Source: Flaviaestuariibacter sp.
GTDB taxonomy: Bacteria > Bacteroidota > Bacteroidia > Chitinophagales > Chitinophagaceae
Assembly: GCA_025963645.1 (NCBI GenBank)
Contig: JAOQAI010000006.1
Location: 62,001-126,000 of the forward strand
Direction: 5' to 3'
DNA: 64,000 nucleotides
Shown here piece after piece: positions 1 through 64,000 of the stretch. The first letter of the stretch is position 1, and every line of letters begins with the position of its first letter. Under the pieces are notes generated by a model. It worked only from the letters and a program-made list of their open reading frames with translations, was not told the DNA's origin and made no database searches. Position numbers and translations under genes: made by a program.

Positions 1-347
1 TGTTTGCCAAAATAGTCTACTTTTCTCTTCCTGCTAAATTCTTCCTTCCGAAATTCATTTTGAGAGAGGATAACAAAATCCGCCTTATAGCCTGATTCGA
101 AATCTATGATATTAAACAAGCTTTGGCGTTTGACGGCATCTGCAACCGCATCTTTATCACAGTAAAAACCGTCTTTAAAATTTTCTACAAATTGAGCTAC
201 GTCTTCAGGCTGAAGGTGGACTATAAAATCAAAATCTCTTGTGGCTCTGGGGATGATATAAATACCCATTGCTATACTACCCGAGAGCATATAAGGAGTC
301 TCACACTCGTCTAATACGTCTATTATTTTTTGAAAGAAAGCAATCAT
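1..347 (-). CDS. nucleotidyltransferase-like protein, partial
   Basis: The minus-strand frame is open from an ATG at 347 to the window edge, so the C-terminus is missing. The visible 115 residues read like the N-terminal half of an AbiEii/DUF6036-type nucleotidyltransferase: a YMLSGSIAMGIY segment (the GS-containing loop) followed by ATRDFDFIV, whose D-x-D pair would be the metal-binding aspartates, and later a KADFVIL segment. It starts 39 bases downstream of the pheS stop on the same strand. The family occurs both in toxin-antitoxin/abortive infection pairs and as stand-alone genes; no partner can be seen here. The family call is by motif only. Confidence 0.6.
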   Translation of the reverse strand, partial: MIAFFQKIIDVLDECETPYMLSGSIAMGIYIIPRATRDFDFIVHLQPEDVAQFVENFKDGFYCDKDAVADAVKRQSLFNIIDFESGYKADFVILSQNEFRKEEFSRKRKVDYFGK

Positions 348-385
348 ATTATTTTCTTGCGCTACAGCCGATGCTGTACAACTTT

Positions 386-1417
386 CTACACAGCCCCCGT
401 AAACTGCCTTAAAAACCGCACATCATTCTCACTAAACAGCCGCAGGTCGTTAATGCCGTATTGCAGCATGGTAATGCGTTCGATGCCCATGCCGAAGGCG
501 TAGCCGGTGTATTTGTTCGAATCAATACCGCAGTTCTCCAACACCGTTGGGTGTACCATGCCACAACCCAATATCTCTACCCAGCCGCTTTGCTTGCACA
601 CCCGGCATCCTGGTCCGCCACAGATGAAACAGCTCACGTCCATCTCGGCGCTGGGCTCGGTGAAAGGAAAATAGGAAGGGCGGAAACGAACCTTCACATC
701 TTTGCCGAATAACTCCTGCACAAAGAAATAAAGCGTTTGCTTGAGATCGGCAAAAGACACATGCTCGTCAATGTACAAGCCTTCTACCTGGTGGAAAAAG
801 CAGTGTGCCCGGGCACTGATGGTTTCGTTGCGATAAACGCGTCCGGGACAAATGATGCGGATGGGTAGCTTGCCTTTTTGCATCTCCCGGATCTGCACAT
901 TGGAAGTGTGTGTCCGCAGGAGCCAGTCGGGGTTTTGCGAAATATAAAAGGTGTCCTGCATGTCCCGCGCCGGGTGGTTTTCCGGCAGGTTCAGCGCCGT
1001 GAAGTTGTGCCAGTCGTCTTCTATTTCCGGTCCATCGGCTACCGCAAAACCGAGGCGCTGAAAAATGGAAATAATGCGGCTGCGCACCAATGAAATGGGG
1101 TGTCGCGAACCGGCAGGGAGCACATCGCCGGGAAGGGAAAGGTCCTGTAGATTGACGGTTGATGGTTGGCTGTTGGCAGTAGCATCTTTAGCAGCGTCAT
1201 ACTTTGCTTCCGCAAAGAGTTTAAAATCGTTCAGCACCTGCCCAAACTCTTTCTTCTTTTCATTCGGCACATTGCGCATCTCACCAAAAAGGGCTTTTAC
1301 AATTCCTTTTGTGCCTAAGAATTTAATGCGGTATTCTTCCACTTGCTGCGGGGTCGTCAGTTCAAACGCCTCAATCTCTTTCCGGTGGGCTTCCAACTGC
1401 CCTAAAATTGCTTCCAT
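386..1417 (-). CDS. pheS: phenylalanine-tRNA ligase alpha subunit
   Basis: Class II aminoacyl-tRNA synthetase alpha chain, which charges tRNA-Phe together with PheT (not in this window). I start at the ATG at 1417 (MEAILGQL), giving 343 residues, close to the usual 330-340; the frame is open 17 codons further but that extension is low-complexity intergenic DNA. Residues 1-90 form the helical tRNA-binding arm. The catalytic core has motif 2 (GRVYRNETISARAHCFFHQ) and motif 3 (AFGMGIERITML). A four-cysteine cluster in CFICGGPGCRVC is typical of many bacterial PheS proteins. The last residues are FLRQFTGAV. Confidence 0.96.
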   Translation of the reverse strand: MEAILGQLEAHRKEIEAFELTTPQQVEEYRIKFLGTKGIVKALFGEMRNVPNEKKKEFGQVLNDFKLFAEAKYDAAKDATANSQPSTVNLQDLSLPGDVLPAGSRHPISLVRSRIISIFQRLGFAVADGPEIEDDWHNFTALNLPENHPARDMQDTFYISQNPDWLLRTHTSNVQIREMQKGKLPIRIICPGRVYRNETISARAHCFFHQVEGLYIDEHVSFADLKQTLYFFVQELFGKDVKVRFRPSYFPFTEPSAEMDVSCFICGGPGCRVCKQSGWVEILGCGMVHPTVLENCGIDSNKYTGYAFGMGIERITMLQYGINDLRLFSENDVRFLRQFTGAV

Positions 1418-1489
1418 GGCGGCAAAGATAAATGGGAGAAGGCACAAGCGGGAAGGATTAAGGCACAAGGCTGCTAAAGCTATCTAACT

Positions 1490-1548
1490 TGTTCTCCTCT
1501 TGGTGCTTGTTCCTTGAGCCTTGGCTCTTTTCCCTTGCCCCTTTTCTC
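1490..1548. repeat. degenerate heptad-like CTTG-rich tract
   Basis: Read on the minus strand the tract breaks into 7-base words such as AAGGCTC, AAGGAAC and AAGCACC. Very similar words recur at 63372-63415. It lies in the divergent gap between pheS and the arginase-like gene. Confidence 0.5.
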
Positions 1549-1571
1549 CTATGTTTGCCAAAATTGGAGCG

Positions 1572-2705
1572 ATGTCGGACTATTTGAATATTGTGGATTT
1601 TTTGGAGCCGTTGAATAAGGATGCGCTATCGGAAGACGCGGGCTACCGCGAGGGACAGATCGGGCGACTGATTGCTGCGTATGAAGAGGGGTTCCCGGAC
1701 CTGGACAGGGCGCAGATCGTGTTGGTTGGATGTGGCGAACAGCGTGGCGCCGGGCTGCGCACAGCCAGTGAAGCGGCCGATGAAATTCGCAAGGCTTTTT
1801 ATAACTTGTATTACTGGCATCCCGAAGTAGCCATTGCTGATGTAGGTAATATAAAGATCGGGAGCAGCGCGGCGGATACGCAGGCAGCTCTGAAAATTGT
1901 GCTGCACGAACTGATGAACATCGGCAAGCTGGTGGTAGTGCTCGGCGGCTCGCACGACCTGACACTGGCGCAATACTATGCCTTTGCCGATGATAAAAAA
2001 ACCATTGATGCAGTGGGCGTAGATGCCGTGGTGGATATCAACATCGATTCGCCGCAGCGCAGCCAGAATTTTTTAATGGAGCTGCTGACCGCCGAGCCCA
2101 ATTACATGAATCATTATAACCACTTGGCCTTTCAAAGCTATTTTGTGCATCCGCGGATGCTGGAGACAATGGACAAGCTGCGGTTTGACTGCTTCCGGGT
2201 GGGAACGGTGAAAGCGGACATTGAAGAAATGGAGCCAGTGATACGTAACTGTCACTTACTAACCTTTGATATTTCCGCTATCGCACATGCGTTTGCACCG
2301 TCTAACGTAGCATCGCCCAATGGATTAAATGGGGAAGAAGCTTGTACGCTATTGCAATATGCCGGCATGAGCCCAAATATGCAAACGATCGGCATTTATG
2401 GCTACCAGCCGGAGAACGACCGCGAAGGGTTGACTGCCAAGCAAATCAGCCACATGCTTTGGTACCTGGTAGACGGCAGAAGCCGCGGCAACCGCGAAGC
2501 CGCACTGACGGAGCGGGAATCGTTCAATGAATTTCATACGATATTCGGGGAAGTGGATACATTGTTTTTGCAAAGCAAGAAGACAGGGCGCTGGTGGCTG
2601 CAACTGCCGGATCAAAGCTTCATCGCCTGCTCCCAACGCGACTACCAGCAAGCGAGCAATAGTGAGATACCGGAGCGGTGGCTGCGGGCACAGGAAAGAC
2701 CTTAG
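1572..2705 (+). CDS. arginase/formimidoylglutamase-fold protein, altered metal sites
   Basis: Arginase-superfamily protein of 377 residues starting at the ATG at 1572 (MSDYLNIVDF); an in-frame ATG at 1551 is the alternative. The fold signature is clear: VVVLGGSHDLTLAQYY (GGxHD-type), a VDAVVDINID strand where the family normally has HxDAHxD, and LLTFDISAIAHAFAPS where active members have S-x-D-x-D-x-x-D-P. In this last motif only the first Asp survives; the next two are Ser and Ala. Family members normally hydrolyse arginine, agmatine or formimidoyl-glutamate with two Mn ions. These substitutions suggest altered or lost catalysis, but that is inference. No histidine-degradation genes are adjacent. 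Confidence 0.75.
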   Translation: MSDYLNIVDFLEPLNKDALSEDAGYREGQIGRLIAAYEEGFPDLDRAQIVLVGCGEQRGAGLRTASEAADEIRKAFYNLYYWHPEVAIADVGNIKIGSSAADTQAALKIVLHELMNIGKLVVVLGGSHDLTLAQYYAFADDKKTIDAVGVDAVVDINIDSPQRSQNFLMELLTAEPNYMNHYNHLAFQSYFVHPRMLETMDKLRFDCFRVGTVKADIEEMEPVIRNCHLLTFDISAIAHAFAPSNVASPNGLNGEEACTLLQYAGMSPNMQTIGIYGYQPENDREGLTAKQISHMLWYLVDGRSRGNREAALTERESFNEFHTIFGEVDTLFLQSKKTGRWWLQLPDQSFIACSQRDYQQASNSEIPERWLRAQERP

Positions 2706-2706
2706 A

Positions 2707-2803
2707 AATGTAAAATGTAAAATGTAGAATGTAAAATGAAGAAGTCAATTACCACGCCGCCACCTTTTAGATTTTGGGTTTTACATTTTACATTTTATAT
2801 TCT
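2707..2803. repeat. heptamer repeats inverted around the dacB start
   Basis: The bases 2707-2739 are about four and a half copies of the 7-mer ATGTAAA (one with G). The bases 2780-2800 carry about three copies of the reverse complement TTTACAT. The two tracts could pair across the dacB start codon at 2736, and the second tract encodes part of the DacB signal peptide (VLHFTFYI). Confidence 0.6.
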
Positions 2804-4076
2804 GCTGGCTTCCTGTTCGGTGCAAAAAGCGGTACAGCGTTCTGCACTGAAAACCATGTTGGATGCGCCGGCGCTGCAAACGGCACATATTGGAATATCT
2901 ATTTATGAACCGGCAACAGGTAAGTATTGGTATAACCACCAGGGTGATAAATATTTTGTGCCGGCGAGCAATGTGAAGATACCAACCTGCTATGCGGCGA
3001 TGAAGTATTTGGGGGATAGTTTGGTGGGGCTGAAATATCATAAGGACGACAATGGTTATATTTTACAAGGAACTGGCGATCCTACGTTTCTTCACCGCGA
3101 TTTTAAGAGGCAGCCTGTATTTGATTTTCTTAAGACTGTATCAAAATCATCTGATGTAAACTTTACCATAAAGAATTGGGAGGAGCAACATTTAGGTCTT
3201 GGTTGGTCTTGGAATGACTTTAGCGAAGCCTATTTAGCCGAGAGAAGTCCTTTTCCAATTTATGGGAATATCATAACTCTTCATCTAAACAAAGCACAAC
3301 TCCTAACTATCCCTAATATTGTTCAAAAGAATATTGTTCTCACACCAGGAATTGTTTCTTTGGATTCTATCCAAATACAAAGGTCATTTGAAGAGAACTC
3401 TTGGATTGTCTCACCCGCAAATTCAAGATTTTCAAGAACAAATATTCCATTCAAGAACAGTGGCTATGACCCTATGTTGTATTTGCTGGATGATACCTTA
3501 AAGCCTCGAATTGAAATTAAAACTCTGCAGAGACATTTTCCTAAAGATTATTACACCATCCACTCTCAACCCACCGACTCCCTCCTCAAACCTATGATGC
3601 ACCGCAGTGATAATTTCTTCGCGGAGCAGGCATTACTGGTGGTGAGCAATGAAAAGCTGGGTATAATGAACGATGCGAAGATCATTGACACGATCCTCAA
3701 AACCGATTTTAAAGACCTGCCGCAAAAGCCCCGCTGGGTGGATGGCAGTGGGTTAAGCCGCTACAACCTTTTTACACCGCAGGATATGGTAGCTATTTTA
3801 GGAAAGATGCAAACCGAGTTTGGGATGAACCGCATCAAAACCATTTTTGCTACCGGCAATGAAGGCACACTATCGAATTATTACAAGGCAGACAGCGGTT
3901 ATATCTATGCCAAGACCGGTACGCTATCCGGCGTGGTAGCCATCAGTGGCTTTATGGAAACGTCTAGCGGCAAAAACCTGATCTTCTCCGTATTGGTAAA
4001 TAACCACCAGGCACCTGCTACAGAAGTACGCCGTGCCGTAGAAGGCTTTATACAAACCATTCGAAAGAAATATTAA
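2736..4076 (+). CDS. dacB: D-alanyl-D-alanine carboxypeptidase/endopeptidase (PBP4 family, S13)
   Basis: Periplasmic peptidoglycan hydrolase that trims D-Ala or cuts D-Ala-mDAP crosslinks. It is 446 residues with an N-terminal signal ending in a lipobox (ILLASC), so it is probably lipid-anchored. The three penicillin-binding motifs are present: SNVK (catalytic Ser about residue 78, Lys 81), SDN (about 291) and KTG (about 393, in YAKTGTLSG). The segment coding for about residues 120-270 (bases 3100-3540) is clearly more AT-rich than either side, which may reflect recombination in the S13 insertion domains. The 5' end lies inside an inverted heptamer repeat. Confidence 0.93.
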   Translation: MKKSITTPPPFRFWVLHFTFYILLASCSVQKAVQRSALKTMLDAPALQTAHIGISIYEPATGKYWYNHQGDKYFVPASNVKIPTCYAAMKYLGDSLVGLKYHKDDNGYILQGTGDPTFLHRDFKRQPVFDFLKTVSKSSDVNFTIKNWEEQHLGLGWSWNDFSEAYLAERSPFPIYGNIITLHLNKAQLLTIPNIVQKNIVLTPGIVSLDSIQIQRSFEENSWIVSPANSRFSRTNIPFKNSGYDPMLYLLDDTLKPRIEIKTLQRHFPKDYYTIHSQPTDSLLKPMMHRSDNFFAEQALLVVSNEKLGIMNDAKIIDTILKTDFKDLPQKPRWVDGSGLSRYNLFTPQDMVAILGKMQTEFGMNRIKTIFATGNEGTLSNYYKADSGYIYAKTGTLSGVVAISGFMETSSGKNLIFSVLVNNHQAPATEVRRAVEGFIQTIRKKY

Positions 4077-4131
4077 CTGCTACCCAACCCTTTTGTTTAG
4101 GTTGGGGTACATTTTACCAAACGCATTTGTT

Positions 4132-5898
4132 ATGAAACGCTCTTTTAAAGTTTTTCTTCTCTTTTTCATATCGGTACTTTTCTTCCAGTGCCAAAAAGAA
4201 ATCAGTTACGTAGGCGGACCCGATAACCAGCCGACGTTGCCCAACCCGATAACCGCTACGCTGCAAGGCAATGTAATAGATGAAACCGGTCAGCCGGCGG
4301 CAGGTGTTTCCGTGCAGGTGGGCGCTAAAACCGCTACTACGGACGCCAAAGGTTATTTCCGCATCACCGCAGCAGCGTTAGATAAAAACACGGCGCTGGT
4401 AACGGCTCAGAAGAACGGCTACTTCAAAGCCTATCGTTCGTTCAGCGCTACGGCGGGTACCAACCAGGTGCGCATCAAATTAGTTAAGCGTGACCTCGCC
4501 GGAACCGTGGACGGCACCGCCGGCGGTGAAGCGACCTTGGCAAATGGTTCGAAAGTGGCCCTGCCGGGGGGTGGAGTAGTGGTCGCTTCCTCCGGCGCTG
4601 CTTATGCGGGTGCGGTGAAAGTGTACGCCGCTTATATTGATCCCTCTGCCTCCGACATTGGCGAAACCGTGCCGGGTAATTTTACGGCGAATGACAAGGA
4701 CGGCAAGCGGGTGACGCTTACCTCGTATGGTATGCTGGCGGTGGAACTGGAAGGCGCTGGCGGCGAGAAGCTCCAAATAAAATCGGGCGCCGAAGCAACA
4801 CTAACGACGGCTATTCCGGCAAGTACTCTCGGCGCTGCACCGGCTACCATCCCGATGTGGTACGTGGACGAAGCAACGGGTGTGTGGAAGGAAGAAGGCA
4901 GTGCCACAAAAAGCGGAAACAGCTATGTCGGCAAGGTGAAACATTTTTCCTTTTGGAACTGTGATGTAAGCCAGAATGCAGTGATCTTAACGGTGACGCT
5001 GAAGAATTCGGAGGGCTATCCCCTGGTACATGCGAAGGTGCGCATCAAGCGAACAACGTCTAGTTGGGCTGTCTATGGCTATACCGATTCGCTGGGTGTA
5101 GTAAGCGGCTATGTACCAAATGGTGAAGCGTTAACGCTTGATGTATTGAATCAGTGCGATGCTTCTATCTACAACCAGGCCCTTGCTGCGATGTCGCAAA
5201 ACACGGTGCTGGCGCCCATTACCATCGGCAGCACGGCTACGGCTATTGTAACTATAAAAGGCAAACTGCTTAACTGTACCAACGCAGCAGTTACTAACGG
5301 CTTTGCACTTATTAATTATGGGGCTCAAACCTATCATGCCGGGGTAAATGCCGCCGGTGAGTTTTCTATTGCCATTGTTACCTGCACCAACACGATAGCT
5401 AATACCAACATCACCGGAATAGACAATGCTGCGCAGCAGCAAAGCAGCCCCGTAACGGTGCCTATCACTACCCCGATCACTAATGCCGGCAATATATCTG
5501 TGTGTGGTACATCATCGGCACAGTTTATCAATTACACACTGGATGGCACGGCTTATAGTATCACCAGCACCAATCCGAATGATTCATTGACAGGATATAC
5601 GTTAGACTCAGTCGCCAATGCGCAAAAGCGCACCTTCCTGAATGGTATGACCATGGGGACCACGAATAAGCTGAACCTGCGTTTCAACCATACCGCCTTC
5701 GTATCTGGCACCTATCCTGCAAGTGAGTTAATCGTTAATGGCTTTACGCAAACAACACTTACGCAGCCGTTCAATGTCATTGTTACAGCAATGCCAACAG
5801 CGATAGGGCAATACTATGAAGGCAGCTTTAGCGGTAGCTTCACTTCAGGGGGCAACCACACGATAAGTGGTACTTTTAGAATACGACGACTGCAATAG
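4132..5898 (+). CDS. lipoprotein with carboxypeptidase-regulatory-like domain
   Basis: Predicted surface or periplasmic lipoprotein of 588 residues. I start at the ATG at 4132 (MKRSFKVF), which places a signal peptide directly before the lipobox FFQC; the frame is open 13 codons further but without signal character. Residues about 40-115 form a CarboxypepD_reg-like beta-sandwich (LQGNVIDETGQPAAGVSVQV, then TTDAKGYFRI). The rest is Thr/Ala-rich beta structure with a second regulatory-like repeat (LKNSEGYPLVHAKVRI). It sits directly before the ECF sigma gene (44 bases). No catalytic motif is seen. Confidence 0.7.
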   Translation: MKRSFKVFLLFFISVLFFQCQKEISYVGGPDNQPTLPNPITATLQGNVIDETGQPAAGVSVQVGAKTATTDAKGYFRITAAALDKNTALVTAQKNGYFKAYRSFSATAGTNQVRIKLVKRDLAGTVDGTAGGEATLANGSKVALPGGGVVVASSGAAYAGAVKVYAAYIDPSASDIGETVPGNFTANDKDGKRVTLTSYGMLAVELEGAGGEKLQIKSGAEATLTTAIPASTLGAAPATIPMWYVDEATGVWKEEGSATKSGNSYVGKVKHFSFWNCDVSQNAVILTVTLKNSEGYPLVHAKVRIKRTTSSWAVYGYTDSLGVVSGYVPNGEALTLDVLNQCDASIYNQALAAMSQNTVLAPITIGSTATAIVTIKGKLLNCTNAAVTNGFALINYGAQTYHAGVNAAGEFSIAIVTCTNTIANTNITGIDNAAQQQSSPVTVPITTPITNAGNISVCGTSSAQFINYTLDGTAYSITSTNPNDSLTGYTLDSVANAQKRTFLNGMTMGTTNKLNLRFNHTAFVSGTYPASELIVNGFTQTTLTQPFNVIVTAMPTAIGQYYEGSFSGSFTSGGNHTISGTFRIRRLQ

Positions 5899-5942
5899 AT
5901 CAAACCATTGTTTGAATATACCAACCAACACCAGCAGAGCCT

Positions 5943-6488
5943 TTGACCAACGAAGCGGAGCATACAGCGATCATTGAGGGATGCCAGCGGGGAGACCGGA
6001 AGGCGCAGGAAGCTTTGTATAAAGCCTACTACCGGGCGATGGTGACGATCTGCCTCCGCTACACAAAGAATGAAGAATATGCGGTGGAGGTTTTGAACAA
6101 TGGGTTTTTGAAAGTGTTTAAAAATATACAACGGTACGAACCAGCGCAGGCAAGCCTGTACACCTGGATTCGTACCATTGTTGTTAGGAGCTGTTTGGAT
6201 CATCTAAGGGCGCAGCAACGGATGGCAACGCATACGGAGTTAACAGAAGCTTCGGAAGCACATATACCACCAGAGGCACTCAGTAATATGAAAGCAGCGG
6301 ACCTGTTGAAGCTGGTGCGACAGCTGCCACCCGCAACAAGCGCCGTGTTTAATTTGTATGTGATGGAGGGTTATAATCATAAGGAGATCGGAGAATTGCT
6401 GAATATTACGGATGGCACCAGTAAATGGCACCTAAGCACGGCCCGGAAAGCATTACAACGATTAATAGAACTACAGGAGATGCGATAG
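5943..6488 (+). CDS. ECF-type RNA polymerase sigma factor
   Basis: Sigma-70 family protein of 181 residues. Region 2 covers about residues 12-80 (QEALYKAYYRAMVTICLRY, then TWIRTIVVRSCLDHLR); region 4 covers about 120-175 (LPPATSAVFNLYVMEGYNHK, then EIGELLNI). No ATG lies between the upstream in-frame stop and conserved region 2, so TTG at 5943 is the probable start. It is followed after 2 bases by a membrane-anchored barrel protein, the usual arrangement of Bacteroidota extracytoplasmic sigma factors with their probable anti-sigma or envelope partner. Confidence 0.88.
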   Translation: MTNEAEHTAIIEGCQRGDRKAQEALYKAYYRAMVTICLRYTKNEEYAVEVLNNGFLKVFKNIQRYEPAQASLYTWIRTIVVRSCLDHLRAQQRMATHTELTEASEAHIPPEALSNMKAADLLKLVRQLPPATSAVFNLYVMEGYNHKEIGELLNITDGTSKWHLSTARKALQRLIELQEMR

Positions 6489-6490
6489 TC

Positions 6491-7900
6491 ATGAACGAAC
6501 AACGCCCATACAACGAGAACGATCCATGGAATGACCTGCCCGTGCCCGATAGCGATCAGGCATGGCAATCCATGAAAGCCTTGCTGGACAAGGAAGAGGA
6601 CGATCCCAGGCCTTTGGCGCCGTTGTGGTTTAAAAGCTGTGCACCCTGGGCTATTGCGTTAGGTCTTTCCCTGGTAGCCCTTTTCCTTTTTGTTCGCCCA
6701 CTCTGGAAGGATGACAAAGCAGTGAGTGTCGCAACGCCTGTTCAAAAGAAAGCACCCGATCAAACAAAGCAACCAATTGACATAAATAGAGAGGGAGTTA
6801 CATCTAAAGCGGCTATCTACTCTCCTCATCAAACAATGGAAAAAAATAGCGGACCTGCAATTGCACCAGCGAGTAGTGAACCAATATCAACTACATTGCG
6901 GAGCACTACGAGTGGTAATAGAAGTTCAGCAAATATTCTTCAAGCTGGTACAATAGCGAAGAATTCTTCACGTAAGGCTTCAAGCCTGTACAGTCCTTCC
7001 AATGAAGCGGCGGCCTTGGTTTCAGTAAAAGAAAATAACCGGGAAAGGAGCGAGAAAGAAGAATTGGTTGTGGGAAAGAGTGAAGTTGCCGCTCCGGTTA
7101 TGAATACTCCTGTATCTCAAACTCAATTGGCAAAAAGCATAGCAAAAGATAGCCTACCTGCAAAAGCGTTGGTCACAGCCACTGATAGCGCAGTGGCGGT
7201 TGCGCCTGTTGACAGCTTACCTTTAAATAAGACTACTCCAAAAAAGCGGTTCTATTTATCGGCAGGGGTAGGCATGCAGCAACAGATCCGGAGCAGCGGG
7301 CAAGCTTCTTATGCAAAAACCTATAATGGCAATGGTTTAGGAGATCATATTCCATCCGTTTATCTTCGGTTGCACAAAGGCGATAGGTGGTTCCTGCAAG
7401 GTGAGTTCCGCTACGGCGCTCCGCAACTGGTGCCCGGCTTTTCCTATAGCCAGCAAAGCCGCTATGATACGGCCAATAACAAGGTGGATGTGACCCGGAT
7501 GCAACTTAAGAAGCTTTATTATCACCAATTGCCAATCAGTATCAACTATTCACCGGTGCAAAACTGGTTGGTTGGTGGGGGGTTGGTGTTCAGCCGTTTT
7601 TACCGGGCGGTAGCGGAGCAACAGGTGGAAAGCAAGAACCTGGCAACAGGTATTCAAACGAGTATGGCAAACACGATACGGGTGCCCCGCTTTACCGATT
7701 CTTTCTTGTACAAAACACAAGTTCAATTTCTTGTGCAAACGGAATATCAATTAGGACGCTTATCGGTAGGACTTCGGTACAAGCGGGATGCGCAGGCTTA
7801 TATCCGGTACACCAAGCCTGATGGAACTATATTATCGGAACGCGGCGAGGCTTTGGAAGCCATTCTGCGTTTTCGGTTGTGGAAGTCCGGTAAAAAGTAG
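6491..7900 (+). CDS. single-pass membrane protein with C-terminal beta-barrel-like domain (probable anti-sigma partner)
   Basis: 469 residues starting at the ATG at 6491, two bases after the sigma factor stop. Layout: a short acidic cytoplasmic N-terminus (about 1-58), one membrane helix (about 60-78, WAIALGLSLVALFLFV), a long Ser/Ala/Lys-rich low-complexity linker (about 80-255), and a C-terminal barrel-like region of about 200 residues with alternating aromatic strands (FYLSAGVGMQQQI onward). This design is typical of ECF-linked proteins in Chitinophagaceae. An anti-sigma role is inferred from position and topology only. Its stop codon abuts the mutL stop with no base between. Confidence 0.7.
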   Translation: MNEQRPYNENDPWNDLPVPDSDQAWQSMKALLDKEEDDPRPLAPLWFKSCAPWAIALGLSLVALFLFVRPLWKDDKAVSVATPVQKKAPDQTKQPIDINREGVTSKAAIYSPHQTMEKNSGPAIAPASSEPISTTLRSTTSGNRSSANILQAGTIAKNSSRKASSLYSPSNEAAALVSVKENNRERSEKEELVVGKSEVAAPVMNTPVSQTQLAKSIAKDSLPAKALVTATDSAVAVAPVDSLPLNKTTPKKRFYLSAGVGMQQQIRSSGQASYAKTYNGNGLGDHIPSVYLRLHKGDRWFLQGEFRYGAPQLVPGFSYSQQSRYDTANNKVDVTRMQLKKLYYHQLPISINYSPVQNWLVGGGLVFSRFYRAVAEQQVESKNLATGIQTSMANTIRVPRFTDSFLYKTQVQFLVQTEYQLGRLSVGLRYKRDAQAYIRYTKPDGTILSERGEALEAILRFRLWKSGKK

Positions 7901-9775
7901 TTAGCGTCCAAACATTTTCTCCAGTGCTTCTTTCTTAAATTCCACATAAGTAGGTCGGCCGGAAGGCGTGGTATTGGATACCGCGCATCTGAAAAGGTCA
8001 TCTACCAGGCGCTGCATTTCTTTATCGGATAGGGAAACACCCGGCCGGATACTTTGCTGGGCGGCCACTGAACGCAACAGCATTTCGCGGCGCGGCAGTT
8101 TGATCTCGCTGAAATGCTTGCATTGTTCCAGTATTCGCTCCAGTACAGCGCGTTCATTACCCACTTCAATATCTGCCGGTGTACCTTGTATTACAAAGGC
8201 TGTTTTGCCAAAGGGTTCAATGGCATAACCCAACAGCTGGAGATCCGGGATAAGGTCGGCAAGTAACACGGCATCGGCAGGCGCCAGGTCTATAGTAGAA
8301 GGAAAAAGGCTGCGCTGTGTGGCAACGGGCTTCCCATCGAGGGCAGCCGCGAGGCGCTCGTAGATGACGCGTTCATGCGCAGACTGCTGGTGTACGAGCA
8401 AAAAAGAAGTAGCCGCCGGCACAATGATATAAGTGCCAAAAAGCTGTGTCAGTTCCACATGTTCCGGTACTGCGAAGGCGGCTTGTAAAGATGTAAAGAC
8501 CGCACCTATGGAAGTAGATGAATCGCTTTCATGGGCGGATGGTGAAGGAGGTGCCAACTGCCAACTGTCAACTTTCACCTGCGAACGTTTCTCCAATTCG
8601 CTCCAATGCCTTAACCCGCTGCTACTGCCACCGGAGCCCAGCTTATGCGCCTGGTTTGCTTCGGTAAAGGTTTGGAAAATAGAAGAAGAGCGAGCAGCTG
8701 ATTGCCTTTCTTCTGTAAAAGGTTTTTGTATAGACTCCAGGCTTTCGATGGAAGAGTCCAGGTTAAAGTCAAGAGTCGGTGTAATGCTGAACTGCGCCAG
8801 TGCATGCTTGATGGCGGACTGTACAAAAGCATAAACGATCTTTTCATCTTCGAACTTGATTTCCTGCTTGGTAGGGTGCACATTTACATCCACTTGTGCC
8901 GGATCGAGGTCAATGAACAGCACATACATCGGGAAAGCATCCGTTCCGATCATGTCCTGGTAAGCGCTCATCACCGCATGGTTCAGGTAAGGGCTTTTGA
9001 TGAAACGGCTGTTGACAAAAAAGTATTGATCGCCACGGGTCTTTTTCGCCGTGTCAGGCTTGCCTACAAAGCCATAAATATTCAGGTAGTCTGTGTCCTC
9101 TTTAACCGCAACCAGTTTGGTCTGGTAAGGATTGCCCAGTAATTGCACAATACGTTGCTTCAGGCTGCCGGCTTCGAGGTGAAAAACTTCCTGTCCATTA
9201 TTCGTTAGCGAGAAAAAGACCTCCGGGAAAGCCATCGCTACACGGATGAATTCGTCAATGATATGCTTCAATTCGGAAGCATTGCTTTTGAGAAAGTTGC
9301 GCCGGGCCGGCACGTTGAAGAACAGGTTCTTCATGGCAATGGAAGTGCCTACCGGCGTCGCCACCGGGCTTTGCTTCACTACAAGGCTATTCTCAATCTC
9401 GATGCAGGTGCCTACTTCCGCTTCTTCTTTCCGGGTGCGCAATTCTACCTGCGCCACCGCAGCAATAGAGGCCAATGCCTCACCACGGAAGCCCATTGTG
9501 CGGATATGAAAAAGGTCATCAATGTTTTTGATCTTGGAGGTAGCATGTCGCTCAAAGCACATGCGGGCATCGGTCTCGCTCATGCCGCTGCCATTGTCCA
9601 TTACCTGTATCAAAGCTTTGCCGGCATCGTTTACCAGCAGCCTGATTTCGGTGGCGCCGGCATCTACCGCATTCTCCAGCAGTTCCTTTACGGCGCTGGC
9701 AGGGCGCTGAATGACCTCGCCGGCCGCAATCTGGTTGGCAATATTATCGGGAAGCAGTAGTATTCGATCCGCCAC
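7901..9775 (-). CDS. mutL: DNA mismatch repair protein MutL
   Basis: Mismatch repair ATPase of 624 residues that couples MutS to strand removal. The GHKL ATPase motifs are intact: ENAVDAGA, DNGSGM and GFRGEALASIAAV. The C-terminal dimerization domain is present (about 430-624). The endonuclease signature DQHAxxE is altered: the sequence reads HQQSAHERVIYE, so the metal-binding Asp and His are His and Gln, and the C-terminal motif reads SGRPTYVEF without the usual preceding Cys and His. A MutL of this type may lack intrinsic nicking activity. On the minus strand a perfect -7 box (TATTTTTG) lies at 9796-9803. Confidence 0.95.
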   Translation of the reverse strand: MADRILLLPDNIANQIAAGEVIQRPASAVKELLENAVDAGATEIRLLVNDAGKALIQVMDNGSGMSETDARMCFERHATSKIKNIDDLFHIRTMGFRGEALASIAAVAQVELRTRKEEAEVGTCIEIENSLVVKQSPVATPVGTSIAMKNLFFNVPARRNFLKSNASELKHIIDEFIRVAMAFPEVFFSLTNNGQEVFHLEAGSLKQRIVQLLGNPYQTKLVAVKEDTDYLNIYGFVGKPDTAKKTRGDQYFFVNSRFIKSPYLNHAVMSAYQDMIGTDAFPMYVLFIDLDPAQVDVNVHPTKQEIKFEDEKIVYAFVQSAIKHALAQFSITPTLDFNLDSSIESLESIQKPFTEERQSAARSSSIFQTFTEANQAHKLGSGGSSSGLRHWSELEKRSQVKVDSWQLAPPSPSAHESDSSTSIGAVFTSLQAAFAVPEHVELTQLFGTYIIVPAATSFLLVHQQSAHERVIYERLAAALDGKPVATQRSLFPSTIDLAPADAVLLADLIPDLQLLGYAIEPFGKTAFVIQGTPADIEVGNERAVLERILEQCKHFSEIKLPRREMLLRSVAAQQSIRPGVSLSDKEMQRLVDDLFRCAVSNTTPSGRPTYVEFKKEALEKMFGR

Positions 9776-9977
9776 AATTATCTCTCCTTTAGGGCGTCAA
9801 AAATAGTGTTAGCAAAGGATATGCGTAGAAAGAATAAGCGGTTTCGCCTGCAGCTTAAAAGATTAATATGCTTCGAAGATTATTTGAAGAATCGGCCAAA
9901 GGTGTTTGCGAAAAGTTTATTTTAGCTAAGTCAAGCTTTTTAGTCAAGTTTTTCGTACGTCTTCTAAACCAAACCTA

Positions 9978-10586
9978 ATGTCCCGCTTACTCAACTGCCT
10001 ACTGCCATTATTCCTCCTGAGCGCTTGTCAAAAAGAGATCTCACCTGAATTGGCAAATCGTGCACCTGGAGCGACACCGCTACCTGCAGCGGCTGAATTC
10101 GTAAAATATACGATCAAGGCTGGAGAGCATTTTTGCGATAAAAGTGATTTTAAGATAGTAGAAACGGATGAACTGAAGTTCATGGTTCGCTTCGATAGCA
10201 GTGCTATCTACCAGACGGTTAATTCATCCAACCAGGATGATATCAACAAACTCTATGGCTTCTCTGATAATAATATGCAGCACCACCAGTTTAGTGCCCG
10301 CTTTGGGTGGCGGTGGAGTGCCGGAGCCTTACGGCTTTTTGGATACATCTATAATAACAGCATAGTGGCCTCAAAGGAGATCAGTGCCATACCTATCGGG
10401 GCTGACGTGGTTTGCAACCTCCAGGTTACAGCAACACATTACCGGTTTATGGTAGGAAACTTAAAAGATAGTTTGCCCCGCCTGAGCACTACTGCTAAAG
10501 CAAAGGGTTACCAGCTTTACCCTTATTTTGGAGGGGATGAGCCGGCACCGCACACAGTTTCTATCTGGATAAAGCCATTGATGTAA
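9978..10586 (+). CDS. hypothetical lipoprotein
   Basis: 202 residues with a signal peptide and lipobox (LLSAC), so probably an outer-membrane or periplasmic lipoprotein. The mature part is rich in beta-strand-like segments (FSARFGWRWSAGALRLFGYI, then VVCNLQVTATHYRFMVGN), which could be a jelly-roll or lectin-like sandwich, but I recognise no family. It lies between mutL (divergent) and the amylase gene; the 95-base gap before the amylase contains a possible operator, so it is probably not in the same operon. Confidence 0.6.
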   Translation: MSRLLNCLLPLFLLSACQKEISPELANRAPGATPLPAAAEFVKYTIKAGEHFCDKSDFKIVETDELKFMVRFDSSAIYQTVNSSNQDDINKLYGFSDNNMQHHQFSARFGWRWSAGALRLFGYIYNNSIVASKEISAIPIGADVVCNLQVTATHYRFMVGNLKDSLPRLSTTAKAKGYQLYPYFGGDEPAPHTVSIWIKPLM

Positions 10587-10636
10587 TCTTTAAGCAAGCG
10601 TTCCATTCTATAAAAATATTTCTTAGGAGCATAGAA

Positions 10637-10653
10637 TGTGTTTGAAGTACATA
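10637..10653. promoter_or_regulatory. candidate NrtR/AraR-type operator upstream of the amylase
   Basis: The sequence TGTGT-N7-ACATA lies 29 bases before the amylase start. It shares arms and spacing with a site upstream of susC (14405-14421, TGTGT-N7-ACACA). A Nudix/winged-helix regulator is encoded between the two. A TAACTTTA (near TAnnTTTG) follows at 10657. Confidence 0.4.
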
Positions 10654-10681
10654 ATGTAACTTTAGCCCATATTCTCTTGCT

Positions 10682-13546
10682 ATGAAACGATTGCTGCTGC
10701 TCCTGCTGACCCTTGGGTCTGTTCTGAATACGTCTGCCCAGTTGCTTACCTGGACACCTCCTTTTCCAAAAGAGGACGATGCCGCTCAAAGCTTTGTCAT
10801 CACGATGGATGCCACCAAGGGTAACCAGGGTTTGCTGAATCACACACCTACCAGCGATGTTTATGTGCATATCGGCGCTATCACTACCACCAGCAATGGA
10901 GGTTGGTCGCATGTGCCTTTTACCTGGGCAACTACGCCAGCCGCTGCACAAGCCACTTATATTGGCAATAATAAATGGACCTACACTTTTACAGGCAGCC
11001 TGCGCACTTTCTTCAATTTAGCGGCTGGAGAGAACTTACTAAAAGTGGCGATCCTGTTTAGAAACGGCGCCGGTACCAAGAAGCAGACAAATATTGACGG
11101 CAGTGATATGTATGTGCCGATTTACACGAGCAGCCTCGCTGTTCGTATTGATCAGCCGGGAAAGCAACCAACCTTTACCCCTGTTGCGGAGCCGCAGGCC
11201 TGGTCTGTAGGGACTTCGTTTTCTATTACGGCAAATGCGAACAAGCCCTCTACCTTAAAGCTTTATCATAATAGCACAACGCCCCTGGCTACTGCTACCA
11301 ATGCTACGACTATCTCCGGCAATTCAGCGGTTGCTGCTATTGGCAACCAGCAAATTATTGTAGAAGCCAACGATGGCAGCACTATTAAATACGATACGCT
11401 CAACATCTTCGTTTCTCCGCCTGCTTCGCCGGTGGCAGCTTTGCCCGCCGGAGTAAAAGATGGTATCAATTACGAAACCGATGCTACCGCGGCTACCCTG
11501 GTACTGCGGGCGCCGGGGAAAAATGTAGTTTCTGTGATCGGTGATTTCAACAACTGGACGTTGAACACGAATTATATCATGAACAAAACGCCGGACGGAC
11601 GCTTTTTCTGGCTGCGCCTGACCGGCCTTACTCCTGGTACTGAGTATGGGTTTCAATATGTGGTAGATAACGGGATAAAGATCGCCGACCCTTATGCGCA
11701 ACTGCTGCTCGATCCCAACAACGACCAATTCATTTCCTCAACGACTTATCCTAACCTGAAGCCTTATCCTGCTGGTCAAAGCGGCATTGTTGGTGTGTTG
11801 CGCACTGCGGCGCCAACCTATACTTTCACCGCTACCAACTATGTGCGCCCCGATAAAAGAGGGTTGGTGATCTATGAAATGCTGGTGCGTGATTTTGTAG
11901 CAGCTCACGACTGGAAAACCGTTGGAGACAGCCTGAATTATTTAAAATCCTTAGGTGTAAATGCCATCGAGATCATGCCTTTCAACGAGTTTGAAGGCAA
12001 CGAAAGCTGGGGTTATAACGGCTACCAATATTTCGCTCCTGATAAATACTATGGCCCGGCGCTTACCTTAAAGCGGTTCATTGATTCTTGCCATAAAAAA
12101 GGCATTGCGGTTATCATGGACATTGTGCTGAACCATACTTACGGACCATCGCCACTCGCCCGGCTCTACTGGAACCAAAGCCTCAACCGGCCGGCAGCGG
12201 ATAACCCCTGGTATAACCAAGTGCAGCCGCATGCGTTTGGCTTCGGAGAAGACTTCAATCATGACAGTGAGCATACGAAGTATTTTTTCAACCGTGTCTT
12301 ACAGCACTGGATAACCGAATATAAAGTGGATGGCTACCGGGTTGACTTTTCAAAAGGACTTACGCAAAGAGCGTCCACGAACGATGGAGAATTTTCTGCC
12401 TATGACGCTACCCGCATTGCTCACATTATGGGTTATGTAAACGCGGCCCGGGCGGTGGACCCTGCTACCATTATTATACTGGAACATTTCACTGATAATA
12501 CAGAAGAAAAGCAGTTGGCCGATAGCGGGCTATTGATCTGGTCAAGGGTTTACGGCCAATACCAGGACGCTTCAAGAGGCTTTGTGCCCGGTTCTAATTT
12601 CGACAATGGCATCTATACCACAAGGGGGTGGACCAATCCGCACCTGGTGACTTTCATGGAAAGTCATGACGAGGAGCGCATTGTGCGCCGCAATATAACT
12701 GAAGGGCTTGCTGCCGGCAGCTACAATATCCGCGATACCGCCACAGCACTCAAGCGCATGGAGCTTAACGCAGCTTTCTTCCTTACCATTCCAGGTCCAA
12801 AAATGATCTGGCAGTTTGGTGAACTGGGTTACGATTACGGAATCAATTATTGCACAAATGGCACCTACGACAACGGCTGTCGTACGGGCAATAAGCCAAT
12901 CCGGTGGGATTACCTGAACGATGCCCGCCGCAAATCTGTGCACACTACCTATTCAAAGTTGAATGCGCTTCGGTTCCATCCAAAATTCGCTGCAGCGTTT
13001 CAAACAGGCGCTATCGAACGAAGCTTAAGTGGCGCCTTTAAATGGATAAAGGTGACAACCGACTCGTCAAAACTGGTAGTAGTAGGGAATTTTGATGTAA
13101 CCGCTACCTCCGGCATGGTGACCTTTCCTACTGCCGGAACCTGGTACGATTACCTGAACAATACAACGTTTACAGCAGTGGGCGGACCGCAATCCATTAA
13201 CCTGGCTCCCGGTGAGTTTCATATTTACGAGAACCGGAACCTGGGCAACCTGGCCACCACGCCAGTCACCGCTATTCCCATCTCAGGTACCACTTTGGAA
13301 GCAAAGGTTTTCCCGAATCCGGCTAAAGCTGATTTTACGGTTGAACTTTATGTGCCCCAAACCGCTGCCACTTCTTTTGAATTATTGACCACCGGTGGGC
13401 AGGCAATCGGCAAGGTGAAGCAATCCTTCCTAGTAAAAGGAAAGCACCAGGTAGTTATCAGCCGCAATGGATTAGCCAGCGGCAATTATTACCTGCGCAT
13501 CGTTAATAAAACCGCAACCAAAATCCTATCTGTCGTTTTACAATAA
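10682..13546 (+). CDS. T9SS-exported alpha-amylase family protein (GH13)
   Basis: Secreted alpha-glucan hydrolase of 954 residues. Order: signal peptide (1-20, ends NTSAQ), an N-terminal beta domain, a CBM48/E-set domain (about 275-350, VVSVIGDFNNWTLNT), the GH13 barrel (about 385-760), a C-terminal beta domain and a type IX sorting tail (about 875-954, begins VFPNPAKADFTVELY). Catalytic motifs are VDGYRVDFSKG (nucleophile Asp about 554), IILEHFTD (acid/base Glu about 601) and FMESHDEERI (Asp about 663); region I is DIVLNHTYG. The T9SS tail implies export across the outer membrane. The starch-like substrate is inferred from the family. Eight bases separate it from the next gene. Confidence 0.92.
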   Translation: MKRLLLLLLTLGSVLNTSAQLLTWTPPFPKEDDAAQSFVITMDATKGNQGLLNHTPTSDVYVHIGAITTTSNGGWSHVPFTWATTPAAAQATYIGNNKWTYTFTGSLRTFFNLAAGENLLKVAILFRNGAGTKKQTNIDGSDMYVPIYTSSLAVRIDQPGKQPTFTPVAEPQAWSVGTSFSITANANKPSTLKLYHNSTTPLATATNATTISGNSAVAAIGNQQIIVEANDGSTIKYDTLNIFVSPPASPVAALPAGVKDGINYETDATAATLVLRAPGKNVVSVIGDFNNWTLNTNYIMNKTPDGRFFWLRLTGLTPGTEYGFQYVVDNGIKIADPYAQLLLDPNNDQFISSTTYPNLKPYPAGQSGIVGVLRTAAPTYTFTATNYVRPDKRGLVIYEMLVRDFVAAHDWKTVGDSLNYLKSLGVNAIEIMPFNEFEGNESWGYNGYQYFAPDKYYGPALTLKRFIDSCHKKGIAVIMDIVLNHTYGPSPLARLYWNQSLNRPAADNPWYNQVQPHAFGFGEDFNHDSEHTKYFFNRVLQHWITEYKVDGYRVDFSKGLTQRASTNDGEFSAYDATRIAHIMGYVNAARAVDPATIIILEHFTDNTEEKQLADSGLLIWSRVYGQYQDASRGFVPGSNFDNGIYTTRGWTNPHLVTFMESHDEERIVRRNITEGLAAGSYNIRDTATALKRMELNAAFFLTIPGPKMIWQFGELGYDYGINYCTNGTYDNGCRTGNKPIRWDYLNDARRKSVHTTYSKLNALRFHPKFAAAFQTGAIERSLSGAFKWIKVTTDSSKLVVVGNFDVTATSGMVTFPTAGTWYDYLNNTTFTAVGGPQSINLAPGEFHIYENRNLGNLATTPVTAIPISGTTLEAKVFPNPAKADFTVELYVPQTAATSFELLTTGGQAIGKVKQSFLVKGKHQVVISRNGLASGNYYLRIVNKTATKILSVVLQ

Positions 13547-13553
13547 TTAACTT

Positions 13554-14288
13554 ATGACTGCTTTGCACTTGAAGACTGCCGAGTTTGAGAAAGCTACCCA
13601 TAGCGACTTCTTTAATATAGCGGTGTCCGTAGACTGTGTCATTTTTGGATACGAGGACAAGAAATTAAAAGTGCTGCTCATTAAATCCGACCTGGAGGAG
13701 TTTGATGGCTTGTGGTCGCTCTTGGGTGACCTTGTTCGCCCGAATGAGGATCTGGAAGAAGCGCCCTACCGCGTACTGCTTGACCGCACAGGTTTGAAAG
13801 ACGTTTTTCTGCAGCAGGTGCAAACCTTTGGCAGCATTAACCGCCATCCATCCGGAAGAGTAGTGACCACGGCGTATTATTCACTTATCAATATCATTAA
13901 TCATCAACCGAAATCCCTTGAGAACGAGGTGCATTGGCATTCTGTAAAGGGGTTGGAAAACCTGGCTTTTGATCACAAACTGATCCTTGATACCTGCCTC
14001 AAACGGCTTCAGGAACAAATCATGGAACACCCGATCGTTTTCAATTTGTTAGGTGAAAAGTTCTCCCTGCGGCAGTTGCAGGACCTTTACGAAGCGATCC
14101 TGGGAATTGATCTGGACCGGCGCAATTTCAGAAAGCGCATTACATTAAAAGGATGGCTGGTAGACCTGAACGAGATGGAAGAGGATGTGCCGCACCGGCC
14201 GGGGAAACTTTATAAACTGCGCAACCAGCTACGAAAAGAGTTTTGTCTCGGAGAAAAAAAGCACCTCGAAGCGGTGGTATCCAATTAA
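13554..14288 (+). CDS. Nudix-domain transcriptional regulator (NrtR/AraR-like)
   Basis: 244 residues: an N-terminal Nudix hydrolase-like domain (about 20-150) and a C-terminal winged helix (about 155-235, FSLRQLQDLYEAILGIDLDR, then NFRKRI). The Nudix box reads GDLVRPNEDLEEAPYRVLLD: the REUxEE part is RVLLDR, so the catalytic glutamates are missing, as expected for a ligand sensor rather than a hydrolase. Proteins of this type in Bacteroides regulate sugar catabolism (AraR) or, in other bacteria, NAD metabolism (NrtR). Its position between the GH13 gene and susC suggests it controls this locus, possibly through the TGTGT-N7-ACAyA sites. Confidence 0.85.
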   Translation: MTALHLKTAEFEKATHSDFFNIAVSVDCVIFGYEDKKLKVLLIKSDLEEFDGLWSLLGDLVRPNEDLEEAPYRVLLDRTGLKDVFLQQVQTFGSINRHPSGRVVTTAYYSLINIINHQPKSLENEVHWHSVKGLENLAFDHKLILDTCLKRLQEQIMEHPIVFNLLGEKFSLRQLQDLYEAILGIDLDRRNFRKRITLKGWLVDLNEMEEDVPHRPGKLYKLRNQLRKEFCLGEKKHLEAVVSN

Positions 14289-14404
14289 TGTGGTTTACTG
14301 AAATGCTTGTTTTAGCCTGAAAAGTTGAAACATTCAATTTTTCTCCGAAAAAAATGACCATTACAACGATAAAATTTTCTTAAGATTAAAAAAATATCTA
14401 AAAT

Positions 14405-14421
14405 TGTGTGCTTAATACACA
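14405..14421. promoter_or_regulatory. candidate NrtR/AraR-type operator upstream of susC
   Basis: TGTGT-N7-ACACA, an inverted repeat with 5-base arms, lies 46 bases before the susC start. It matches the spacing and arms of the site before the amylase gene (10637-10653). A weak -7-like TAAAATTG overlaps it at 14399. Confidence 0.4.
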
Positions 14422-14466
14422 TTAGCTGCGCCTCTCAAATTCTTTATTATTAAATAGATCTTGCTT

Positions 14467-17400
14467 ATGAACTGCAAAAACTTTACAAAAAGGCTCCTGA
14501 TGCCGCTGTTTTTCCTTTTGTTTCATGCTGTTGCTTTTGCGCAATCCAAAACCATTACGGGCCGGGTAACCGATGCGAGTGGGGCTGGAGTAGCAAGCGT
14601 AACCGTATCTGCTAAAGGCCAGAACGCCGCAACATCAACCAATGAAAACGGGCAATTTTCCATCACTGTTCCAAACGCAACGACTGCTTTGGTTTTCTCC
14701 TCTGTTAGCTATGCCGCCCAGGAAATTAACCTGAATGGACGTGCTACCCTGGATGTAACCATGCAAACCACTGCCGGCAACTTAAATGAAGTGGTTGTGG
14801 TGGCTTATGGTACGCGCCGTAAAGGTGATCTTACCGGTTCGGTAACGTCTGTAACGGCAAAAGATTTCCAGAAAGGCTTTATCCCTTCACCTGAGCAATT
14901 ATTGCAAGGCAAGGTGGCCGGTCTCCAGATCACATCTGGTGGCGGTGCAGCCGGTGGCGGTAGCACGATCCGTATTCGCGGCGGTGCTTCACTGAGCGCC
15001 AGCAACGATCCATTGATCGTGATTGACGGTGTGCCGGTAGAAGGCAACGGTATTGCGGGTTCCGGGAACCTGTTAAGCACCATCAACCCGAACGACATTG
15101 AATCGGTAAGCGTATTAAAGGATGCCTCTGCTACAGCCCTTTACGGTTCAAGAGCTTCCAATGGTGTTATCATCATCACCACTAAGAAGGGTTCGAAAGG
15201 AAAGATGCGGTTTAACTTTAATACGCAGGCTTCTTTAAGCTCCAATCCAAACCAGGTGCGGGTTTTAACCGGCGACGAGGTGCGCGACATTATTACAAAG
15301 GATGCTGCTGCAACCGGTAATAATATCTATAAGAATCTTTTAGGCACTGCGAATACCAACTGGCAGGATGAGATCTACCGCAAGGCAATGTCCTTCGATA
15401 ATAATATCAGTGCGTCTGGTGCGGTAGGCAATCTTCCGTTCCGTGCTTCTTTGGGTTACCTGAACCAGGAAGGTGTGCTGTTGAAAAATAAATTCGACCG
15501 TTTGTCTGCGGCGCTGAACCTTTCTCCAAAATTCCTGAACGACCATTTGTCCATCAATTTGAACCTGAAAGGCAGTCGTATCAACAATAATTTCTCTGAC
15601 CAGGGTGCGGTTGGTTCAGCCATTGCCTTTGATCCTACGCAGCCCGTAAATGCCAACAATAAATTTGGCGGGTATTATGAGTGGCTTCAGGGCGGACTTC
15701 CCATTGACCTTGCTACGAGAAATCCACTGGCGTTGATTAATCTTAGAGATAATCGTTCAGTAGTCAATCGCTTTATCGGAAATGCAGTGATAGATTATAA
15801 ATTTCATTTCCTTCCCGACCTTCATTTCATAGCTAATTTTGGTATTGATAAAACTCGCGGGGAGGGCAATAATAATATAGATTCGCTGCGGGCTACTAAC
15901 TATAAGTCGGGTGGCAGTAAATCTTATTACGAGCAGGAGAAACGCAATACTGTAAACGACATTCAGTTGTTCTACGCGAAAGAATTCAAAAGCATCAATA
16001 CCAAATTTGATGTTTTGGTAGGACATACTTACCAGGAGTTTTTAACCGACGTTACCAATTTTTCTTCTTTCAGCTATCGTGCTATTGCCGATCCGCTGAA
16101 GCCAAACCTGAAGGATACGATCGACGGCTCGCAGCCTCTTTTCCGTACAGACAAACCAATGTACCGTTTAGAATCGTATCTGGGTAGAGTGAATTTTAAT
16201 GTTTCCGATAAGTATCTGTTGACCGCTTCCATAAGAAGCGATGCCAGCTCAAAACTGAACCCTAACGGCCGGGTAGGTTATTTCCCTGCCGTGGCGGCTG
16301 CCTGGAAATTAAAGGACGAGTTCTTCAGGAATTCAAAGAGCCTGACCGATCTTAAATTAAGAGTAGGCTGGGGTGAAACCGGGCAGCAAGATGGAGATGC
16401 TCTTGGTTATTATTCTTACCTGGTTCGCTACAGCCGTAGCAACTCATCGGCGCAATACCAGTTCGGTAATGAATTTTACAGCTATCTCCGCCCGGAAGGG
16501 TATAATGATAAACTGAAATGGGAAACCACCAAGACCACTAACATTGGTTTGGATTTTGGATTCCTGAATAACCGCGTCTCCGGTGCTGTAGATTATTATG
16601 TCAAAAAGAGCGATGATCTTTTAAGCCGTATTCCGGTAGCTCCCGGTGCCAATTTCACGAACTTTATGGTCGTAAACATTGGTTCTTTGGATGTGAAGGG
16701 TTTTGAGCTCTCTTTAAACACTACCCCGGTTAGAACACAAAACCTGACCTGGGATTTCAATACCAACTTCTCGTATAACGAGAGAAAGATCACTAAGCTG
16801 CTAGCTTATGAAGATCCTAATTTTAAAGGTATCGACGTAAGCGGAATCGGCATTGCAACTGGTAATTTTATCGGAAAGCATGTGGTAGGATCCGCTCCTT
16901 CCAGCTTCTTTGTTTACAAGCAGGTTTACGATCAGAACGACAAACCTATCGAAGGTTTGTACGAAGACATCAACCGCGATGGAGCTATCAATGCGGACGA
17001 CCGTTACCTGTATAAGCAGCCGAATGCCGATTTCCTTTTAGGCTTGAGCACACAGTTGGCTTACAAAAAGTTCAGCATCGGCGCTACCGCACACGGTATG
17101 TTCGGTAACTATTTGTACAATCAATATGATGCAGGTAGCGGCATCCTGGCCAACCTGAAGAACCCGATCTCCTTCATCGGTAATGCTTCGAGGAGCTATT
17201 TAGAGACCGGTTTCCGTAACAATTCTAACAACCAGTTCTTATCTGACTACTTTATCCAGAACGCCTCTTTCCTGCGTATCGACAATATCAATTTGGGATA
17301 TAATGTAGGACGTGTGTTCCAGAACAAAGCGGCCATGCGTATCACCGGCAGCATTCAAAACGTAGCGGTGATCACAAAGTACAAAGGATTGGATCCGGAA

Positions 17401-17481
17401 ATTGCGGGAGAAAGTGGTATTGATGGCAACATTTATCCACGTCCACGTGTTTTTTCACTCGGTGTCAATCTTGATTTCTAA
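14467..17481 (+). CDS. susC: SusC/RagA-family TonB-dependent outer-membrane transporter
   Basis: Outer-membrane importer of oligosaccharides, 1004 residues, starting at the ATG at 14467. A signal peptide (1-24, ending AVAFAQ) is followed by a CarboxypepD_reg-like domain (about 28-105, TITGRVTDASGAGVASVTVS), a TonB plug with the SusC/RagA signature TALYGSRASNGVIIITTKKG (about 220-240), and a 22-strand barrel to the C-terminal Phe. It is the first gene of a susC-susD-susE-susF set with gaps of 9 to 30 bases. It works with SusD as a lidded importer; a galactan substrate is inferred from the enzymes downstream. Confidence 0.95.
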   Translation: MNCKNFTKRLLMPLFFLLFHAVAFAQSKTITGRVTDASGAGVASVTVSAKGQNAATSTNENGQFSITVPNATTALVFSSVSYAAQEINLNGRATLDVTMQTTAGNLNEVVVVAYGTRRKGDLTGSVTSVTAKDFQKGFIPSPEQLLQGKVAGLQITSGGGAAGGGSTIRIRGGASLSASNDPLIVIDGVPVEGNGIAGSGNLLSTINPNDIESVSVLKDASATALYGSRASNGVIIITTKKGSKGKMRFNFNTQASLSSNPNQVRVLTGDEVRDIITKDAAATGNNIYKNLLGTANTNWQDEIYRKAMSFDNNISASGAVGNLPFRASLGYLNQEGVLLKNKFDRLSAALNLSPKFLNDHLSINLNLKGSRINNNFSDQGAVGSAIAFDPTQPVNANNKFGGYYEWLQGGLPIDLATRNPLALINLRDNRSVVNRFIGNAVIDYKFHFLPDLHFIANFGIDKTRGEGNNNIDSLRATNYKSGGSKSYYEQEKRNTVNDIQLFYAKEFKSINTKFDVLVGHTYQEFLTDVTNFSSFSYRAIADPLKPNLKDTIDGSQPLFRTDKPMYRLESYLGRVNFNVSDKYLLTASIRSDASSKLNPNGRVGYFPAVAAAWKLKDEFFRNSKSLTDLKLRVGWGETGQQDGDALGYYSYLVRYSRSNSSAQYQFGNEFYSYLRPEGYNDKLKWETTKTTNIGLDFGFLNNRVSGAVDYYVKKSDDLLSRIPVAPGANFTNFMVVNIGSLDVKGFELSLNTTPVRTQNLTWDFNTNFSYNERKITKLLAYEDPNFKGIDVSGIGIATGNFIGKHVVGSAPSSFFVYKQVYDQNDKPIEGLYEDINRDGAINADDRYLYKQPNADFLLGLSTQLAYKKFSIGATAHGMFGNYLYNQYDAGSGILANLKNPISFIGNASRSYLETGFRNNSNNQFLSDYFIQNASFLRIDNINLGYNVGRVFQNKAAMRITGSIQNVAVITKYKGLDPEIAGESGIDGNIYPRPRVFSLGVNLDF

Positions 17482-17499
17482 TTCTTTCAAATGCTATAT

Positions 17500-19104
17500 A
17501 TGAAACTTAAATCAATAAATAAATTCGTAATAGGCTGCGCCCTTGTTGTAACGGCTGCCTCCTGCGCTAAAAAGCTGGATCTTTTTCCGCAAAACGAGCT
17601 GACCCAGCAGAATGCGTATGCTAATGCTGCCGGTTACAAATCCGTACTGGCGAAGATCTATGGTAATATGGCTTCCACCGGGAACGCCGGTCCTGCTGGC
17701 GCCTCTGATATTCAAGGGTTAGATGAAGGTTCGCAATCGCCTTTTATCCGCGGGTTTTTCAATGCACAGGAACTGCCAACTGATGAAGCGATCGTTGCCT
17801 GGGATGACCAGACCATCAAAGATTTTCATGGCTTGCGTTTCACCAGCTCCGATCCTTTCCTTTTGGGATTGTATAACCGGTTGATCTATAACGTGGCTGT
17901 CGGAAACGAATATTTACGCGAAGCAACCGACGCGAAATTGTCTTCCAGAGGTATTTCCGGTGCAGATGCTACCGAGATCAAAAAGACAGCAGCAGAAGTC
18001 CGTTTCCTGCGTGCCTTTAATTATTGGGCGATGATGGATCTTTTTGGAAAGTCAACTTTTCTGAACGAGTCAGATCCGGTGGGTACATTGCCTGGCCAGA
18101 AGACCCGTGCCGAACTGTTTACATATATTGAGACAGAGTTAAAAGCTATTGAAACGGAGCTGGCGCCTGCAAAGACTATCGAATACGGTCGTGTGGACCA
18201 AGCTGCGGCGTGGGCTCTTTTAGCCCGGATGTATCTGAATGCCGGTGTTTATACCGGTACGCCTAAATACACCGAAGCGATCACCTATGCAAAAAAAGTG
18301 ATTGCTGCAGGCTATACGCTGCGTCCGAGCTACTCCAGCCTTTTCATGGCGGATAATGATAAGCAAAAAGATGAATTCATTTATGCCATCAACTGCGATG
18401 GACTGCGTACCAAGTCGTTTGGTAATACTTCTTTCCTTGTGCATGCTCCGGCCGGCGATAATGCTGCGGAATACGGCATTGGCGGTGGTTGGTATGGTTA
18501 CCGTACGACAAAGCAATTTGCTGCCTTGTTTGCCGATCAAACGGGTAACACTGATAAGCGTGCCATGTTCACGAATCTGGGCAACCAGGAGATAGCTGAT
18601 GTGGGCCAATTTATGCAAGGCGTCCAGGTAAAAAAATTCCGCAATATCCGGACGGACGGATTGCCGGTTTCCGATGCGCAGAACAAAGAATTCGCTGATA
18701 TTGATTTTCCTGTTTTTCGTTTGGCTGAAATGTACCTCATCTACACGGAAGCTCACTTACGTGGTGGTGCTGGTGGCGATGCGGTAACAGCGCTGGCTTA
18801 TATGAATGCGATTCGTTTCCGTGCTTATGCTCAAAGCTTTGGCCCGGGCAACGTGGGGCAGTTATCAGCCGGAAACCTGAACCTGCAAACGGTTTTGGAT
18901 GAAAGAGGCCGTGAATTGTATTGGGAAGGGCATCGCCGCACGGATCTGATCCGCTACGGCCAATTAACCACCGGCACTTACCTGTGGCAGTGGAAGGGCG
19001 GCGTAGCTTCCGGAACATCGGTGAATGACAAGTATAATATTTTCCCGATCCCGGCTACCGTTCGTTCTGCAAATCCTAATCTTGAACAAAACACGGGTTA
19101 TTAA
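17500..19104 (+). CDS. susD: SusD/RagB-family nutrient-binding lipoprotein
   Basis: Surface lipoprotein of 534 residues that caps SusC and binds glycan. I start at the ATG at 17500 (MKLKSINKF); an ATG at 17491 adds three residues. The lipobox is TAASC. SusD features include LFPQNELTQQNAY at the N-terminus, helical TPR-like segments (EIKKTAAEVRFLRAFNYWAM, then AWALLARMYLNAGVYT) and the typical C-terminal ERGRELYWEGHRRTDLIRY. It follows susC directly and precedes the SusE-like gene by 19 bases. Confidence 0.95.
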   Translation: MKLKSINKFVIGCALVVTAASCAKKLDLFPQNELTQQNAYANAAGYKSVLAKIYGNMASTGNAGPAGASDIQGLDEGSQSPFIRGFFNAQELPTDEAIVAWDDQTIKDFHGLRFTSSDPFLLGLYNRLIYNVAVGNEYLREATDAKLSSRGISGADATEIKKTAAEVRFLRAFNYWAMMDLFGKSTFLNESDPVGTLPGQKTRAELFTYIETELKAIETELAPAKTIEYGRVDQAAAWALLARMYLNAGVYTGTPKYTEAITYAKKVIAAGYTLRPSYSSLFMADNDKQKDEFIYAINCDGLRTKSFGNTSFLVHAPAGDNAAEYGIGGGWYGYRTTKQFAALFADQTGNTDKRAMFTNLGNQEIADVGQFMQGVQVKKFRNIRTDGLPVSDAQNKEFADIDFPVFRLAEMYLIYTEAHLRGGAGGDAVTALAYMNAIRFRAYAQSFGPGNVGQLSAGNLNLQTVLDERGRELYWEGHRRTDLIRYGQLTTGTYLWQWKGGVASGTSVNDKYNIFPIPATVRSANPNLEQNTGY

Positions 19105-19123
19105 TTTTTAATCATCACACATT

Positions 19124-19954
19124 ATGAAACAGATAATTAAACTACTTTTTATCGCTGCTTTTGTAAGCACCGCCTTGTGGTCTTGCAAAAAGGATGAAAA
19201 TAAAGTATATTTTGAAGGCGGTACAGCACCTGTGCTTACCGCTTCTGCTACCACACCGGTAACCCTGGCACCTGCCAACCAATCAAATGTGGCTATGCGG
19301 TTCGATTGGACAAATCCGAACTATAAGTTCACAACCGGCGTTAGCTCGCAGGATGTTACTTACATTTTGCAGGTGGACACGACTGGCGCCAACTTTACCA
19401 GTCCGTCAATGCAGGAAGTATCTATACCAAAAGAATTGAGCACCAGCTTTACGGTAAAAGAGTTGAATACCATTCTTACGAAGTTGAACGTATTAGAGGA
19501 CATGCCTCACAGCATTCAATTCCGCATAAAATCAACGTTAGGCAACAACAGCGCGGTATTATTTTCCAATGTTTTGACCCGGGTTATTACGCCTTACCTT
19601 GATGTGGCAGTGCCGATCCCTACAGCTGGTAATCTTTGGATTGTAGGTGACGCGAGCCCTAACGGCTGGAACAATCCCTTACAAGCCGCTTATGTTACCA
19701 CACACAAGTTTACAAAAGTATCGAACACGCTTTACGAGCTGACACTGGCAATGCCAGGCGGCGGTGCGTATAAATTGTTGCAGGACAATGGCAATTGGGC
19801 TACCCAATATCACATGTTGGCGGGTGGGTCATGGTCAAGTGGTGATTTTGAAAAGAGAGATGCTGATCCCGGCTTCCCTGGCCCTCCAACGGCGGGTACC
19901 TATAAGATCACAGTGAATTTCAAAACAGGCAAGTACACAGTGGTAAAGCTTTAA
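19124..19954 (+). CDS. SusE-like outer-membrane glycan-binding lipoprotein
   Basis: 276 residues. The signal peptide ends in a lipobox (LWSC). Residues about 35-160 form the SusE N-terminal domain (APVLTASATTPVTLAPANQS, then VAMRFDWTNPNY). The C-terminal third (NLWIVGDASPNGWNN onward) is a CBM-like module of the kind found in SusE/SusF surface glycan-binding proteins. It is co-directional with susD and the next gene and shares the SusE domain with it, so it is probably a surface binding protein of the same complex. Confidence 0.85.
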   Translation: MKQIIKLLFIAAFVSTALWSCKKDENKVYFEGGTAPVLTASATTPVTLAPANQSNVAMRFDWTNPNYKFTTGVSSQDVTYILQVDTTGANFTSPSMQEVSIPKELSTSFTVKELNTILTKLNVLEDMPHSIQFRIKSTLGNNSAVLFSNVLTRVITPYLDVAVPIPTAGNLWIVGDASPNGWNNPLQAAYVTTHKFTKVSNTLYELTLAMPGGGAYKLLQDNGNWATQYHMLAGGSWSSGDFEKRDADPGFPGPPTAGTYKITVNFKTGKYTVVKL

Positions 19955-19982
19955 TGTTGATAATCATCAATAAAAAATCTAT

Positions 19983-21740
19983 ATGAAATATATCTCTAAA
20001 ATCTTCTTTCTTCTCACACTTGCAGTTGCCTTTGTAGCCTGTAATAAGGTAGAAGATCTTCCGGTGTACAAGGAAGGCACATCGGTAACGCTAACATCTT
20101 CTGCTACGGCGGTAGTAGCCACGCAGGCTGACTCCAGCAAGAATGTCGTTACTTTCTTCTGGACGAATCCAGCCTACGCTTCAGATTCTGGTACCTACAA
20201 GTATATCATCCAGATTGATTCTGCTACCCGCAACTTCTCTAAAGCAGTAAGCCGCACAGTGACCGGAACCCGCAGTGCTTCTTTCACCGGTAAGGACCTG
20301 AATGCGATTTTGCTGGATTATGGATTTGCTGTAGGCGTTCCTTACAAACTGGATGTGCGGGTTATCTCCTCTTATGGAAATAACAATGAGCGCTATATGT
20401 CCAATGTAGTGTCGTTAATGGTGACTCCCTATAACGATCCTTCTACATTAACCGCTTCTGCCACTTCTGTAACAGGTACATTAGCTACTTCCTCTCAAAA
20501 CTCCCTGACCTTTTCCTGGACCCGGGCATTCAGTGGGTACAGCGGTGCTGTTACTTATACTTTGCAGTATGATTCTGCCGGTAAGAATTTCGTAGCGCCC
20601 CTGGAAATGCCGTTTGGTTCTGTCTTCAGCAAAACCTTGACCCAGGCGGAAGTGAATACAACCGCTTTGAATTCCGGTATTGCCGGCGGTGCTTCAGGTA
20701 AAGTGGAATATCGCATTAAAGCGACGACTGCAGCGGGTGCTATTTCTTATTCCAATGTGACAATGGTCACAGTACAGACCTATGTTCCCCTCTTGCGATT
20801 TTATATGCCGGGCGGGTACCAGGGCGCTACTGGCAATGGTAATGATTGGGATCCGGGCACAGCGCCTGAGTTCATTCGCGACCTGCGTCCGGGCTCTTTG
20901 AACAAGCTGTATTACATGTACATCTTCTTACCAGCCGGTTCTGAATTTAAAATTACTCAGGGAAGAGACTGGGCTATTAACTATGGCGGTTCAGGTGGTA
21001 ATTTATCCAGCAGTGGTGGCAACTTAAGCGTTGCTACAGCGGGGGTTTACCGGGTTTCTATTGACGTGGTGAATATGAAGTATGATATCCGTTTAGGCCG
21101 TATGGGTTTTGTAGGCGGTGCTACGGGCGCCGGTTGGGATCCGCCAAGCGTTTTCCCTAATTATGCATTAGGTTATGGTGGAAGAAACCTGTTTGTAGGT
21201 ATTACGAACTTTACAGTAGATGGTTGGAAATTAATTGACAATAATGCCTGGAACAACGGTAGCAACACCTTGGACGAGACAAGAAGCTATGGGTCAACCG
21301 GTGGCAGCGGAAGTTCTTTAGTGGTAAATGATGCCAACATGCCAAACATCACCACAGCCGGTCGCTACCGTGTGATCTGGGATGGTCGTGATCCGAACAA
21401 TGTAAAATACGAAATGAGCCCGGCAACTGAAATGCGGATCGTTGGAAATGGCATGCAAGGTGTTCCTGATTGGAACCCAGGCGCTAGCCCTCAAATGACT
21501 TATATGGGTGCAGGCAAATGGCAGGCTACGGTTACTTTGGTTGCTGGTAAGGAATTCAAATTCCTGGCAGCAAATGACTGGGGTGCTTTCGATTATGAAG
21601 ATAATAGCGGTGGCAGCACCGCTACCGGTGTGGCCCGTAAGATCAAATGGGAAGGTGGTGATAACTTCAAAACACCAACCGTAACCGGAAGCTATACGAT
21701 CGTTCTCGATGAGAATGCACAGACCGTTACTATTAATTAA
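19983..21740 (+). CDS. SusE/SusF-like outer-membrane glycan-binding lipoprotein
   Basis: 585 residues with a lipobox (FVAC). Two SusE-type Ig-like domains (about 25-150 and 155-270; both begin with LTSSATAV or LTASATSV) are followed by two or three CBM-like modules (LRFYMPGGYQGATGNGNDWD; MGFVGGATGAGWDPPSVF; MRIVGNGMQGVPDWNPGASP). Each contains the W-[DN]P pattern seen in SusF starch-binding modules. It is the last gene of the susCDEF set and is followed by a strong terminator at 21761. Confidence 0.85.
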   Translation: MKYISKIFFLLTLAVAFVACNKVEDLPVYKEGTSVTLTSSATAVVATQADSSKNVVTFFWTNPAYASDSGTYKYIIQIDSATRNFSKAVSRTVTGTRSASFTGKDLNAILLDYGFAVGVPYKLDVRVISSYGNNNERYMSNVVSLMVTPYNDPSTLTASATSVTGTLATSSQNSLTFSWTRAFSGYSGAVTYTLQYDSAGKNFVAPLEMPFGSVFSKTLTQAEVNTTALNSGIAGGASGKVEYRIKATTAAGAISYSNVTMVTVQTYVPLLRFYMPGGYQGATGNGNDWDPGTAPEFIRDLRPGSLNKLYYMYIFLPAGSEFKITQGRDWAINYGGSGGNLSSSGGNLSVATAGVYRVSIDVVNMKYDIRLGRMGFVGGATGAGWDPPSVFPNYALGYGGRNLFVGITNFTVDGWKLIDNNAWNNGSNTLDETRSYGSTGGSGSSLVVNDANMPNITTAGRYRVIWDGRDPNNVKYEMSPATEMRIVGNGMQGVPDWNPGASPQMTYMGAGKWQATVTLVAGKEFKFLAANDWGAFDYEDNSGGSTATGVARKIKWEGGDNFKTPTVTGSYTIVLDENAQTVTIN

Positions 21741-21760
21741 TTGTGTGTATATTTTGATAA

Positions 21761-21788
21761 GAGCCGCGTTATTGCGGCTCTTTTTTTT
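21761..21788 (+). terminator. rho-independent terminator after the susCDEF unit
   Basis: A 7-bp stem GAGCCGC/GCGGCTC with a 6-base loop is followed by eight T. It separates the susCDEF operon from the lacI unit. Confidence 0.9.
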
Positions 21789-21797
21789 GTCCAAAGT

Positions 21798-21828
21798 TTT
21801 GTTACTAATGCGGAGGGAGTTATTTTTA
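21798..21828 (+). promoter_or_regulatory. Bacteroidota-type promoter of the lacI unit
   Basis: TTTG (21798-21801), a 19-base spacer and TATTTTTA (21821-21828) match the -33 TTTG / -7 TAnnTTTG pattern with one mismatch. The -7 box abuts the LacI-type operator. Confidence 0.6.
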
Positions 21829-21843
21829 TGCAAACGATTGCAT
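21828..21843. promoter_or_regulatory. LacI-family operator at the lacI start
   Basis: ATGCAAACGATTGCAT is palindromic apart from one base pair and has the central CG typical of LacI/PurR-family operators. It overlaps the -7 region and ends 2 bases before the GTG start, which predicts autorepression of lacI and of the GH53 and GH2-GH53 genes behind it. Confidence 0.7.
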
Positions 21844-21845
21844 AA

Positions 21846-22865
21846 GTGCATCCCAAGACCACTATACACGACATTGCCAAGGCGCTGAATGTAAACGCGG
21901 CTACGGTATCAAGAGCATTAAATGACCATCCCGCTATTAGTGCCAAAACCAAGACTGCTGTTCGGAAAGAGGCGAAACGCCAGCATTACCAGCCTAACCG
22001 GATCGCTTCCTCTCTTCGTTCAGGAAGATCAAAAATCATTGGTGTCATCATTCCAAGCGCAGAGATCAATTTCTTCGGTTCAGTATTACATGGCATTGAG
22101 AAAGTGGCCAACGAGCATGGCTATACCATCATCATTTATCAATCTAATGAGTCCGCCGAATGGGAAAGAAAAGGCATTGAAACCTTATTGCGCTCCCGGG
22201 TTGATGGTGTGATCGTTTCCATTGCTAAGAATTCTATATCGCTGGAACATTTTAAAAATCTTAAAGAACGCGGCACACCTCTTTTATTTTTCGATCGCTC
22301 ATGCGATGAGGTAGGGGCGCCATCTGTAACTGTTGATGATTACAAGGGCGCTTATCTGGCTACAGAACATCTTATTCAACAAGGTTATCGCAACATTGCC
22401 TATATCGCGGGTCAGAAGCATGTGGCTATCTGGCAGCAGCGGCTGCAGGGATATAAAGATGCGTTGCGTGCCGCCGGCATGCCCATTAAACCTGAATATA
22501 TTGTTCATGGAGATGTATCTGTTGATTCGGGAAAGGCCTGCATGGCAAAGCTCTTATCCTTGTCCACAAAGCCAGGCGCAATTTGCTGTGTAGAGGATTT
22601 TACCGCTTTGGGTGCTTTGCAGTTGTTAAAGGAAAGGGGTGTGAATGTGCCGGGTGAAATGGGAGTCATTGGCTTTGCCAATGAAGCTTTTGGGGCCTAT
22701 CTAACACCATCACTTTCCACTGTTGATCAGCAGACCATCCGGATGGGGGAAGAGGTAGCGAAGCTCTTTTTTGAATTAGCCGCCAAGGACGATTTTTATG
22801 GAGCGGAAAAAAAGATAGTATTGGAACCTGTATTAATAATTAGAGAATCCTCATCCAAATCATAA
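21846..22865 (+). CDS. LacI-family transcriptional regulator
   Basis: 339 residues with a GTG start at 21846; the only nearby ATG (21828) is out of frame and part of the operator. The N-terminal HTH is TTIHDIAKALNVNAATVSRA with the hinge helix IASSLRSGRSKIIGVIIPS, followed by a periplasmic-binding-protein-like sensor domain (about 62-335) with the usual VDGVIVSIAKN and GVIGFANEAFGAYLTPSLST segments. Ten bases separate it from the GH53 gene, so they are likely cotranscribed. A galactose- or galactan-derived inducer is inferred from context. Confidence 0.93.
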   Translation: MHPKTTIHDIAKALNVNAATVSRALNDHPAISAKTKTAVRKEAKRQHYQPNRIASSLRSGRSKIIGVIIPSAEINFFGSVLHGIEKVANEHGYTIIIYQSNESAEWERKGIETLLRSRVDGVIVSIAKNSISLEHFKNLKERGTPLLFFDRSCDEVGAPSVTVDDYKGAYLATEHLIQQGYRNIAYIAGQKHVAIWQQRLQGYKDALRAAGMPIKPEYIVHGDVSVDSGKACMAKLLSLSTKPGAICCVEDFTALGALQLLKERGVNVPGEMGVIGFANEAFGAYLTPSLSTVDQQTIRMGEEVAKLFFELAAKDDFYGAEKKIVLEPVLIIRESSSKS

Positions 22866-22875
22866 ACGCTTAGGT

Positions 22876-23916
22876 ATGTATAAACAATTGTTCTATTGCA
22901 CCTTTTTACTCTTTGTTCTTAGTTGTAAAAAAAGCAACACGCAGCCGGTGGATAATGGTGGCGGTACGCAACCACCAACAGCGCCAACCGTAGCGTTTGC
23001 TAAAGGCGCCGATGTCGGCTGGATCACACAAATGGAAGCGGCTAATAAAAAATTTTATAACGCTGCCGGCGTGGAAACGGAAGGCATGGCGCTGCTGAAA
23101 AGCCTCGGCATGAATACGATCCGGTTACGTGTGTGGGTAGCCCCAACAGGCGGATGGAATGGCAAGGCAGATGTAGTGGCAAAAGCCGTTCGGGCAAAGA
23201 ACCTGGGCATGCGGATGATGATTGATTTTCACTACAGCGATACCTGGGCCGATCCTGGTCATCAAACAAAACCTGCCGCTTGGGCGGGCATGGATGTGGC
23301 CGGTTTGAAGGTAGCCTTGGTAGCGCATACAAGTGATGTGCTGAATGCACTAAAATCAGCAGGCGTTACGCCGGAATGGGTGCAGGTAGGCAATGAAACG
23401 AACGATGGTATGCTGTGGCCGGAAGGCAAAGCATCTACCAATATGGCAAACTATGCGGGCTTTGTTGCGGCGGGCTATGATGCGGTGAAAAGCGTTTTTC
23501 CGAATGCTAAGGTTATCGTTCATGTATCCAACGGTTGGGACAATAGCCTATTCCGCTGGAACCTGGATGGGCTGAAGAATGGGGGCGGCAAATGGGATGT
23601 GATTGGGCTTTCGCTTTATCCAACACCTTCCAACTGGGCAACTATCAACCAACAAGCCTTAACCAATATGAATGATATGGTAAGCCGTTATGGAAAAGAA
23701 GTAATGGTAGTAGAGATCGGTATGCCGTGGGATAGTCCAACAGAAAGTAGCGCCTTCATTTCCGATATAATTACCAAAACAAAAACCGTAACAGCTGGTA
23801 AAGGACTCGGTGTGTTGTATTGGGAACCACAGTCCTACGGACAGTGGCAGGGCTACACGCTTGGCGCTTTTGACAACAGCGGCAAACCAACTTTGGCCCT
23901 CAATGCTTTTCAATAA
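22876..23916 (+). CDS. GH53 arabinogalactan endo-beta-1,4-galactanase
   Basis: Lipid-anchored endo-galactanase of 346 residues that would cut beta-1,4-galactan side chains of pectin (type I arabinogalactan). It has a signal peptide with lipobox (VLSC) and a short Pro/Gly/Thr-rich linker (about 20-38). The clan GH-A barrel contains NTIRLRVWVAP, MMIDFHYSDTWADPG, VGNETNDGMLWPEG (acid/base Glu about 175) and VVEIGMPW (nucleophile Glu about 279). All are characteristic of GH53. It lies between lacI (10 bases) and the GH2-GH53 gene (19 bases). Confidence 0.93.
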   Translation: MYKQLFYCTFLLFVLSCKKSNTQPVDNGGGTQPPTAPTVAFAKGADVGWITQMEAANKKFYNAAGVETEGMALLKSLGMNTIRLRVWVAPTGGWNGKADVVAKAVRAKNLGMRMMIDFHYSDTWADPGHQTKPAAWAGMDVAGLKVALVAHTSDVLNALKSAGVTPEWVQVGNETNDGMLWPEGKASTNMANYAGFVAAGYDAVKSVFPNAKVIVHVSNGWDNSLFRWNLDGLKNGGGKWDVIGLSLYPTPSNWATINQQALTNMNDMVSRYGKEVMVVEIGMPWDSPTESSAFISDIITKTKTVTAGKGLGVLYWEPQSYGQWQGYTLGAFDNSGKPTLALNAFQ

Positions 23917-23935
23917 ACGATAAAAGATTTTCTTG

Positions 23936-26900
23936 ATGATACGAAACATTTTCTTGGTCTTAAGCATCTGTGCAACATTCACGGCAGTTGCACAAGCGCC
24001 GGCACGGCAGCGCATCTCCTTCGACAACGACTGGCGTTTTCACTTTGGTCATGCAGGCGATCCGGCAAAAGATTTCAACTATGGCATCACCGCTGTTTTT
24101 GCCAAGACGGGCAAGACGGATAATACAGCATTGGCGCTGAATTTTAAGGATAGCGGTTGGCGCAAACTGAACCTGCCCCATGACTGGGCCGTTGAATTGC
24201 CTTTTGTGAAATCGCCCAATTTCGATGTGATGGCGCATGGTTATAAGCCCGTTGGCGGGCTCTTCCCCGAGACCAGCATTGGCTGGTACCGCAAGCATTT
24301 TACTATTGCTAAAAAGGATTCAGGGCAACGCTTTGAAGTGCAGTTCGATGGCATCTTTCGCGATGCCCGCATTTGGATCAACGGCTTCTTTTTAGGCAAT
24401 AATCAAAGCGGTTATATTGGCGCTTCTTACGACATCACGGATTATATCAATTATGATAAACCGAATGTGTTAGTCGTTCGTGCTGATGCCACTCAATACG
24501 AAGGCTGGTTTTACGAAGGCGCCGGCATCTATCGGCATGTGTGGTTAAACAGGTATGCAAATGTTCATATTCCGCATGGCGGACTGTTTGTACATACAGA
24601 TGTGCAGGGCGCTAACGCAACCATCAATATTGAAACAGAGGTGGCGAACGCCGGACCGGCTGTCACCAAAGCAATGATTTATTCGTATATCACTGACCGG
24701 GTAGGTCGTAGGCTAGCACAAACAGCGGAGCAGCCATTAGCGTTATCAATTAATGGAAAAACACTAACAAAGCAAAAGCTGTCACTTAAAAATGCGCACC
24801 TGTGGAATCTTGATGATCCTTACTTATACCGTATTGTATCAATAGTAAAAGGAGGAGGCAAAACCCTTGATAGTGTATCGCATCGCTTTGGTGTTCGTAC
24901 ACTCCGTTTCGATGCGAAAGGCGGCTTCTTCTTGAATGGACAACATGTGAAAATAAAAGGTACCAACAATCATGGTGACCATGCCGGCGTAGGCGCTGCC
25001 TTGCCTGACTATTTACAATACTACCGTATTCGTTTATTAAAAGAGATGGGCTCGAATGCCTATCGAACCTCGCATGGCGCACCCACGCCGGAGTTGCTGG
25101 ATGCATGCGATAGTTTAGGCATGCTGGTGATGGATGAACAACGTTTGCTGAACAGTAGCCCGGAGTATATGGATCAATGGGAGCGCTTGATCCGTCGCGA
25201 CCGCAATCACCCTTCGGTGTTTATGTGGTCCATTGGTAATGAAGAAGGATGGGTGCAGGGAAACACCACCGGCAAGCGCATTGCGCAAACCTTATTAGCC
25301 AAACAAAAAGAACTCGATCCCACCCGCATCAGCACTTATGCGGCCGATATGGCGAATGTGTTTCCCGGCGTGAATGAAGTAGTGCCTGTAAGAAGCTTTA
25401 ATTATCGTCAGTTCGCAGTGGCGGATTACCACCGCGATCATCCTAACCAACCGTTATTAGGAACCGAAATGGGAAGCACCGTCACCACTCGCGGTATCTA
25501 TGAAAAAGACAGCATCAGGGCTTATGTGCCCGATCAGGATATTACAGCGCCGTGGTGGGCCAGCACTGCTGAAACCTGGTGGACATTGGCTGCCGAAAAT
25601 CCTTACTGGATGGGCGGCTTTATCTGGACAGGCTTTGATTACCGTGGTGAACCAACACCGTATGAGTGGCCGAATGTGTCCTCGCATTTTGGTGTGATGG
25701 ATGTGTGTGGCTTTCCGAAAAACATCTATTACTACTACCAGTCATGGTGGACGGATAAGGACGTGCTGCACATCTCGCCGCATTGGAACTGGAAAGGCAA
25801 AGAAGGGCAGCCGGTTGATGTGTGGGTAAACTCCAACGCCGATAATGTGGAACTGTTTTTAAATGGCAAAAGCCTTGGCAAAAAGGACATGCCTCGCAAC
25901 CGCCACCTGCAATGGAGTGTGCCCTACGAAGCGGGAAAGCTGGAAGCCATTGCGTATAAGAAAGGCCGTAAGCTGGAAGCCAAAGTAGAAACAACGGGAC
26001 CTCCGGCGGAAGTAGTGGTGACACCATATAAGACTACGATGTATGCCGATGGTAAAGATGTAAGTGTGATCAACATCAGTGTTATAGATCGCCAGGGACG
26101 TGAGGTTCCGGACGCTTCTAACCTTATTCGGTTTTCAATAAAAGGCGATGCAAGAATTATTGGTGTAGGCAATGGCGATCCGAGCAGTCATGAGCGGGAT
26201 AAGTACAACGACACTGCCGCACAACGACAACTCTTTAACGGTAAAGCGCAAGTGATTGTGCAATCCAATGAAGTGCCCACTACATTTGGATTTGTAGCGA
26301 GAGGGGAAGGGCTGTGGGATGGCTCTACCGATATCATCGCTATTCCGCTACATCAATCTTTCACACCGGCTCCAAAGGCAACTACGCCAAAAAAAGTTAG
26401 CGAACGAATGCTCGGTGCCGACATTTCTTTTCTACCCGAGCTTGAAGCAAAAGGCATACAATTCTCGGATAAGGGGGTAACGAAAGATGCGATCTCTATC
26501 CTGAAAGATCATGGCATCAATTATATCCGCCTGCGGTTGTTTCATACACCTGATAACGACAGCGGCTATTCGCCCAAGGCAGGATTTTGCGACCTGCCGC
26601 ACACGCTGGCAATGGCAAAACGTATCAAAGCCGCGGGGCTGAAATGGCTGCTTGATTTTCACTACAGCGACTATTGGGCAGACCCCGGCAAACAGTTCAA
26701 GCCACTTGCCTGGAAAGGCTTGTCCTTTCCGCAATTGCGTGACTCTTTATACAATTACACAAAAGCGGTGATGCTGGCATTAAAAGCACAAGGCACACTG
26801 CCGGATATGGTGCAGATCGGTAACGAGATCAACCACGGCATTGTATGGCCGGAAGGAAGTGTGTCGCATCTGGATAGCCTTGCGCAATTGCTTATTGCAG

Positions 26901-27319
26901 GGACAAAAGCCACGAAGGAAGTAGCTCCGAAAGCGGTTATGATGCTGCACGTAGCGCTTGGTGGGCAAGCTGATGAATCGGTTTTCTTCATCGACAATAT
27001 GCAGGCTCGCGGTGTGCCTTTCGATGTCATCGGTGAATCCTATTATCCCAAATGGCACGGCACATTGAGCGACCTGCGTAATAACCTGATGGACCTATCG
27101 AAGCGCTACAATCGCGAAGTAATTGTAGTGGAGTATTCGCAGCTAAAGAAAGAAGTCGCAGACATTACTTTCAACCTACCCAATAATATGGGCATTGGCA
27201 CTTTCATTTGGGAGCCGCTGAATACGTGGGAAAAAGTATTCGATAAGGATGGTAAAGCAAATGAATATTTGTATCAGTATGATGCGATCAGAAATGAATA
27301 TTTGAAAAAGAAAAAATAA
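23936..27319 (+). CDS. GH2 beta-galactosidase fused to a GH53 galactanase domain
   Basis: 1127 residues starting at the ATG at 23936. A signal peptide ending AVAQA has no lipobox, so the protein is probably periplasmic. Residues about 25-780 form a GH2 enzyme: sandwich domain (FDNDWRFHFG, then LPHDWAVELPF), barrel with SIGNEEGW (acid/base Glu about 436) and LLGTEMGS (nucleophile Glu about 510), then DUF4982/Ig-like domains. Residues about 823-1127 are a second GH53 domain with YIRLRLFHTP, WLLDFHYSDYWADPG, IGNEINHGIVWPEG (Glu about 963) and VIVVEYSQ (Glu about 1065). One chain would release galactose and cut galactan internally. The frame is continuous across the junction. Confidence 0.93.
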   Translation: MIRNIFLVLSICATFTAVAQAPARQRISFDNDWRFHFGHAGDPAKDFNYGITAVFAKTGKTDNTALALNFKDSGWRKLNLPHDWAVELPFVKSPNFDVMAHGYKPVGGLFPETSIGWYRKHFTIAKKDSGQRFEVQFDGIFRDARIWINGFFLGNNQSGYIGASYDITDYINYDKPNVLVVRADATQYEGWFYEGAGIYRHVWLNRYANVHIPHGGLFVHTDVQGANATINIETEVANAGPAVTKAMIYSYITDRVGRRLAQTAEQPLALSINGKTLTKQKLSLKNAHLWNLDDPYLYRIVSIVKGGGKTLDSVSHRFGVRTLRFDAKGGFFLNGQHVKIKGTNNHGDHAGVGAALPDYLQYYRIRLLKEMGSNAYRTSHGAPTPELLDACDSLGMLVMDEQRLLNSSPEYMDQWERLIRRDRNHPSVFMWSIGNEEGWVQGNTTGKRIAQTLLAKQKELDPTRISTYAADMANVFPGVNEVVPVRSFNYRQFAVADYHRDHPNQPLLGTEMGSTVTTRGIYEKDSIRAYVPDQDITAPWWASTAETWWTLAAENPYWMGGFIWTGFDYRGEPTPYEWPNVSSHFGVMDVCGFPKNIYYYYQSWWTDKDVLHISPHWNWKGKEGQPVDVWVNSNADNVELFLNGKSLGKKDMPRNRHLQWSVPYEAGKLEAIAYKKGRKLEAKVETTGPPAEVVVTPYKTTMYADGKDVSVINISVIDRQGREVPDASNLIRFSIKGDARIIGVGNGDPSSHERDKYNDTAAQRQLFNGKAQVIVQSNEVPTTFGFVARGEGLWDGSTDIIAIPLHQSFTPAPKATTPKKVSERMLGADISFLPELEAKGIQFSDKGVTKDAISILKDHGINYIRLRLFHTPDNDSGYSPKAGFCDLPHTLAMAKRIKAAGLKWLLDFHYSDYWADPGKQFKPLAWKGLSFPQLRDSLYNYTKAVMLALKAQGTLPDMVQIGNEINHGIVWPEGSVSHLDSLAQLLIAGTKATKEVAPKAVMMLHVALGGQADESVFFIDNMQARGVPFDVIGESYYPKWHGTLSDLRNNLMDLSKRYNREVIVVEYSQLKKEVADITFNLPNNMGIGTFIWEPLNTWEKVFDKDGKANEYLYQYDAIRNEYLKKKK

Positions 27320-27413
27320 GTGAGTAAAGCTAAGCGGCTGTTATCATCCCGAGGAACGAGGGAACTCAGAGGCTAAAGATGAAGACAGATTGCTTTCATA
27401 AACTCCTAACGGT

Positions 27414-27445
27414 GTCATGCTGAACTTGTTTCAACATCTTTCCCT
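27414..27445 (+). repeat. dispersed REP-like hairpin repeat (copy 1)
   Basis: GTCATGCTGAACTTGTTTCA and following bases match the pair of repeats bracketing the GIY-YIG gene (29515 and 29892) with a few changes. The rest of the 194-base gap between the GH2-GH53 gene and the symporter gene holds another common Bacteroidota-type intergenic motif (ATCCCGAGGAACGAGGGAAC at about 27346) and no clear gene. Confidence 0.6.
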
Positions 27446-27513
27446 GGTAAACTTATTAGAGAAAGATAGCTATCAAGAAATAAATTGATCAAACTTTAAA
27501 ACCAAAGCCACAG

Positions 27514-29172
27514 ATGAACCTCAACCTCCAGACAATCGACTACGCCATCATCGCCCTCTACTTCGTTTTTGTAGTGGGAATTGGCCTGCTGCTCAAGCGC
27601 CGCATCAAGACCGGCAACGACTTCCTGATGTCTAACCGCTCCATCCCGCTATGGATCACTTCATTGGCCTTTATCTCTGCCAACCTTGGGGCACAGGAAG
27701 TATTGGGCATGGCGGCAAGCGGTGCTAAGTATGGCTTGTACACCACGCATTTCTATTGGCTCGGTGCAGCCTTTGCCATGATCTTTCTTGGCATTTTCAT
27801 GATGCCGTTTTACTACGGCAGCAAGGCCCGTTCGGTACCTGAATACCTGAAGCTTCGCTTCGATGAAAAGACCCGCACCTTCAATGCCCTCACCTTCGCG
27901 GTAATGACGATCTTTTCTTCGGGCATCTCGCTTTATGCACTGGCATTGCTCATGCAAACGATTCTCGGATGGGACTTCAACTTGTCCATTTGGTTGGCAG
28001 CAGGTATTGTATTAGCCTATACTTATCTGGGCGGATTAACGTCCGCCGTTTATAATGAGGTGCTGCAGTTCTTCCTGATCGTGTTGGGCATTGCACCGCT
28101 GGTTTATATCGGTATGCAGCAAGCCGGCGGCTGGGAAGGCATTGTACGCAATGTCGATGATGCGAAGCTGCATCTTTGGAAAGGCATGAGCTCGCCGACG
28201 ACGAACCCAATGGGTGTAGATGCGTTCTCTATGGTTTTCGGTTTGGGATTTGTGTTAGCGTTTGGCTATTGGTGTACGGACTTCCTGGTGGTGCAGCGTG
28301 CCATGATTTCCCGCAACCTGAATGAAGCGCGGCGCACACCCATCATTGCAGCCGTGCCTAAAATATTGATGCCGGCAATCGTTATCCTTCCGGGTATCAT
28401 CTTATTGGCTTTACAAAAGACAGGTGTTGGTTTTGATCTGCCACGAAATGCGAATGGCGATACGGATTACAATATGACCTTGCCGCTGCTGCTTTCAAAG
28501 CTGTATCCAAGTGGTATTCTCGGTGTTGGTATTACTGCATTAATTGCTTCGTTCATGTCGGGTATGGCGGGTAATGTAACAGCGTTTAATACCGTGTGGA
28601 CCTTCGATATCTACCAGTCGCATATAAAGAAGAATGCTTCCGAGGCGCACTACTTAAAAGTAGGGAAAGCTACTACGGTGGTTGGTATCTTGCTTTCGAT
28701 TTTAACCGCTTATGTAGCCCGCAATTTCAATAGCATCATGGACCTCTTGCAGTTGGTGTTCTCCTTTGTAAATGCACCGCTGTTCGCTACCTTCTTCCTC
28801 GGTATGTTCTGGAAGCGCACTACCTCCAACGGCGCTTTCTGGGGACTCATTGCCGGAAGTACATCTGCAGCTATTACGCATGGATTAACTGTGGCGGAAG
28901 GCAAGGGTGGCTGGATCGCCAACCTGCACGATTATTATAGCGGCACCGCCCAGGCTTTCAATATTGCATGGATCGCTTTTACGGTTTGTCTGGTCGTTAC
29001 AGCAGCCATTAGCATGGTTACGAAACGGAAGCCGGATGAAGAGCTGCGTGGATTGGTCTATAGCCTTACACCACGACAGACGGATAAAGAGAAGGTGTGG
29101 TACAAGAACCCGCTGTGGCTGGGTGTTGCCGTGCTGATCGTAACGCTGGTATTAAATGTTATCTTCTATTAA
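27514..29172 (+). CDS. sodium/sugar symporter (SSS family)
   Basis: Inner-membrane Na+/solute symporter of 552 residues with about 13-14 membrane helices. Family features: LKRRIKTGNDFLMSNRSIPL after helix 1, the GAQEVLGMAASGAKYGL segment, LGGLTSAVYNEVLQFFLIVL and the late FMSGMAGNVTAFNTVWTFDI. Sugar-specific members (SglT/YidK type) are typical last genes of Bacteroidota sugar loci. Together with the GH2 and GH53 enzymes this suggests galactose uptake, an inference. The small membrane protein downstream is its usual companion. Confidence 0.9.
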   Translation: MNLNLQTIDYAIIALYFVFVVGIGLLLKRRIKTGNDFLMSNRSIPLWITSLAFISANLGAQEVLGMAASGAKYGLYTTHFYWLGAAFAMIFLGIFMMPFYYGSKARSVPEYLKLRFDEKTRTFNALTFAVMTIFSSGISLYALALLMQTILGWDFNLSIWLAAGIVLAYTYLGGLTSAVYNEVLQFFLIVLGIAPLVYIGMQQAGGWEGIVRNVDDAKLHLWKGMSSPTTNPMGVDAFSMVFGLGFVLAFGYWCTDFLVVQRAMISRNLNEARRTPIIAAVPKILMPAIVILPGIILLALQKTGVGFDLPRNANGDTDYNMTLPLLLSKLYPSGILGVGITALIASFMSGMAGNVTAFNTVWTFDIYQSHIKKNASEAHYLKVGKATTVVGILLSILTAYVARNFNSIMDLLQLVFSFVNAPLFATFFLGMFWKRTTSNGAFWGLIAGSTSAAITHGLTVAEGKGGWIANLHDYYSGTAQAFNIAWIAFTVCLVVTAAISMVTKRKPDEELRGLVYSLTPRQTDKEKVWYKNPLWLGVAVLIVTLVLNVIFY

Positions 29173-29182
29173 ACATACAACC

Positions 29183-29395
29183 ATGAGCAAATTATTTGAT
29201 CTACGCTTCGTCATAGGTGCTTTCTTTATCATTGTATCTATTCTATTATTGATTCACCGCTTCACCTCCGGCGACGACCCGCAGCACATCAATAAATGGT
29301 GCGCCATTGCCTTCGCCATTTTTGGTGTGTTGATGGTGGTGTTGTCGCTGGGAAAAGATGCAGGGGATGAGTTGATCGAGGAGAGTAAGGATTGA
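29183..29395 (+). CDS. small membrane protein following the symporter
   Basis: 70 residues from the ATG at 29183 (MSKLFDLRF). Two predicted membrane helices (VIGAFFIIVSILLLI and WCAIAFAIFGVLMVVLSLG) flank a short polar loop, with an acidic C-terminus. It starts 10 bases after the symporter stop. Similar two-helix proteins commonly accompany SSS sugar transporters in this phylum; the function is unknown. Confidence 0.75.
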   Translation: MSKLFDLRFVIGAFFIIVSILLLIHRFTSGDDPQHINKWCAIAFAIFGVLMVVLSLGKDAGDELIEESKD

Positions 29396-29514
29396 GGGTG
29401 TAGAAATTCGATTAGTCTACTTATAAAACAGCCGTTGTATTATTGCAATTCCTGTTTTATTGCGCATAACTCATTTGTTTAATTGAATGTGCAGAGAGGG
29501 TAGAGTTGTACATT

Positions 29515-29546
29515 GTCATGCCGAACTTGTTTCGGCAACTTTCGCT
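29515..29546 (+). repeat. REP-like hairpin repeat, left arm bracketing the GIY-YIG gene
   Basis: It contains GCCGAACTTGTTTCGGC, which folds into a 6-bp stem GCCGAA/TTCGGC with a CTTGT loop. The 32-base unit is repeated in inverted orientation at 29892-29923 with one mismatch. Confidence 0.85.
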
Positions 29547-29575
29547 AAATAGGTATGTGGACTTTAAGGGAAATA

Positions 29576-29866
29576 TCAGTCAAACCAATCTGCTGCCAGA
29601 TCAGACAAGTCTGGGTTCTCCTTTCGGATAAGATTAATCTTCCACTCTCTATGCCAGTTCTTTAAGTTCTTTTCCCGCGCTATTGCTTGGTCAATCTCCA
29701 AAAATGTTTCAAAGTGCATTAAGTAATGGCATAAATATTTTGTTGTGAATTCGCCACCTTGGCCGTTACGGTGTTGCCATAGCCGTGTTTGAATGTTATT
29801 GGTAACACCAATGTAGAAAACTGTGCGGGCAAAATTGCTAAGGATGTAAGTATAGTAGGTATGCAT
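29576..29866 (-). CDS. GIY-YIG domain endonuclease-like protein
   Basis: 96 residues from the ATG at 29866 (MHTYYTYILSNFARTVFYIG). The frame extends upstream, but that part is translated repeat. The GIY-YIG core is visible as YTYILSN and FYIGVTNN, followed by the conserved Arg/His region (IQTRLWQHRNG) and a late Glu (DQAIAREKNLKNW). Small UvrC-like or Slx1-like nucleases of this size occur in many copies in Bacteroidota genomes. This copy lies alone between two 32-base inverted repeats. Confidence 0.88.
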   Translation of the reverse strand: MHTYYTYILSNFARTVFYIGVTNNIQTRLWQHRNGQGGEFTTKYLCHYLMHFETFLEIDQAIAREKNLKNWHREWKINLIRKENPDLSDLAADWFD

Positions 29867-29891
29867 TATACATTGCCTGTAAAACCAAAAT

Positions 29892-29923
29892 AGTGAAAGT
29901 TGCCGAAACAAGTTCGGCATGAC
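29892..29923 (-). repeat. REP-like hairpin repeat, right arm bracketing the GIY-YIG gene
   Basis: Inverted copy of 29515-29546, identical over 31 of 32 bases. It lies 26 bases upstream of the GIY-YIG start codon. Confidence 0.85.
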
Positions 29924-30063
29924 AGCCAAGGGTCACTGGCTTTTGCAAAATTTCTCAATAATGCCAGTGTAGCTCTTGCCATGCCGACCCACGTCAATAT
30001 CTCTCACTTATGAGATGATAGGTACACGCAAAAATCGTATCTGCATATCCAATCATCTGCACA

Positions 30064-30672
30064 TCAACCCACTTCCTTCTGCTTCTCAATCACGAACCCG
30101 ATGATCTCTTCCAGCGGCACATCAATGCGGCTTACCGCATCAGCGATCTCATCACGATTCACCTGCGCCGCAAACGCAAGGTTCTTCAGCTTCTTCTGCA
30201 CACTCTTCACATCCATGCCGTCATACTTTGTAGGTCGAATGAGCGCCGACGCATGAATAAATCCCGAGAGCTCGTCAAATACATAGATCATCTTGTCCAT
30301 CTTCGTTTGCGGCTCCACGCCAAAATGCCGCGGACCATGCGAGGCAATGCACTGCATCACAATCGGGTCTATGTGGCGGCGCTCCAGTTCTTCGATGATG
30401 CGGCGGCAATGCTCGGTTGGATACAGGTCCCAGTCCGCATCGTGCAGCACACCGGCAAGCCACCACTGGTGCGCTTCCGCTTCGGGTAGTCCTTCTCTCT
30501 CCATTGCCCACGCTTTCATCACGGCGCCCACTTGCTTCATGTGCAGCTGCAGTTTTTCGTTGGGCACCCATTCGTGCAGCAGCGCCAGCGCTTCGTCGGT
30601 AGTGAGGGTATTGCCGGCATTGGCGGGGTCGCCGAAGGACGTTCTGTTTAGAAGGAGAGAAGTGTCAGCCAT
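30064..30672 (-). CDS. HD-domain metal-dependent phosphohydrolase-like protein
   Basis: 202 residues from the ATG at 30672 (MADTSLLLNR). The HD signature GVLHDADWD and a later ASHG give the His and His-Asp metal ligands of the HD superfamily (HDIG-like subgroup); the preceding helix has LQLHMKQVGAVM with a possible first ligand. Members act on nucleotides or phosphoesters; the substrate here is unknown. The 134 bases between the GIY-YIG repeat and this gene hold no recognisable gene. Confidence 0.75.
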   Translation of the reverse strand: MADTSLLLNRTSFGDPANAGNTLTTDEALALLHEWVPNEKLQLHMKQVGAVMKAWAMEREGLPEAEAHQWWLAGVLHDADWDLYPTEHCRRIIEELERRHIDPIVMQCIASHGPRHFGVEPQTKMDKMIYVFDELSGFIHASALIRPTKYDGMDVKSVQKKLKNLAFAAQVNRDEIADAVSRIDVPLEEIIGFVIEKQKEVG

Positions 30673-30988
30673 AAGGGTTGTTTGATGGCAATATACCAAG
30701 TGAAACGCAAAGGTGCGGCGCGTCCTCTTCTTTATTCTGTTGAACAACACGCAGAAATATTCCTTCGGCTCTAATCTAATCGCAGTGCCTGAAACGGTCA
30801 TTTAGTTTTCCTCCAGGCACGTTCGAAGTGTACTAGAAATAGCTAAGCATTTCTTCTTAAGTTTTTTAAATACTCATCCATTTCCCCGATTTTTAAACTT
30901 GTTTAATTAATTTCATTTTGAACCCGGCTGTTTTTAAACAGTCTACCCATCCGAAACCAGGTATATTTTATCATAATGACCTGTGTTA
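30673..30988. other. intergenic gap with small palindrome
   Basis: This 316-base divergent gap contains the perfect palindrome CTGTTTTTAAACAG at 30928-30941 and a TATATTTT (near TAnnTTTG) at 30962-30969, a possible -7 box for the kinase. No ORF with coding character was found. Confidence 0.4.
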
Positions 30989-32851
30989 ATGCCTGAATCG
31001 TTTGTAAACCCGCCTCCCATTTCTTTCAGTGAAAAACCGTTGGACCAAGCCTATAGGGCTGTTTTTGAAAGCATGGACCAGGGGGTATTCATTATAAATA
31101 ATAGCCTGGCGATCATCTACCTGAACCCCAAAGCGGTAGCGCTTACGCAATCAACCTATGGCATTACCTACAAGGTCGGCGATCATGTGGTGGAAAGCCT
31201 TCCCAAGAACCGCCATGCGTTTCTATACTCGCTTTTTAACCGGGTGCTGGCGGGCGAAACCATCGCTTACGACGTGGAGGTGCCGCAGGAAGGCAGCAGT
31301 TCCCAATGGCTGCATTGTGCTGATACCCCCTTGTACAATGATCGCCAGCAGGTTTTTGGCTTCTCTGTTTTACTATCCGACATCACTGCCCAAAAAGGGT
31401 TGGAAGCAGCGGAGGCAAAACAGCGGGAGCTGGAGAAGCTCTCCTACCAAAGCCGGCTGCTTTTTGAGGAGTTCATGCAGAATGCGCCGCTTATCGGGTG
31501 GATCACCGACGACATAGGCACCATTCATTACATGAACCCCGCTTTTCTTTCCCTACATGGGTTTATGCCGGCTGATCTTGGCCGGTCGATCTATGAACTG
31601 TTTTCGGCGCAGGGGGCGGTGGATTTTCACCTGAATGATCTTAAGGTGCTGAAAGACGGGCAGCCCCAGGAAACCATCGAAAAAGTAGAACTGCCGGAAG
31701 GCAACATGCAGGTTCAAAAGGTGCACCGCTTTCCTATTAAACACCAGGGTGTAACAATGGTAGCCGCATGGGCCGTGGATATTACCGAGCAAACGATTTT
31801 GGAAGGGCAATTGAAAAGGAGCCTGGAACGCTACTATTATGTGAACGAAGCCACTACCGATGCCATTTATGACTGGAAGATCGGCGAAGAAAGGATTTAC
31901 CGGGGCAATAGCTTTGATACCCTTTTCGGTTATATAGACCAGGTGGTTTCCCTTCGCGATCATTTCCGGAACATTCATGCCAGCGACCGCAAGCGCATCA
32001 GGGGCATTTACCTGGATGCCGTGCAGGACCCCCTCGCCATGGGGTGGGCATTGGAATACCGTTTCCGGTGTGCGGATGGCAAGTATAAATATGTACTGGA
32101 TAAAGCCACCATCGTGCGGGAAAAAGCCCAGGCGGTGCGGGTGCTGGGCGCCCTCCAGGACACGACCGAACAAAAGCTGTTGCAGGCAAAACTGGTGCGG
32201 CAGGAAAAGGAAAAAAAGCACGAGATCGTGCGGTCTATAATAGAAGCACAGGAAAAAGAGCGCCGCAAGCTTTCCATTGAGCTGCATGACAACGTGAACC
32301 AGATGCTGGCCTCCTGCAAACTGCTGCTGGAAGTGGCCTGCGATGGCGGCGCTAATGCGCTGGAACTAACGAAGAGAAGCTTCAAAGGCGTAAGCAGCAT
32401 CATTAAAGAGATCCGTAAGATCAGCCACGACCTGAACCCCTCCGCGCTGGAAGATGTAGGACTGATAGACGCCATCACGGAAATGACCGGAGTGATAAAC
32501 GCCGCTGGTAAAATGCAGATCAATTTCCGGCACGTGGGGTTAAATAAGTTGGCATTGAAGAACGAAGACAGTATCGCCATCTACCGCATCATACAGGAAC
32601 AGGTGAATAATATTCTGAAGCACTCGTACGCTACCACCGCCAGCATCGAGCTGGCAAGGGACGGCGCGGAAATAAGGCTGCACCTGAAGGACAATGGCGT
32701 GGGCTTCGATGTGAAGAAGGCAAAAAAAGGATTAGGTATTCGGAACATTCAAAACCGGGTGGACTATTATAGCGGCACCCTCGACCTGCGTTCTACTAAA
32801 GGTGCGGGCAGTAGTTTGGAGATACGATTGCGGTTGGATGGGGAGCTTTAG
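30989..32851 (+). CDS. PAS-domain sensor histidine kinase (HisKA_3 type)
   Basis: 620 residues; the start is the ATG at 30989 with a GTG two codons earlier as alternative. No membrane helix is seen, so it is a soluble sensor. Three PAS domains cover about 20-135, 145-270 and 275-395 (each with the typical N-terminal x-x-I-x-x-x-N-P/GxE features, e.g. GVFIINNSLAIIYLNPKAVA). The HisKA_3 dimerization helix holds the phospho-acceptor in ELHDNVNQML (His about 432), and the HATPase has DNGVGFDV and GLGIRNIQNRV. Kinases of this class normally pair with NarL-type regulators; none is adjacent. Confidence 0.9.
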   Translation: MPESFVNPPPISFSEKPLDQAYRAVFESMDQGVFIINNSLAIIYLNPKAVALTQSTYGITYKVGDHVVESLPKNRHAFLYSLFNRVLAGETIAYDVEVPQEGSSSQWLHCADTPLYNDRQQVFGFSVLLSDITAQKGLEAAEAKQRELEKLSYQSRLLFEEFMQNAPLIGWITDDIGTIHYMNPAFLSLHGFMPADLGRSIYELFSAQGAVDFHLNDLKVLKDGQPQETIEKVELPEGNMQVQKVHRFPIKHQGVTMVAAWAVDITEQTILEGQLKRSLERYYYVNEATTDAIYDWKIGEERIYRGNSFDTLFGYIDQVVSLRDHFRNIHASDRKRIRGIYLDAVQDPLAMGWALEYRFRCADGKYKYVLDKATIVREKAQAVRVLGALQDTTEQKLLQAKLVRQEKEKKHEIVRSIIEAQEKERRKLSIELHDNVNQMLASCKLLLEVACDGGANALELTKRSFKGVSSIIKEIRKISHDLNPSALEDVGLIDAITEMTGVINAAGKMQINFRHVGLNKLALKNEDSIAIYRIIQEQVNNILKHSYATTASIELARDGAEIRLHLKDNGVGFDVKKAKKGLGIRNIQNRVDYYSGTLDLRSTKGAGSSLEIRLRLDGEL

Positions 32852-32869
32852 GAGCTGCTTAGATGGTGC

Positions 32870-33055
32870 TGAATTGATAGCTAATCGTCTTGCAACTTGT
32901 CTTACGCAAACAGGGTTTCCCAGGAGGATATAGAAGATAATAATTAAGAAGCTCACCTTGCCGGAGTGTGCAATATTGAAATACGAACCTAGACCTATGA
33001 CCGCCACAGGCAGCAGCGCTGCTTTGTATCGTATTGGCATATAGTCAATATACAT
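32870..33055 (-). pseudogene. possible remnant of an MnhG/MrpG antiporter subunit gene
   Basis: The minus-strand translation from 33055 reads RYKAALLPVAVIGLGSYFNI and then VSFLIIIFYILLGNPVCVRQ. This aligns by eye with the second and third membrane segments of Na+/H+ antiporter subunit G (KAATLG-VG..., then IIFFLFLTAPVAAH). The first helix is missing and no other mnh/mrp gene is near, so if real it is a fragment. The call rests on pattern memory only. Confidence 0.35.
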
Positions 33056-33190
33056 GAGACCAATTCGGTGACTGAAATTATAGGACTTTGGAATGATTTA
33101 TCACATAACCGCGACCCCTTTTATGAAATGGGCAACAAAAGAAAATAGATAAAAGGTTGTCAGAATGTTTTTTTTATTATTTTGGTAGTC

Positions 33191-33688
33191 ATGCCTTACA
33201 CGGATAAGATTATTGACGAATTGATTAATTGTCCAAAAAAAGTAATAGACTCTCCAAAAGATTCAGGAGTTGGAAGAGGAAGTAGCAAGGTTAAATTTTC
33301 ACTTGAGTCAACGGATGGTAGTTCTTCTTTTAGCGGATTCATATCGAAGAACATTTCATTTCAAGAAAATTTTTCAATTGGATTAGTATATTGTCCGAGA
33401 GACGAAAAAGGCACAATTGTATTATTACGAGTCAATGGTCCTCATGGACTAAATGAAAACATTCCCCATCACGAAGGGCCGCATGTTCATATCTCAACTG
33501 CAGAACGGATTAATGCAGGATTGAAACCAGAAGGTAAGATAGAAACTAATGTACCTTATGCAACAATAGAGGATGCAATACAATATTTCATCAAAAGGAT
33601 AAACATTATTGCTATTGACAGACAGAAATACTTTCCTCCTGTTAACAATCAAATAGGTTTTAACTTTGAGCTAGAGGAAAATGCTTGA
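33191..33688 (+). CDS. hypothetical protein, DUF6978-like
   Basis: 165 residues from the ATG at 33191 (MPYTDKIIDEL). The order of segments (SKVKFSLESTDGSSSFSGFI, SIGLVYCPRDEKG, VLLRVNGPHG, HEGPHVHISTAERINAG, then YATIEDAIQYFIKRINI) resembles what I know as DUF6978, a family with a conserved RxNG and a His-rich H-I-S/H-R segment. It overlaps the next gene by one base (TGATG), so the two are translationally coupled. Base composition is much more AT-rich than the neighbours, which suggests recent transfer. Function unknown. Confidence 0.65.
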   Translation: MPYTDKIIDELINCPKKVIDSPKDSGVGRGSSKVKFSLESTDGSSSFSGFISKNISFQENFSIGLVYCPRDEKGTIVLLRVNGPHGLNENIPHHEGPHVHISTAERINAGLKPEGKIETNVPYATIEDAIQYFIKRINIIAIDRQKYFPPVNNQIGFNFELEENA

Positions 33689-34443
33689 TGAAGGAAATAT
33701 TAAATCATATTAAAGAAGGCTTCAATGGTCGGGTTGACATAAAACAAAAAAGACCCGGTATATTTCAGTTGTTGTTGCCTATCTATCATGAAGATGGCGA
33801 TATGATTGATTTATTCATTGCACCTACTGGGGAAAATAAATTTGCTTTATGTGATTATGGGCTTACGCTACAAAGGCTATCGTATTCTTATGATATAGAT
33901 TCTGAAAATAAAGAGTCTATTCTGCAAAAAATACTTTCAGAGAATAGGTTAACAGAACAGGAAGGCAATATCTGTCTGGAAACAAAGCCAGATACTTTAT
34001 ACACTGATATAATGCATATTACGCAAGCCTATGCAAAAATTGGTAGTATGAGGTATTTTAAAAGGGAAGTAATTGAAAACTTATTTTTCGAAATGTTGGA
34101 TGAATATATTTTTAGTGACCTTAAAGATTTTAATCCGCAAAAGAAGGTGCTGCCAATCCCTGAACGGGACGATTTAGAAGCTGATTATTCATTTCAACCA
34201 AATGGCAAACCAGTCTATTTATTTGGTGTAAAGGATGTGTCCAAAGCAAGGCTTGTAACGCTAAATTATCAAGCATATCTACTAAAGAACATTAAGTATC
34301 ATGGGTGGGTCGTAACGGAAAATTTTGAGGCTCTTCCTCGAAAAGACAAACTTAGACTTACAAATGCTAGCGACAAGCAATTTACCTCATTTGATGAATT
34401 TAAAACTAATGCGCGTTCTTTCTTAGAAAAGGAAAGGTATTAA
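33688..34443 (+). CDS. DUF1828/DUF1829 domain protein
   Basis: 251 residues from the ATG at 33688, overlapping the previous stop. The N-terminal part (about 15-110) fits DUF1828 (DMIDLFIAPTGENKFALCDY, then GLTLQRLSY). The C-terminal part (about 155-245) fits DUF1829 (YLFGVKDVSKARLVTLNYQA, then YLLKNIKYHGWVV). Proteins with this pair are found in phage- and island-associated DNA; their biochemical role is not established to my knowledge. With the upstream gene it forms a compact AT-rich two-gene cassette ending at a bidirectional terminator. Confidence 0.75.
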   Translation: MKEILNHIKEGFNGRVDIKQKRPGIFQLLLPIYHEDGDMIDLFIAPTGENKFALCDYGLTLQRLSYSYDIDSENKESILQKILSENRLTEQEGNICLETKPDTLYTDIMHITQAYAKIGSMRYFKREVIENLFFEMLDEYIFSDLKDFNPQKKVLPIPERDDLEADYSFQPNGKPVYLFGVKDVSKARLVTLNYQAYLLKNIKYHGWVVTENFEALPRKDKLRLTNASDKQFTSFDEFKTNARSFLEKERY

Positions 34444-34463
34444 TCAACAAATATTAAACAAAA

Positions 34464-34493
34464 AAAACCAGCGGCACTCCCACCGCTGGTTTT
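34464..34493. terminator. bidirectional terminator
   Basis: An 11-bp perfect stem AAAACCAGCGG/CCGCTGGTTTT with an 8-base loop serves the DUF1828 cassette on one strand and the convergent hypothetical gene on the other. Confidence 0.85.
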
Positions 34494-34502
34494 CCATTTC
34501 CA

Positions 34503-35216
34503 CTATCCCGTCACCGGCGCTACATCCTTTGCTTTCCGTTCCCGCGAGCTATGCCGCGCTGCTTTCAATAAGCTAAAGTCAAAGAACTGCATGCAGGCTT
34601 GCGGGTTGTCCGGGAACTCCGCGCCAATGCGGCACAGAATGCGAAACAATTCCACCTCCACGCGGCGGCGGGCTTCGCTGCGCTGCCCCCGGTTTTCGGC
34701 CGCTGCCTGCCCGGTGGTGCTGATGCTCGCTTCAGCGGTTTTCCAGGCGCTCTTAAACTCGCGGAAGCGGCCGGCAAGCGCCGCATCCAGCTTTGTGCTA
34801 TACAGGTCGGCCAGTTCGCCGAGGCGGTTGGTGAGTAGTTCCACAGTGCCCTTGGTGGCCTTCGTATACTCCTGCAGCCCTTTCGGGAAAAAGCTTTGGT
34901 AACCCGCCGAGGCGCGGCCGCCAAACGCATACTCTATCGGCAGGCGGGCCCCCTTCATTGTCTGCCGGAAATCGGCAAGGAAGGCGTCGGCGCCAATGAG
35001 TGTTGATTTCTCTGCCAGTACGCTCATATCGGTCTCGCCTATTTCATCGCCGAGGGCGGTAAGCGCCGGTTTCAGGCCGGCAGTCAGGGCGGTGTAGGGT
35101 TCGCCGGTTTTGGCAAGCAGGCGGCCGCCCACATCGTTGCCAAAGCGGTAGAGGCGGGCAGGTGTAATATGGACGGAGCTGAAGGGGTTGTCGTAAGCTT
35201 TATTAGATAAGGTCAT
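34503..35216 (-). CDS. hypothetical protein
   Basis: 237 residues, no signal peptide or membrane segment. It is largely helical with several charged amphipathic stretches (e.g. GELADLYSTKLDAALAGRFR) and ends in a basic tail. I do not recognise the family. GC content is high compared with the DUF1828 cassette next to it. Its start codon lies 36 bases from a striking 42-bp-period repeat array (35252-35502), which therefore occupies its promoter or leader region. Confidence 0.6.
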   Translation of the reverse strand: MTLSNKAYDNPFSSVHITPARLYRFGNDVGGRLLAKTGEPYTALTAGLKPALTALGDEIGETDMSVLAEKSTLIGADAFLADFRQTMKGARLPIEYAFGGRASAGYQSFFPKGLQEYTKATKGTVELLTNRLGELADLYSTKLDAALAGRFREFKSAWKTAEASISTTGQAAAENRGQRSEARRRVEVELFRILCRIGAEFPDNPQACMQFFDFSLLKAARHSSRERKAKDVAPVTG

Positions 35217-35251
35217 AAAATGAAAAGATTAATTGTGTTAGTGATCTGGAT

Positions 35252-35502
35252 TTCAAAATTGTAAATAGGTGCCGCGAAGAGCGTGAGCCGGCATTCAAAA
35301 AATGAAAAGGGGCTCCGGTGAGCGAGAGGGTGCCTTCAATTTTTGAAATAGGGGTCACACTGTCCGCAAGGGTGATTTCAAAAAATGAAATAGGGTTCGC
35401 GGTGTTCGTCTGCCAGGCTTCACTTTTTGAAATGGGCTACACACTGTGCGAAAGCTTCTATTCACTTTTTGAAATAACATTACACCCGGGTGGCGGGTGC
35501 GC
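35252..35502. repeat. six-unit array with 42-bp period and palindromic core
   Basis: Core motifs begin at 35252, 35294, 35335, 35377, 35419 and 35461, giving intervals of 42, 41, 42, 42 and 42 bases. The core is TTCA-N5-TGAA followed by A/T and GGG (for example TTCAAAAAATGAAATAGGG). Units 2 and 4 have A-rich centres; units 3, 5 and 6 have T-rich centres. The 22-base remainder of each unit is only weakly conserved. In one plus frame units 3-6 encode 14-residue repeats beginning S-[IL]-F-E. There are no cas genes. The remaining bases to 35678 show no clear feature. Confidence 0.8.
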
Positions 35503-35679
35503 CCAATGATTGGTGGTGATGGAAGCGTTCATATAGCAGCTGTTTTAACGCGGGGAAAGACGTGCTTTTTTCGCCCTGCAGTTTACAGCGCTTTTTTGAA
35601 CGAAACAACCGTATTAATACAGTAGTATTTCTACGGTAAAATGGGGAGGAATAAGGGTTTGGTGGTGGTTTGTGTATCA

Positions 35680-35752
35680 GGTCCGAAATCCCCCTTGCGG
35701 TTTTACCTTATGCGAACGGTCACCTATCCCCCTTTATAAAGGGGGAGTGCAG
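35680..35752. repeat. intergenic repeats: GAAATCCCCCTTG-type unit and CCCCCTTTATAAAGGGGG palindrome
   Basis: GTCCGAAATCCCCCTTGCGG followed by CTTATGC (35683-35716) is a member of a repeat family that recurs at 36238-36310 and, inverted, at 39386-39535. The 18-bp perfect palindrome at 35728-35745 has the same architecture as the IS1595 insertion target. Confidence 0.6.
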
Positions 35753-35811
35753 ACGGGTTGATTATCGGCGAGTAGGCAAGGGGTAGTTCATTGCACCGGG
35801 AACAAAACATC

Positions 35812-36180
35812 TTAAGAGAATTGACATCCCTCAATAAAAGCCTCTATCCTCCGCAGCACAACATCCATATCCTTTTGCACTTCTTCATCACTAAAGCGCA
35901 AAAAGCGCAGCCCCAGGTCTTCCAATACAGATTGCCGTTCCCTGTCTAAAAGCTTTTGGTCCCCCTCGTGATAACCGCCATCCACTTCGATCACCAGCCG
36001 CAAGGTCTTGCAATAAAAATCGACGATGTAAGTGGCAATAGGCTTTTGCCGGTTGAAGGTGTAGCCTCTTAGTCTGCCTGCCCGCAGCCGCTGCCAGAGC
36101 AATACCTCGCCAAGCGTGGAATGGTTTCGCAGGTAGCGGGCAAAGGCTTTGCGGTCTTTGTTGTAGGGCAGATGGTACAT
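35812..36180 (-). CDS. DUF559 domain protein (Vsr-like PD-(D/E)XK nuclease fold)
   Basis: 122 residues from the ATG at 36180 (MYHLPYNKD). The DUF559 pattern is complete: ARYLRNHSTLGEVLLWQRL, RGYTFNRQKPIATYIVDFYC, then LVIEVDGGYHEGDQ and a C-terminal LGLRFLRFSDEEV. The D in IVDFYC and the E-V-D are the putative nuclease residues, as in Vsr. Such proteins are common single genes in Bacteroidota, often in accessory DNA. The biological target is unknown. Confidence 0.88.
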   Translation of the reverse strand: MYHLPYNKDRKAFARYLRNHSTLGEVLLWQRLRAGRLRGYTFNRQKPIATYIVDFYCKTLRLVIEVDGGYHEGDQKLLDRERQSVLEDLGLRFLRFSDEEVQKDMDVVLRRIEAFIEGCQFS

Positions 36181-36335
36181 GAGAATTAAAGATAGAAAAG
36201 CTTCATTTATTATGCATGCTTTGCTGGGCATCGTTGAGGAAATCCCCTTCGTCTTTTCCGGTAATCAATCCGTCCGCACTCCCTTGGAAATCCCCCTTAG
36301 TATGCGTCCGCAAATCGGCCTGTTCACACTCCCCC

Positions 36336-36343
36336 TTTGCAAA
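36336..36343 (+). repeat. target-site duplication, left
   Basis: TTTGCAAA directly outside the left element end; the same 8 bases occur at 39357-39364. Removing the element restores CCCCCTTTGCAAAGGGGG, a perfect palindrome. Confidence 0.85.
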
Positions 36344-36368
36344 GGGAACTATATACGAGTTGGGACAA
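36344..36368 (+). repeat. left terminal inverted repeat of the IS1595 element
   Basis: 25 bases, perfect inverted match to 39332-39356. Confidence 0.9.
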
Positions 36369-36377
36369 GGAGGGCAA

Positions 36378-36401
36378 ATAAAAAAGAGGACTTAGCCTCT
36401 T
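36378..36401 (-). terminator. terminator of the cargo ATPase gene
   Basis: A 6-bp stem AAGAGG/CCTCTT with a 6-base loop and a T run on the minus strand, 14 bases after the ATPase stop and 10 bases inside the left inverted repeat. Confidence 0.75.
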
Positions 36402-36414
36402 TTGGAGTATTAAC

Positions 36415-37851
36415 TTACACCGCCTTTTTTACAATTGTATTGTACCCTACAGTTAAAGCATAAGCCGCACTTGGAAAAAAGTGAATTTTTATCCCTTCAA
36501 CCTCAACCACTTGATCTATATCAATGGTGGTTACAATTGCGGATGGAAGGCTATGTTTTTTGCAGAAATATATAATGTTTTTAAGCTCTTTTTTGTCTGT
36601 ATATGGTTTATTTGACCACTTGATTTCAACTGCCAAATTAGGCTTAAGGGTCTTTGGATTTAATAAAACCATATCCACCTCCCCCTTCTTCCAGTTTGCA
36701 TAACGGGGCACTATCCAGTCTCTATGTAACCATTGCGCGAAGATTGCAGTTTCAACCATGTGACCGAACATTTCATCTCTTTCAAGTAATGGAGAAAATA
36801 AAGCGCTTCTCAAAGAGGGGTTTGTAAGAAAAACTTTATAGGAGACATCCCGCTGGAAGTGTTTTGCGTTATCATCTATTCTTTGTATTCGCCTAATCAA
36901 GAATGCTGCCTCTAAGTATGTTATGTGCTTTTTTAGAGTATCTATGTTCACATTGCTGTTCGTAGATAAAGATTGCAAGGAAACTTCATTACCACTGTAA
37001 TAGGCCAACCTTGAAAAGAATGAATTAAGTTCTTGAACGTTACTTATGCCATACAAACTTGGTAAATCACGTAACAAAACCTTATCAATAATATCATTCT
37101 TTATATACCTTCCAGGGTTTAGTTGCATTTTTTCACTAAAAATTACTTCTGGATAACCTCCAAAGTTTATGTAATTAATGAAGTGCGAGTTTAATTCGTT
37201 AATATTTGTAGTAGACAAAAACTCCTTCTCGTTTCCATTCCAATTCACTTGTTTGGTTCTTATTAGCGCATCTAAATCTTTAAGGTAGATGTATTCATGG
37301 AAGGTTAAGGGGGGAAGCATGAAATCCGTGAACCTTCCTGCGCCACTCTCGTTGCTTTTTAGTTTCAATGCAGCCGCCGCAGATCCGCTGACTATGAATT
37401 TAGTATAAGGATAACTGTCGACAAGAACTTTCAGGTGAACCTCCCAGTCTTTCAAGTATTGTATTTCGTCAAAAAACACATACCATCCGTCTGGAGTTTT
37501 GGAGTCAACTGCCGTTCTTGCATTAGTAAACAGTTCTTCCAGCCCTCTATATAAGTACAATGGGTTTTCTATATTTATGTAGCATATTTTGTCTTTAGCT
37601 ACACCTTTTTCCATCAATTTCTCAATTGAATGGTGCATCATAACAGTCTTACCCACACGTCTTGGTCCCATCAATACCACAGCCCGCCTAATATCTGTTT
37701 CTTCAACTAAGGGATAAAATAATTCAAAGTACAATCTTCTTCTCATCACATCATAGTCATAATCAATTGCATTTGTGGTCCACCAAGGATTTTCGTATTT
37801 CATTCTTTCTACAATCAAATGCTCAGCTATGGGTTTAAGCTTCCTTGCCAT
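36415..37851 (-). CDS. AAA ATPase with DUF4143 domain (transposon cargo)
   Basis: 478 residues. The AAA_14 ATPase domain holds Walker A (MGPRRVGKTVMM, about residues 60-72) and Walker B (WYVFFDEIQYL, about 124-134). The DUF4143 part (about 245-430) contains KVLLRDLPSLYGI, a winged-helix-like stretch (LKKHITYLEAAFLIRRIQRI) and a PD-(D/E)XK-like site GEVDMVLLNPK...AVEIKWS. This family is widespread but its role is unclear. It is transcribed away from the transposase, shares a 118-base divergent promoter region with it, and lies entirely between the element inverted repeats. Confidence 0.9.
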   Translation of the reverse strand: MARKLKPIAEHLIVERMKYENPWWTTNAIDYDYDVMRRRLYFELFYPLVEETDIRRAVVLMGPRRVGKTVMMHHSIEKLMEKGVAKDKICYINIENPLYLYRGLEELFTNARTAVDSKTPDGWYVFFDEIQYLKDWEVHLKVLVDSYPYTKFIVSGSAAAALKLKSNESGAGRFTDFMLPPLTFHEYIYLKDLDALIRTKQVNWNGNEKEFLSTTNINELNSHFINYINFGGYPEVIFSEKMQLNPGRYIKNDIIDKVLLRDLPSLYGISNVQELNSFFSRLAYYSGNEVSLQSLSTNSNVNIDTLKKHITYLEAAFLIRRIQRIDDNAKHFQRDVSYKVFLTNPSLRSALFSPLLERDEMFGHMVETAIFAQWLHRDWIVPRYANWKKGEVDMVLLNPKTLKPNLAVEIKWSNKPYTDKKELKNIIYFCKKHSLPSAIVTTIDIDQVVEVEGIKIHFFPSAAYALTVGYNTIVKKAV

Positions 37852-37868
37852 TTCGTTAACTTTTTAGA

Positions 37869-37924
37869 ACTAAATATTTCGTGCTATTCATACAATATTA
37901 ATGAATTAAAACGAAACATTTAGT
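37869..37924. promoter_or_regulatory. dyad in the divergent ATPase/transposase promoter region
   Basis: ACTAAATATTTCGT (37869-37882) and ACGAAACATTTAGT (37911-37924) form a 14-bp inverted repeat with one mismatch and a 28-base spacer. It is a possible operator for both genes. Confidence 0.5.
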
Positions 37925-37943
37925 GTTATTTGAATAAAATATG

Positions 37944-37951
37944 TATATTTG
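37944..37951 (+). promoter_or_regulatory. -7 box of the transposase gene
   Basis: TATATTTG is a perfect TAnnTTTG box, 18 bases before the ATG at 37970. No TTG lies at the expected -33 distance. Confidence 0.5.
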
Positions 37952-37969
37952 TCCCATAATAAGCCTAAT

Positions 37970-38884
37970 ATGAGTTTTAAAAACTTACAACAACTGTTTG
38001 ACACCTTTAAGGATGAAGAAACGTGTCGTGCCTATTTGGAACAGCAGCGCTGGAATGGTAGCGTTGAGTGCCCTTTCTGCGCCTGTACCAAAGTGTACCG
38101 CACTAACAGGGGCTTTAAGTGTGCTGATAAATTCTGTGCTAAGAAGTTTACGGTTACCGTTGGTACTATCTATGAAAACAGCAAGGTCGGTTTACGTACT
38201 TTCTTTGCAGCCTTGTACCTTATATCCTCTTCTAAAAAAGGCATTAGCTCTTTACAGTTAAGCCGCCAGTTAGGTATCACTCAAAAATCGGCTTGGTTTG
38301 TATTACACCGCATCCGTGAAATGCTGAAAGATAGACAGCCGCAAATACTGAAAGGCACGGTTGAAGTAGATGAAACCTATGTAGGCGGTAAAGAAAAGAA
38401 TAAGCATAAGAGCAAAAGAGTAAATAAGTCCGGCATGGCCAACAAAGTGCCTATGGTAGGTCTATTGCAACGTGATGGTAGAATTGTTTTGAAAACATTA
38501 CCTAAAGGTGCAGCTAATGGAGTGAATATAAAACCAATCATACGCAAGCACGTTGTAAACGATGCCACTATTTATACTGACGGATTTGGTGCTTATAAAG
38601 ACTTAAATAAAGAGTTTGCCGTACATGGCACCGTTGACCATGCAAATGGCGAATACGTATTAAATGGCATTGTACATACTAACTCAATAGAAGGCTTTTG
38701 GAGCATCTTAAAGCGTGGTTTGTACGGTATCTATCACCAAGTAAGCGAAAAGCATTTGCAGCGCTATTGTGATGAGTTCTCTGCTCGTTACAATACAAGA
38801 GATATTAAAGACAACGAGCGCTTTGAACTGGCAGTAAAGAACAGCGAAGGCCGGTTGACTTACAATACATTGATTGCAAAATAA
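37970..38884 (+). CDS. IS1595-family (ISXO2-like) transposase
   Basis: 304 residues from the ATG at 37970 (MSFKNLQQLF). The N-terminal zinc-ribbon is C-x2-C...C-x4-C (VECPFCACTK, then FKCADKFCAKKFT). A helix-turn-helix segment (SSLQLSRQLGITQKSAWFVL) follows. The DDE-type catalytic core is VEVDETYVGGK (Asp about 134), IYTDGFGAY (Asp about 204) and HTNSIEGFWSILKRG (Asn about 238, Glu about 241), as in ISXO2-type proteins with D-D-N/E. It is full length with a strong terminator, so the element could be active. Confidence 0.94.
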   Translation: MSFKNLQQLFDTFKDEETCRAYLEQQRWNGSVECPFCACTKVYRTNRGFKCADKFCAKKFTVTVGTIYENSKVGLRTFFAALYLISSSKKGISSLQLSRQLGITQKSAWFVLHRIREMLKDRQPQILKGTVEVDETYVGGKEKNKHKSKRVNKSGMANKVPMVGLLQRDGRIVLKTLPKGAANGVNIKPIIRKHVVNDATIYTDGFGAYKDLNKEFAVHGTVDHANGEYVLNGIVHTNSIEGFWSILKRGLYGIYHQVSEKHLQRYCDEFSARYNTRDIKDNERFELAVKNSEGRLTYNTLIAK

Positions 38885-38886
38885 TA

Positions 38887-38908
38887 GAAGCCTTCGGGCT
38901 TCTTTTTT
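38887..38908 (+). terminator. terminator of the transposase gene
   Basis: 6-bp stem GAAGCC/GGCTTC with a TTCG tetraloop followed by six T. Confidence 0.9.
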
Positions 38909-38919
38909 ATCTTTATACT

Positions 38920-39063
38920 ATGGCAAAGGCAGCACCGAAAAAAGCAGCACCTAAAAAGCGTGCAGAGCAATACGAACCGAAAGTAAAGACTGACCTTTCT
39001 TTCGATCAGCTTATTGCTATGTCAGTAAATAAACCGCAGGAAAAGAAAAATCAAAAGGAATAG
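38920..39063 (+). CDS. small basic protein (element cargo)
   Basis: 47 residues from the ATG at 38920. The N-terminus is Lys/Ala/Pro-rich (AKAAPKKAAPKKRAEQYEPK), reminiscent of histone-H1-like or nucleic-acid-binding tails, followed by DLSFDQLIAMSVNKPQEK. It starts 12 bases after the transposase terminator and is followed after 3 bases by another small gene. Function unknown. Confidence 0.65.
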   Translation: MAKAAPKKAAPKKRAEQYEPKVKTDLSFDQLIAMSVNKPQEKKNQKE

Positions 39064-39066
39064 CTT

Positions 39067-39318
39067 ATGATGTCAGATCAGGAATTTAACGAGATGAAAG
39101 AATGGGGTGAAAGAAAAATGAAAGAAATTGATGCAGAGTTAGATAAGCTCATTAAAGGCTATAAAGAAATGCCTAAGGAGGCTTTGCGTGAAAGGTTATC
39201 TATAATTGATACCGATACATTGAAATGGATCAGTACAGAATTAGCGCTCCCGTCAGAGGAATATGAAATCTGCCAAATAGCAAAAGAGGTTTTAAATGAA
39301 AAAGGCGAAAGCCTCTAA
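39067..39318 (+). CDS. small acidic helical protein (element cargo)
   Basis: 83 residues; the ATG at 39067 and the next ATG at 39070 are both possible starts. It is highly charged and helical (EFNEMKEWGERKMKEIDAEL, then DKLIKGYKEM). It is spaced 3 bases from the preceding small gene and ends 14 bases before the right inverted repeat; a hairpin AGGC-GAAA-GCCT (39303-39314) lies in its last codons. No family recognised. Confidence 0.65.
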   Translation: MMSDQEFNEMKEWGERKMKEIDAELDKLIKGYKEMPKEALRERLSIIDTDTLKWISTELALPSEEYEICQIAKEVLNEKGESL

Positions 39319-39331
39319 TTTTTTAAACCTA

Positions 39332-39356
39332 TTGTCCCAACTCGTATATAGTTCCC
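39332..39356 (-). repeat. right terminal inverted repeat of the IS1595 element
   Basis: 25-base perfect inverted copy of 36344-36368. Confidence 0.9.
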
Positions 39357-39364
39357 TTTGCAAA
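39357..39364 (+). repeat. target-site duplication, right
   Basis: TTTGCAAA, identical to 36336-36343, followed by GGGGG. Confidence 0.85.
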
Positions 39365-39535
39365 GGGGGATGGGAAACACTCCGCATAAAACAGAAATGC
39401 AAGGGGGATTTCAGATAGGAAGCACTCTGCATAAGATAAAATCGTAAGGAGAATTTCGGACCGGGCACGCATTCGCTTCAAGACCGCAAGGGGATTTTAG
39501 GAATGGATACACCGCATAAATAGCAAGCGAATTTG
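39365..39535. repeat. cluster of degenerate intergenic repeats
   Basis: Three or four inverted relatives of the GAAATCCCCCTTG...CTTATGCGGA unit follow one another (around 39386, 39418 and 39481). The 333-base gap between the last element gene and the DUF4382 gene holds no gene apart from these and the element end. Confidence 0.5.
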
Positions 39536-39651
39536 GACTGCTATAGAAGGCAATGCCAGCTGCAGTTCCGGGGCGCAGGATAGATTTTGGTAAAACACAT
39601 TTTTACAAATCGGCACGGTTTTCCGTTATGGGCTACCAAAACACAACCGTC

Positions 39652-40164
39652 ATGAAAAAGACCGCCCTTTGCTTTGCCCTTGCCGCCGCCTCTTTTGCAT
39701 TTTATGCCTGCCAGAAAGATAGCAGTAACGAGACCAGCACCCTCAAGATCCGTATGACTGATGCGCCGCTTGCCGTAGAGGAAGTGAACATTGACCTGAA
39801 AGAAGTAAGGGTGAAGCTGGATAGAGACACTGCCCAATGGCAAACCCTGCAAACCACTGCCGGCATCTACAACTTATTAGCTCTTCAAAATGGCGTGGAC
39901 ACATTAATTGCACAAGGCTCTTTACCTACAGCATCTGTAAAAGAGATCCGCCTGATCCTGGGTTCTAACAACACCATCAAGGTTGATGGGCAAACCCACC
40001 CGCTTACCATTCCGAGTGGTTCGGAGTCAGGGTTGAAAATTAAGATCGATAAGAAGCTGCGGGCCTCTTCCATCGATAGCCTGCTGATTGATTTTGACGC
40101 GGCGCTTTCTGTAAAAAGAGAGAACGATGGCTATAAGCTGCGCCCTGTCATCAAGCTGAAATAG
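39652..40164 (+). CDS. DUF4382 domain lipoprotein
   Basis: 170 residues from the ATG at 39652 (MKKTALCFAL). The signal peptide ends in a lipobox (FYAC). The mature part matches DUF4382: LKIRMTDAPLAVEEVNIDLK, then YNLLALQNGVDTLIAQ and a C-terminal LRPVIKLK. The family consists of extracytoplasmic beta-sandwich proteins of unknown function. A very stable terminator follows. Confidence 0.85.
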   Translation: MKKTALCFALAAASFAFYACQKDSSNETSTLKIRMTDAPLAVEEVNIDLKEVRVKLDRDTAQWQTLQTTAGIYNLLALQNGVDTLIAQGSLPTASVKEIRLILGSNNTIKVDGQTHPLTIPSGSESGLKIKIDKKLRASSIDSLLIDFDAALSVKRENDGYKLRPVIKLK

Positions 40165-40191
40165 GTTACACCGCTACGTGACACCTGATTA

Positions 40192-40227
40192 AACTGATAA
40201 AGCACCTGCCCGGGTGCTTTATCAGTT
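40192..40227. terminator. 15-bp stem terminator
   Basis: A perfect 15-bp stem AACTGATAAAGCACC with its complement and a 6-base loop TGCCCG lies 28 bases after the DUF4382 stop. Confidence 0.85.
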
Positions 40228-40258
40228 ATTACAACATCTTCTTATCTTGCCCCCGCAC

Positions 40259-41770
40259 ATGAAGCTCCTTAGCCCTACCATATCGCGGCTGGCACGTCTC
40301 CGGTTGCCTGCCATCAACCAATGGCGCGAAGATGCAGCCGCCACCCAACACGCCGTTTGGCAGGACCTGCTGGCGGCAGGGCAATACACGGAGTTTGGCC
40401 GCAAGTATGGCTTCTCGGGCATTCAGTCGCTCGACGATTTTAAGGCCGCCATTCCGCTGCAGGAATACGATGACCTCAAACCGTATATTGACCGGATGCT
40501 GGAAGGCGAGGCTAATGTGCTGTGGAATACGCCGGTCACCTGGTTTGCCAAAAGCAGTGGCACCACATCGGATAAAAGCAAATTCATCCCGGTATCGGAA
40601 GAGAGCCTCAAAGAAAATCATTACCGCGCCTCGAAAGATATTTTAAGCCTCTATTATGCCGCACACCCGGACAGTGACCTGCTAACCGGCAAGAGCCTTG
40701 TCATTGGTGGCAGCCACCAGGTGGCCAATCTTAATGAGGATATTCATTATGGGGACCTCAGTGCCGTGGTGATGCAGAACTCGCCCTTCTGGACCAACTG
40801 GATACGCACCCCCGAGCTTTCCATTATTCTCATGGACGAATGGGAAACAAAGATCGAAGCGCTGGCGCAGCACACTATTGGCGAGAATGTGACCTCAATG
40901 GCCGGTGTGCCTACCTGGCTTATTGTGCTGATGAAACGAATCCTCGAGATCACGGGTAAGAGCACCATTAAAGAAGTGTGGCCGTCACTGGAATTGTACA
41001 TGCACGGTGGCGTTTCTTTTGTGCCCTACCGCGCCCAGTTTGAAAAACTGATTGGGGCACCGATCAACTATTTAGAGATGTACAATGCCTCCGAAGGTTT
41101 CTTTGCGGGGCAGGATGATATAACTGCCGAAGGCATGCTGCTGCTTTGCGATCATGGCGTGTTCTATGAATTTATCCCGGCAGAGGAATGGGGCAAGGAG
41201 GTTCCGAAAACGGTGCAGCTGAACGAAGTGGAAGCGGGCAAGAACTATGCGCTGGTCATTACCACCAACGGTGGCTTGTGGCGCTACTTGTTAGGCGATA
41301 CCGTGCAGTTCACTTCCGTAAATCCTTTCCGCATAAAAGTATCCGGCCGCATCAAGCATTATATGAATGCTTTTGGCGAAGAGGTGATCATTGATAATTC
41401 CGATAAAGCCATTGCGATGGCTTGCGCGGCAACCGGTGCGTCCGTAAAAGATTATACAGCGGCCCCCATCTATTTCTCCGATGCCGAAAATGGCGCCCAC
41501 GAATGGCTGATAGAGTTCGATGCGACACCACCGAACCTGGATGCATTTATCAATGAACTGGACGCGTCACTGAAAAGCGTGAACAGTGATTACGAAGCGA
41601 AGCGGTATAAGGATATTGCGCTGCGCTTGCCAACTGTAATGGCTGTGCCACAAGGAACCTTTGAAGGCTGGCTGCAAAGCAAAGGCAAGCTGGGCGGGCA
41701 ACACAAGGTGCCGCGGCTTAGTAACGAACGGACAACGCTGGAGGAAATCAAACGCTTTGTAAAACACTAA
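40259..41770 (+). CDS. GH3 auxin-responsive-promoter family acyl-acid amide synthetase
   Basis: 503 residues from the ATG at 40259 (MKLLSPTISR). This is an adenylate-forming (ANL superfamily) enzyme of the GH3 family that in plants conjugates acyl acids to amino acids; bacterial substrates are mostly unknown. Visible motifs are the phosphate-binding SSGTTSDKSKFIPVS (about residue 100), YNASEGFFAG (ATP/acyl site) and GDTVQFTSVNPFRIKVSGRI with the catalytic-loop-like segment. Full length for the family. No operon partner is seen. Confidence 0.9.
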   Translation: MKLLSPTISRLARLRLPAINQWREDAAATQHAVWQDLLAAGQYTEFGRKYGFSGIQSLDDFKAAIPLQEYDDLKPYIDRMLEGEANVLWNTPVTWFAKSSGTTSDKSKFIPVSEESLKENHYRASKDILSLYYAAHPDSDLLTGKSLVIGGSHQVANLNEDIHYGDLSAVVMQNSPFWTNWIRTPELSIILMDEWETKIEALAQHTIGENVTSMAGVPTWLIVLMKRILEITGKSTIKEVWPSLELYMHGGVSFVPYRAQFEKLIGAPINYLEMYNASEGFFAGQDDITAEGMLLLCDHGVFYEFIPAEEWGKEVPKTVQLNEVEAGKNYALVITTNGGLWRYLLGDTVQFTSVNPFRIKVSGRIKHYMNAFGEEVIIDNSDKAIAMACAATGASVKDYTAAPIYFSDAENGAHEWLIEFDATPPNLDAFINELDASLKSVNSDYEAKRYKDIALRLPTVMAVPQGTFEGWLQSKGKLGGQHKVPRLSNERTTLEEIKRFVKH

Positions 41771-41773
41771 TCC

Positions 41774-41822
41774 TTTACTTTGTTCTTCGTGTCACTTTGC
41801 GTTCTTTGCGCCTTGGTGGTTC
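41774..41822. repeat. heptad-like AAAG/CTTT low-complexity tract
   Basis: The tract CTTTGCGTTCTTTGCGCCTT and its surroundings fill the convergent gap between the GH3 and YitT genes. Such purine/pyrimidine-biased short words recur at other gaps of this window and in many unrelated genomes. Confidence 0.5.
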
Positions 41823-41828
41823 AATAAC

Positions 41829-42695
41829 TCAATGCAGTCCCCGCGGCTTCACCATGCCCCCATGAATATCGTTGATGCTATGCTGGATGATAAATGCTTT
41901 CTTATCAATCTCCTTAATGCGGCTTTGCAGCTTGCCTACTTCCAGACGGGTTACCACCGTAAATAAAATATCGTTTTCTTCCATCTGCTCGCCGCCCTTG
42001 CCCACACCACCTTTGCCGCTATAGGCTGTCACGCCGCGGCCTACTTCATCCACGATCATGGCGCGGATCTTTACATGTTCCCGCGATACAATAGTGACGC
42101 CGGTATATTCCTCCAATCCATTCAGCAGGAAGTCAATGGTCTTGGAGGCCGCGAAATAAGTGAGGATGGAATAGGAAGCGCTTTCTACCCCCAGAACAAA
42201 AGCCGCGGTGGCAAAAATGGCGATGTTGAGAATGAGTATCACATCCGACACTTTGAGTATGCTGGACGTTTTGCTCACCAGCAGGGCGGCGATTTCGGTA
42301 CCATCCAACACCGCTTCGGCACGAATGGCCAAGCCAATGCCCACACCCAGGAAGAAGCCACCAAAAAGGGCGGTCAATAATTTATCCGCCGTTACATCCG
42401 GGTAGGGAATAAAGGCAATGCAAAGCGCTAACCCGGTTATGGCGATAGAGCTTTTGAGGGCGAACTTAAAACCTATCTGGTAATAGCCCAGGATGATAAA
42501 AGGAAGGTTAATGAGCGCAATAAGGATGGATAAGGGAACGCCGGTGACGTTATTCAGCAACATGGAAATGCCGGTGACGCCGCCATCAATAAAATGCGAA
42601 GACAACAGGTAGCCTTTGATGCCCATACCTGCCGACATGATGGCAATGAGTATCAGGGAATAGCTGCGGATCTCTTTTAAAATGTGTTTATTCAT
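41829..42695 (-). CDS. YitT family membrane protein (DUF161/DUF2179)
   Basis: 288 residues from the ATG at 42695 (MNKHILKEIR). Five to six membrane helices form the N-terminal YitT domain (LSSHFIDGGVTGISMLLNNV is the family hallmark with the GGVTG motif). The C-terminal DUF2179 domain (about 215-285, DILFTVVTRLEVGKLQSRIK) is cytosolic. The transport or sensing function is not established. Confidence 0.92.
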   Translation of the reverse strand: MNKHILKEIRSYSLILIAIMSAGMGIKGYLLSSHFIDGGVTGISMLLNNVTGVPLSILIALINLPFIILGYYQIGFKFALKSSIAITGLALCIAFIPYPDVTADKLLTALFGGFFLGVGIGLAIRAEAVLDGTEIAALLVSKTSSILKVSDVILILNIAIFATAAFVLGVESASYSILTYFAASKTIDFLLNGLEEYTGVTIVSREHVKIRAMIVDEVGRGVTAYSGKGGVGKGGEQMEENDILFTVVTRLEVGKLQSRIKEIDKKAFIIQHSINDIHGGMVKPRGLH

Positions 42696-42788
42696 CCGGC
42701 ATAAAAATAGCACAATCCGGTAAGTCCGTTTTGGATGGGTTGTGAGATACTTTCATTGAATCACATTCCTAATCCTGAACCTTGTCTC

Positions 42789-43364
42789 CTACTTCACCGA
42801 CTGCTCTATATTCTTATCCGGAACCAGCCACAGCGTAGCCACAAAGATAAAGATGGCGCCACTGATAGCCGGGTGAACAAATGCTAAGGGAATGGCAGCG
42901 AGATAAGAGATCATGGAGACGGTGCCACGCTTTGATTGCTTTTGCAGTGGTACTAGTAGTTCCTTGCTATGCGGATGACATTTACGGATATTATACAACA
43001 AAATGTAATAAGCGATTCCGCATAGTGCCAGTATGCCGGCATAGACCGCAACGGTAGTGGAAGAGAAGTTATTCTCGCCCATCCAGGCCGTGCCAAACGG
43101 CACTAAAGACAGCCAGAAAAGCAGGTGATGGTTCGCCCAGATCATGCCGCTGCTGACGGTGTGAACCGTATGAAGCAGGTGGTGGTGATTGCCCCAGTAG
43201 ATGCCAAGCATGATAAAGCTGAGCACATAGCTAACAAAGACAGGGATCAGTGGTTTAACATCTACCCAATGGGCGCTATGCGGGGTTTTGAGTTCGAGCA
43301 CCATGATGGTGATGATGATGGCGATAACGCCGTCACTAAAGGCTTCGAGCCGGGTTTTGGTCAT
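42789..43364 (-). CDS. TMEM175/DUF1211 family potassium channel-like protein
   Basis: 191 residues from the ATG at 43364 (MTKTRLEAFSDGV). The RxxxFSDGV signature of the first helix, which lines the pore in TMEM175 channels, is intact, followed by five more predicted helices and the conserved HHHLLHTV segment. Bacterial members form tetrameric K+ channels. It is divergent from the GbsR gene with the 40-bp palindrome between them. Confidence 0.9.
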   Translation of the reverse strand: MTKTRLEAFSDGVIAIIITIMVLELKTPHSAHWVDVKPLIPVFVSYVLSFIMLGIYWGNHHHLLHTVHTVSSGMIWANHHLLFWLSLVPFGTAWMGENNFSSTTVAVYAGILALCGIAYYILLYNIRKCHPHSKELLVPLQKQSKRGTVSMISYLAAIPLAFVHPAISGAIFIFVATLWLVPDKNIEQSVK

Positions 43365-43502
43365 GAGGAGTAATAGATTGGTGTTCAAGATAAGGAGGAT
43401 TTCTTCTTTTTCGTTGCTGATGACTCCAACAACACTGCCTTTGGACAAAAGGCGTGTAGCAAGAGAGAATTAAAAGACATTACTAGTCCTAAACAATAGC
43501 AC

Positions 43503-43542
43503 ACTTATTAAACTTTCAATAATTATTGAAAGTTTAATAAGT
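43503..43542. promoter_or_regulatory. perfect 40-bp palindrome, probable operator
   Basis: The left half ACTTATTAAACTTTCAATAA is followed directly by its exact reverse complement. It covers the -33 element of the gbsR-like promoter, so binding would block transcription. Confidence 0.8.
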
Positions 43543-43555
43543 TTTCTTATTTTTG
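43526..43555 (+). promoter_or_regulatory. promoter of the GbsR-like gene
   Basis: TTG (43526-43528), a 19-base spacer and TATTTTTG (43548-43555) fit the Bacteroidota -33/-7 consensus exactly. Confidence 0.8.
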
Positions 43556-43572
43556 TGTAGAAATTAAGACCT

Positions 43573-44079
43573 ATGGATCTGGAAGCGTCAAAGCAAAAGT
43601 TTATCGAGACCTGGGGACTGTTGGGAAGTGAGTGGGGGATCAATCGCTCGGTAGCCCAGGTACAGGCACTGCTCTTGACTTCCATAGAACCCCTTTCTAC
43701 CGATGCGATTATGGAAGCCCTCACAATATCTCGCGGTAATGCCAATATGAGCCTTCGCCAGTTATTGGATTATGGGATTATTTATAAAAAGGTTGTGCCC
43801 GGAGATCGTAAAGAATATTTTATCGCGGAAAAGGATGTGTGGAAATGGGCGGTTAAAGTTGCGCAGATGCGTAAAGAACGGGAGATAGATCCTGTCCGCA
43901 AAGTATTGAGTGAAATAAAAGCGGATACCAAAAAGAACGGCACTGCTGAAGGAAAAGAATTCTATAAGACCGTAAATGATATCGAGGTTTTCACGGGTCA
44001 GCTTTGCGACCTCTCGGATAAGGTCCTTAACTCGCAAAGGGGAGAACTGCTGTTAAAAATCCTGAAAATGGTTATGTAA
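43573..44079 (+). CDS. GbsR/MarR-type transcriptional regulator
   Basis: 168 residues. A winged helix-turn-helix (about 20-95) reads WGLLGSEWGINRSVAQVQAL, LSTDAIMEALTISRGNANMS and LRQLLDYGIIYKKVVPGDRK, the pattern of the GbsR family. A helical C-terminus (about 95-168) probably dimerises. The palindrome over its own promoter suggests autoregulation. It overlaps the next membrane gene by one base (TAATG), so the membrane proteins are probably part of its regulon. Confidence 0.88.
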   Translation: MDLEASKQKFIETWGLLGSEWGINRSVAQVQALLLTSIEPLSTDAIMEALTISRGNANMSLRQLLDYGIIYKKVVPGDRKEYFIAEKDVWKWAVKVAQMRKEREIDPVRKVLSEIKADTKKNGTAEGKEFYKTVNDIEVFTGQLCDLSDKVLNSQRGELLLKILKMVM

Positions 44080-44438
44080 TGAACTACAATATCCTTTCCT
44101 ATGGCGTTTATGGATGTATCACGATCTACATCATCTACTATGTGGGAAGGCTATTTCACCAAAATGGACGGGTTTTTATCCTGCGCCTGTTTGAAGGCAA
44201 TGAACCTTTAACGGATACCACCAATAATATCTTGCTTATGGCTTACTACCTGTTTAACCTTGGGTATGCGGTTGTGCAGTTTAGCTTTTGGGAAAAAGTT
44301 CAAGGAATAGACACCGTGATTTCTTCGGTTTGCCTTAAAACAGGGCTGCTTGTGCTTATTCTTGCCATAACCCATTATTTCAATATGCTGCTGATCTATG
44401 TACTCTCTAAACGAAAAGCGTCTTTACTAAATCACTAA
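44079..44438 (+). CDS. hypothetical membrane protein, paralogue 1
   Basis: 119 residues with three predicted membrane helices (about 8-25, 52-72, 88-110). It overlaps the regulator stop by one base. The segment RVFILRLFEGNEPLTDTTNN, then YYLFNLGYA, matches the next protein (IVYMKDIFNGREEIAKATNT, then FYLLNLGFA), so the two are paralogues. Family not recognised. Confidence 0.75.
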   Translation: MNYNILSYGVYGCITIYIIYYVGRLFHQNGRVFILRLFEGNEPLTDTTNNILLMAYYLFNLGYAVVQFSFWEKVQGIDTVISSVCLKTGLLVLILAITHYFNMLLIYVLSKRKASLLNH

Positions 44439-44449
44439 AACATAAAATC

Positions 44450-44824
44450 ATGAAAGATCTAATTGTCATTGCTTACCTGATTTACTTGCCACTGGTTATC
44501 CTCTTAACGTTCTATGTTTCCAATAGCCTATTTAAGAATAGTATTGTATACATGAAAGACATCTTCAACGGACGGGAGGAAATAGCAAAGGCTACAAATA
44601 CACTCTTTAAGATCGGCTTTTACCTGCTGAACCTTGGTTTTGCTCTTTATATACTGACCATAAATGATGTCGTAAGCACTACACAATCTACTATTGAAGT
44701 ATTGAGCAAAAAGGTCGGTGGATTTAGTATTTATCTGGGGCTAATGCTGTTTATTAATATGTACCTGTTCTTCCGCGGTAAAAGAGTGTCTAAAGAGAAA
44801 AGGATAACACCGCAAACTGCCTAG
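44450..44824 (+). CDS. hypothetical membrane protein, paralogue 2
   Basis: 124 residues, three predicted membrane helices, same layout as the upstream gene and 11 bases from it. The NLGFALYIL helix and the loop with D/E-rich IFNGREE correspond to the paralogue. Regulator plus two paralogous membrane proteins form one likely operon. A heteromeric membrane complex is possible but not shown. Confidence 0.75.
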   Translation: MKDLIVIAYLIYLPLVILLTFYVSNSLFKNSIVYMKDIFNGREEIAKATNTLFKIGFYLLNLGFALYILTINDVVSTTQSTIEVLSKKVGGFSIYLGLMLFINMYLFFRGKRVSKEKRITPQTA

Positions 44825-44857
44825 TCTACTCTCGATTGACATTCAATATGAATAATC

Positions 44858-45751
44858 ATGAAAAAGATCATTATTGCCGGCGGTACAGGATTTATTGGGC
44901 AGTACCTGAGAATGCAGTTTAAAGAGCAGGGATTTGAAGTTTTAATTGTTTCCAGGGACAAGGGATATATTAACTGGGAAGACGATTCCGCTTTGATTGA
45001 GACTCTGGAGGGAGCGCAGGTTCTTATTAATCTGGCAGGCAAAAGTGTTGATTGCCGCTATACGAAGAAGAATAAGGAGCTTATCTTAAGTTCAAGAGTG
45101 GACACTACTCGCAGACTTCAATGGGCGATTGAACAGTGTGAACACCCTCCTAGACTTTGGGTTAACTCCAGTACAGCAACCATCTACCGTCATGCAGAAG
45201 ACCGCCCAATGGATGAAGAAACTGGCGAGATAGGTACAGGCTTTTCAGTAGAAGTAGCAAAAGCATGGGAAGGAGCTTTCTTTGAAATGAAAAGTGAGCA
45301 AACACGAAAGATTGCCCTGCGGATAGCCATTGTTCTTGGAAGAGAGGGAGGGGCATTAAAGCCTATAGTTAACCTGGTTAGGTTCGGACTGGGTGGGCAG
45401 CAGGGAAACGGAAGGCAAATATTTAGCTGACTGCATATAGAAGATCTTTATCGAGTGATTCAATTCATAATGGCAAATGAGGGATTAGAGGGTGTTTATA
45501 ACTGCAGTGCGCCTAATCCTGTAAGCAATCGGGACTTCATGAAAGAGATGAGAAAAATTCTAAAGCCGCCTATTTATCTTCCTTCACCCAAACCACTCTT
45601 GCAAATAGGTGCCTTTCTAATAAATACAGAAACAGAGCTGATCCTAAAAAGCCGTTGGGTTGTACCCAGAAGGTTAACAGGGGCAGGCTTTATTTTCAAG
45701 TACCCGACTGTTGATGATGCGCTAAGCGAAATTTTACAATTGAATGCTTAG
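44858..45751 (+). pseudogene. TIGR01777-type NAD-dependent epimerase/SDR, interrupted by an in-frame TGA
   Basis: The frame is intact over about 297 codons, the normal family length, except for TGA at 45428-45430. Upstream it has the Rossmann motif GGTGFIGQYL, YxxxK-region equivalents and FSVEVAKAWE; downstream it continues with HIEDLYRVIQFIM, YNCSAPNPVSNRDFMKEM and a normal C-terminus. The family has FSW-[IL]-HIED at this place, so the TGA replaces a TGG Trp codon by one change. It is either a recent nonsense mutation or a sequencing error. No frameshift is needed. Confidence 0.85.
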
Positions 45752-45910
45752 TCTTGATGCTATAATGCAAGAGCCATTTGATCGTAGAAAGGAGAATAGA
45801 GGAAACATAAGCGAGAATAAGTTGTCTTATTTCCTGATTTCAAAGGGGCGCGAACCATTTGCCAAACCCCTTAACACCCCCTCCCGCCAAAGCATCGTAC
45901 TTTTGCCGCC

Positions 45911-47239
45911 ATGTCGCACACGAATTATTCCCTCGAAAATATACTGGCAGCGCTGAAAATAGAAGCGCTGAATGAAATGCAGACCGCTGCTATAGAAGCT
46001 ACAGACGCTAACCCTAATGTGATGATCTTATCCGCTACCGGATCGGGTAAAACCCTTGCTTTCCTATTGCCGGTGCTCAGCCGCCTGGAGAAAGGCAACA
46101 AGAACACGCAAGCCCTGATCATCGCTCCTTCGAGAGAATTGGCGCTGCAGATAGAGCAGGTATTTAAGTGGATGGGCACGGGCTTTAAGGTAAGCTGCTG
46201 CTATGGCGGGCACAAGCGGGAGATAGAAGAGAACAACCTGGTGCAGCCACCGGCGCTGATCATTGGCACACCGGGACGCCTGGCCGATCATATACGCCGT
46301 GGCAATATCACGGTGGACTCGATTGAAACCGTAGTGCTGGATGAATTTGATAAATCGCTGGAACTGGGCTTCCAGGAAGAAGTTTTTTTCGTGCTGGGCT
46401 CATTGAAGAATTTAAAAAGCCGCATACTGACATCAGCAACCGAAATGGAGGAGTTGCCGGAAGCGTTAGGGGCAAGCGATGCGGTGCGGCTGGATTACCT
46501 CCCGGAGAATGCGGAACCAACAGCTGCTTTGGCCATACAGTCGGTACAATCCGGCGAGAAGGATAAGATAGATACGTTATTTCGGCTCATCTGCTTTCAC
46601 GGTAACCGGTCTTCTATTATTTTCTGCAATCACCGCGAAGCCGTGGAGCGTACCTCGGAATTGCTGGCGGATAAAGGTATTGTCAATACGTTTTATCATG
46701 GCGCTATGGAGCAGCGAGACCGCGAAGTGGCGCTGGCAAAATTTCGCAACGGCAGCGTGAACTTTTTAGTGACAACCGACCTGGCGGCAAGAGGTTTGGA
46801 CATTCCTAACATCCGCTACATCATTCACTATCACTTACCCCTAACCGAAGACAGTTTTACGCACCGCAATGGTCGTACGGCACGCATGGACGCCAGCGGT
46901 ACGGCTATTCTTATTTTAGGTTCGGAGGAGAAGCTACCGGCTTATATCACTGCCCCGGTAGAGAAGCTGAAAATCCCAACGGATACCGAGGTTCCCGAAA
47001 AGCCAAAGTGGACCACGCTTTATGTGAGTGCGGGTAAAAAAGATAAGGTGAATAAAGTGGACATTGTGGGTTTCTTATCGAACCGTGGTCAACTGAAACA
47101 GGAAGACATCGGGTTGATAGAAGTGAAGGATTTCTTTTCGTTTGTGGCGATCCGCAAGTCGAAAGCGAGCCATACACTCCAACTGATTAAAGAGCAAAAG
47201 CTGAAGAACAAGAAGGTAAAGATAGAAGTGGCTAAATAA
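45911..47239 (+). CDS. DEAD-box RNA helicase
   Basis: 442 residues. Two RecA-like domains hold the helicase motifs: Q-like N-terminus, ATGSGKT (motif I), APSRELALQ (Ia), TPGRLADHI (Ib), VLDEFDKSL (motif II, DEFD instead of DEAD), SAT (III), and in domain 2 DLAARGLDIP (V) and HRNGRTAR (VI). A C-terminal RNA-binding-like tail (about 370-442) ends in a Lys-rich segment. A -7 box TACTTTTG lies at 45898-45905, only 6 bases before the ATG, so the leader would be very short or absent. Confidence 0.93.
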   Translation: MSHTNYSLENILAALKIEALNEMQTAAIEATDANPNVMILSATGSGKTLAFLLPVLSRLEKGNKNTQALIIAPSRELALQIEQVFKWMGTGFKVSCCYGGHKREIEENNLVQPPALIIGTPGRLADHIRRGNITVDSIETVVLDEFDKSLELGFQEEVFFVLGSLKNLKSRILTSATEMEELPEALGASDAVRLDYLPENAEPTAALAIQSVQSGEKDKIDTLFRLICFHGNRSSIIFCNHREAVERTSELLADKGIVNTFYHGAMEQRDREVALAKFRNGSVNFLVTTDLAARGLDIPNIRYIIHYHLPLTEDSFTHRNGRTARMDASGTAILILGSEEKLPAYITAPVEKLKIPTDTEVPEKPKWTTLYVSAGKKDKVNKVDIVGFLSNRGQLKQEDIGLIEVKDFFSFVAIRKSKASHTLQLIKEQKLKNKKVKIEVAK

Positions 47240-47287
47240 GGAAGTTGGTAAGTGGATTGGGTTGACAGGTTGATAAGTGGGAAGCAA

Positions 47288-47740
47288 CTATTTGACGATG
47301 TAATAACTATCGTTCAATCGTATATCACACAGCTCCGGATAGTCGGTGCTGGCACCGCCCATAGGAAAGCCGTCGATCTTCTCCCGTTTGGCAATGGGCT
47401 TCAGCTCCCACTCCGCATGTTCGATCTTCATCACCTCTTTCCACTCGGTGCCGTTTTTAACGTAGTAGATCTTGCCGACGAGGAATTTTTCGACCCCGGT
47501 TAATTGGCTGGCTAATATCTCTACCCGCATTCCAAACTCATAGCGGCGGGAGCTGCCTAAAGAAAAAACTTCGGTACAGCCGGATGTGTTTATGGAAATC
47601 ATTTTGGGCCGGGTGAACTGCACCGAATCCGTTTTGTATTTTAAAAAACTTACTTCAATGTCGACCACAAAGCTGTGCGACTGGGCAGTCGCTACCGTAT
47701 AGATGAAGAAGGACAGTAGTAATAATAAAAGACGTTGCAT
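47288..47740 (-). CDS. hypothetical secreted protein
   Basis: 150 residues with a clear signal peptide (LLLLLLSFFIYTVATAQ, cleavage after residue 20) and no lipobox. The mature part has beta-strand-like segments (SFVVDIEVSFLKYKTDSVQF, then GKIYYVKNGTEWKEVMKIEH). No family recognised. It is convergent with the helicase gene and stands alone. Confidence 0.65.
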   Translation of the reverse strand: MQRLLLLLLSFFIYTVATAQSHSFVVDIEVSFLKYKTDSVQFTRPKMISINTSGCTEVFSLGSSRRYEFGMRVEILASQLTGVEKFLVGKIYYVKNGTEWKEVMKIEHAEWELKPIAKREKIDGFPMGGASTDYPELCDIRLNDSYYIVK

Positions 47741-47816
47741 AAGGCTATCAGGGGTTGGCGTGTCACGAATGCTTTTGGCGCTTCCAAGATAGGCAGGAGT
47801 GGAATAAATCTAATGA

Positions 47817-48233
47817 TTAAATGGGACCCGGTTCATAGACGCCCTGTGAGCCATTGAACAGGTAATGCTCAATCCGGTGCAACAGGTAAGCCAGGTGCAG
47901 CGGCTTCGTGATCAGTTCGTCGGCGCCGAAAAGGGCTGCTCGGCTGGCGCTGTAATCGTAGCCGGAAAGGATGATGATCCTGCAGCCTTTATGCGTGGTA
48001 TCCTGCTTTAGTTTAAAGGATAGCTTGCGTCCGTCTTCACCCCTCACATTAATGTCGAGCAATAACAGGTGCGGCCGAAAGTACTGGAGGATCTCCTCGG
48101 CCTCGGGCAGGCTGGCAGCAGTTTCCACTTCAAAGCCTTGCTTTACCAGCTTGCGTTCCAGCAGCATCAGCAGGTCCACGTCATCATCCACAATAAGAAT
48201 TCGGTTAAGTACGCCGGAATGCCCTGCACTCAT
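47817..48233 (-). CDS. single-domain response regulator (receiver only)
   Basis: 138 residues from the ATG at 48233 (MSAGHSGVLNR); a GTG two codons upstream is possible. The receiver fold is complete: acidic pair in ILIVDDDVDLL, phospho-acceptor Asp in LLLLDINVRGEDG, Ser in IIILSGYDY and Lys in LITKPLH. There is no output domain, so it acts by protein contact, as in phosphorelays or motility and stress control. No kinase is adjacent; the PAS kinase at 30989 is too distant to assign. Confidence 0.9.
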   Translation of the reverse strand: MSAGHSGVLNRILIVDDDVDLLMLLERKLVKQGFEVETAASLPEAEEILQYFRPHLLLLDINVRGEDGRKLSFKLKQDTTHKGCRIIILSGYDYSASRAALFGADELITKPLHLAYLLHRIEHYLFNGSQGVYEPGPI

Positions 48234-48700
48234 GTTCACTCATTAATAGGTTAGTCAATAAAAAATGTTCTCAAAAGTTGGGCTTCGGCTGGTGTCTTGT
48301 TTATTCTATGGAAGGGGCTTCATCAAAAAAAGAAAAAGAAGTTGACTGATATTGGATTGGGCTTTTCGGACAGGATGTTGGATCAGGTTTGTTTCGAAAG
48401 GATATTGGCAGGATTGATAATGATTACCAATCAACTTCTGGTACAAAAGTAGACGAAGCGGCCGGTTGCCACAAGAGGGATTCTGCCCTATTTGCTACAT
48501 GTGGTTTTTACAGGTTTCCAGTCCACTCATTCGTAGGTTTACGAACCCCGTAGTGCAACGACTACTAAAGCCTAAAGCCTTTCGGCAAAAAAATGTTTGG
48601 GCATACTATTGGCAGTATAATTATTGAGCGCTGCCTGATTTATTCACTTCCGTTACCGTATGAAGCGTGGAAAAAGGTGTGTGTGCTTTAAACGTGAGAT
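48234..48700. other. 467-base intergenic region
   Basis: This is the divergent gap between the receiver gene and the GYF_2 gene. I saw no ORF with coding character, no stable terminator and no convincing promoter. Confidence 0.3.
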
Positions 48701-49705
48701 ATGCAAAAGGTTTTTCGCCTCCTTCGCCACAATAACGAACTGGGGCCTTTCACAATTGGTGATTTGTTGCAACAACAATTAACTCCCGAGGACCTCATTT
48801 GGGTAGATGGGGAAAGTACGGCATGGGCCCATCCGCAGGAGATGGAGAACCTCAAATACGCCATTGATGTTAATTTATTAAAAAAGGTTACGCCTCTTTC
48901 TGAAGTTCCAAGCGCACCAAAAAAAGATGAGCCTATAAAAGAAGTTCCTAAAAAAAGGACTACCGTTTGGGCAGAATCACCGGCGGCGGAATTGGAGCGG
49001 AAAGCAGAGGCCATCCGGCAACGGACTTTGGCCTATAAAAATGCACCGGCAGGTTCTGTTCCTGCCTGGGCACAAGACCTTGGACCTGTAATCCCGGTTG
49101 GGGATAATGAAGTGGAGGTGGTCTATCATAAAAGAAGAGCATTGCCCATACCTGAAGTGCTGATGGGTACCCTGGTTATTGCATTATTAACGCTCGGCTG
49201 GTATGGAGGCGGTAAAGACCTGTTTCAGCAGCCCAAAGCTATCGCTAATGCCGTGGCCGTGAAACTGGTAACAACAGATAATAATGCGGCTATCGGCGCA
49301 CCTGATCTGCCTCTTGCTGATTCAGCAGCGCTATTAGCAAAAGCGGACTCGGGCGGGGTAAAGGATACAAGCTATACAATGATTGCCAAGACCGCGCCGG
49401 TTAGAACAACACGGGTTGCAAAGGATTTAGAGACTGTTCCAAAAGAGTCGCCGGTTATCGCTATGAATACGGCTCCTTCTATTGAAACGAAAGAAGAGGT
49501 CACAATTAAGAAGCCTGCAGCGGAACCTGAGAAAATGGAACCCGAGAAGAAAGAAACACCTACAATTGCCAAGTCGGAAGAAACCCCGGCTGTAGAAGCG
49601 GAAGAAAGAAAGCGTGGATTAGGGAAGGTGTTAAAAGGATTGTTTAAGAAAAAGAAAAAAGACGAGGACAAAGCTCCTGATGAGGTAAAACCTGATAGTA
49701 AGTAG
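48701..49705 (+). CDS. membrane protein with N-terminal GYF_2 domain
   Basis: 334 residues. Residues about 3-52 match GYF_2 (DUF4339): FRLLRHNNELGPFTIGDLLQ and then LIWVDGESTAWAHPQEM. One membrane helix (about 150-167, VLMGTLVIALLTLGW) is followed by a long Ala/Lys/Glu-rich, probably disordered tail with a strongly basic LKGLFKKKKK near the end. GYF domains bind proline-rich peptides. Its topology suggests a cytosolic GYF module with an extracytoplasmic tail. Partner unknown. Confidence 0.75.
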   Translation: MQKVFRLLRHNNELGPFTIGDLLQQQLTPEDLIWVDGESTAWAHPQEMENLKYAIDVNLLKKVTPLSEVPSAPKKDEPIKEVPKKRTTVWAESPAAELERKAEAIRQRTLAYKNAPAGSVPAWAQDLGPVIPVGDNEVEVVYHKRRALPIPEVLMGTLVIALLTLGWYGGGKDLFQQPKAIANAVAVKLVTTDNNAAIGAPDLPLADSAALLAKADSGGVKDTSYTMIAKTAPVRTTRVAKDLETVPKESPVIAMNTAPSIETKEEVTIKKPAAEPEKMEPEKKETPTIAKSEETPAVEAEERKRGLGKVLKGLFKKKKKDEDKAPDEVKPDSK

Positions 49706-49819
49706 TCTATATTTGCAACCTTAGTTCAAATCCTTAACCAACCCTTTTATAACATATTGCAGCTAAAGACTGCATCATTTTTGAAAGGTTAGGAGTTCAT
49801 ATTTAAATGTATTCTTCCT

Positions 49820-50560
49820 GTGATCGCGATTATTATTTTTTTTATCCTGCATTGGTACCTGTCTCTTTTCTCCCAAACATTTTTTCTGCATCGCTATGCC
49901 GCACACGGCGCCTTTACGATGAGCAAGGGCTGGGAGAAGTTCTTTTTCGTTATTACGTATCTCACGCAAGGTTCATCGTACCTGAGCCCGCGGGCTTATG
50001 GCATTATGCACCGCCTGCACCATGCGCATACGGATACGGAAGAAGACCCGCATTCGCCAAAATACGATAAGAACCTTGGCGCCATGATGCTGCGTACGAA
50101 AAAGGTGTACTCCGATATCTTCCAGGAGGCTGTTCCCGTTGAAGACAAATACAAGAAGAATGTGCCGGACTGGAAATGGTTTGATACCTGGGGTAACCAT
50201 TGGTTGTCGCGGATCATCTGGATAGCCCTGTACGTTTGGTTTTATATTGTATTCGCGCCATCACTTTGGTTTTTTATTCTCATTCCCATCCATATTGCCA
50301 TGGGTCCTGTGCATGGCGTGGTGATCAACTGGTTTGCGCACAAGTATGGTAACGTAAATTTCGAGACCGATAATACTTCTAAGAACCTTTTCAAGATTGA
50401 CTGGCTGATGTTTGGCGAAGGCTATCATAATAACCACCATGTGCATCCGTCGCGTCCCAACTTTGCGGCGGTGAAAGGCGAGTTCGATCCTTGTTACCCG
50501 ATCATTTATATGCTGAACAAGCTGAAGATCATTAAGGTGGCGGCGGTACATGCGCACTAA
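49820..50560 (+). CDS. acyl-CoA/fatty acid desaturase
   Basis: Membrane di-iron desaturase of about 246 residues that introduces a double bond in fatty acyl chains. The three His boxes are HRYAAH, HRLHHAH and HNNHHVHP, in the order and spacing of stearoyl-CoA desaturase-like enzymes, with about four membrane helices. The start is uncertain: GTG at 49820 is the first canonical start in frame, while a better-placed ATG at 49807 after AGGAG (49791) is in another frame, one base off. A bidirectional-looking terminator follows. Confidence 0.88.
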   Translation: MIAIIIFFILHWYLSLFSQTFFLHRYAAHGAFTMSKGWEKFFFVITYLTQGSSYLSPRAYGIMHRLHHAHTDTEEDPHSPKYDKNLGAMMLRTKKVYSDIFQEAVPVEDKYKKNVPDWKWFDTWGNHWLSRIIWIALYVWFYIVFAPSLWFFILIPIHIAMGPVHGVVINWFAHKYGNVNFETDNTSKNLFKIDWLMFGEGYHNNHHVHPSRPNFAAVKGEFDPCYPIIYMLNKLKIIKVAAVHAH

Positions 50561-50581
50561 TAAAGCAATAATTATTTTTAT

Positions 50582-50610
50582 AAAGCGCCCAATTGCGGCG
50601 CTTTTCTTTT
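50582..50610 (+). terminator. terminator of the desaturase gene
   Basis: 8-bp stem AAAGCGCC/GGCGCTTT with a 7-base loop and a T-rich tail. Confidence 0.85.
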
Positions 50611-50766
50611 GCCTATTCGGGAGGGCGTTCATAATCACCTCTGCCAATCTGCTAAAGCTCTCCTAGCCTTAAGCTCTTACCATTCATAAAAAAACTCGGT
50701 TTTTTCAAGGCTCATCTATGCATATCAACGAAACCTATCGTAATTTAACTTTATAAACCTATTAAC

Positions 50767-52041
50767 ATGAAACAAAAAATTCTACTCGCCTTCTGCCTCG
50801 TTGCCATCGGCACTTCTGCCACAGCTCAAAAGAGAACCACTGCCTACGCCATTACCGGTGGTGAAAAAGGCGCCAACAACTGGAGCGAAGTTCGCCTGGT
50901 GGATGTAGCTACCGGCGAAGAAGTGCAGACCGTTTACCAAAGTTCGCAGGACATTAAAGTGCTGAATGCCCGCACCGGCAAAGAGATTGTAAAAAAAGAC
51001 GCGGCTAACGCGAAAGCCGGTGTGGACAAGCCTTTCGCTACTTTATCTGCTGCCTGCGCTTACGACAAAAAGCATGAGCGTCTTTATTATGTGCCGATGG
51101 GCATCAACCAACTGCGCTACATCGACCTTAAATCAAAAACTCCTAAGATCTATTATTTTGAAGAGGAGACGTTTGGGGCAATGAGCAACCGCCGCGACAT
51201 ACCTAACCAGATCACCCGTATGGTGATCGCATCGGATGGTAACGGCTATGCGCTGACCAATAACGGGGAGCATCTTATTCAATTCACTACCGGTAAAAAA
51301 CCAACGATCACTGACCTGGGTGCTTTGACCGATGATGCTTCCAATGCGGTTTCCATTCATGATGGCAGCGGCTATGGCGGCGATATGATCGCGGATGCGG
51401 CCAAAAATCTTTACCTGGTAAATGCCAACCGTGGCGTATATAAGATCTCCCTGGAGAGCAAGACGGCAACCTATCTCGGTTTCATCCGTGGCTTGCCTCG
51501 CGGCTTCAGCACGAACGGTGCTGTAGCGGAAGGAGGAAGCTCCGTTATCGTCAGCAGTTCTTCTTCTACATTAGGGTATTATAAATTTGACCTGAATACC
51601 CTGAAAGCTGAAAAGCTGGATAACGCCGGGCCGGTGTACAATGCTTCAGACCTTGCAAACGGTACGCTGGCTTTTGAAAAGAAAAAGCGTGACCGCAAAG
51701 AAGAAACACCGGTAGAAACACCATTGGAAGAAGCGACCATTGCTAAACAGAAGCCTGCTATTGCTGAAGTAGTAGCGAAGAACAGCATCTCTGTTTTCCC
51801 GAACCCGGTAACAAGCGGTTTAACCAAGGTTTCTTTTGCCGATCAGCCAGCCGGTAAATACCAGGTGCAATTATTAGACGTTGCCGGCAAGCTTATTTCT
51901 TCGCAGGAAGTAACGGTAGGCAGCAAAGTGCAGGTAGAAGAATTACGCATACCTCAAAACCTAGCGAAAGGAAGTTATGTGGTTAAAGTGGTAGGCATCT
52001 CTAACAAAGTTTCGCAAACAACAAAGATCGTTGTGCAGTAA
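50767..52041 (+). CDS. T9SS-sorted protein with propeller-like repeats
   Basis: 424 residues. Signal peptide (1-20, ends SATAQ), then about 300 residues of WD/NHL-like propeller repeats (e.g. LYYVPMGINQLRYIDLKSKT, then YKISLESKTATYLGFI), a Lys/Glu-rich linker, and a type IX C-terminal sorting domain (about 345-424, starting ISVFPNPVTSGLTKVSF and ending KIVVQ). It is probably exported to the cell surface. No catalytic residues are evident. A TAACTTTA box at 50746 resembles the -7 consensus. Confidence 0.85.
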   Translation: MKQKILLAFCLVAIGTSATAQKRTTAYAITGGEKGANNWSEVRLVDVATGEEVQTVYQSSQDIKVLNARTGKEIVKKDAANAKAGVDKPFATLSAACAYDKKHERLYYVPMGINQLRYIDLKSKTPKIYYFEEETFGAMSNRRDIPNQITRMVIASDGNGYALTNNGEHLIQFTTGKKPTITDLGALTDDASNAVSIHDGSGYGGDMIADAAKNLYLVNANRGVYKISLESKTATYLGFIRGLPRGFSTNGAVAEGGSSVIVSSSSSTLGYYKFDLNTLKAEKLDNAGPVYNASDLANGTLAFEKKKRDRKEETPVETPLEEATIAKQKPAIAEVVAKNSISVFPNPVTSGLTKVSFADQPAGKYQVQLLDVAGKLISSQEVTVGSKVQVEELRIPQNLAKGSYVVKVVGISNKVSQTTKIVVQ

Positions 52042-52060
52042 GAGAGATTGACAATAGTAT

Positions 52061-52090
52061 AATAGCCCTCGTTATGGGGGCTATTTTTTT
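52061..52090 (+). terminator. terminator of the T9SS propeller-protein gene
   Basis: 7-bp stem ATAGCCC/GGGCTAT followed by seven or eight T. Confidence 0.85.
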
Positions 52091-52161
52091 GTGATGGATA
52101 CAAAGAATAAACCAGAAACGGAGCTGGCACGAAGATTTTATAGCTACGGAAAACATTTGTT

Positions 52162-52716
52162 ATGGCAAAAGCTACTAAAACCGGGAATGCTACCAAAAAC
52201 AGCGGCGCAGGCGCAAACGACTCTATGCTGCAGGAATTCTTTGTAGAAGAACTGAAGGACATCTATTATGCGGAAAAGCTGATCGCGAAAACGCTTCCTA
52301 AAATGAAGCGGGCGGCTACTACGGAAAAGCTAAAGACCGCTTTTGAAAAGCACCTGGAGCAAACCAAAAAGCAGATAGAACGCCTGGATAAAGTATTTGC
52401 CAAGATGGGCGAAAAACCAAAAGGCAAAAAGTGCGAAGCCATGGAAGGCATTGTAAAAGAAGGCGAAGGCGTGATAGAAGATACGGAACAAGGTACAGCT
52501 ACCCGCGACGTTGCGCTGATACTGGCAGCACAAAAAGTGGAACATTATGAAATATCAACCTATGGTGGTTTGGCGCAACTAGCCAGAACCCTGGGTAAGG
52601 ACGATGTGGCCCGCTTGCTGGAACAAACACTCGAAGAAGAAAAGAAAACAGACCTATTGCTTACGGATATAGCCGAAAGATCCGTGAACTACCAGTCAGC
52701 ACAAGAAGAAGCTTAA
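52162..52716 (+). CDS. DUF892 (YciE/YciF-like) ferritin-like protein
   Basis: 184 residues. After a Lys/Thr/Ala-rich N-terminus, residues about 24-180 form the four-helix DUF892 fold: LQEFFVEELKDIYYAEKLIA, LKTAFEKHLEQTKKQIERLD, VEHYEISTYGGLAQLA and LEQTLEEEKKTDLLLTDIA. The E and H residues in HLEQT, E-H-Y-E and EEEK are positioned like ferritin-like metal ligands. Related YciE/YciF proteins are stress-induced. A bidirectional terminator separates it from the next, convergent gene. Confidence 0.92.
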   Translation: MAKATKTGNATKNSGAGANDSMLQEFFVEELKDIYYAEKLIAKTLPKMKRAATTEKLKTAFEKHLEQTKKQIERLDKVFAKMGEKPKGKKCEAMEGIVKEGEGVIEDTEQGTATRDVALILAAQKVEHYEISTYGGLAQLARTLGKDDVARLLEQTLEEEKKTDLLLTDIAERSVNYQSAQEEA

Positions 52717-52736
52717 TTCAAAATATCTTATAAAAA

Positions 52737-52767
52737 GAAAAGCCGCAAGATCTCTTGCGGCTTTTTA
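52737..52767. terminator. bidirectional terminator
   Basis: 12-13-bp stem AAAAGCCGCAAGA/TCTTGCGGCTTTT with a TC loop between the convergent DUF892 and small acidic genes. Confidence 0.85.
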
Positions 52768-52794
52768 ATAATCAAAGTTCGGTTCGTATCAAAT

Positions 52795-52995
52795 TTACGG
52801 CATGCCGTTTACATCAGGGTTGTCCGTGCCTTCGGGTTCCAGCTTTTCGCTGGGATCTGTAAAACCGCGCAGCTCCGTCATGTTCGGATCGGTCTGCTTT
52901 TCCTGCTCCCTGTTTTTGGGTTGATTGTTATCCGGTCTCTCGGTTGTGGAATCTTCGGTAGCAGATTCATCTTTCGGGTCAAATGTTTGTGCCAT
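52795..52995 (-). CDS. small acidic disordered protein
   Basis: 66 residues, rich in Asp, Glu, Pro, Thr and Asn (e.g. DPKDESATEDSTTERPDNNQ), with no hydrophobic segment. It is a credible small gene because it fills the space between two genes and ends at a terminator, but I recognise no family. Confidence 0.55.
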   Translation of the reverse strand: MAQTFDPKDESATEDSTTERPDNNQPKNREQEKQTDPNMTELRGFTDPSEKLEPEGTDNPDVNGMP

Positions 52996-53040
52996 AGTCT
53001 ATTCTTTTAGAACCCTACTATAAACAAATCTTGTACCCGC

Positions 53041-54516
53041 TTATTTCTCGATCCAGATAACGGAATTGCCGGTGCCGAATTCGTTCTCTTCCCAAAGCTT
53101 ATTATCCGGATCAACGATCCACTGCCCATCCACATTGTATTTATACAAATGCTTACCTGCGGAAAGATGAACCGGAAAGATCCATTCATCTCCAACCCGC
53201 TTCAGCGCTAGGCTGGCAGGGCTCCAGTTATTAAAGTCACCGGCAATAAAGATGTTCTTCGCCTTGGGAAAACCTTTTAAGCGGAAAGTATGGTTGGCGC
53301 CGACAATAAGATATGAATTCGTTTTCCCATCGCGATCTGCAGTCAGTTGATTGGTGGGATCCAGCACCCAAGTATTATCTACCCTGAACTTGTATTCATA
53401 ATTGCCGGGACCTAATGTATAGGGAAGTTCCCAGCCCGTTGCCGTACGGCGCATGGCCAATTCATCTTCGCGCCAGCCATTGAAAGAGCCTGAGAGGACA
53501 ACCGACTTTGCTGCCGTGTAACCTTTCAATGAAAACAGGTGTGGCGTTCCGATGCGGTACACCGAGTTGTAACCACCGGCGCCATCCGGCAGGCGCTCTT
53601 TCTGGCGGTCGTCTTCCATCCATTTTCCATCCACCACATACTTGTACGTGTGTGTGCCATCTGCAAGGTAAATGGGAAGCTGCCAACCGGTGGGTGTTTT
53701 CAATAAGGCCAATTCGGAAGGGTTCCAGTTATTGAAGCTGCCAGCCAAATAAACCTTCTTAGCAGAAGCGTGTCCGTTAAGCGTGAATACGGTATTCGGC
53801 CGGAAGTAAACCGAGTTGGTATTGCCTAAGCCATCATTCTCCCGAAGGCGGTTATCGGCATCTATTTCCCAATCCCCATCAATGACAAACTTGTACCAAT
53901 ACTTACCTGCTTCCAACGACACACGGGCTACCCAGCCTTCGGCGGTCTTTGTCATTTGCAAAGCATCCGGCGACCAGTTATTAAAGCTCCCTGATAGCAT
54001 TACTTTCCTTGCTTTTTGGTGACCCCGCAAAAAGAAGCGAACGGTTGATCGTTCCACTTCGAACGGAAGGGAACCATTACGAAAACGGTTGTAGCCATAG
54101 CGCACCTCAGAGCTCACTACCGGGAAGCGTTCCGCGAAATCAGCCCCTTTTTCGGTAAAGCGAATTTGATCGGCAGGACCATGAATGCCATCCAGTGCAA
54201 AGAGTGGTTTATTGATGGTAAGCAGGTCTTTATTGTTGATCTCCACTTTCCATCCCATCATTTGCAGCGAATCCGGTTTGCCGGTACGGAAGAAATGTTT
54301 TAATCCCAGTTCCTGCAGATCGAATTGGGTGATAAAGCTGTCGAGGGAAGCCAGCGGCAAGGCTTTGCTTAAGGTGATATATTGTTTGCCATCCAGCACG
54401 GCATAGCCTTTCCACGGCTGCGCGAATCCCTCCAATGAAGAAATTCCCGATAACAGGAGCAGCAGGCAAAGGCGTACCAAAAGGTACCGGTGAAATATGC
54501 GCTGCCTTATTTCCAT
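53041..54516 (-). CDS. secreted protein with four tandem glycogen-binding (CBM48/AMPK-beta-like) domains
   Basis: 491 residues with a signal peptide (ends LEGFAQ). Residues about 33-150 are a unique N-terminal domain. Then four repeats of about 85-88 residues cover about 155-490, each with the CBM48 pattern G-[SD]-F-N-[NG]-W (LSGSFNNWSPDAL, LAGSFNNWNPSEL, LSGSFNGWREDEL, IAGDFNNWSPASL) and ending in Y-K-[FY]-x-[VI]-D-x-x-W. There is no catalytic domain. It overlaps the preceding protease-like gene by 10 bases, so the two are translationally coupled. Confidence 0.9.
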   Translation of the reverse strand: MEIRQRIFHRYLLVRLCLLLLLSGISSLEGFAQPWKGYAVLDGKQYITLSKALPLASLDSFITQFDLQELGLKHFFRTGKPDSLQMMGWKVEINNKDLLTINKPLFALDGIHGPADQIRFTEKGADFAERFPVVSSEVRYGYNRFRNGSLPFEVERSTVRFFLRGHQKARKVMLSGSFNNWSPDALQMTKTAEGWVARVSLEAGKYWYKFVIDGDWEIDADNRLRENDGLGNTNSVYFRPNTVFTLNGHASAKKVYLAGSFNNWNPSELALLKTPTGWQLPIYLADGTHTYKYVVDGKWMEDDRQKERLPDGAGGYNSVYRIGTPHLFSLKGYTAAKSVVLSGSFNGWREDELAMRRTATGWELPYTLGPGNYEYKFRVDNTWVLDPTNQLTADRDGKTNSYLIVGANHTFRLKGFPKAKNIFIAGDFNNWSPASLALKRVGDEWIFPVHLSAGKHLYKYNVDGQWIVDPDNKLWEENEFGTGNSVIWIEK

Positions 54517-55490
54517 ATATACATTTTACGCGTTACAAAGTTAAACCCTATTTTATGCAGCGACAGGAAATCAAATCCCAGGATGCCATCCACGCAACCG
54601 CTGTAGGCAAAGCATGTTTTCTCGAGGTTGGTAACCAGCACCGGCAACGAACCAATGACCTGCCCGCCAACCATCATGTCTTTTAAATTGCCGTGCAGGG
54701 CTTCCACTTTCTTATTGCCGGCGCCGGTAAGCATAACACGTCCTGTAATAGTAACTTTTGAAAATACAGCATTAGGCAAGCGGCTATCCAGTACATTCGA
54801 TTCGGCGCCGCAATCAATAATGAAGCGCAGCTTTTTGCCACCGAGTTCGATGCGGGTAATGATGCGATTGTCTTTAAGCTCGATAGGCATCACACTATAA
54901 TCAGCCGTGTTAGACAATTGGGGGCTTTGGTAGGAAGACGCTTCTTTGCGGCCAATGCGATGCAGGTAGATGAGGCTTTTTTCATAATCAATGATCATCT
55001 CACATTGCCTGAAAAGCTCCATACCTAAAAGGCCTAAGATCTTTACCCGCTTCGTGTTCTCCAAATGCCCAAGGTTAGCGAGATCGGCATCCAGCCGGCT
55101 GTAAGAAAGAGTGCCTAATTCAAATTTTGAAACCATCGTTTTCAGCATGGGCGCCGTGCTGCCTGTTATATTCGTTTGCTCGCCATCGGAAAAATGCGTT
55201 GTTGGATAGTCGCGGAAATAAGTAAGGTTTAATACAAGATTCGGTGCACCGGAATCCAGTATAAAGTTGCCAACCGTTGTATCGGCTTTTGCTTTGATCA
55301 GGATCAAATTGCCGGCACGGCTGAATGGTATGATGCAGGAAAGGGAATCGGCGCCCGGTAAGGTTTGCAAGGTGATCACCGGGAATTTAACAGGCGGTTC
55401 TTTCTTAATTGGCGAAGCAAATCCCGTGAAGCTAATGAGTAGGCACAGGATTGCAGGAATGAATAAAATATGTCGGGATGGTTTCGGCAT
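54507..55490 (-). CDS. double retropepsin-like aspartic protease
   Basis: 327 residues with a signal peptide (ends GFA). Two retropepsin-like domains follow in one chain: the first with VGNFILDSGAPNLVLNL (DSG about residue 78) and the second with LRFIIDCGAESNVLDS (DCG about residue 222), so the active pair could form within one chain as in pepsins, with Cys replacing the usual Ser or Thr in the second. The GLLGMELF and GILGFDFL segments are the matching C-terminal psi-loop signatures. The downstream gene start lies inside its last codons. Confidence 0.85.
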   Translation of the reverse strand: MPKPSRHILFIPAILCLLISFTGFASPIKKEPPVKFPVITLQTLPGADSLSCIIPFSRAGNLILIKAKADTTVGNFILDSGAPNLVLNLTYFRDYPTTHFSDGEQTNITGSTAPMLKTMVSKFELGTLSYSRLDADLANLGHLENTKRVKILGLLGMELFRQCEMIIDYEKSLIYLHRIGRKEASSYQSPQLSNTADYSVMPIELKDNRIITRIELGGKKLRFIIDCGAESNVLDSRLPNAVFSKVTITGRVMLTGAGNKKVEALHGNLKDMMVGGQVIGSLPVLVTNLEKTCFAYSGCVDGILGFDFLSLHKIGFNFVTRKMYIWK

Positions 55491-56001
55491 TAGGCGGCAT
55501 AAAATAAAACCTTTCCGGCTACCAAACCATTACCGCTGAACAAATCGGGCGCTTTACGATTTGTTAAAAGTCTATAGCGTTGAAAGGCATTACCGCTCCG
55601 GCGAACAATTTCTTTCCACCGGCGAACAGTTCTCCAGCGTGGCGGAGGCTTTGCCCTTATTTTAAAAATCAATAGCTCATACAAGCCAGTCATTCTCCAG
55701 CATCCCCAAAACATTTTCCGGTGCGGGCAGTGGCGTTTCCATGCCCGCGATTGATTGTGCGACATCGGCAGGCAATAATCCATTATGGTTTCTCCGTTTT
55801 TCAACACAGATTTTTCATTTATTGATACTGTTTAATGATTTGGCAACGCCGGAAATTCATTTTACAATGCGGAAAAATGAATTACCAGCAAGGCAGGCTG
55901 AATAGCCGTAAACGGCAGCAATTTTTTCCCATACTGTTTGCCCCGTTTTTCAAAAGAATAGTTAGCTTAGGGTTATTAATCATCTTTTAAACTAATTTCT
56001 T
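55491..56001. other. 511-base region without a convincing gene
   Basis: It contains two copies of GTTCGCCGG (on the minus strand, near 55600-55630) and a 32-40-codon minus frame without ATG (reads LPADVAQSIAGMETPLPAPE, then NVLGMLENDWLV) at about 55682-55790 that could be a gene remnant. The longer ORF at 55490-55807 has Trp/Cys/Arg-rich shadow composition. Confidence 0.35.
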
Positions 56002-56385
56002 ATGGCGAAAAAGAATGTTCGGATTCCCATTCCTAAGAATGCGGAAGATTTGATGAAGCTGGCCCGGCAGGTGCATACAAAGCACCAGGAGCTGGGCGAT
56101 GCCAGCCCCCTGCGGGCAATGGAAGACTATAGTTGGACTACGGCTGCTACCGACCTTGCCAAGGCGGAAGAAGCCCACAAGCGGGCAGAGCAGCTTGACA
56201 AAGAAGCTGAAAAGCTGCGCGGCGAACGCAATGCCCTGCTACAGGGCACTATTAAAGGCATTGTTACCAGCAGCCGCAATATGCTGCAAGGTGCTTATGC
56301 CAAGAACCTGAAGAAGATGGGCGATTTTGGCTTCACGGTGGATGACAGCCCCAAGCCAAAGGTGGAAGCAAAACCGGCACTGTAA
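56002..56385 (+). CDS. hypothetical helical protein
   Basis: 127 residues, highly charged and helical, with a likely coiled coil over about residues 50-85 (LAKAEEAHKRAEQLDKEAEK, then LRGERNALLQ). No signal peptide. It is well delimited, with a strong terminator immediately after it, and looks like a genuine cytoplasmic protein. I do not recognise the family. Confidence 0.65.
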   Translation: MAKKNVRIPIPKNAEDLMKLARQVHTKHQELGDASPLRAMEDYSWTTAATDLAKAEEAHKRAEQLDKEAEKLRGERNALLQGTIKGIVTSSRNMLQGAYAKNLKKMGDFGFTVDDSPKPKVEAKPAL

Positions 56386-56390
56386 ACACT

Positions 56391-56425
56391 AAAAAAACCG
56401 GCTGAATCATCAGCCGGTTTTTTTC
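56391..56425. terminator. bidirectional terminator
   Basis: Perfect stem AAAAAACCGGCTGA with its complement, 4-base loop ATCA, T-rich on both strands. Confidence 0.9.
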
Positions 56426-56441
56426 TGAAAGCGATGCCTTC

Positions 56442-59400
56442 TTATTGAATGATGATCTTTTGTTTTTCTGTATAGCTGCCATCCGACACTTCTACATGAT
56501 AAACCCCGGGCTTGAAGCCAGCCAGGTTTATAGTGACTTCTTTGGCATTTTTTACCTTACGCACTTGTTTCAGGGTGCCCGCATTGTCATAAAGCCGCAC
56601 TTCTGCAATGGTTAGGGCCTTCGTTTTGCCATCTTTAGTTTTTGCCATGCGATACTCGCAAGGCGGCGGAATATTGATAGTTGACACTTTAAGCGAACCT
56701 TTGGCAGGATTTGGCGAAACCCTGTACAGCTCGCAACCGCCACCGCCGCCGCAGGTGATCCCCTTGAAGCCAAATTCGTTAGTGGTGGTGCCGCAGCTAT
56801 TCGTAGCGCTTACGCTAAAGACCGCCGTTTGCCCCGCCTGCCAGAAATAAAAATTGATATTATCCCCACTCTGCGACCAGTTGGTATTGGAAGGAGATGC
56901 CGCTATCCGGCTCCAGGTAACGGAGTTTGCGTTGGAGAACTGCAAATCGGTATAGGTGGTCTGCGAAACGCATACTTCGTTATAGTCGGTTGAGTTGCCA
57001 TTCCAGTATTGCAGCGACATTGAACCTGCTGAAATAGTGGGAGTGCCTGATACAGTTATCGTTTTTGAAAAGGTTTCTGGCGTTCCGCAAACAGTAATGG
57101 TAGCAGTCAGGGTTACATTTCCGGTTGTCAATTTTGTTAGGGTAGGTGACGGACAAGTAGTGCAGCTTAGCGAAACTATACCGGTTGGCGAAGCCGACCA
57201 ATTAACAGTACCATTAAAATCAACTCCGCCTATTACCACTTTATATACACCGGTAGAACATATAATACCTGCACCTTCAACTTTATAAATTGTATTGCCA
57301 CACTCAGTGCTGCAACCCAGGTCGGCAGTAGACAGATCCTGCATCTCTTTATATATCCATTCTGCATTGCGGGCAGTAAAGTCAGTATGATTTTGATTAT
57401 AGTAAGTAACACCTCCTTTGTTGAATGCCTGCTGCCCTATGTATTTCTGCGTACGGGTACCTGCAGTGCCGGTGATAGGGAAAATATAAGGCTGGTTAAG
57501 GGGTGTTCCGGATGGAGCATCCAATCCACTGACCGTAGGAACGAACGAAAATAAATCCTGATGCACCTGTAGCTGCAAGCCGGCTTTTAGGTTGATATAA
57601 GGCGCTATTAACCAATGCATCTCTGTTTTTTCTAATCCGGCGGTCAGGCTCCCGCCGGTCCGGTCGCCAATGCTTTGTGTGCTGCCGGGTGCTGCATCCC
57701 ATTCCGTAAAGCCCGAAGGGTTGCTCCGGTTTTCTTCCTTTAATGTCTTGGTGCCAAACCCTACTCCCCAAAAGGAAATTCTCCGGCTGTATTTAAAATA
57801 CTCGATCTGGGAGACGTTTCCTGAACCCGGCAAAGCATATAAGTTTGTTTTCAGGTACCACTTTGTTTTTACAGGTGTGGGCAGGTAAACAAACGTAGGC
57901 CTGAAAACAGAGAAATCATCATCCTGGCTTGCCAGCAATAAGCCGTTGGCTGATAGTACAGGTACGCCGCACTGGCTGCCCTGCGCCGTTGCAATAAACC
58001 GGTAGTCGGGTTGATTATCGGTCGAAGAAAAAGTTACCATTTGCTGGTAAGCGCTGTTATCCCCAACCAAAAAAGTATTTAGGGCCACGGTTCCGCTTTC
58101 ATCCACCACTCTTGCCTTAAGCAATTCGGCGGTAGCGGGCGCAAGGTTGAGGGCATAAAATTTTCGAAGGTCTTCCAGGTTATCTTTTATTTTATTTCCC
58201 AGCACTTTACACTCACCCAGGTCAAAAAGGAAATGCTGGAACGCCAGCGGCACGTTGGCGCCCTGGTGCGGGCTGTCGTGGGTGATGAGGAGGCGGGTAT
58301 CGGTGCTGGCGGTGCTTATCTGCTTTGTCATGCGGGCCAAGGTGTAGCGCGAAAGCACGCCACCGGCGGAGGTGCCGATGACCACATTCTTGGCGCTGGA
58401 ACCCCCGGCTGTTTTATCGGTCTTTATCCACTCTATCACCCGCTGCAGCATCAGCGTGTTTTCGGTAAAGCTGCGCAGGGTATTGTAGTTTACAAACACT
58501 AGGTCGTAGCCGGACACATCGTCGAGGTTGTACATAAGGTCATACCCATTGGGTATTAAAGCCAAATTCACCCACTCCCCTTTATCTATAGTTTCATTTC
58601 TTATCAAATCCATAATATCATAATCATCCTCCACGTCATAGCCTTCCACGTAGATCAACGGCTTCAGCAGGCGCGGGGTGCTGCCCGTACGGGTGCTATT
58701 GTTCTGGCTATAGCGTATCTGCAGGGTAGCAGGCGCCCAGGTTTCGCCGCTCCCCGGAGAAATGATCACCTCCCTTGCATACGGATCGGAGCCGGCATAA
58801 CGGGAGGAAGAACCGCTGGGTGTCACTTTCACCTCCAGGGTGCTATGACAATAGAGGTAGGCGCCGCTGCTTAGCTGCGCCTTAAAGTCCACCGGCTTCA
58901 GGCTGCTGCTGTCAACATACACTTTTGTCACCACCCCGCCCGAGGGCACGGACTGGTAGCCGTTGCCGTCCTTAAAGTCCACCCAAAGGGCTGATAGCGT
59001 AAGGCCCGTATTGGTGTAGTACAGCGCCGGGCTGAAGGTGAGGCGCACCGTATCGCGAAAGCGCTGCCGGGTGCTGGCGGCGGCAAACAAGGTGTTGGTA
59101 AGATAGGGGCTTTGGTTGCGGCCGGACACATCGTAGATCTGTTCGCCACTGACCGTAAAGAGGTTCTGGCTCAAGGCATCGTCCCGTAGCGACGCATAAG
59201 AGCCATACAGCACCGCCACCGGCGCCGCAACACCCTTGCGCAGCTTATCTATGCTGTCATTTACAATTGTCAACGCCGGCATTGCGGACAATGAGGATTG
59301 AATCTTAGCGGTAGAAAGATCGGTATAGGCAAGCCGCAATGCATCCAGGTTGCCCACCATATTGCTATCGGTGAGCACGCCATTAAGCCAGTGCAGCGGT

Positions 59401-59558
59401 GTCAGTTCAGCGCCGTATTCTTTTAAATAGCCAGTGGGTATGAGCGACTTGTTTACATATTGGAAAACCGAATCCAGCTTTGCCCTCAAGGAGTCTGTTT
59501 GAGCAAAGGAGGAGAAGCAGGCAATGAGTGTTGCCCAGAGGAATAATACTTTTTTCAT
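56442..59558 (-). CDS. T9SS-exported alpha/beta-hydrolase-like protein
   Basis: 1038 residues. Signal peptide (1-19, ends SSFAQ); a unique N-terminal region (about 20-290); an alpha/beta-hydrolase region (about 295-460) with the nucleophile elbow VVIGTSAGGVLSRYTL (GTSAG, Ser about 393) and LITHDSPHQGANVPLAFQHF, reminiscent of PGAP1/lipase-like proteins; Ig/PKD-like beta domains with many Cys (about 760-940); and a type IX sorting tail (YRVSPNPAKGSLKVSTI to KQKIIIQ). The substrate is unknown; esterase or lipase is the best guess. It is the only full-length member of a duplicated locus (see 59583-61759). Confidence 0.85.
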   Translation of the reverse strand: MKKVLFLWATLIACFSSFAQTDSLRAKLDSVFQYVNKSLIPTGYLKEYGAELTPLHWLNGVLTDSNMVGNLDALRLAYTDLSTAKIQSSLSAMPALTIVNDSIDKLRKGVAAPVAVLYGSYASLRDDALSQNLFTVSGEQIYDVSGRNQSPYLTNTLFAAASTRQRFRDTVRLTFSPALYYTNTGLTLSALWVDFKDGNGYQSVPSGGVVTKVYVDSSSLKPVDFKAQLSSGAYLYCHSTLEVKVTPSGSSSRYAGSDPYAREVIISPGSGETWAPATLQIRYSQNNSTRTGSTPRLLKPLIYVEGYDVEDDYDIMDLIRNETIDKGEWVNLALIPNGYDLMYNLDDVSGYDLVFVNYNTLRSFTENTLMLQRVIEWIKTDKTAGGSSAKNVVIGTSAGGVLSRYTLARMTKQISTASTDTRLLITHDSPHQGANVPLAFQHFLFDLGECKVLGNKIKDNLEDLRKFYALNLAPATAELLKARVVDESGTVALNTFLVGDNSAYQQMVTFSSTDNQPDYRFIATAQGSQCGVPVLSANGLLLASQDDDFSVFRPTFVYLPTPVKTKWYLKTNLYALPGSGNVSQIEYFKYSRRISFWGVGFGTKTLKEENRSNPSGFTEWDAAPGSTQSIGDRTGGSLTAGLEKTEMHWLIAPYINLKAGLQLQVHQDLFSFVPTVSGLDAPSGTPLNQPYIFPITGTAGTRTQKYIGQQAFNKGGVTYYNQNHTDFTARNAEWIYKEMQDLSTADLGCSTECGNTIYKVEGAGIICSTGVYKVVIGGVDFNGTVNWSASPTGIVSLSCTTCPSPTLTKLTTGNVTLTATITVCGTPETFSKTITVSGTPTISAGSMSLQYWNGNSTDYNEVCVSQTTYTDLQFSNANSVTWSRIAASPSNTNWSQSGDNINFYFWQAGQTAVFSVSATNSCGTTTNEFGFKGITCGGGGGCELYRVSPNPAKGSLKVSTINIPPPCEYRMAKTKDGKTKALTIAEVRLYDNAGTLKQVRKVKNAKEVTINLAGFKPGVYHVEVSDGSYTEKQKIIIQ

Positions 59559-59582
59559 GATGGTTTAGGGGTTTTTAGTTTG

Positions 59583-60119
59583 TTAGAATTTGAAATCGAA
59601 GCGACCGTCTGTGACCCGTATGGTATCGCACGTTTGAGTTTTATACTTAAAATTGAATGTGCCAGAAATAATATGATTTGTTAAGTCATATTTTGTAATA
59701 TTAGCTTCCCCCCATTGCTTAATTGTTGTATCAAAGGCTAGCATACCGCAATTGGCAATGTATTTATTCCAACCAACGGAAAAATTGAAGCTTGAAGGAT
59801 AGGTATAGGTGCCAGTGCCACTAATATTAGCAATTGCAACAAATACTTGTCCCTCAGAAATATGCTCCTTATTCAATTGTTTAGCATCAATACTTAAATA
59901 GGGCAGGCCATTTAGCCCAATATCAAATTGTATCTTAGGATTTGGTGTTCCGGTTCCATTGTACCCCTTGGCGATGTAGACATTCCCATTTATTAAACAA
60001 CCAAAGGTGTTAGCCCCCGTTTGGGTTATAGGCGGTAGTTGGTCTTCGGCAACCTTATTTTTCTTACAGCTCATGGCTGTCAGTAAGAGAAATAATGTGG
60101 CAGTTACGATATATTTCAT
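59583..60119 (-). CDS. lipoprotein, paralogue A
   Basis: 178 residues with a lipobox (LTAMSC). It shares with the two lipoproteins upstream the blocks LPPITQTGANTFGCLINGNV, a final I-[TS]-KYDL-[TA] and the C-terminus TIRVTDGRFDFKF. This resembles the DUF6252-type lipoproteins of Bacteroidota, but that label is tentative. It lies 24 bases upstream of the full-length T9SS hydrolase gene and 2 bases downstream of a truncated copy of that gene. Confidence 0.8.
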   Translation of the reverse strand: MKYIVTATLFLLLTAMSCKKNKVAEDQLPPITQTGANTFGCLINGNVYIAKGYNGTGTPNPKIQFDIGLNGLPYLSIDAKQLNKEHISEGQVFVAIANISGTGTYTYPSSFNFSVGWNKYIANCGMLAFDTTIKQWGEANITKYDLTNHIISGTFNFKYKTQTCDTIRVTDGRFDFKF

Positions 60120-60121
60120 GA

Positions 60122-60271
60122 TTAAAAGTTTTGTAGTGGTGCGCTTTTAAAAGCTAACGATTTATTTACATGCTGAAACACCGAATCCAGCTTTGCCCTC
60201 AAGGAGTCTGTTTGAGCAAAGGAGGAGAAGCAGGCAATGAGTGTTGCCCAGAGGAATAATACTTTTTTCAT
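60122..60271 (-). pseudogene. truncated copy of the T9SS hydrolase 5' end (49 codons)
   Basis: Starting at the ATG at 60271, the first 39 codons repeat the start of the 56442-59558 gene (MKKVLFLWATLIACFSSFAQ, then TDSLRAKLDSVFQ) with one change (Y to H), and the leader AACCCCTAAACCATC is also copied. After Leu 39 the sequence switches to ten unrelated codons and stops 2 bases before the lipoprotein A start. A short secreted peptide could still be made. Confidence 0.85.
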
Positions 60272-60313
60272 GATGGTTTAGGGGTTATGAGTAAATGAGA
60301 ATATTTATGTTGA

Positions 60314-60841
60314 TTAGAGTTTTTTATCGAACCTTCCTTGTGTAATTCTTAGCGTGTCGTAGCCTTGCTTCTTCATAATGAACTCAAATTCACCGGAAAA
60401 TATACCGGCCGCCAAATCATAACGAGTAATTTTGAGATAGCCTTTTTTGTAAACACTCGTATCAATGGCTTCGATGCCATATTCAGATTGAGCCCAGCCA
60501 ACTTTAAATCGTGATGTGCTAGTTAAAATATAGGTGCCAGTATTTTTAATACTATCACAACCAAAATATATGTTTTCCCCTTTTAATGGAGAAGTGCTAT
60601 AAACTCTGTAAACTCTTAACAAAAAATCTCCTTGAGAGAAATTCGGATCTACAGTTAGACGATAATTAGGCGTAGGGCTAATATAGCCTTCTGGAAGCCA
60701 GACTTTTCCATTCACCAAACATCCAAATGTATTGGCCCCAGTTTGGGTTATTGGAGGCAGTTGGGCTTCGGAAACCTTATTCTTCGTACAACTTAGTGAG
60801 GTAAGCAATAAGAACAAAGTGGCTGTAAATATGTATTTCAT
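60314..60841 (-). CDS. lipoprotein, paralogue B
   Basis: 175 residues from the ATG at 60841. The signal peptide is nearly identical to paralogue A (MKYIFTATLFLLLTSLSC). It has the shared LPPITQTGANTFGCLVNGKV and the C-terminus TLRITQGRFDKKL; the middle is strongly diverged (YRLTVDPNFSQGDFLLRVYR). It lies between two truncated hydrolase copies. Confidence 0.8.
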   Translation of the reverse strand: MKYIFTATLFLLLTSLSCTKNKVSEAQLPPITQTGANTFGCLVNGKVWLPEGYISPTPNYRLTVDPNFSQGDFLLRVYRVYSTSPLKGENIYFGCDSIKNTGTYILTSTSRFKVGWAQSEYGIEAIDTSVYKKGYLKITRYDLAAGIFSGEFEFIMKKQGYDTLRITQGRFDKKL

Positions 60842-60908
60842 GATTAAGAGTTTTAGTGAAAACAAACTCGATGGAAGCTACACTAATTTTTTAGACTGAT
60901 TATTATGC

Positions 60909-61172
60909 TCATTGAATCTTAGCGGTAGCAAGATCGGTATAGGCAAGCCGGAATGCATCGAGGTTGCTTACCAGATTGCTGTCGGTAAGCGCGCCGTTAA
61001 ACCTGTGCAAGGGTGTCAGCTCCGCACCGTATTCTTTTAAATAATCCGTTGGGATAAGTGACTTATTTACATGCTGAAAGACCGAATCCAGCTTCTGTCG
61101 CAAAGGATCGGTTTGGGCAAAAGAGAAGAGAGCGGACAGTAAAAGCCCGCAGACGAACAAAAGTCGTTTCAT
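60909..61172 (-). pseudogene. truncated copy of the T9SS hydrolase N-terminus (87 codons)
   Basis: It encodes a signal peptide (ends LFSFAQ) and 67 further residues clearly homologous to residues 20-87 of the full-length hydrolase (LDSVFQHVNKSLIPTDYLKE, then YGAELTPLHRFNGALTDSN), ending after DLATAKIQ where the full protein continues. It is more diverged than the 60122-60271 copy, so it is probably an older duplication. Confidence 0.8.
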
Positions 61173-61207
61173 AATTGATGGTTTAGGGGTTTAAGTATTA
61201 GGAGGCG

Positions 61208-61759
61208 TTAAAGCTTATAATCAAAGCGTCCGTTGGTTATTCGTATCGTATCGCATGAGATGGTAGCATCATAAAGCTTTACTTCAAACTCACCGGCAAC
61301 ATTGCCGTTCTGTAAATCGTACTTGGTGATTTTTAAAAAGCCAGACTTATAGTTAGAAGAGGAAGCAACAAAATGGCATTCATTACTACCTACTTTTTTT
61401 GCATAAACAATGTGGCTACCATTGATATTAGGTATCGGAAACGTTCCGGTGCTTAGTACTCCATAGCAACTTAGACTAAATCCTTGCATAATACCATTTT
61501 CTAATCGATAGGTACTTATTTCTAAATCACCATTAAAACTGGGGTCAACGATCACATAGAAGTTCGGCTGGGGGCCGGTACTTCCTTTAGGTATATAGGC
61601 TTGCCCATTAATAAGGCACCCAAACGTGTTAGCGCCGGTTTGTGTAACAGGAGGAAGCTTATCCAGTTCGGTCCTGGTCACGGTCTTAGGCTTCTTACAA
61701 TTTACAGAACTAAGCAGCAGGCAAAGAGTGCTAAGGGCAAGGAAGATAGGGAGCTTCAT
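61208..61759 (-). CDS. lipoprotein, paralogue C
   Basis: 183 residues from the ATG at 61759 (MKLPIFLALS); the frame extends further upstream without coding character. Lipobox SSVNC. Shared blocks are LPPVTQTGANTFGCLINGQA, FLKITKYDL and TIRITNGRFDYKL. It is the first gene of the alternating series in transcription order, and a promoter-like pair lies 22 bases upstream. Confidence 0.8.
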   Translation of the reverse strand: MKLPIFLALSTLCLLLSSVNCKKPKTVTRTELDKLPPVTQTGANTFGCLINGQAYIPKGSTGPQPNFYVIVDPSFNGDLEISTYRLENGIMQGFSLSCYGVLSTGTFPIPNINGSHIVYAKKVGSNECHFVASSSNYKSGFLKITKYDLQNGNVAGEFEVKLYDATISCDTIRITNGRFDYKL

Positions 61760-61780
61760 ATATCGTTGATTAAGGTTTGG

Positions 61781-61811
61781 TAAAGCTACCTTCCTTATCC
61801 ATACCAAACAA
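61781..61811 (-). promoter_or_regulatory. candidate promoter of the lipoprotein/hydrolase locus
   Basis: On the minus strand TTG, a 20-base spacer and TAGCTTTA (one mismatch to TAnnTTTG) precede the lipoprotein C start by about 22 bases. Confidence 0.5.
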
Positions 61812-61863
61812 CCGTAGAAATACCAGACTTTTTTAGCGTATAAATACGCGATACTGTTCAAGC

Positions 61864-62021
61864 GCGCCAGGGGTCTTCCCTGCTGGGCCTTGTGCGGATG
61901 GGAGACCCCGGGAGTGCCAGTGAGATTCTGCGGGCATCAGAGATTGGAAGTAAAAGGTCCTAATGCATCCCCGGGTCTCGCCCCTGCGCACAAAAGCTAT
62001 GCAGCGAAGACCCCTGGGCAG
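61864..62021. repeat. long imperfect inverted repeat (fold-back element)
   Basis: The left arm (about 61864-61918, containing CCAGGGGTCTTCCCTG and GGGAGACCCCGGGA) pairs with the right arm (about 61964-62021, containing TCCCCGGGTCTCGCC and GCGAAGACCCCTGG) over about 55 bases at roughly 80% by eye. The 397-base gap between paralogue C and the VWA gene also holds the hairpin at 62071-62097 and no convincing gene. Confidence 0.65.
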
Positions 62022-62070
62022 ACCCGATAAGAAGTTTTGCTTCATGGGGTGATAGCCACTTTTCTTCCCT

Positions 62071-62097
62071 CGCGAGTTTTCTCGTAGAAAATTCGCG
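62071..62097. repeat. 12-bp hairpin
   Basis: CGCGAGTTTTCT and AGAAAATTCGCG pair with one mismatch around a 3-base loop, 60 bases before the VWA gene start. Confidence 0.6.
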
Positions 62098-62156
62098 GTG
62101 TGCAGTGAGACGTGTTATGCATTTTGTAAGGAAGCTGCATCCTGTTCTTAAACCTA

Positions 62157-63320
62157 ATGGTCATGGTAAAATATTTCAAACCGTTTGCGCTTTTAATCAT
62201 CCTCACAACCCTGCTTTCCTTCAGCCAGCTTCAGCGCCATGTCAATCAATTAAGGGATTTTAAATCACCTACGCCCAAGATACAGGTAGCCATTTTATTG
62301 GATGTCAGCAGCAGCATGGACGGGTTGATAGAACAAGCAAAGGCACAACTCTGGAACATGGTGAGTGTAATGGGCAAAGCGCAATGCAGCACTGGCACAC
62401 CGCAGGTAGAGATCGCCCTGTATGAATATGGAAGAACCGCTAACGACCCCAACAAAGGCTATATCAAACAGATCACGCCGTTCACCACCGACCTCAATAC
62501 CTTATCGCTGGCGCTCTTCTCCCTCAACACGGGTGGCGGCGATGAATATTGCGGACAGGTGATCCATCAATCCATAAAGGAACTGGCGTGGGACACAGCG
62601 CCCACTAACTATAAAGTCATTTTCATCGCCGGCAATGAAGACTTCCTGCAAGGCTCTGTAAAATTCAAGCAGGCTTGTGGAGAGGCGGCCCAGAAAGGCG
62701 TGATCGTCAACACCATTTACTGCGGACCCAAAGAGCAGGGCATCCGGGAACACTGGAACCTCGGTGGCGAATGTGGCGGTGGAAGCTTTACCTATATTGA
62801 CCAGAATGCGGTGCTTGAAGATATCCCTACTCCGTATGACAGTGCCTTGATGGTGTTGAACGGATCGCTGAACAATACCTATATCGCGTATGGATATGCG
62901 GGCAGGCAGAAAGTAGCCGCACAAGCTACTGCCGATGCCAACAACTACAGCATGAATAAGTCGGTTGCCCTGCAACGGGTGGCGGTGAAAGGCAAAAAAG
63001 AATTGTATAAAAATGAATCCTGGGACCTGGTAGATGCAGCCGCTGCGGACAGTACGATCATAGCCGGCATTTCATTATCTACTTTGCCGGATAGCCTGCA
63101 AAAAAAGACCCGTGCAGAGCTGCAAAAAGTGATCCTTCAAAAGAATACGGAGCGAAGCCTTGTGCAAAAAGAGATCGGTGAATTAAGTGTGAAGCGGGAA
63201 GCATGGCTGGCTGCCGAACGAAGGAAGTCGGCAAACGCTAACCAGGCGGCCACGCTGGAATCGGAAGTGGAAAAGATCATCCGGCAGCAGGCAAAGCGCT
63301 ATGGAATGACCATTCAGTAA
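62157..63320 (+). CDS. VWA-domain protein
   Basis: 387 residues from the ATG at 62157; the in-frame ATG at 62163 is an alternative. The N-terminal hydrophobic segment (about 8-22) is a signal peptide or anchor. The von Willebrand A domain (about 42-230) has an intact MIDAS: DVSSSM (DxSxS), a Thr region in LNTGGGDEYCG and a later Asp/Gly loop (IFIAGNEDFLQG). The C-terminal part (about 290-387) is a charged helical region (LQKVILQKNTERSLVQKEIG). Such proteins mediate metal-dependent protein contacts. Partner unknown. Confidence 0.88.
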   Translation: MVMVKYFKPFALLIILTTLLSFSQLQRHVNQLRDFKSPTPKIQVAILLDVSSSMDGLIEQAKAQLWNMVSVMGKAQCSTGTPQVEIALYEYGRTANDPNKGYIKQITPFTTDLNTLSLALFSLNTGGGDEYCGQVIHQSIKELAWDTAPTNYKVIFIAGNEDFLQGSVKFKQACGEAAQKGVIVNTIYCGPKEQGIREHWNLGGECGGGSFTYIDQNAVLEDIPTPYDSALMVLNGSLNNTYIAYGYAGRQKVAAQATADANNYSMNKSVALQRVAVKGKKELYKNESWDLVDAAAADSTIIAGISLSTLPDSLQKKTRAELQKVILQKNTERSLVQKEIGELSVKREAWLAAERRKSANANQAATLESEVEKIIRQQAKRYGMTIQ

Positions 63321-63371
63321 TTCCGGGATTATGCCGCCTGCATGATCCTGCATTCATCATTCGATATCCAT

Positions 63372-63415
63372 GTCTCCTTGCTCCTTGTTGCCTTGCTTCT
63401 TGTCGCTTGTTCCTT
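63372..63415. repeat. degenerate AAGGAGC heptad tract
   Basis: On the minus strand the words AAGGAAC, AAGCGAC, AAGAAGC, AAGGCAAC, AAGGAGC and AAGGAGAC follow one another. The tract starts at the stop codon of the lipid kinase gene and resembles the tract at 1490-1548. Confidence 0.55.
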
Positions 63416-64000
63416 ACGGTACAATCAATTTGAAGCATTGCGGTAGAATGTGAATGTCAAGTCGTTTAGTGGTGGCCACCGGGTCGCCATCAATATGCAT
63501 GGGAGCACCTAACGGGTTGGTGATGGTAAGCTTTGTCGTCTGGAAATAAATGATAGCGCCTTTGTGGTTCGGCAGGTCTTGCTCCGACAGGTTATTAAAG
63601 CCCGTTACCTGCCGTAGCGTATGCATTAAAAGTCCCAGCTTGTTTTGTTTTGTCACGATCACAATATCCAGCAAACCATCCGTGAGCAAGGCTTTGGGCG
63701 CAATGGTAAAATTGTTGCCAAACTGGTTACTGTTGGCAATGGAAATAAAGAAGGCTTCTGTCTCCAGCTTCTTTCCATTGATCTCGATGGTAAAAGGATA
63801 AGCACAAGCGGTAAAGAAATGGGAAACGGTTTTGCGGATATAAGTAGATAACCCACGCTTCGGATCGTTGGCAAAATCATGCGCTACCTGCGCATCAAAA
63901 CCCAGCCCCACCAACATGCAGGCAAAGGCATCGTTGATCAGAAAGCCATCGGTAAGCTGGTTGTTGCCGCGAAAGATAATCTCCAAAGCCCGCTCGGCTG
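63414..64000 (-). CDS. YegS/DagK-family lipid kinase, C-terminal part
   Basis: The frame is open from the stop at 63414 to the window edge, so the N-terminal catalytic GGDGT part lies outside. The visible 195 residues match the C-terminal beta-sandwich of diacylglycerol kinase-like proteins: DAFACMLVGLGFDAQVAHDF, FFISIANSNQFGNNFTIAPK (the conserved N-x-x-x-G-G-like segment), ALLTDGLLDIVIV and APMHIDGDPV near the end. It phosphorylates lipids such as diacylglycerol or sphingoid bases; the exact substrate is not predictable. It is convergent with the VWA gene. Confidence 0.88.
   Translation of the reverse strand, partial: AERALEIIFRGNNQLTDGFLINDAFACMLVGLGFDAQVAHDFANDPKRGLSTYIRKTVSHFFTACAYPFTIEINGKKLETEAFFISIANSNQFGNNFTIAPKALLTDGLLDIVIVTKQNKLGLLMHTLRQVTGFNNLSEQDLPNHKGAIIYFQTTKLTITNPLGAPMHIDGDPVATTKRLDIHILPQCFKLIVP

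Follow-up and report, generated by a model that had tools for sequence, protein, structure and literature searches.

Results

The window (the whole stretch of 64,000 nucleotides that was analysed) contains a complete IS1595-family element at 36344–39356. We consider it, with a probability of about 0.7, to be a cargo-carrying 'transporter IS' in which an AAA ATPase is a recruited passenger and the small protein s1 is probably associated with the transposase or the element ends and is not cargo. The genes form two divergent sets, the transposase and two small genes (s1 and s2) reading rightward and the ATPase leftward, and the features are as follows.

36331–36343 and 39357–39369, no strand: left and right halves of the palindromic target CCCCCTTTGCAAAGGGGG (sequence read)
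36336–36343, no strand: left target-site duplication TTTGCAAA (direct reading)
36344–36368, + strand: left terminal inverted repeat, 25 bp (repeat search; related elements have similar ends)
36415–37851, − strand: cargo AAA_14 ATPase with DUF4143 (PD-(D/E)XK-like), 478 aa, candidate defence family PDC-S01 (Pfam, PADLOC)
37970–38884, + strand: IS1595-family DDE transposase, 304 aa, zinc ribbon and ISXO2-like domain (Pfam, NCBIfam, alignment)
38920–39063, + strand: s1, 47-aa basic small protein of an element-associated companion family (profile searches)
39067–39318, + strand: s2, 83-aa small protein without a relative in the loci searched (ORF list, locus searches)
39332–39356, − strand: right terminal inverted repeat, 25 bp (repeat search)
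39357–39364, no strand: right target-site duplication TTTGCAAA (direct reading)

The inverted repeats are perfect over 25/25 bp, and a search allowing up to 3 mismatches returned 2 matches against 0 expected from 100 shuffles. Because the 8-bp duplication is embedded in a palindrome (CCCCC-TTTGCAAA-GGGGG), the boundary taken alone is ambiguous by a few bases; a 14-bp direct repeat, CCCTTTGCAAAGGG, lies at the element edges. The boundary is backed by related elements with 8-bp duplications, such as L086 with ends like GGTAACTATATACGAGTTGGGACAA. The transposase has a usable ATG at 37970, the listed reading frame beginning with a TTG at 37949, and it matched the ISXO2-like domain PF12762 (134 bits, cutoff 27), NF033547 (208 bits, cutoff 75) and the N-terminal zinc ribbon PF12760 (37.5 bits, cutoff 25.4). 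D134, D204 and E241, which we take to be the catalytic DDE residues, are identical in 37/37 aligned transposases. The transposase domain, zinc ribbon, DDE residues, 25/25 inverted repeats and 8-bp duplication together place the element in IS1595, and its relatives in the strict set described below have 8/8 duplications by the rule applied. An excerpt of PMC12561309 likewise describes 8-bp repeats for an IS1595 member. A terminator-like hairpin lies between the transposase and s1 in the window, and it is not clearly common to the other elements inspected. Every component of the complete IS1595 (ISXO2-like) element that an earlier note on this DNA had listed, namely ends, duplication, full transposase, divergent ATPase and two small genes, was thus recovered, and with perfect ends, an unbroken transposase frame and the putative catalytic residues present the element appears intact, as that note had proposed.

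Insertions of these elements favour palindromes and the window element does likewise. The exact palindrome CCCCCTTTGCAAAGGGGG is absent from its own genome (63% complete), in which looser target-like palindromes occur elsewhere in 3 places compared with 1 for a reversed control, an uninformative difference. A preference for palindromic sites would tend to put cargo between genes with little damage. In 17/17 congeneric genomes, the sequence upstream of the GH3 neighbour contained neither this element nor the genes that flank it in the window, with GH3 itself as the working control and with only ~1 kb of upstream sequence in one of the 17.

Related elements were bounded by a strict rule (ends matching at least 19/24 plus an 8/8 duplication) that gave 0 matches in 146 shuffled loci; a looser rule matched 8/20 shuffled loci and was left out of the counts. 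The 73 loci examined yielded 39 distinct elements by the strict rule, with one duplicate taken out (L031, the same as L086); for L090 the bounds come from reading the ends directly. Of one set of 45 other transposase matches, 40 were fetched. Ends were examined in only two loci (L054 and L055) of a Latescibacteria record holding 28, and four loci with end-like repeats fail the strict rule (L114, with ends at the contig edge, L124, L047 and L102). Nine further elements found through s1 (L231, L232, L238–L240, L242, L246, L248 and L249) bring the total to 48. Among the 39, 37 measure 2.2–6.5 kb and carry differing genes, the exceptions being the simple element L054 (1.28 kb) and L187 (1.7 kb, with a partial transposase match). 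The ATPase occurs in the window's element and in 0/47 of the others, some of which have near-identical ends and carry different genes.

The small protein s1 recurs in this lineage. It combines a lysine-rich N-terminus with a short conserved G[ST]F[ED]D stretch followed by two hydrophobic residues, and its family has no Pfam match and no description in the literature searched. Neither s1 nor s2 gave a match of usable E-value in Pfam, PADLOC or NCBIfam (best for s2, 0.016), and they do not form a recognisable toxin-antitoxin pair beside the transposase. Against solved structures, s1 gave four weak matches that we did not credit (best E 0.0023, a designed repeat protein). At E<0.05 the first s1 profile matched 17 ORFs, including 11 non-seeds, all within elements (124 kb), and 0 ORFs in 319 kb of flanks. 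Across 244 genomes of the same bacterial family, 37/48 s1 matches have IS1595 transposase sequence no more than 3.1 kb away, in 5 of the 37 as a partial remnant; without the 16 seeds the count is 21/32. Outside the bacterial family, a full-length transposase match lies 14–2705 bp from s1 in 9/10 cases, and 7 of these 9 loci have ends and 8-bp duplications. Codon differences among s1 genes at positions 1:2:3 are 417:296:703 (28 overlapping pairs). Both small genes pointed out in the earlier note are present, and the recurrent companionship of s1 with the transposase is what it had overlooked.

For the remaining s1 matches, 11/48 in the family and 1/10 outside, the DNA fetched contains no transposase. 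Four of these 12 lie within ~1 kb of a contig end, a 10–11-base end-like motif stands downstream in L236, L245, L250 and L253 (a raw count with no chance control), and six have neither a contig end nearby nor such a motif. Within elements, s1 or a related tail was detected by these profiles in 29/39 and not in 10/39, a count outside which the nine s1-found elements stand; the simple element L054 gave no s1 match. The tail is short, with a helix-like stretch and then a P- and K-rich end. It seems to be joined to the C-terminal ends of certain cargo proteins (L049, L116, L120 and L125) and, by eye only, to the N-terminal end of a DNA methyltransferase in L051, and seems also to occur as separate small proteins in alphaproteobacterial elements. 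Ten tail cases were counted, and all but L037 are seeds picked by eye inside elements.

Since s1 is kept in the lineage while the cargo changes, it most likely acts with the transposase or at the element ends. Its association with the transposase is directly apparent from these counts; as to its role, s1 is probably not cargo, and we read it as a protein of the transposition module, perhaps a transposase partner. A different reading, which we regard as rather unlikely, is that s1 regulates the cargo or partners it in the manner of an antitoxin, is kept because much of the cargo is toxic, and does not partner the transposase. Some cargo genes match toxin-antitoxin families among the matches listed, the part of PMC7157771 available argues that toxin-antitoxin pairs of Tn3-family transposons are integral to the transposition module, and in L087, L088, L110 and L238 s1 closes the row of cargo genes and does not lie beside the transposase. 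The latter position also fits a cargo-related role. However, the same s1 family stands beside unrelated cargo, s1 lies 14–63 bp after the transposase match in six loci outside the bacterial family (distances taken by hand), and s1 divergence follows that of the transposase (Mantel r 0.46, p 0.0001, n 25). Any part of the element that is inherited vertically would show a correlation of this kind.

The ATPase matched AAA_14 and DUF4143 above the Pfam cutoffs, and 7 PDC-S01 models in PADLOC (best PDLC04787, E 9.9e-56, residues 35–456). Walker A (GPRRVGKT), the Walker B core (FDEIQ), a VD motif and the E and K of E-x-K are identical in 16/16 sequences. The earlier note's reading of the protein as an AAA ATPase whose C-terminus is PD-(D/E)XK-like holds. 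The fusion of an ATPase with a PD-(D/E)XK-type domain, the PDC-S01 architecture given in an excerpt of PMC12988326, is present here at motif level, although in this case the gene sits inside an IS1595 transposon. A single-sequence structure model of the protein was unusable, with a pLDDT of 34; searches of solved structures (E≤0.01) and of viral contigs returned no relative. Relatives of the ATPase occur at other loci away from IS1595 sequence, and within the DNA fetched 0/15 such loci had an IS1595 transposase or a window-type end beside the gene (2/15 contigs are only 3.2–3.6 kb with the gene near the edge). L047 was considered as an ATPase-carrying relative and rejected: its match, at 24% identity, is partial and starts where the right end probably lies, and the locus shows no duplication.

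Because only 1/48 elements has this ATPase, the others carry different genes and 0/15 of its relatives lie beside IS1595 sequence, we regard it as one interchangeable passenger of a 'transporter IS', consistent with a gene between the ends here and other genes in nearly all of the 47 other elements. Its absence from these other bounded elements suggests that it is unrelated to transposition, and it is most likely a single-gene anti-phage candidate (PDC-S01). The earlier suggestion of a defence module as one cargo option fits the PADLOC candidate-defence assignment. Elements in other genomes have near-identical ends that enclose no ATPase, an outcome that the earlier note had named as one that would refute its reading.

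Chance enclosure of the ATPase and s2 between two ends, as ordinary host genes useless to both element and host, is improbable. That the loci searched contain no relative of s2 and that the element is single-copy in its own genome assembly (63% complete) would agree with chance capture, yet the ATPase frame is open over its full length with intact, conserved motifs of ATPase and nuclease, and 37/39 bounded elements exceed 2.2 kb and hold further genes. Most improbable of all is a fixed transposition accessory, a factor for target choice or immunity as the earlier note had raised, comparable to IstB, MuB or TnsC: an AAA ATPase does lie inside the element, divergent from the transposase, but none of these families is among the five Pfam matches listed, and we rejected an integral transposition factor because the ATPase is missing from the 47 other bounded elements and its relatives, within the DNA fetched, lie away from IS1595 sequence.

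The cargo of these elements was further compared with neighbouring DNA. We scanned 98 of the 104 cargo ORFs of at least 100 aa (in sets of 42, 40 and 16; PADLOC on the first 82), and 82 proteins drawn at random from the 134 nearest flank ORFs served as the control. PADLOC families numbered 33 and 67 in the 42 and 40 cargo proteins compared with 103 in the 82 flank proteins. Since the neighbours match as many models, many of them broad, an enrichment of the cargo in defence genes is unsupported and was rejected. The broad models among the flank matches include DpdF, methyltransferases and sigma-54-like families. Pfam families numbered 17 and 23 in the same cargo sets against 161 in the 82 neighbours, a difference to which cargo ORFs that are spurious or shorter may contribute. 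The IS1595 transposase itself is among the 'cargo' ORFs in at least one case. Several cargo genes match candidate anti-phage or toxin-antitoxin families among the matches listed, families being assigned to proteins from tallies except for ten main cargo proteins scanned singly, of which four had no PADLOC match and one a weak match.

Discussion

Passenger genes in insertion sequences have been described as transporter IS (an excerpt of PMC3129680, citing Siguier et al. 2009). The elements analysed here share with IS1595 and transporter IS the DDE_Tnp_IS1595 and zinc-ribbon domains, inverted repeats, 8-bp duplication and passenger genes. They differ in that cargo is present in nearly all bounded elements of this lineage, and in that many of these elements encode a conserved small companion for which neither a Pfam family nor a description in the literature searched was found. 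The Tn3-family transposons with integral toxin-antitoxin genes, as portrayed in the available part of PMC7157771, similarly keep small genes with the transposition module while other passengers vary; in contrast, s1 belongs to another family of transposons and is a single basic small protein in which no toxin or antitoxin domain is recognised. An AAA partner also accompanies the DDE transposase of Tn7/IS21-type transposons (TnsC, IstB). The AAA ATPase beside the DDE transposase here, however, is of another family (AAA_14/DUF4143), and the related elements examined lack it.

As expected from its family, the DDE transposase would bind the 25-bp ends, move or copy the element and join it to the target with an 8-bp stagger, the site that it presumably entered here being palindromic (hairpin-forming). 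The lysine-rich N-terminus of s1 could contact DNA, and its G[ST]F[ED]D stretch, possibly a helix, may act as a docking motif. In the ATPase, ATP-driven recognition would control the PD-(D/E)XK nuclease as a candidate anti-phage activity. We put forward only tentatively the broader proposal that s1 founds an undescribed protein family functioning within IS1595 transposons, in which a small basic protein partners the transposase and is kept as the cargo is swapped. If s1 and the tail are the same module, the tail would be a molecular address label tying cargo proteins to the transposition machinery.

The bounded elements of this IS1595 lineage behave as small cargo vehicles whose genes change from one element to another and whose recurrent companion is a protein of ~47 residues. 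This protein can serve as a marker by which such elements are found and bounded, and it is a candidate for an unrecognised transposition factor, and the element in the window shows one route by which the very common candidate PDC-S01 genes can move.

A complete IS1595-family element in the window

The window corresponds to bases 62001-126000 of contig 17 in a genome assembly of 2.57 Mb that is 63% complete. The following features were located:
36344-39356: complete transposable element with perfect 25-bp inverted repeats and flanking duplication
36415-37851, minus strand: AAA_14/DUF4143 cargo gene (ATPase)
38920-39063: gene for s1, a basic small protein
39067-39318: gene for s2, a second small protein

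The earlier note had proposed a complete element, and this is borne out by direct reading of the 25-bp perfect inverted repeats with TTTGCAAA at both flanks and by the intact gene set. The proposed contents between the ends were confirmed as well: an IS1595-family transposase with a zinc ribbon, the AAA_14/DUF4143 gene divergent from it, and a pair of small genes, 47 and 83 codons long. The putative catalytic residues D134, D204 and E241 are identical in 37/37 aligned transposases; for the ATPase, 16/16 sequences share without change the Walker A motif, the FDEIQ core of Walker B, and the VD, E and K that characterise PD-(D/E)XK nucleases. The source genome, at its 63% completeness, holds one copy each of the transposase and the ATPase. 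Just left of the element, outside its ends and no part of it, a DUF559 endonuclease-like gene (35812-36231, minus strand) was observed. At 35278-35476 there is an intergenic array in which a 32-nt repeat recurs in five degenerate copies at a spacing of 41-42 bases, and parts of these copies pair mutually.

Related elements differ in gene content

A transposase search of 147 genomes of the same family gave 46 matches at E<=1e-60 in 31 genomes, and a search of the GTDB contig collection gave 55 loci. Under a strict rule (inverted repeats of at least 19/24 and a duplication of 8/8), 39 distinct elements were bounded among 73 loci examined for ends, including L090, which was bounded by reading its ends directly; the automatic rule gave no match in 146 shuffled loci. 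The window's end sequence recurs near-exactly in some relatives, such as GGTAACTATATACGAGTTGGGACAA in L086. The 39 elements span 2.2-6.5 kb and differ in gene content, except for L054, a simple element of 1.28 kb, and L187 (1.7 kb), in which the transposase match is partial. Nine more elements were found later via s1, giving 48 in total. One Latescibacteria chromosome (OY282377.1, L054-L085) carries 28 IS1595-like loci, of which the sole strictly bounded one, L054, is simple, whereas the Bacteroidota elements are low in copy number and carry cargo.

The ATPase is exchangeable cargo

The earlier note had asked whether the ATPase always travels between the same ends. Among the 48 bounded elements it is present only in the window's own, and tblastn over 135 loci found nothing beyond the window except a distant match in L047. 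A search of 244 family genomes yielded fifteen relatives with 50-68% identity; in the DNA fetched around them (two contigs being just 3.2-3.6 kb), none adjoins either an IS1595 transposase or an end of the window's type. The ATPase is exchangeable cargo, and the element that carries it is of a known kind: insertion sequences with passenger genes ('transporter IS') are already described (PMC3129680, PMC10132070). It matches seven models of the PADLOC candidate-defence family PDC-S01 (best E 9.9e-56). According to a 2026 survey, PDC-S01, in which an ATPase is joined to a PD-(D/E)XK domain, ranks fourth in frequency among prokaryotic defences, with validation pending for most such candidates (PMC12988326); a rumen survey also places it among the commonest (PMC13356809).

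Single-protein PADLOC scans of ten cargo proteins assigned RosmerTA-type antitoxin (RmrA) genes to L035 and L188, a SoFic-type Fic protein to L088, a PD-Lambda-2-like protein to L090 and ShosT to L125, with no match for four of the ten. From family tallies among the matches listed, we infer that an MvaI/BcnI restriction enzyme with a methylase, a RelA/SpoT protein, a SocA-like antitoxin, and AbiD, RhuM and P63C proteins are also carried. These matches do not prove defence specialisation of the cargo, because 82 neighbouring genes matched equally many PADLOC models. Two individual elements were observed: L051:1655-3246 apparently carries a DNA methylase together with an MvaI/BcnI-like enzyme as a type II restriction-modification pair (by inferred assignment), and L125:4579-9526 apparently carries several candidate defence genes, DprA-like plus ShosT (ShosTA), RhuM (PDC-S05) and AbiD, of which only ShosT was assigned directly and the others from tallies.

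Insertion sites are enriched in palindromes

Among 55 empty sites rebuilt from element flanks, a perfect stem of at least 8 pairs centred near the duplication occurs in 12, compared with 0.34% of random flanking positions, and the duplication is perfectly palindromic in 3 compared with 0.4%; because this background is mostly coding DNA, the excess may stem in part from a preference for hairpins between genes, for example terminators. The window's insertion site, CCCCCTTTGCAAAGGGGG, is among the clearest palindromic cases. At 35727-35744, 600 bases to the left of the insertion (36330-36347), there is a second palindrome of the target's type (CCCCTTTATAAAGGGG).

A small companion protein, s1, accompanies the transposase

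A first s1 profile, built from seven small proteins, matched 17 ORFs at E<0.05; eleven were non-seed, and all lay inside elements (124 kb), with no match in 319 kb of flank. An 18-row profile (A1), none of whose members matched Pfam at E<=0.01, found 48 matches, spread over 36 of the 244 family genomes. IS1595 transposase sequence is present within 3.1 kb of 37 of them (five times as a partial remnant), and of 21 of 32 once the 16 seeds are removed. Strong transposase matches number only 46 across 147 genomes, which by a rough estimate makes chance proximity negligible. Across 375 genomes of the class there were 13 matches, ten outside the family. A full-length IS1595 transposase match accompanies nine of these ten at a distance of 14-2705 bp; six sit 14-63 bp behind it, and good ends with duplications are present at seven of the nine. 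Twelve matches have no transposase in the DNA fetched: for four a contig end is no more than about 1 kb away, four have a 10-11-base end-like motif downstream (counted without a chance control), two show both and six neither. The s1-transposase association is well supported, and a role of s1 in transposition is putative.

Either s1 or a related tail, a short stretch fused to some cargo proteins or separate, is present in 29 of the 39 elements: 18 via the s1 profile (L034 being marginal), L187 via the A1 search of family genomes, and ten via the tail profile, which count as weak evidence for recurrence because nine were themselves seeds.

Across 25 elements, the matrix of s1 identities correlates with that of transposase identities (r 0.46, p 0.0001) though cargo differs, as would be expected of any element part inherited with the transposase. 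The s1 gene is usually found towards the outside of the gene set, on either side, and its stop codon lies 55-83 bp from the element's end in 11 of the 25. Differences at codon positions 1:2:3 (417:296:703 in 28 overlapping pairs) are dominated by third positions, as expected of a conserved protein. Judged by this behaviour, a putative transposition-module protein, which may bind the transposase, DNA or both, fits better than a cargo gene. No s1-like companion was found described in literature listings on IS1595 in combination with passenger genes, toxin-antitoxin systems, accessory or small proteins, or targets that are palindromic, nor in passages of PMC12561309 and PMC7986276; the founding paper, Siguier et al. 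2009, lies outside that scope. The toxin-antitoxin pairs of Tn3-family elements are a possible parallel (PMC7157771). The new point is s1 itself, a small companion protein of this element lineage.
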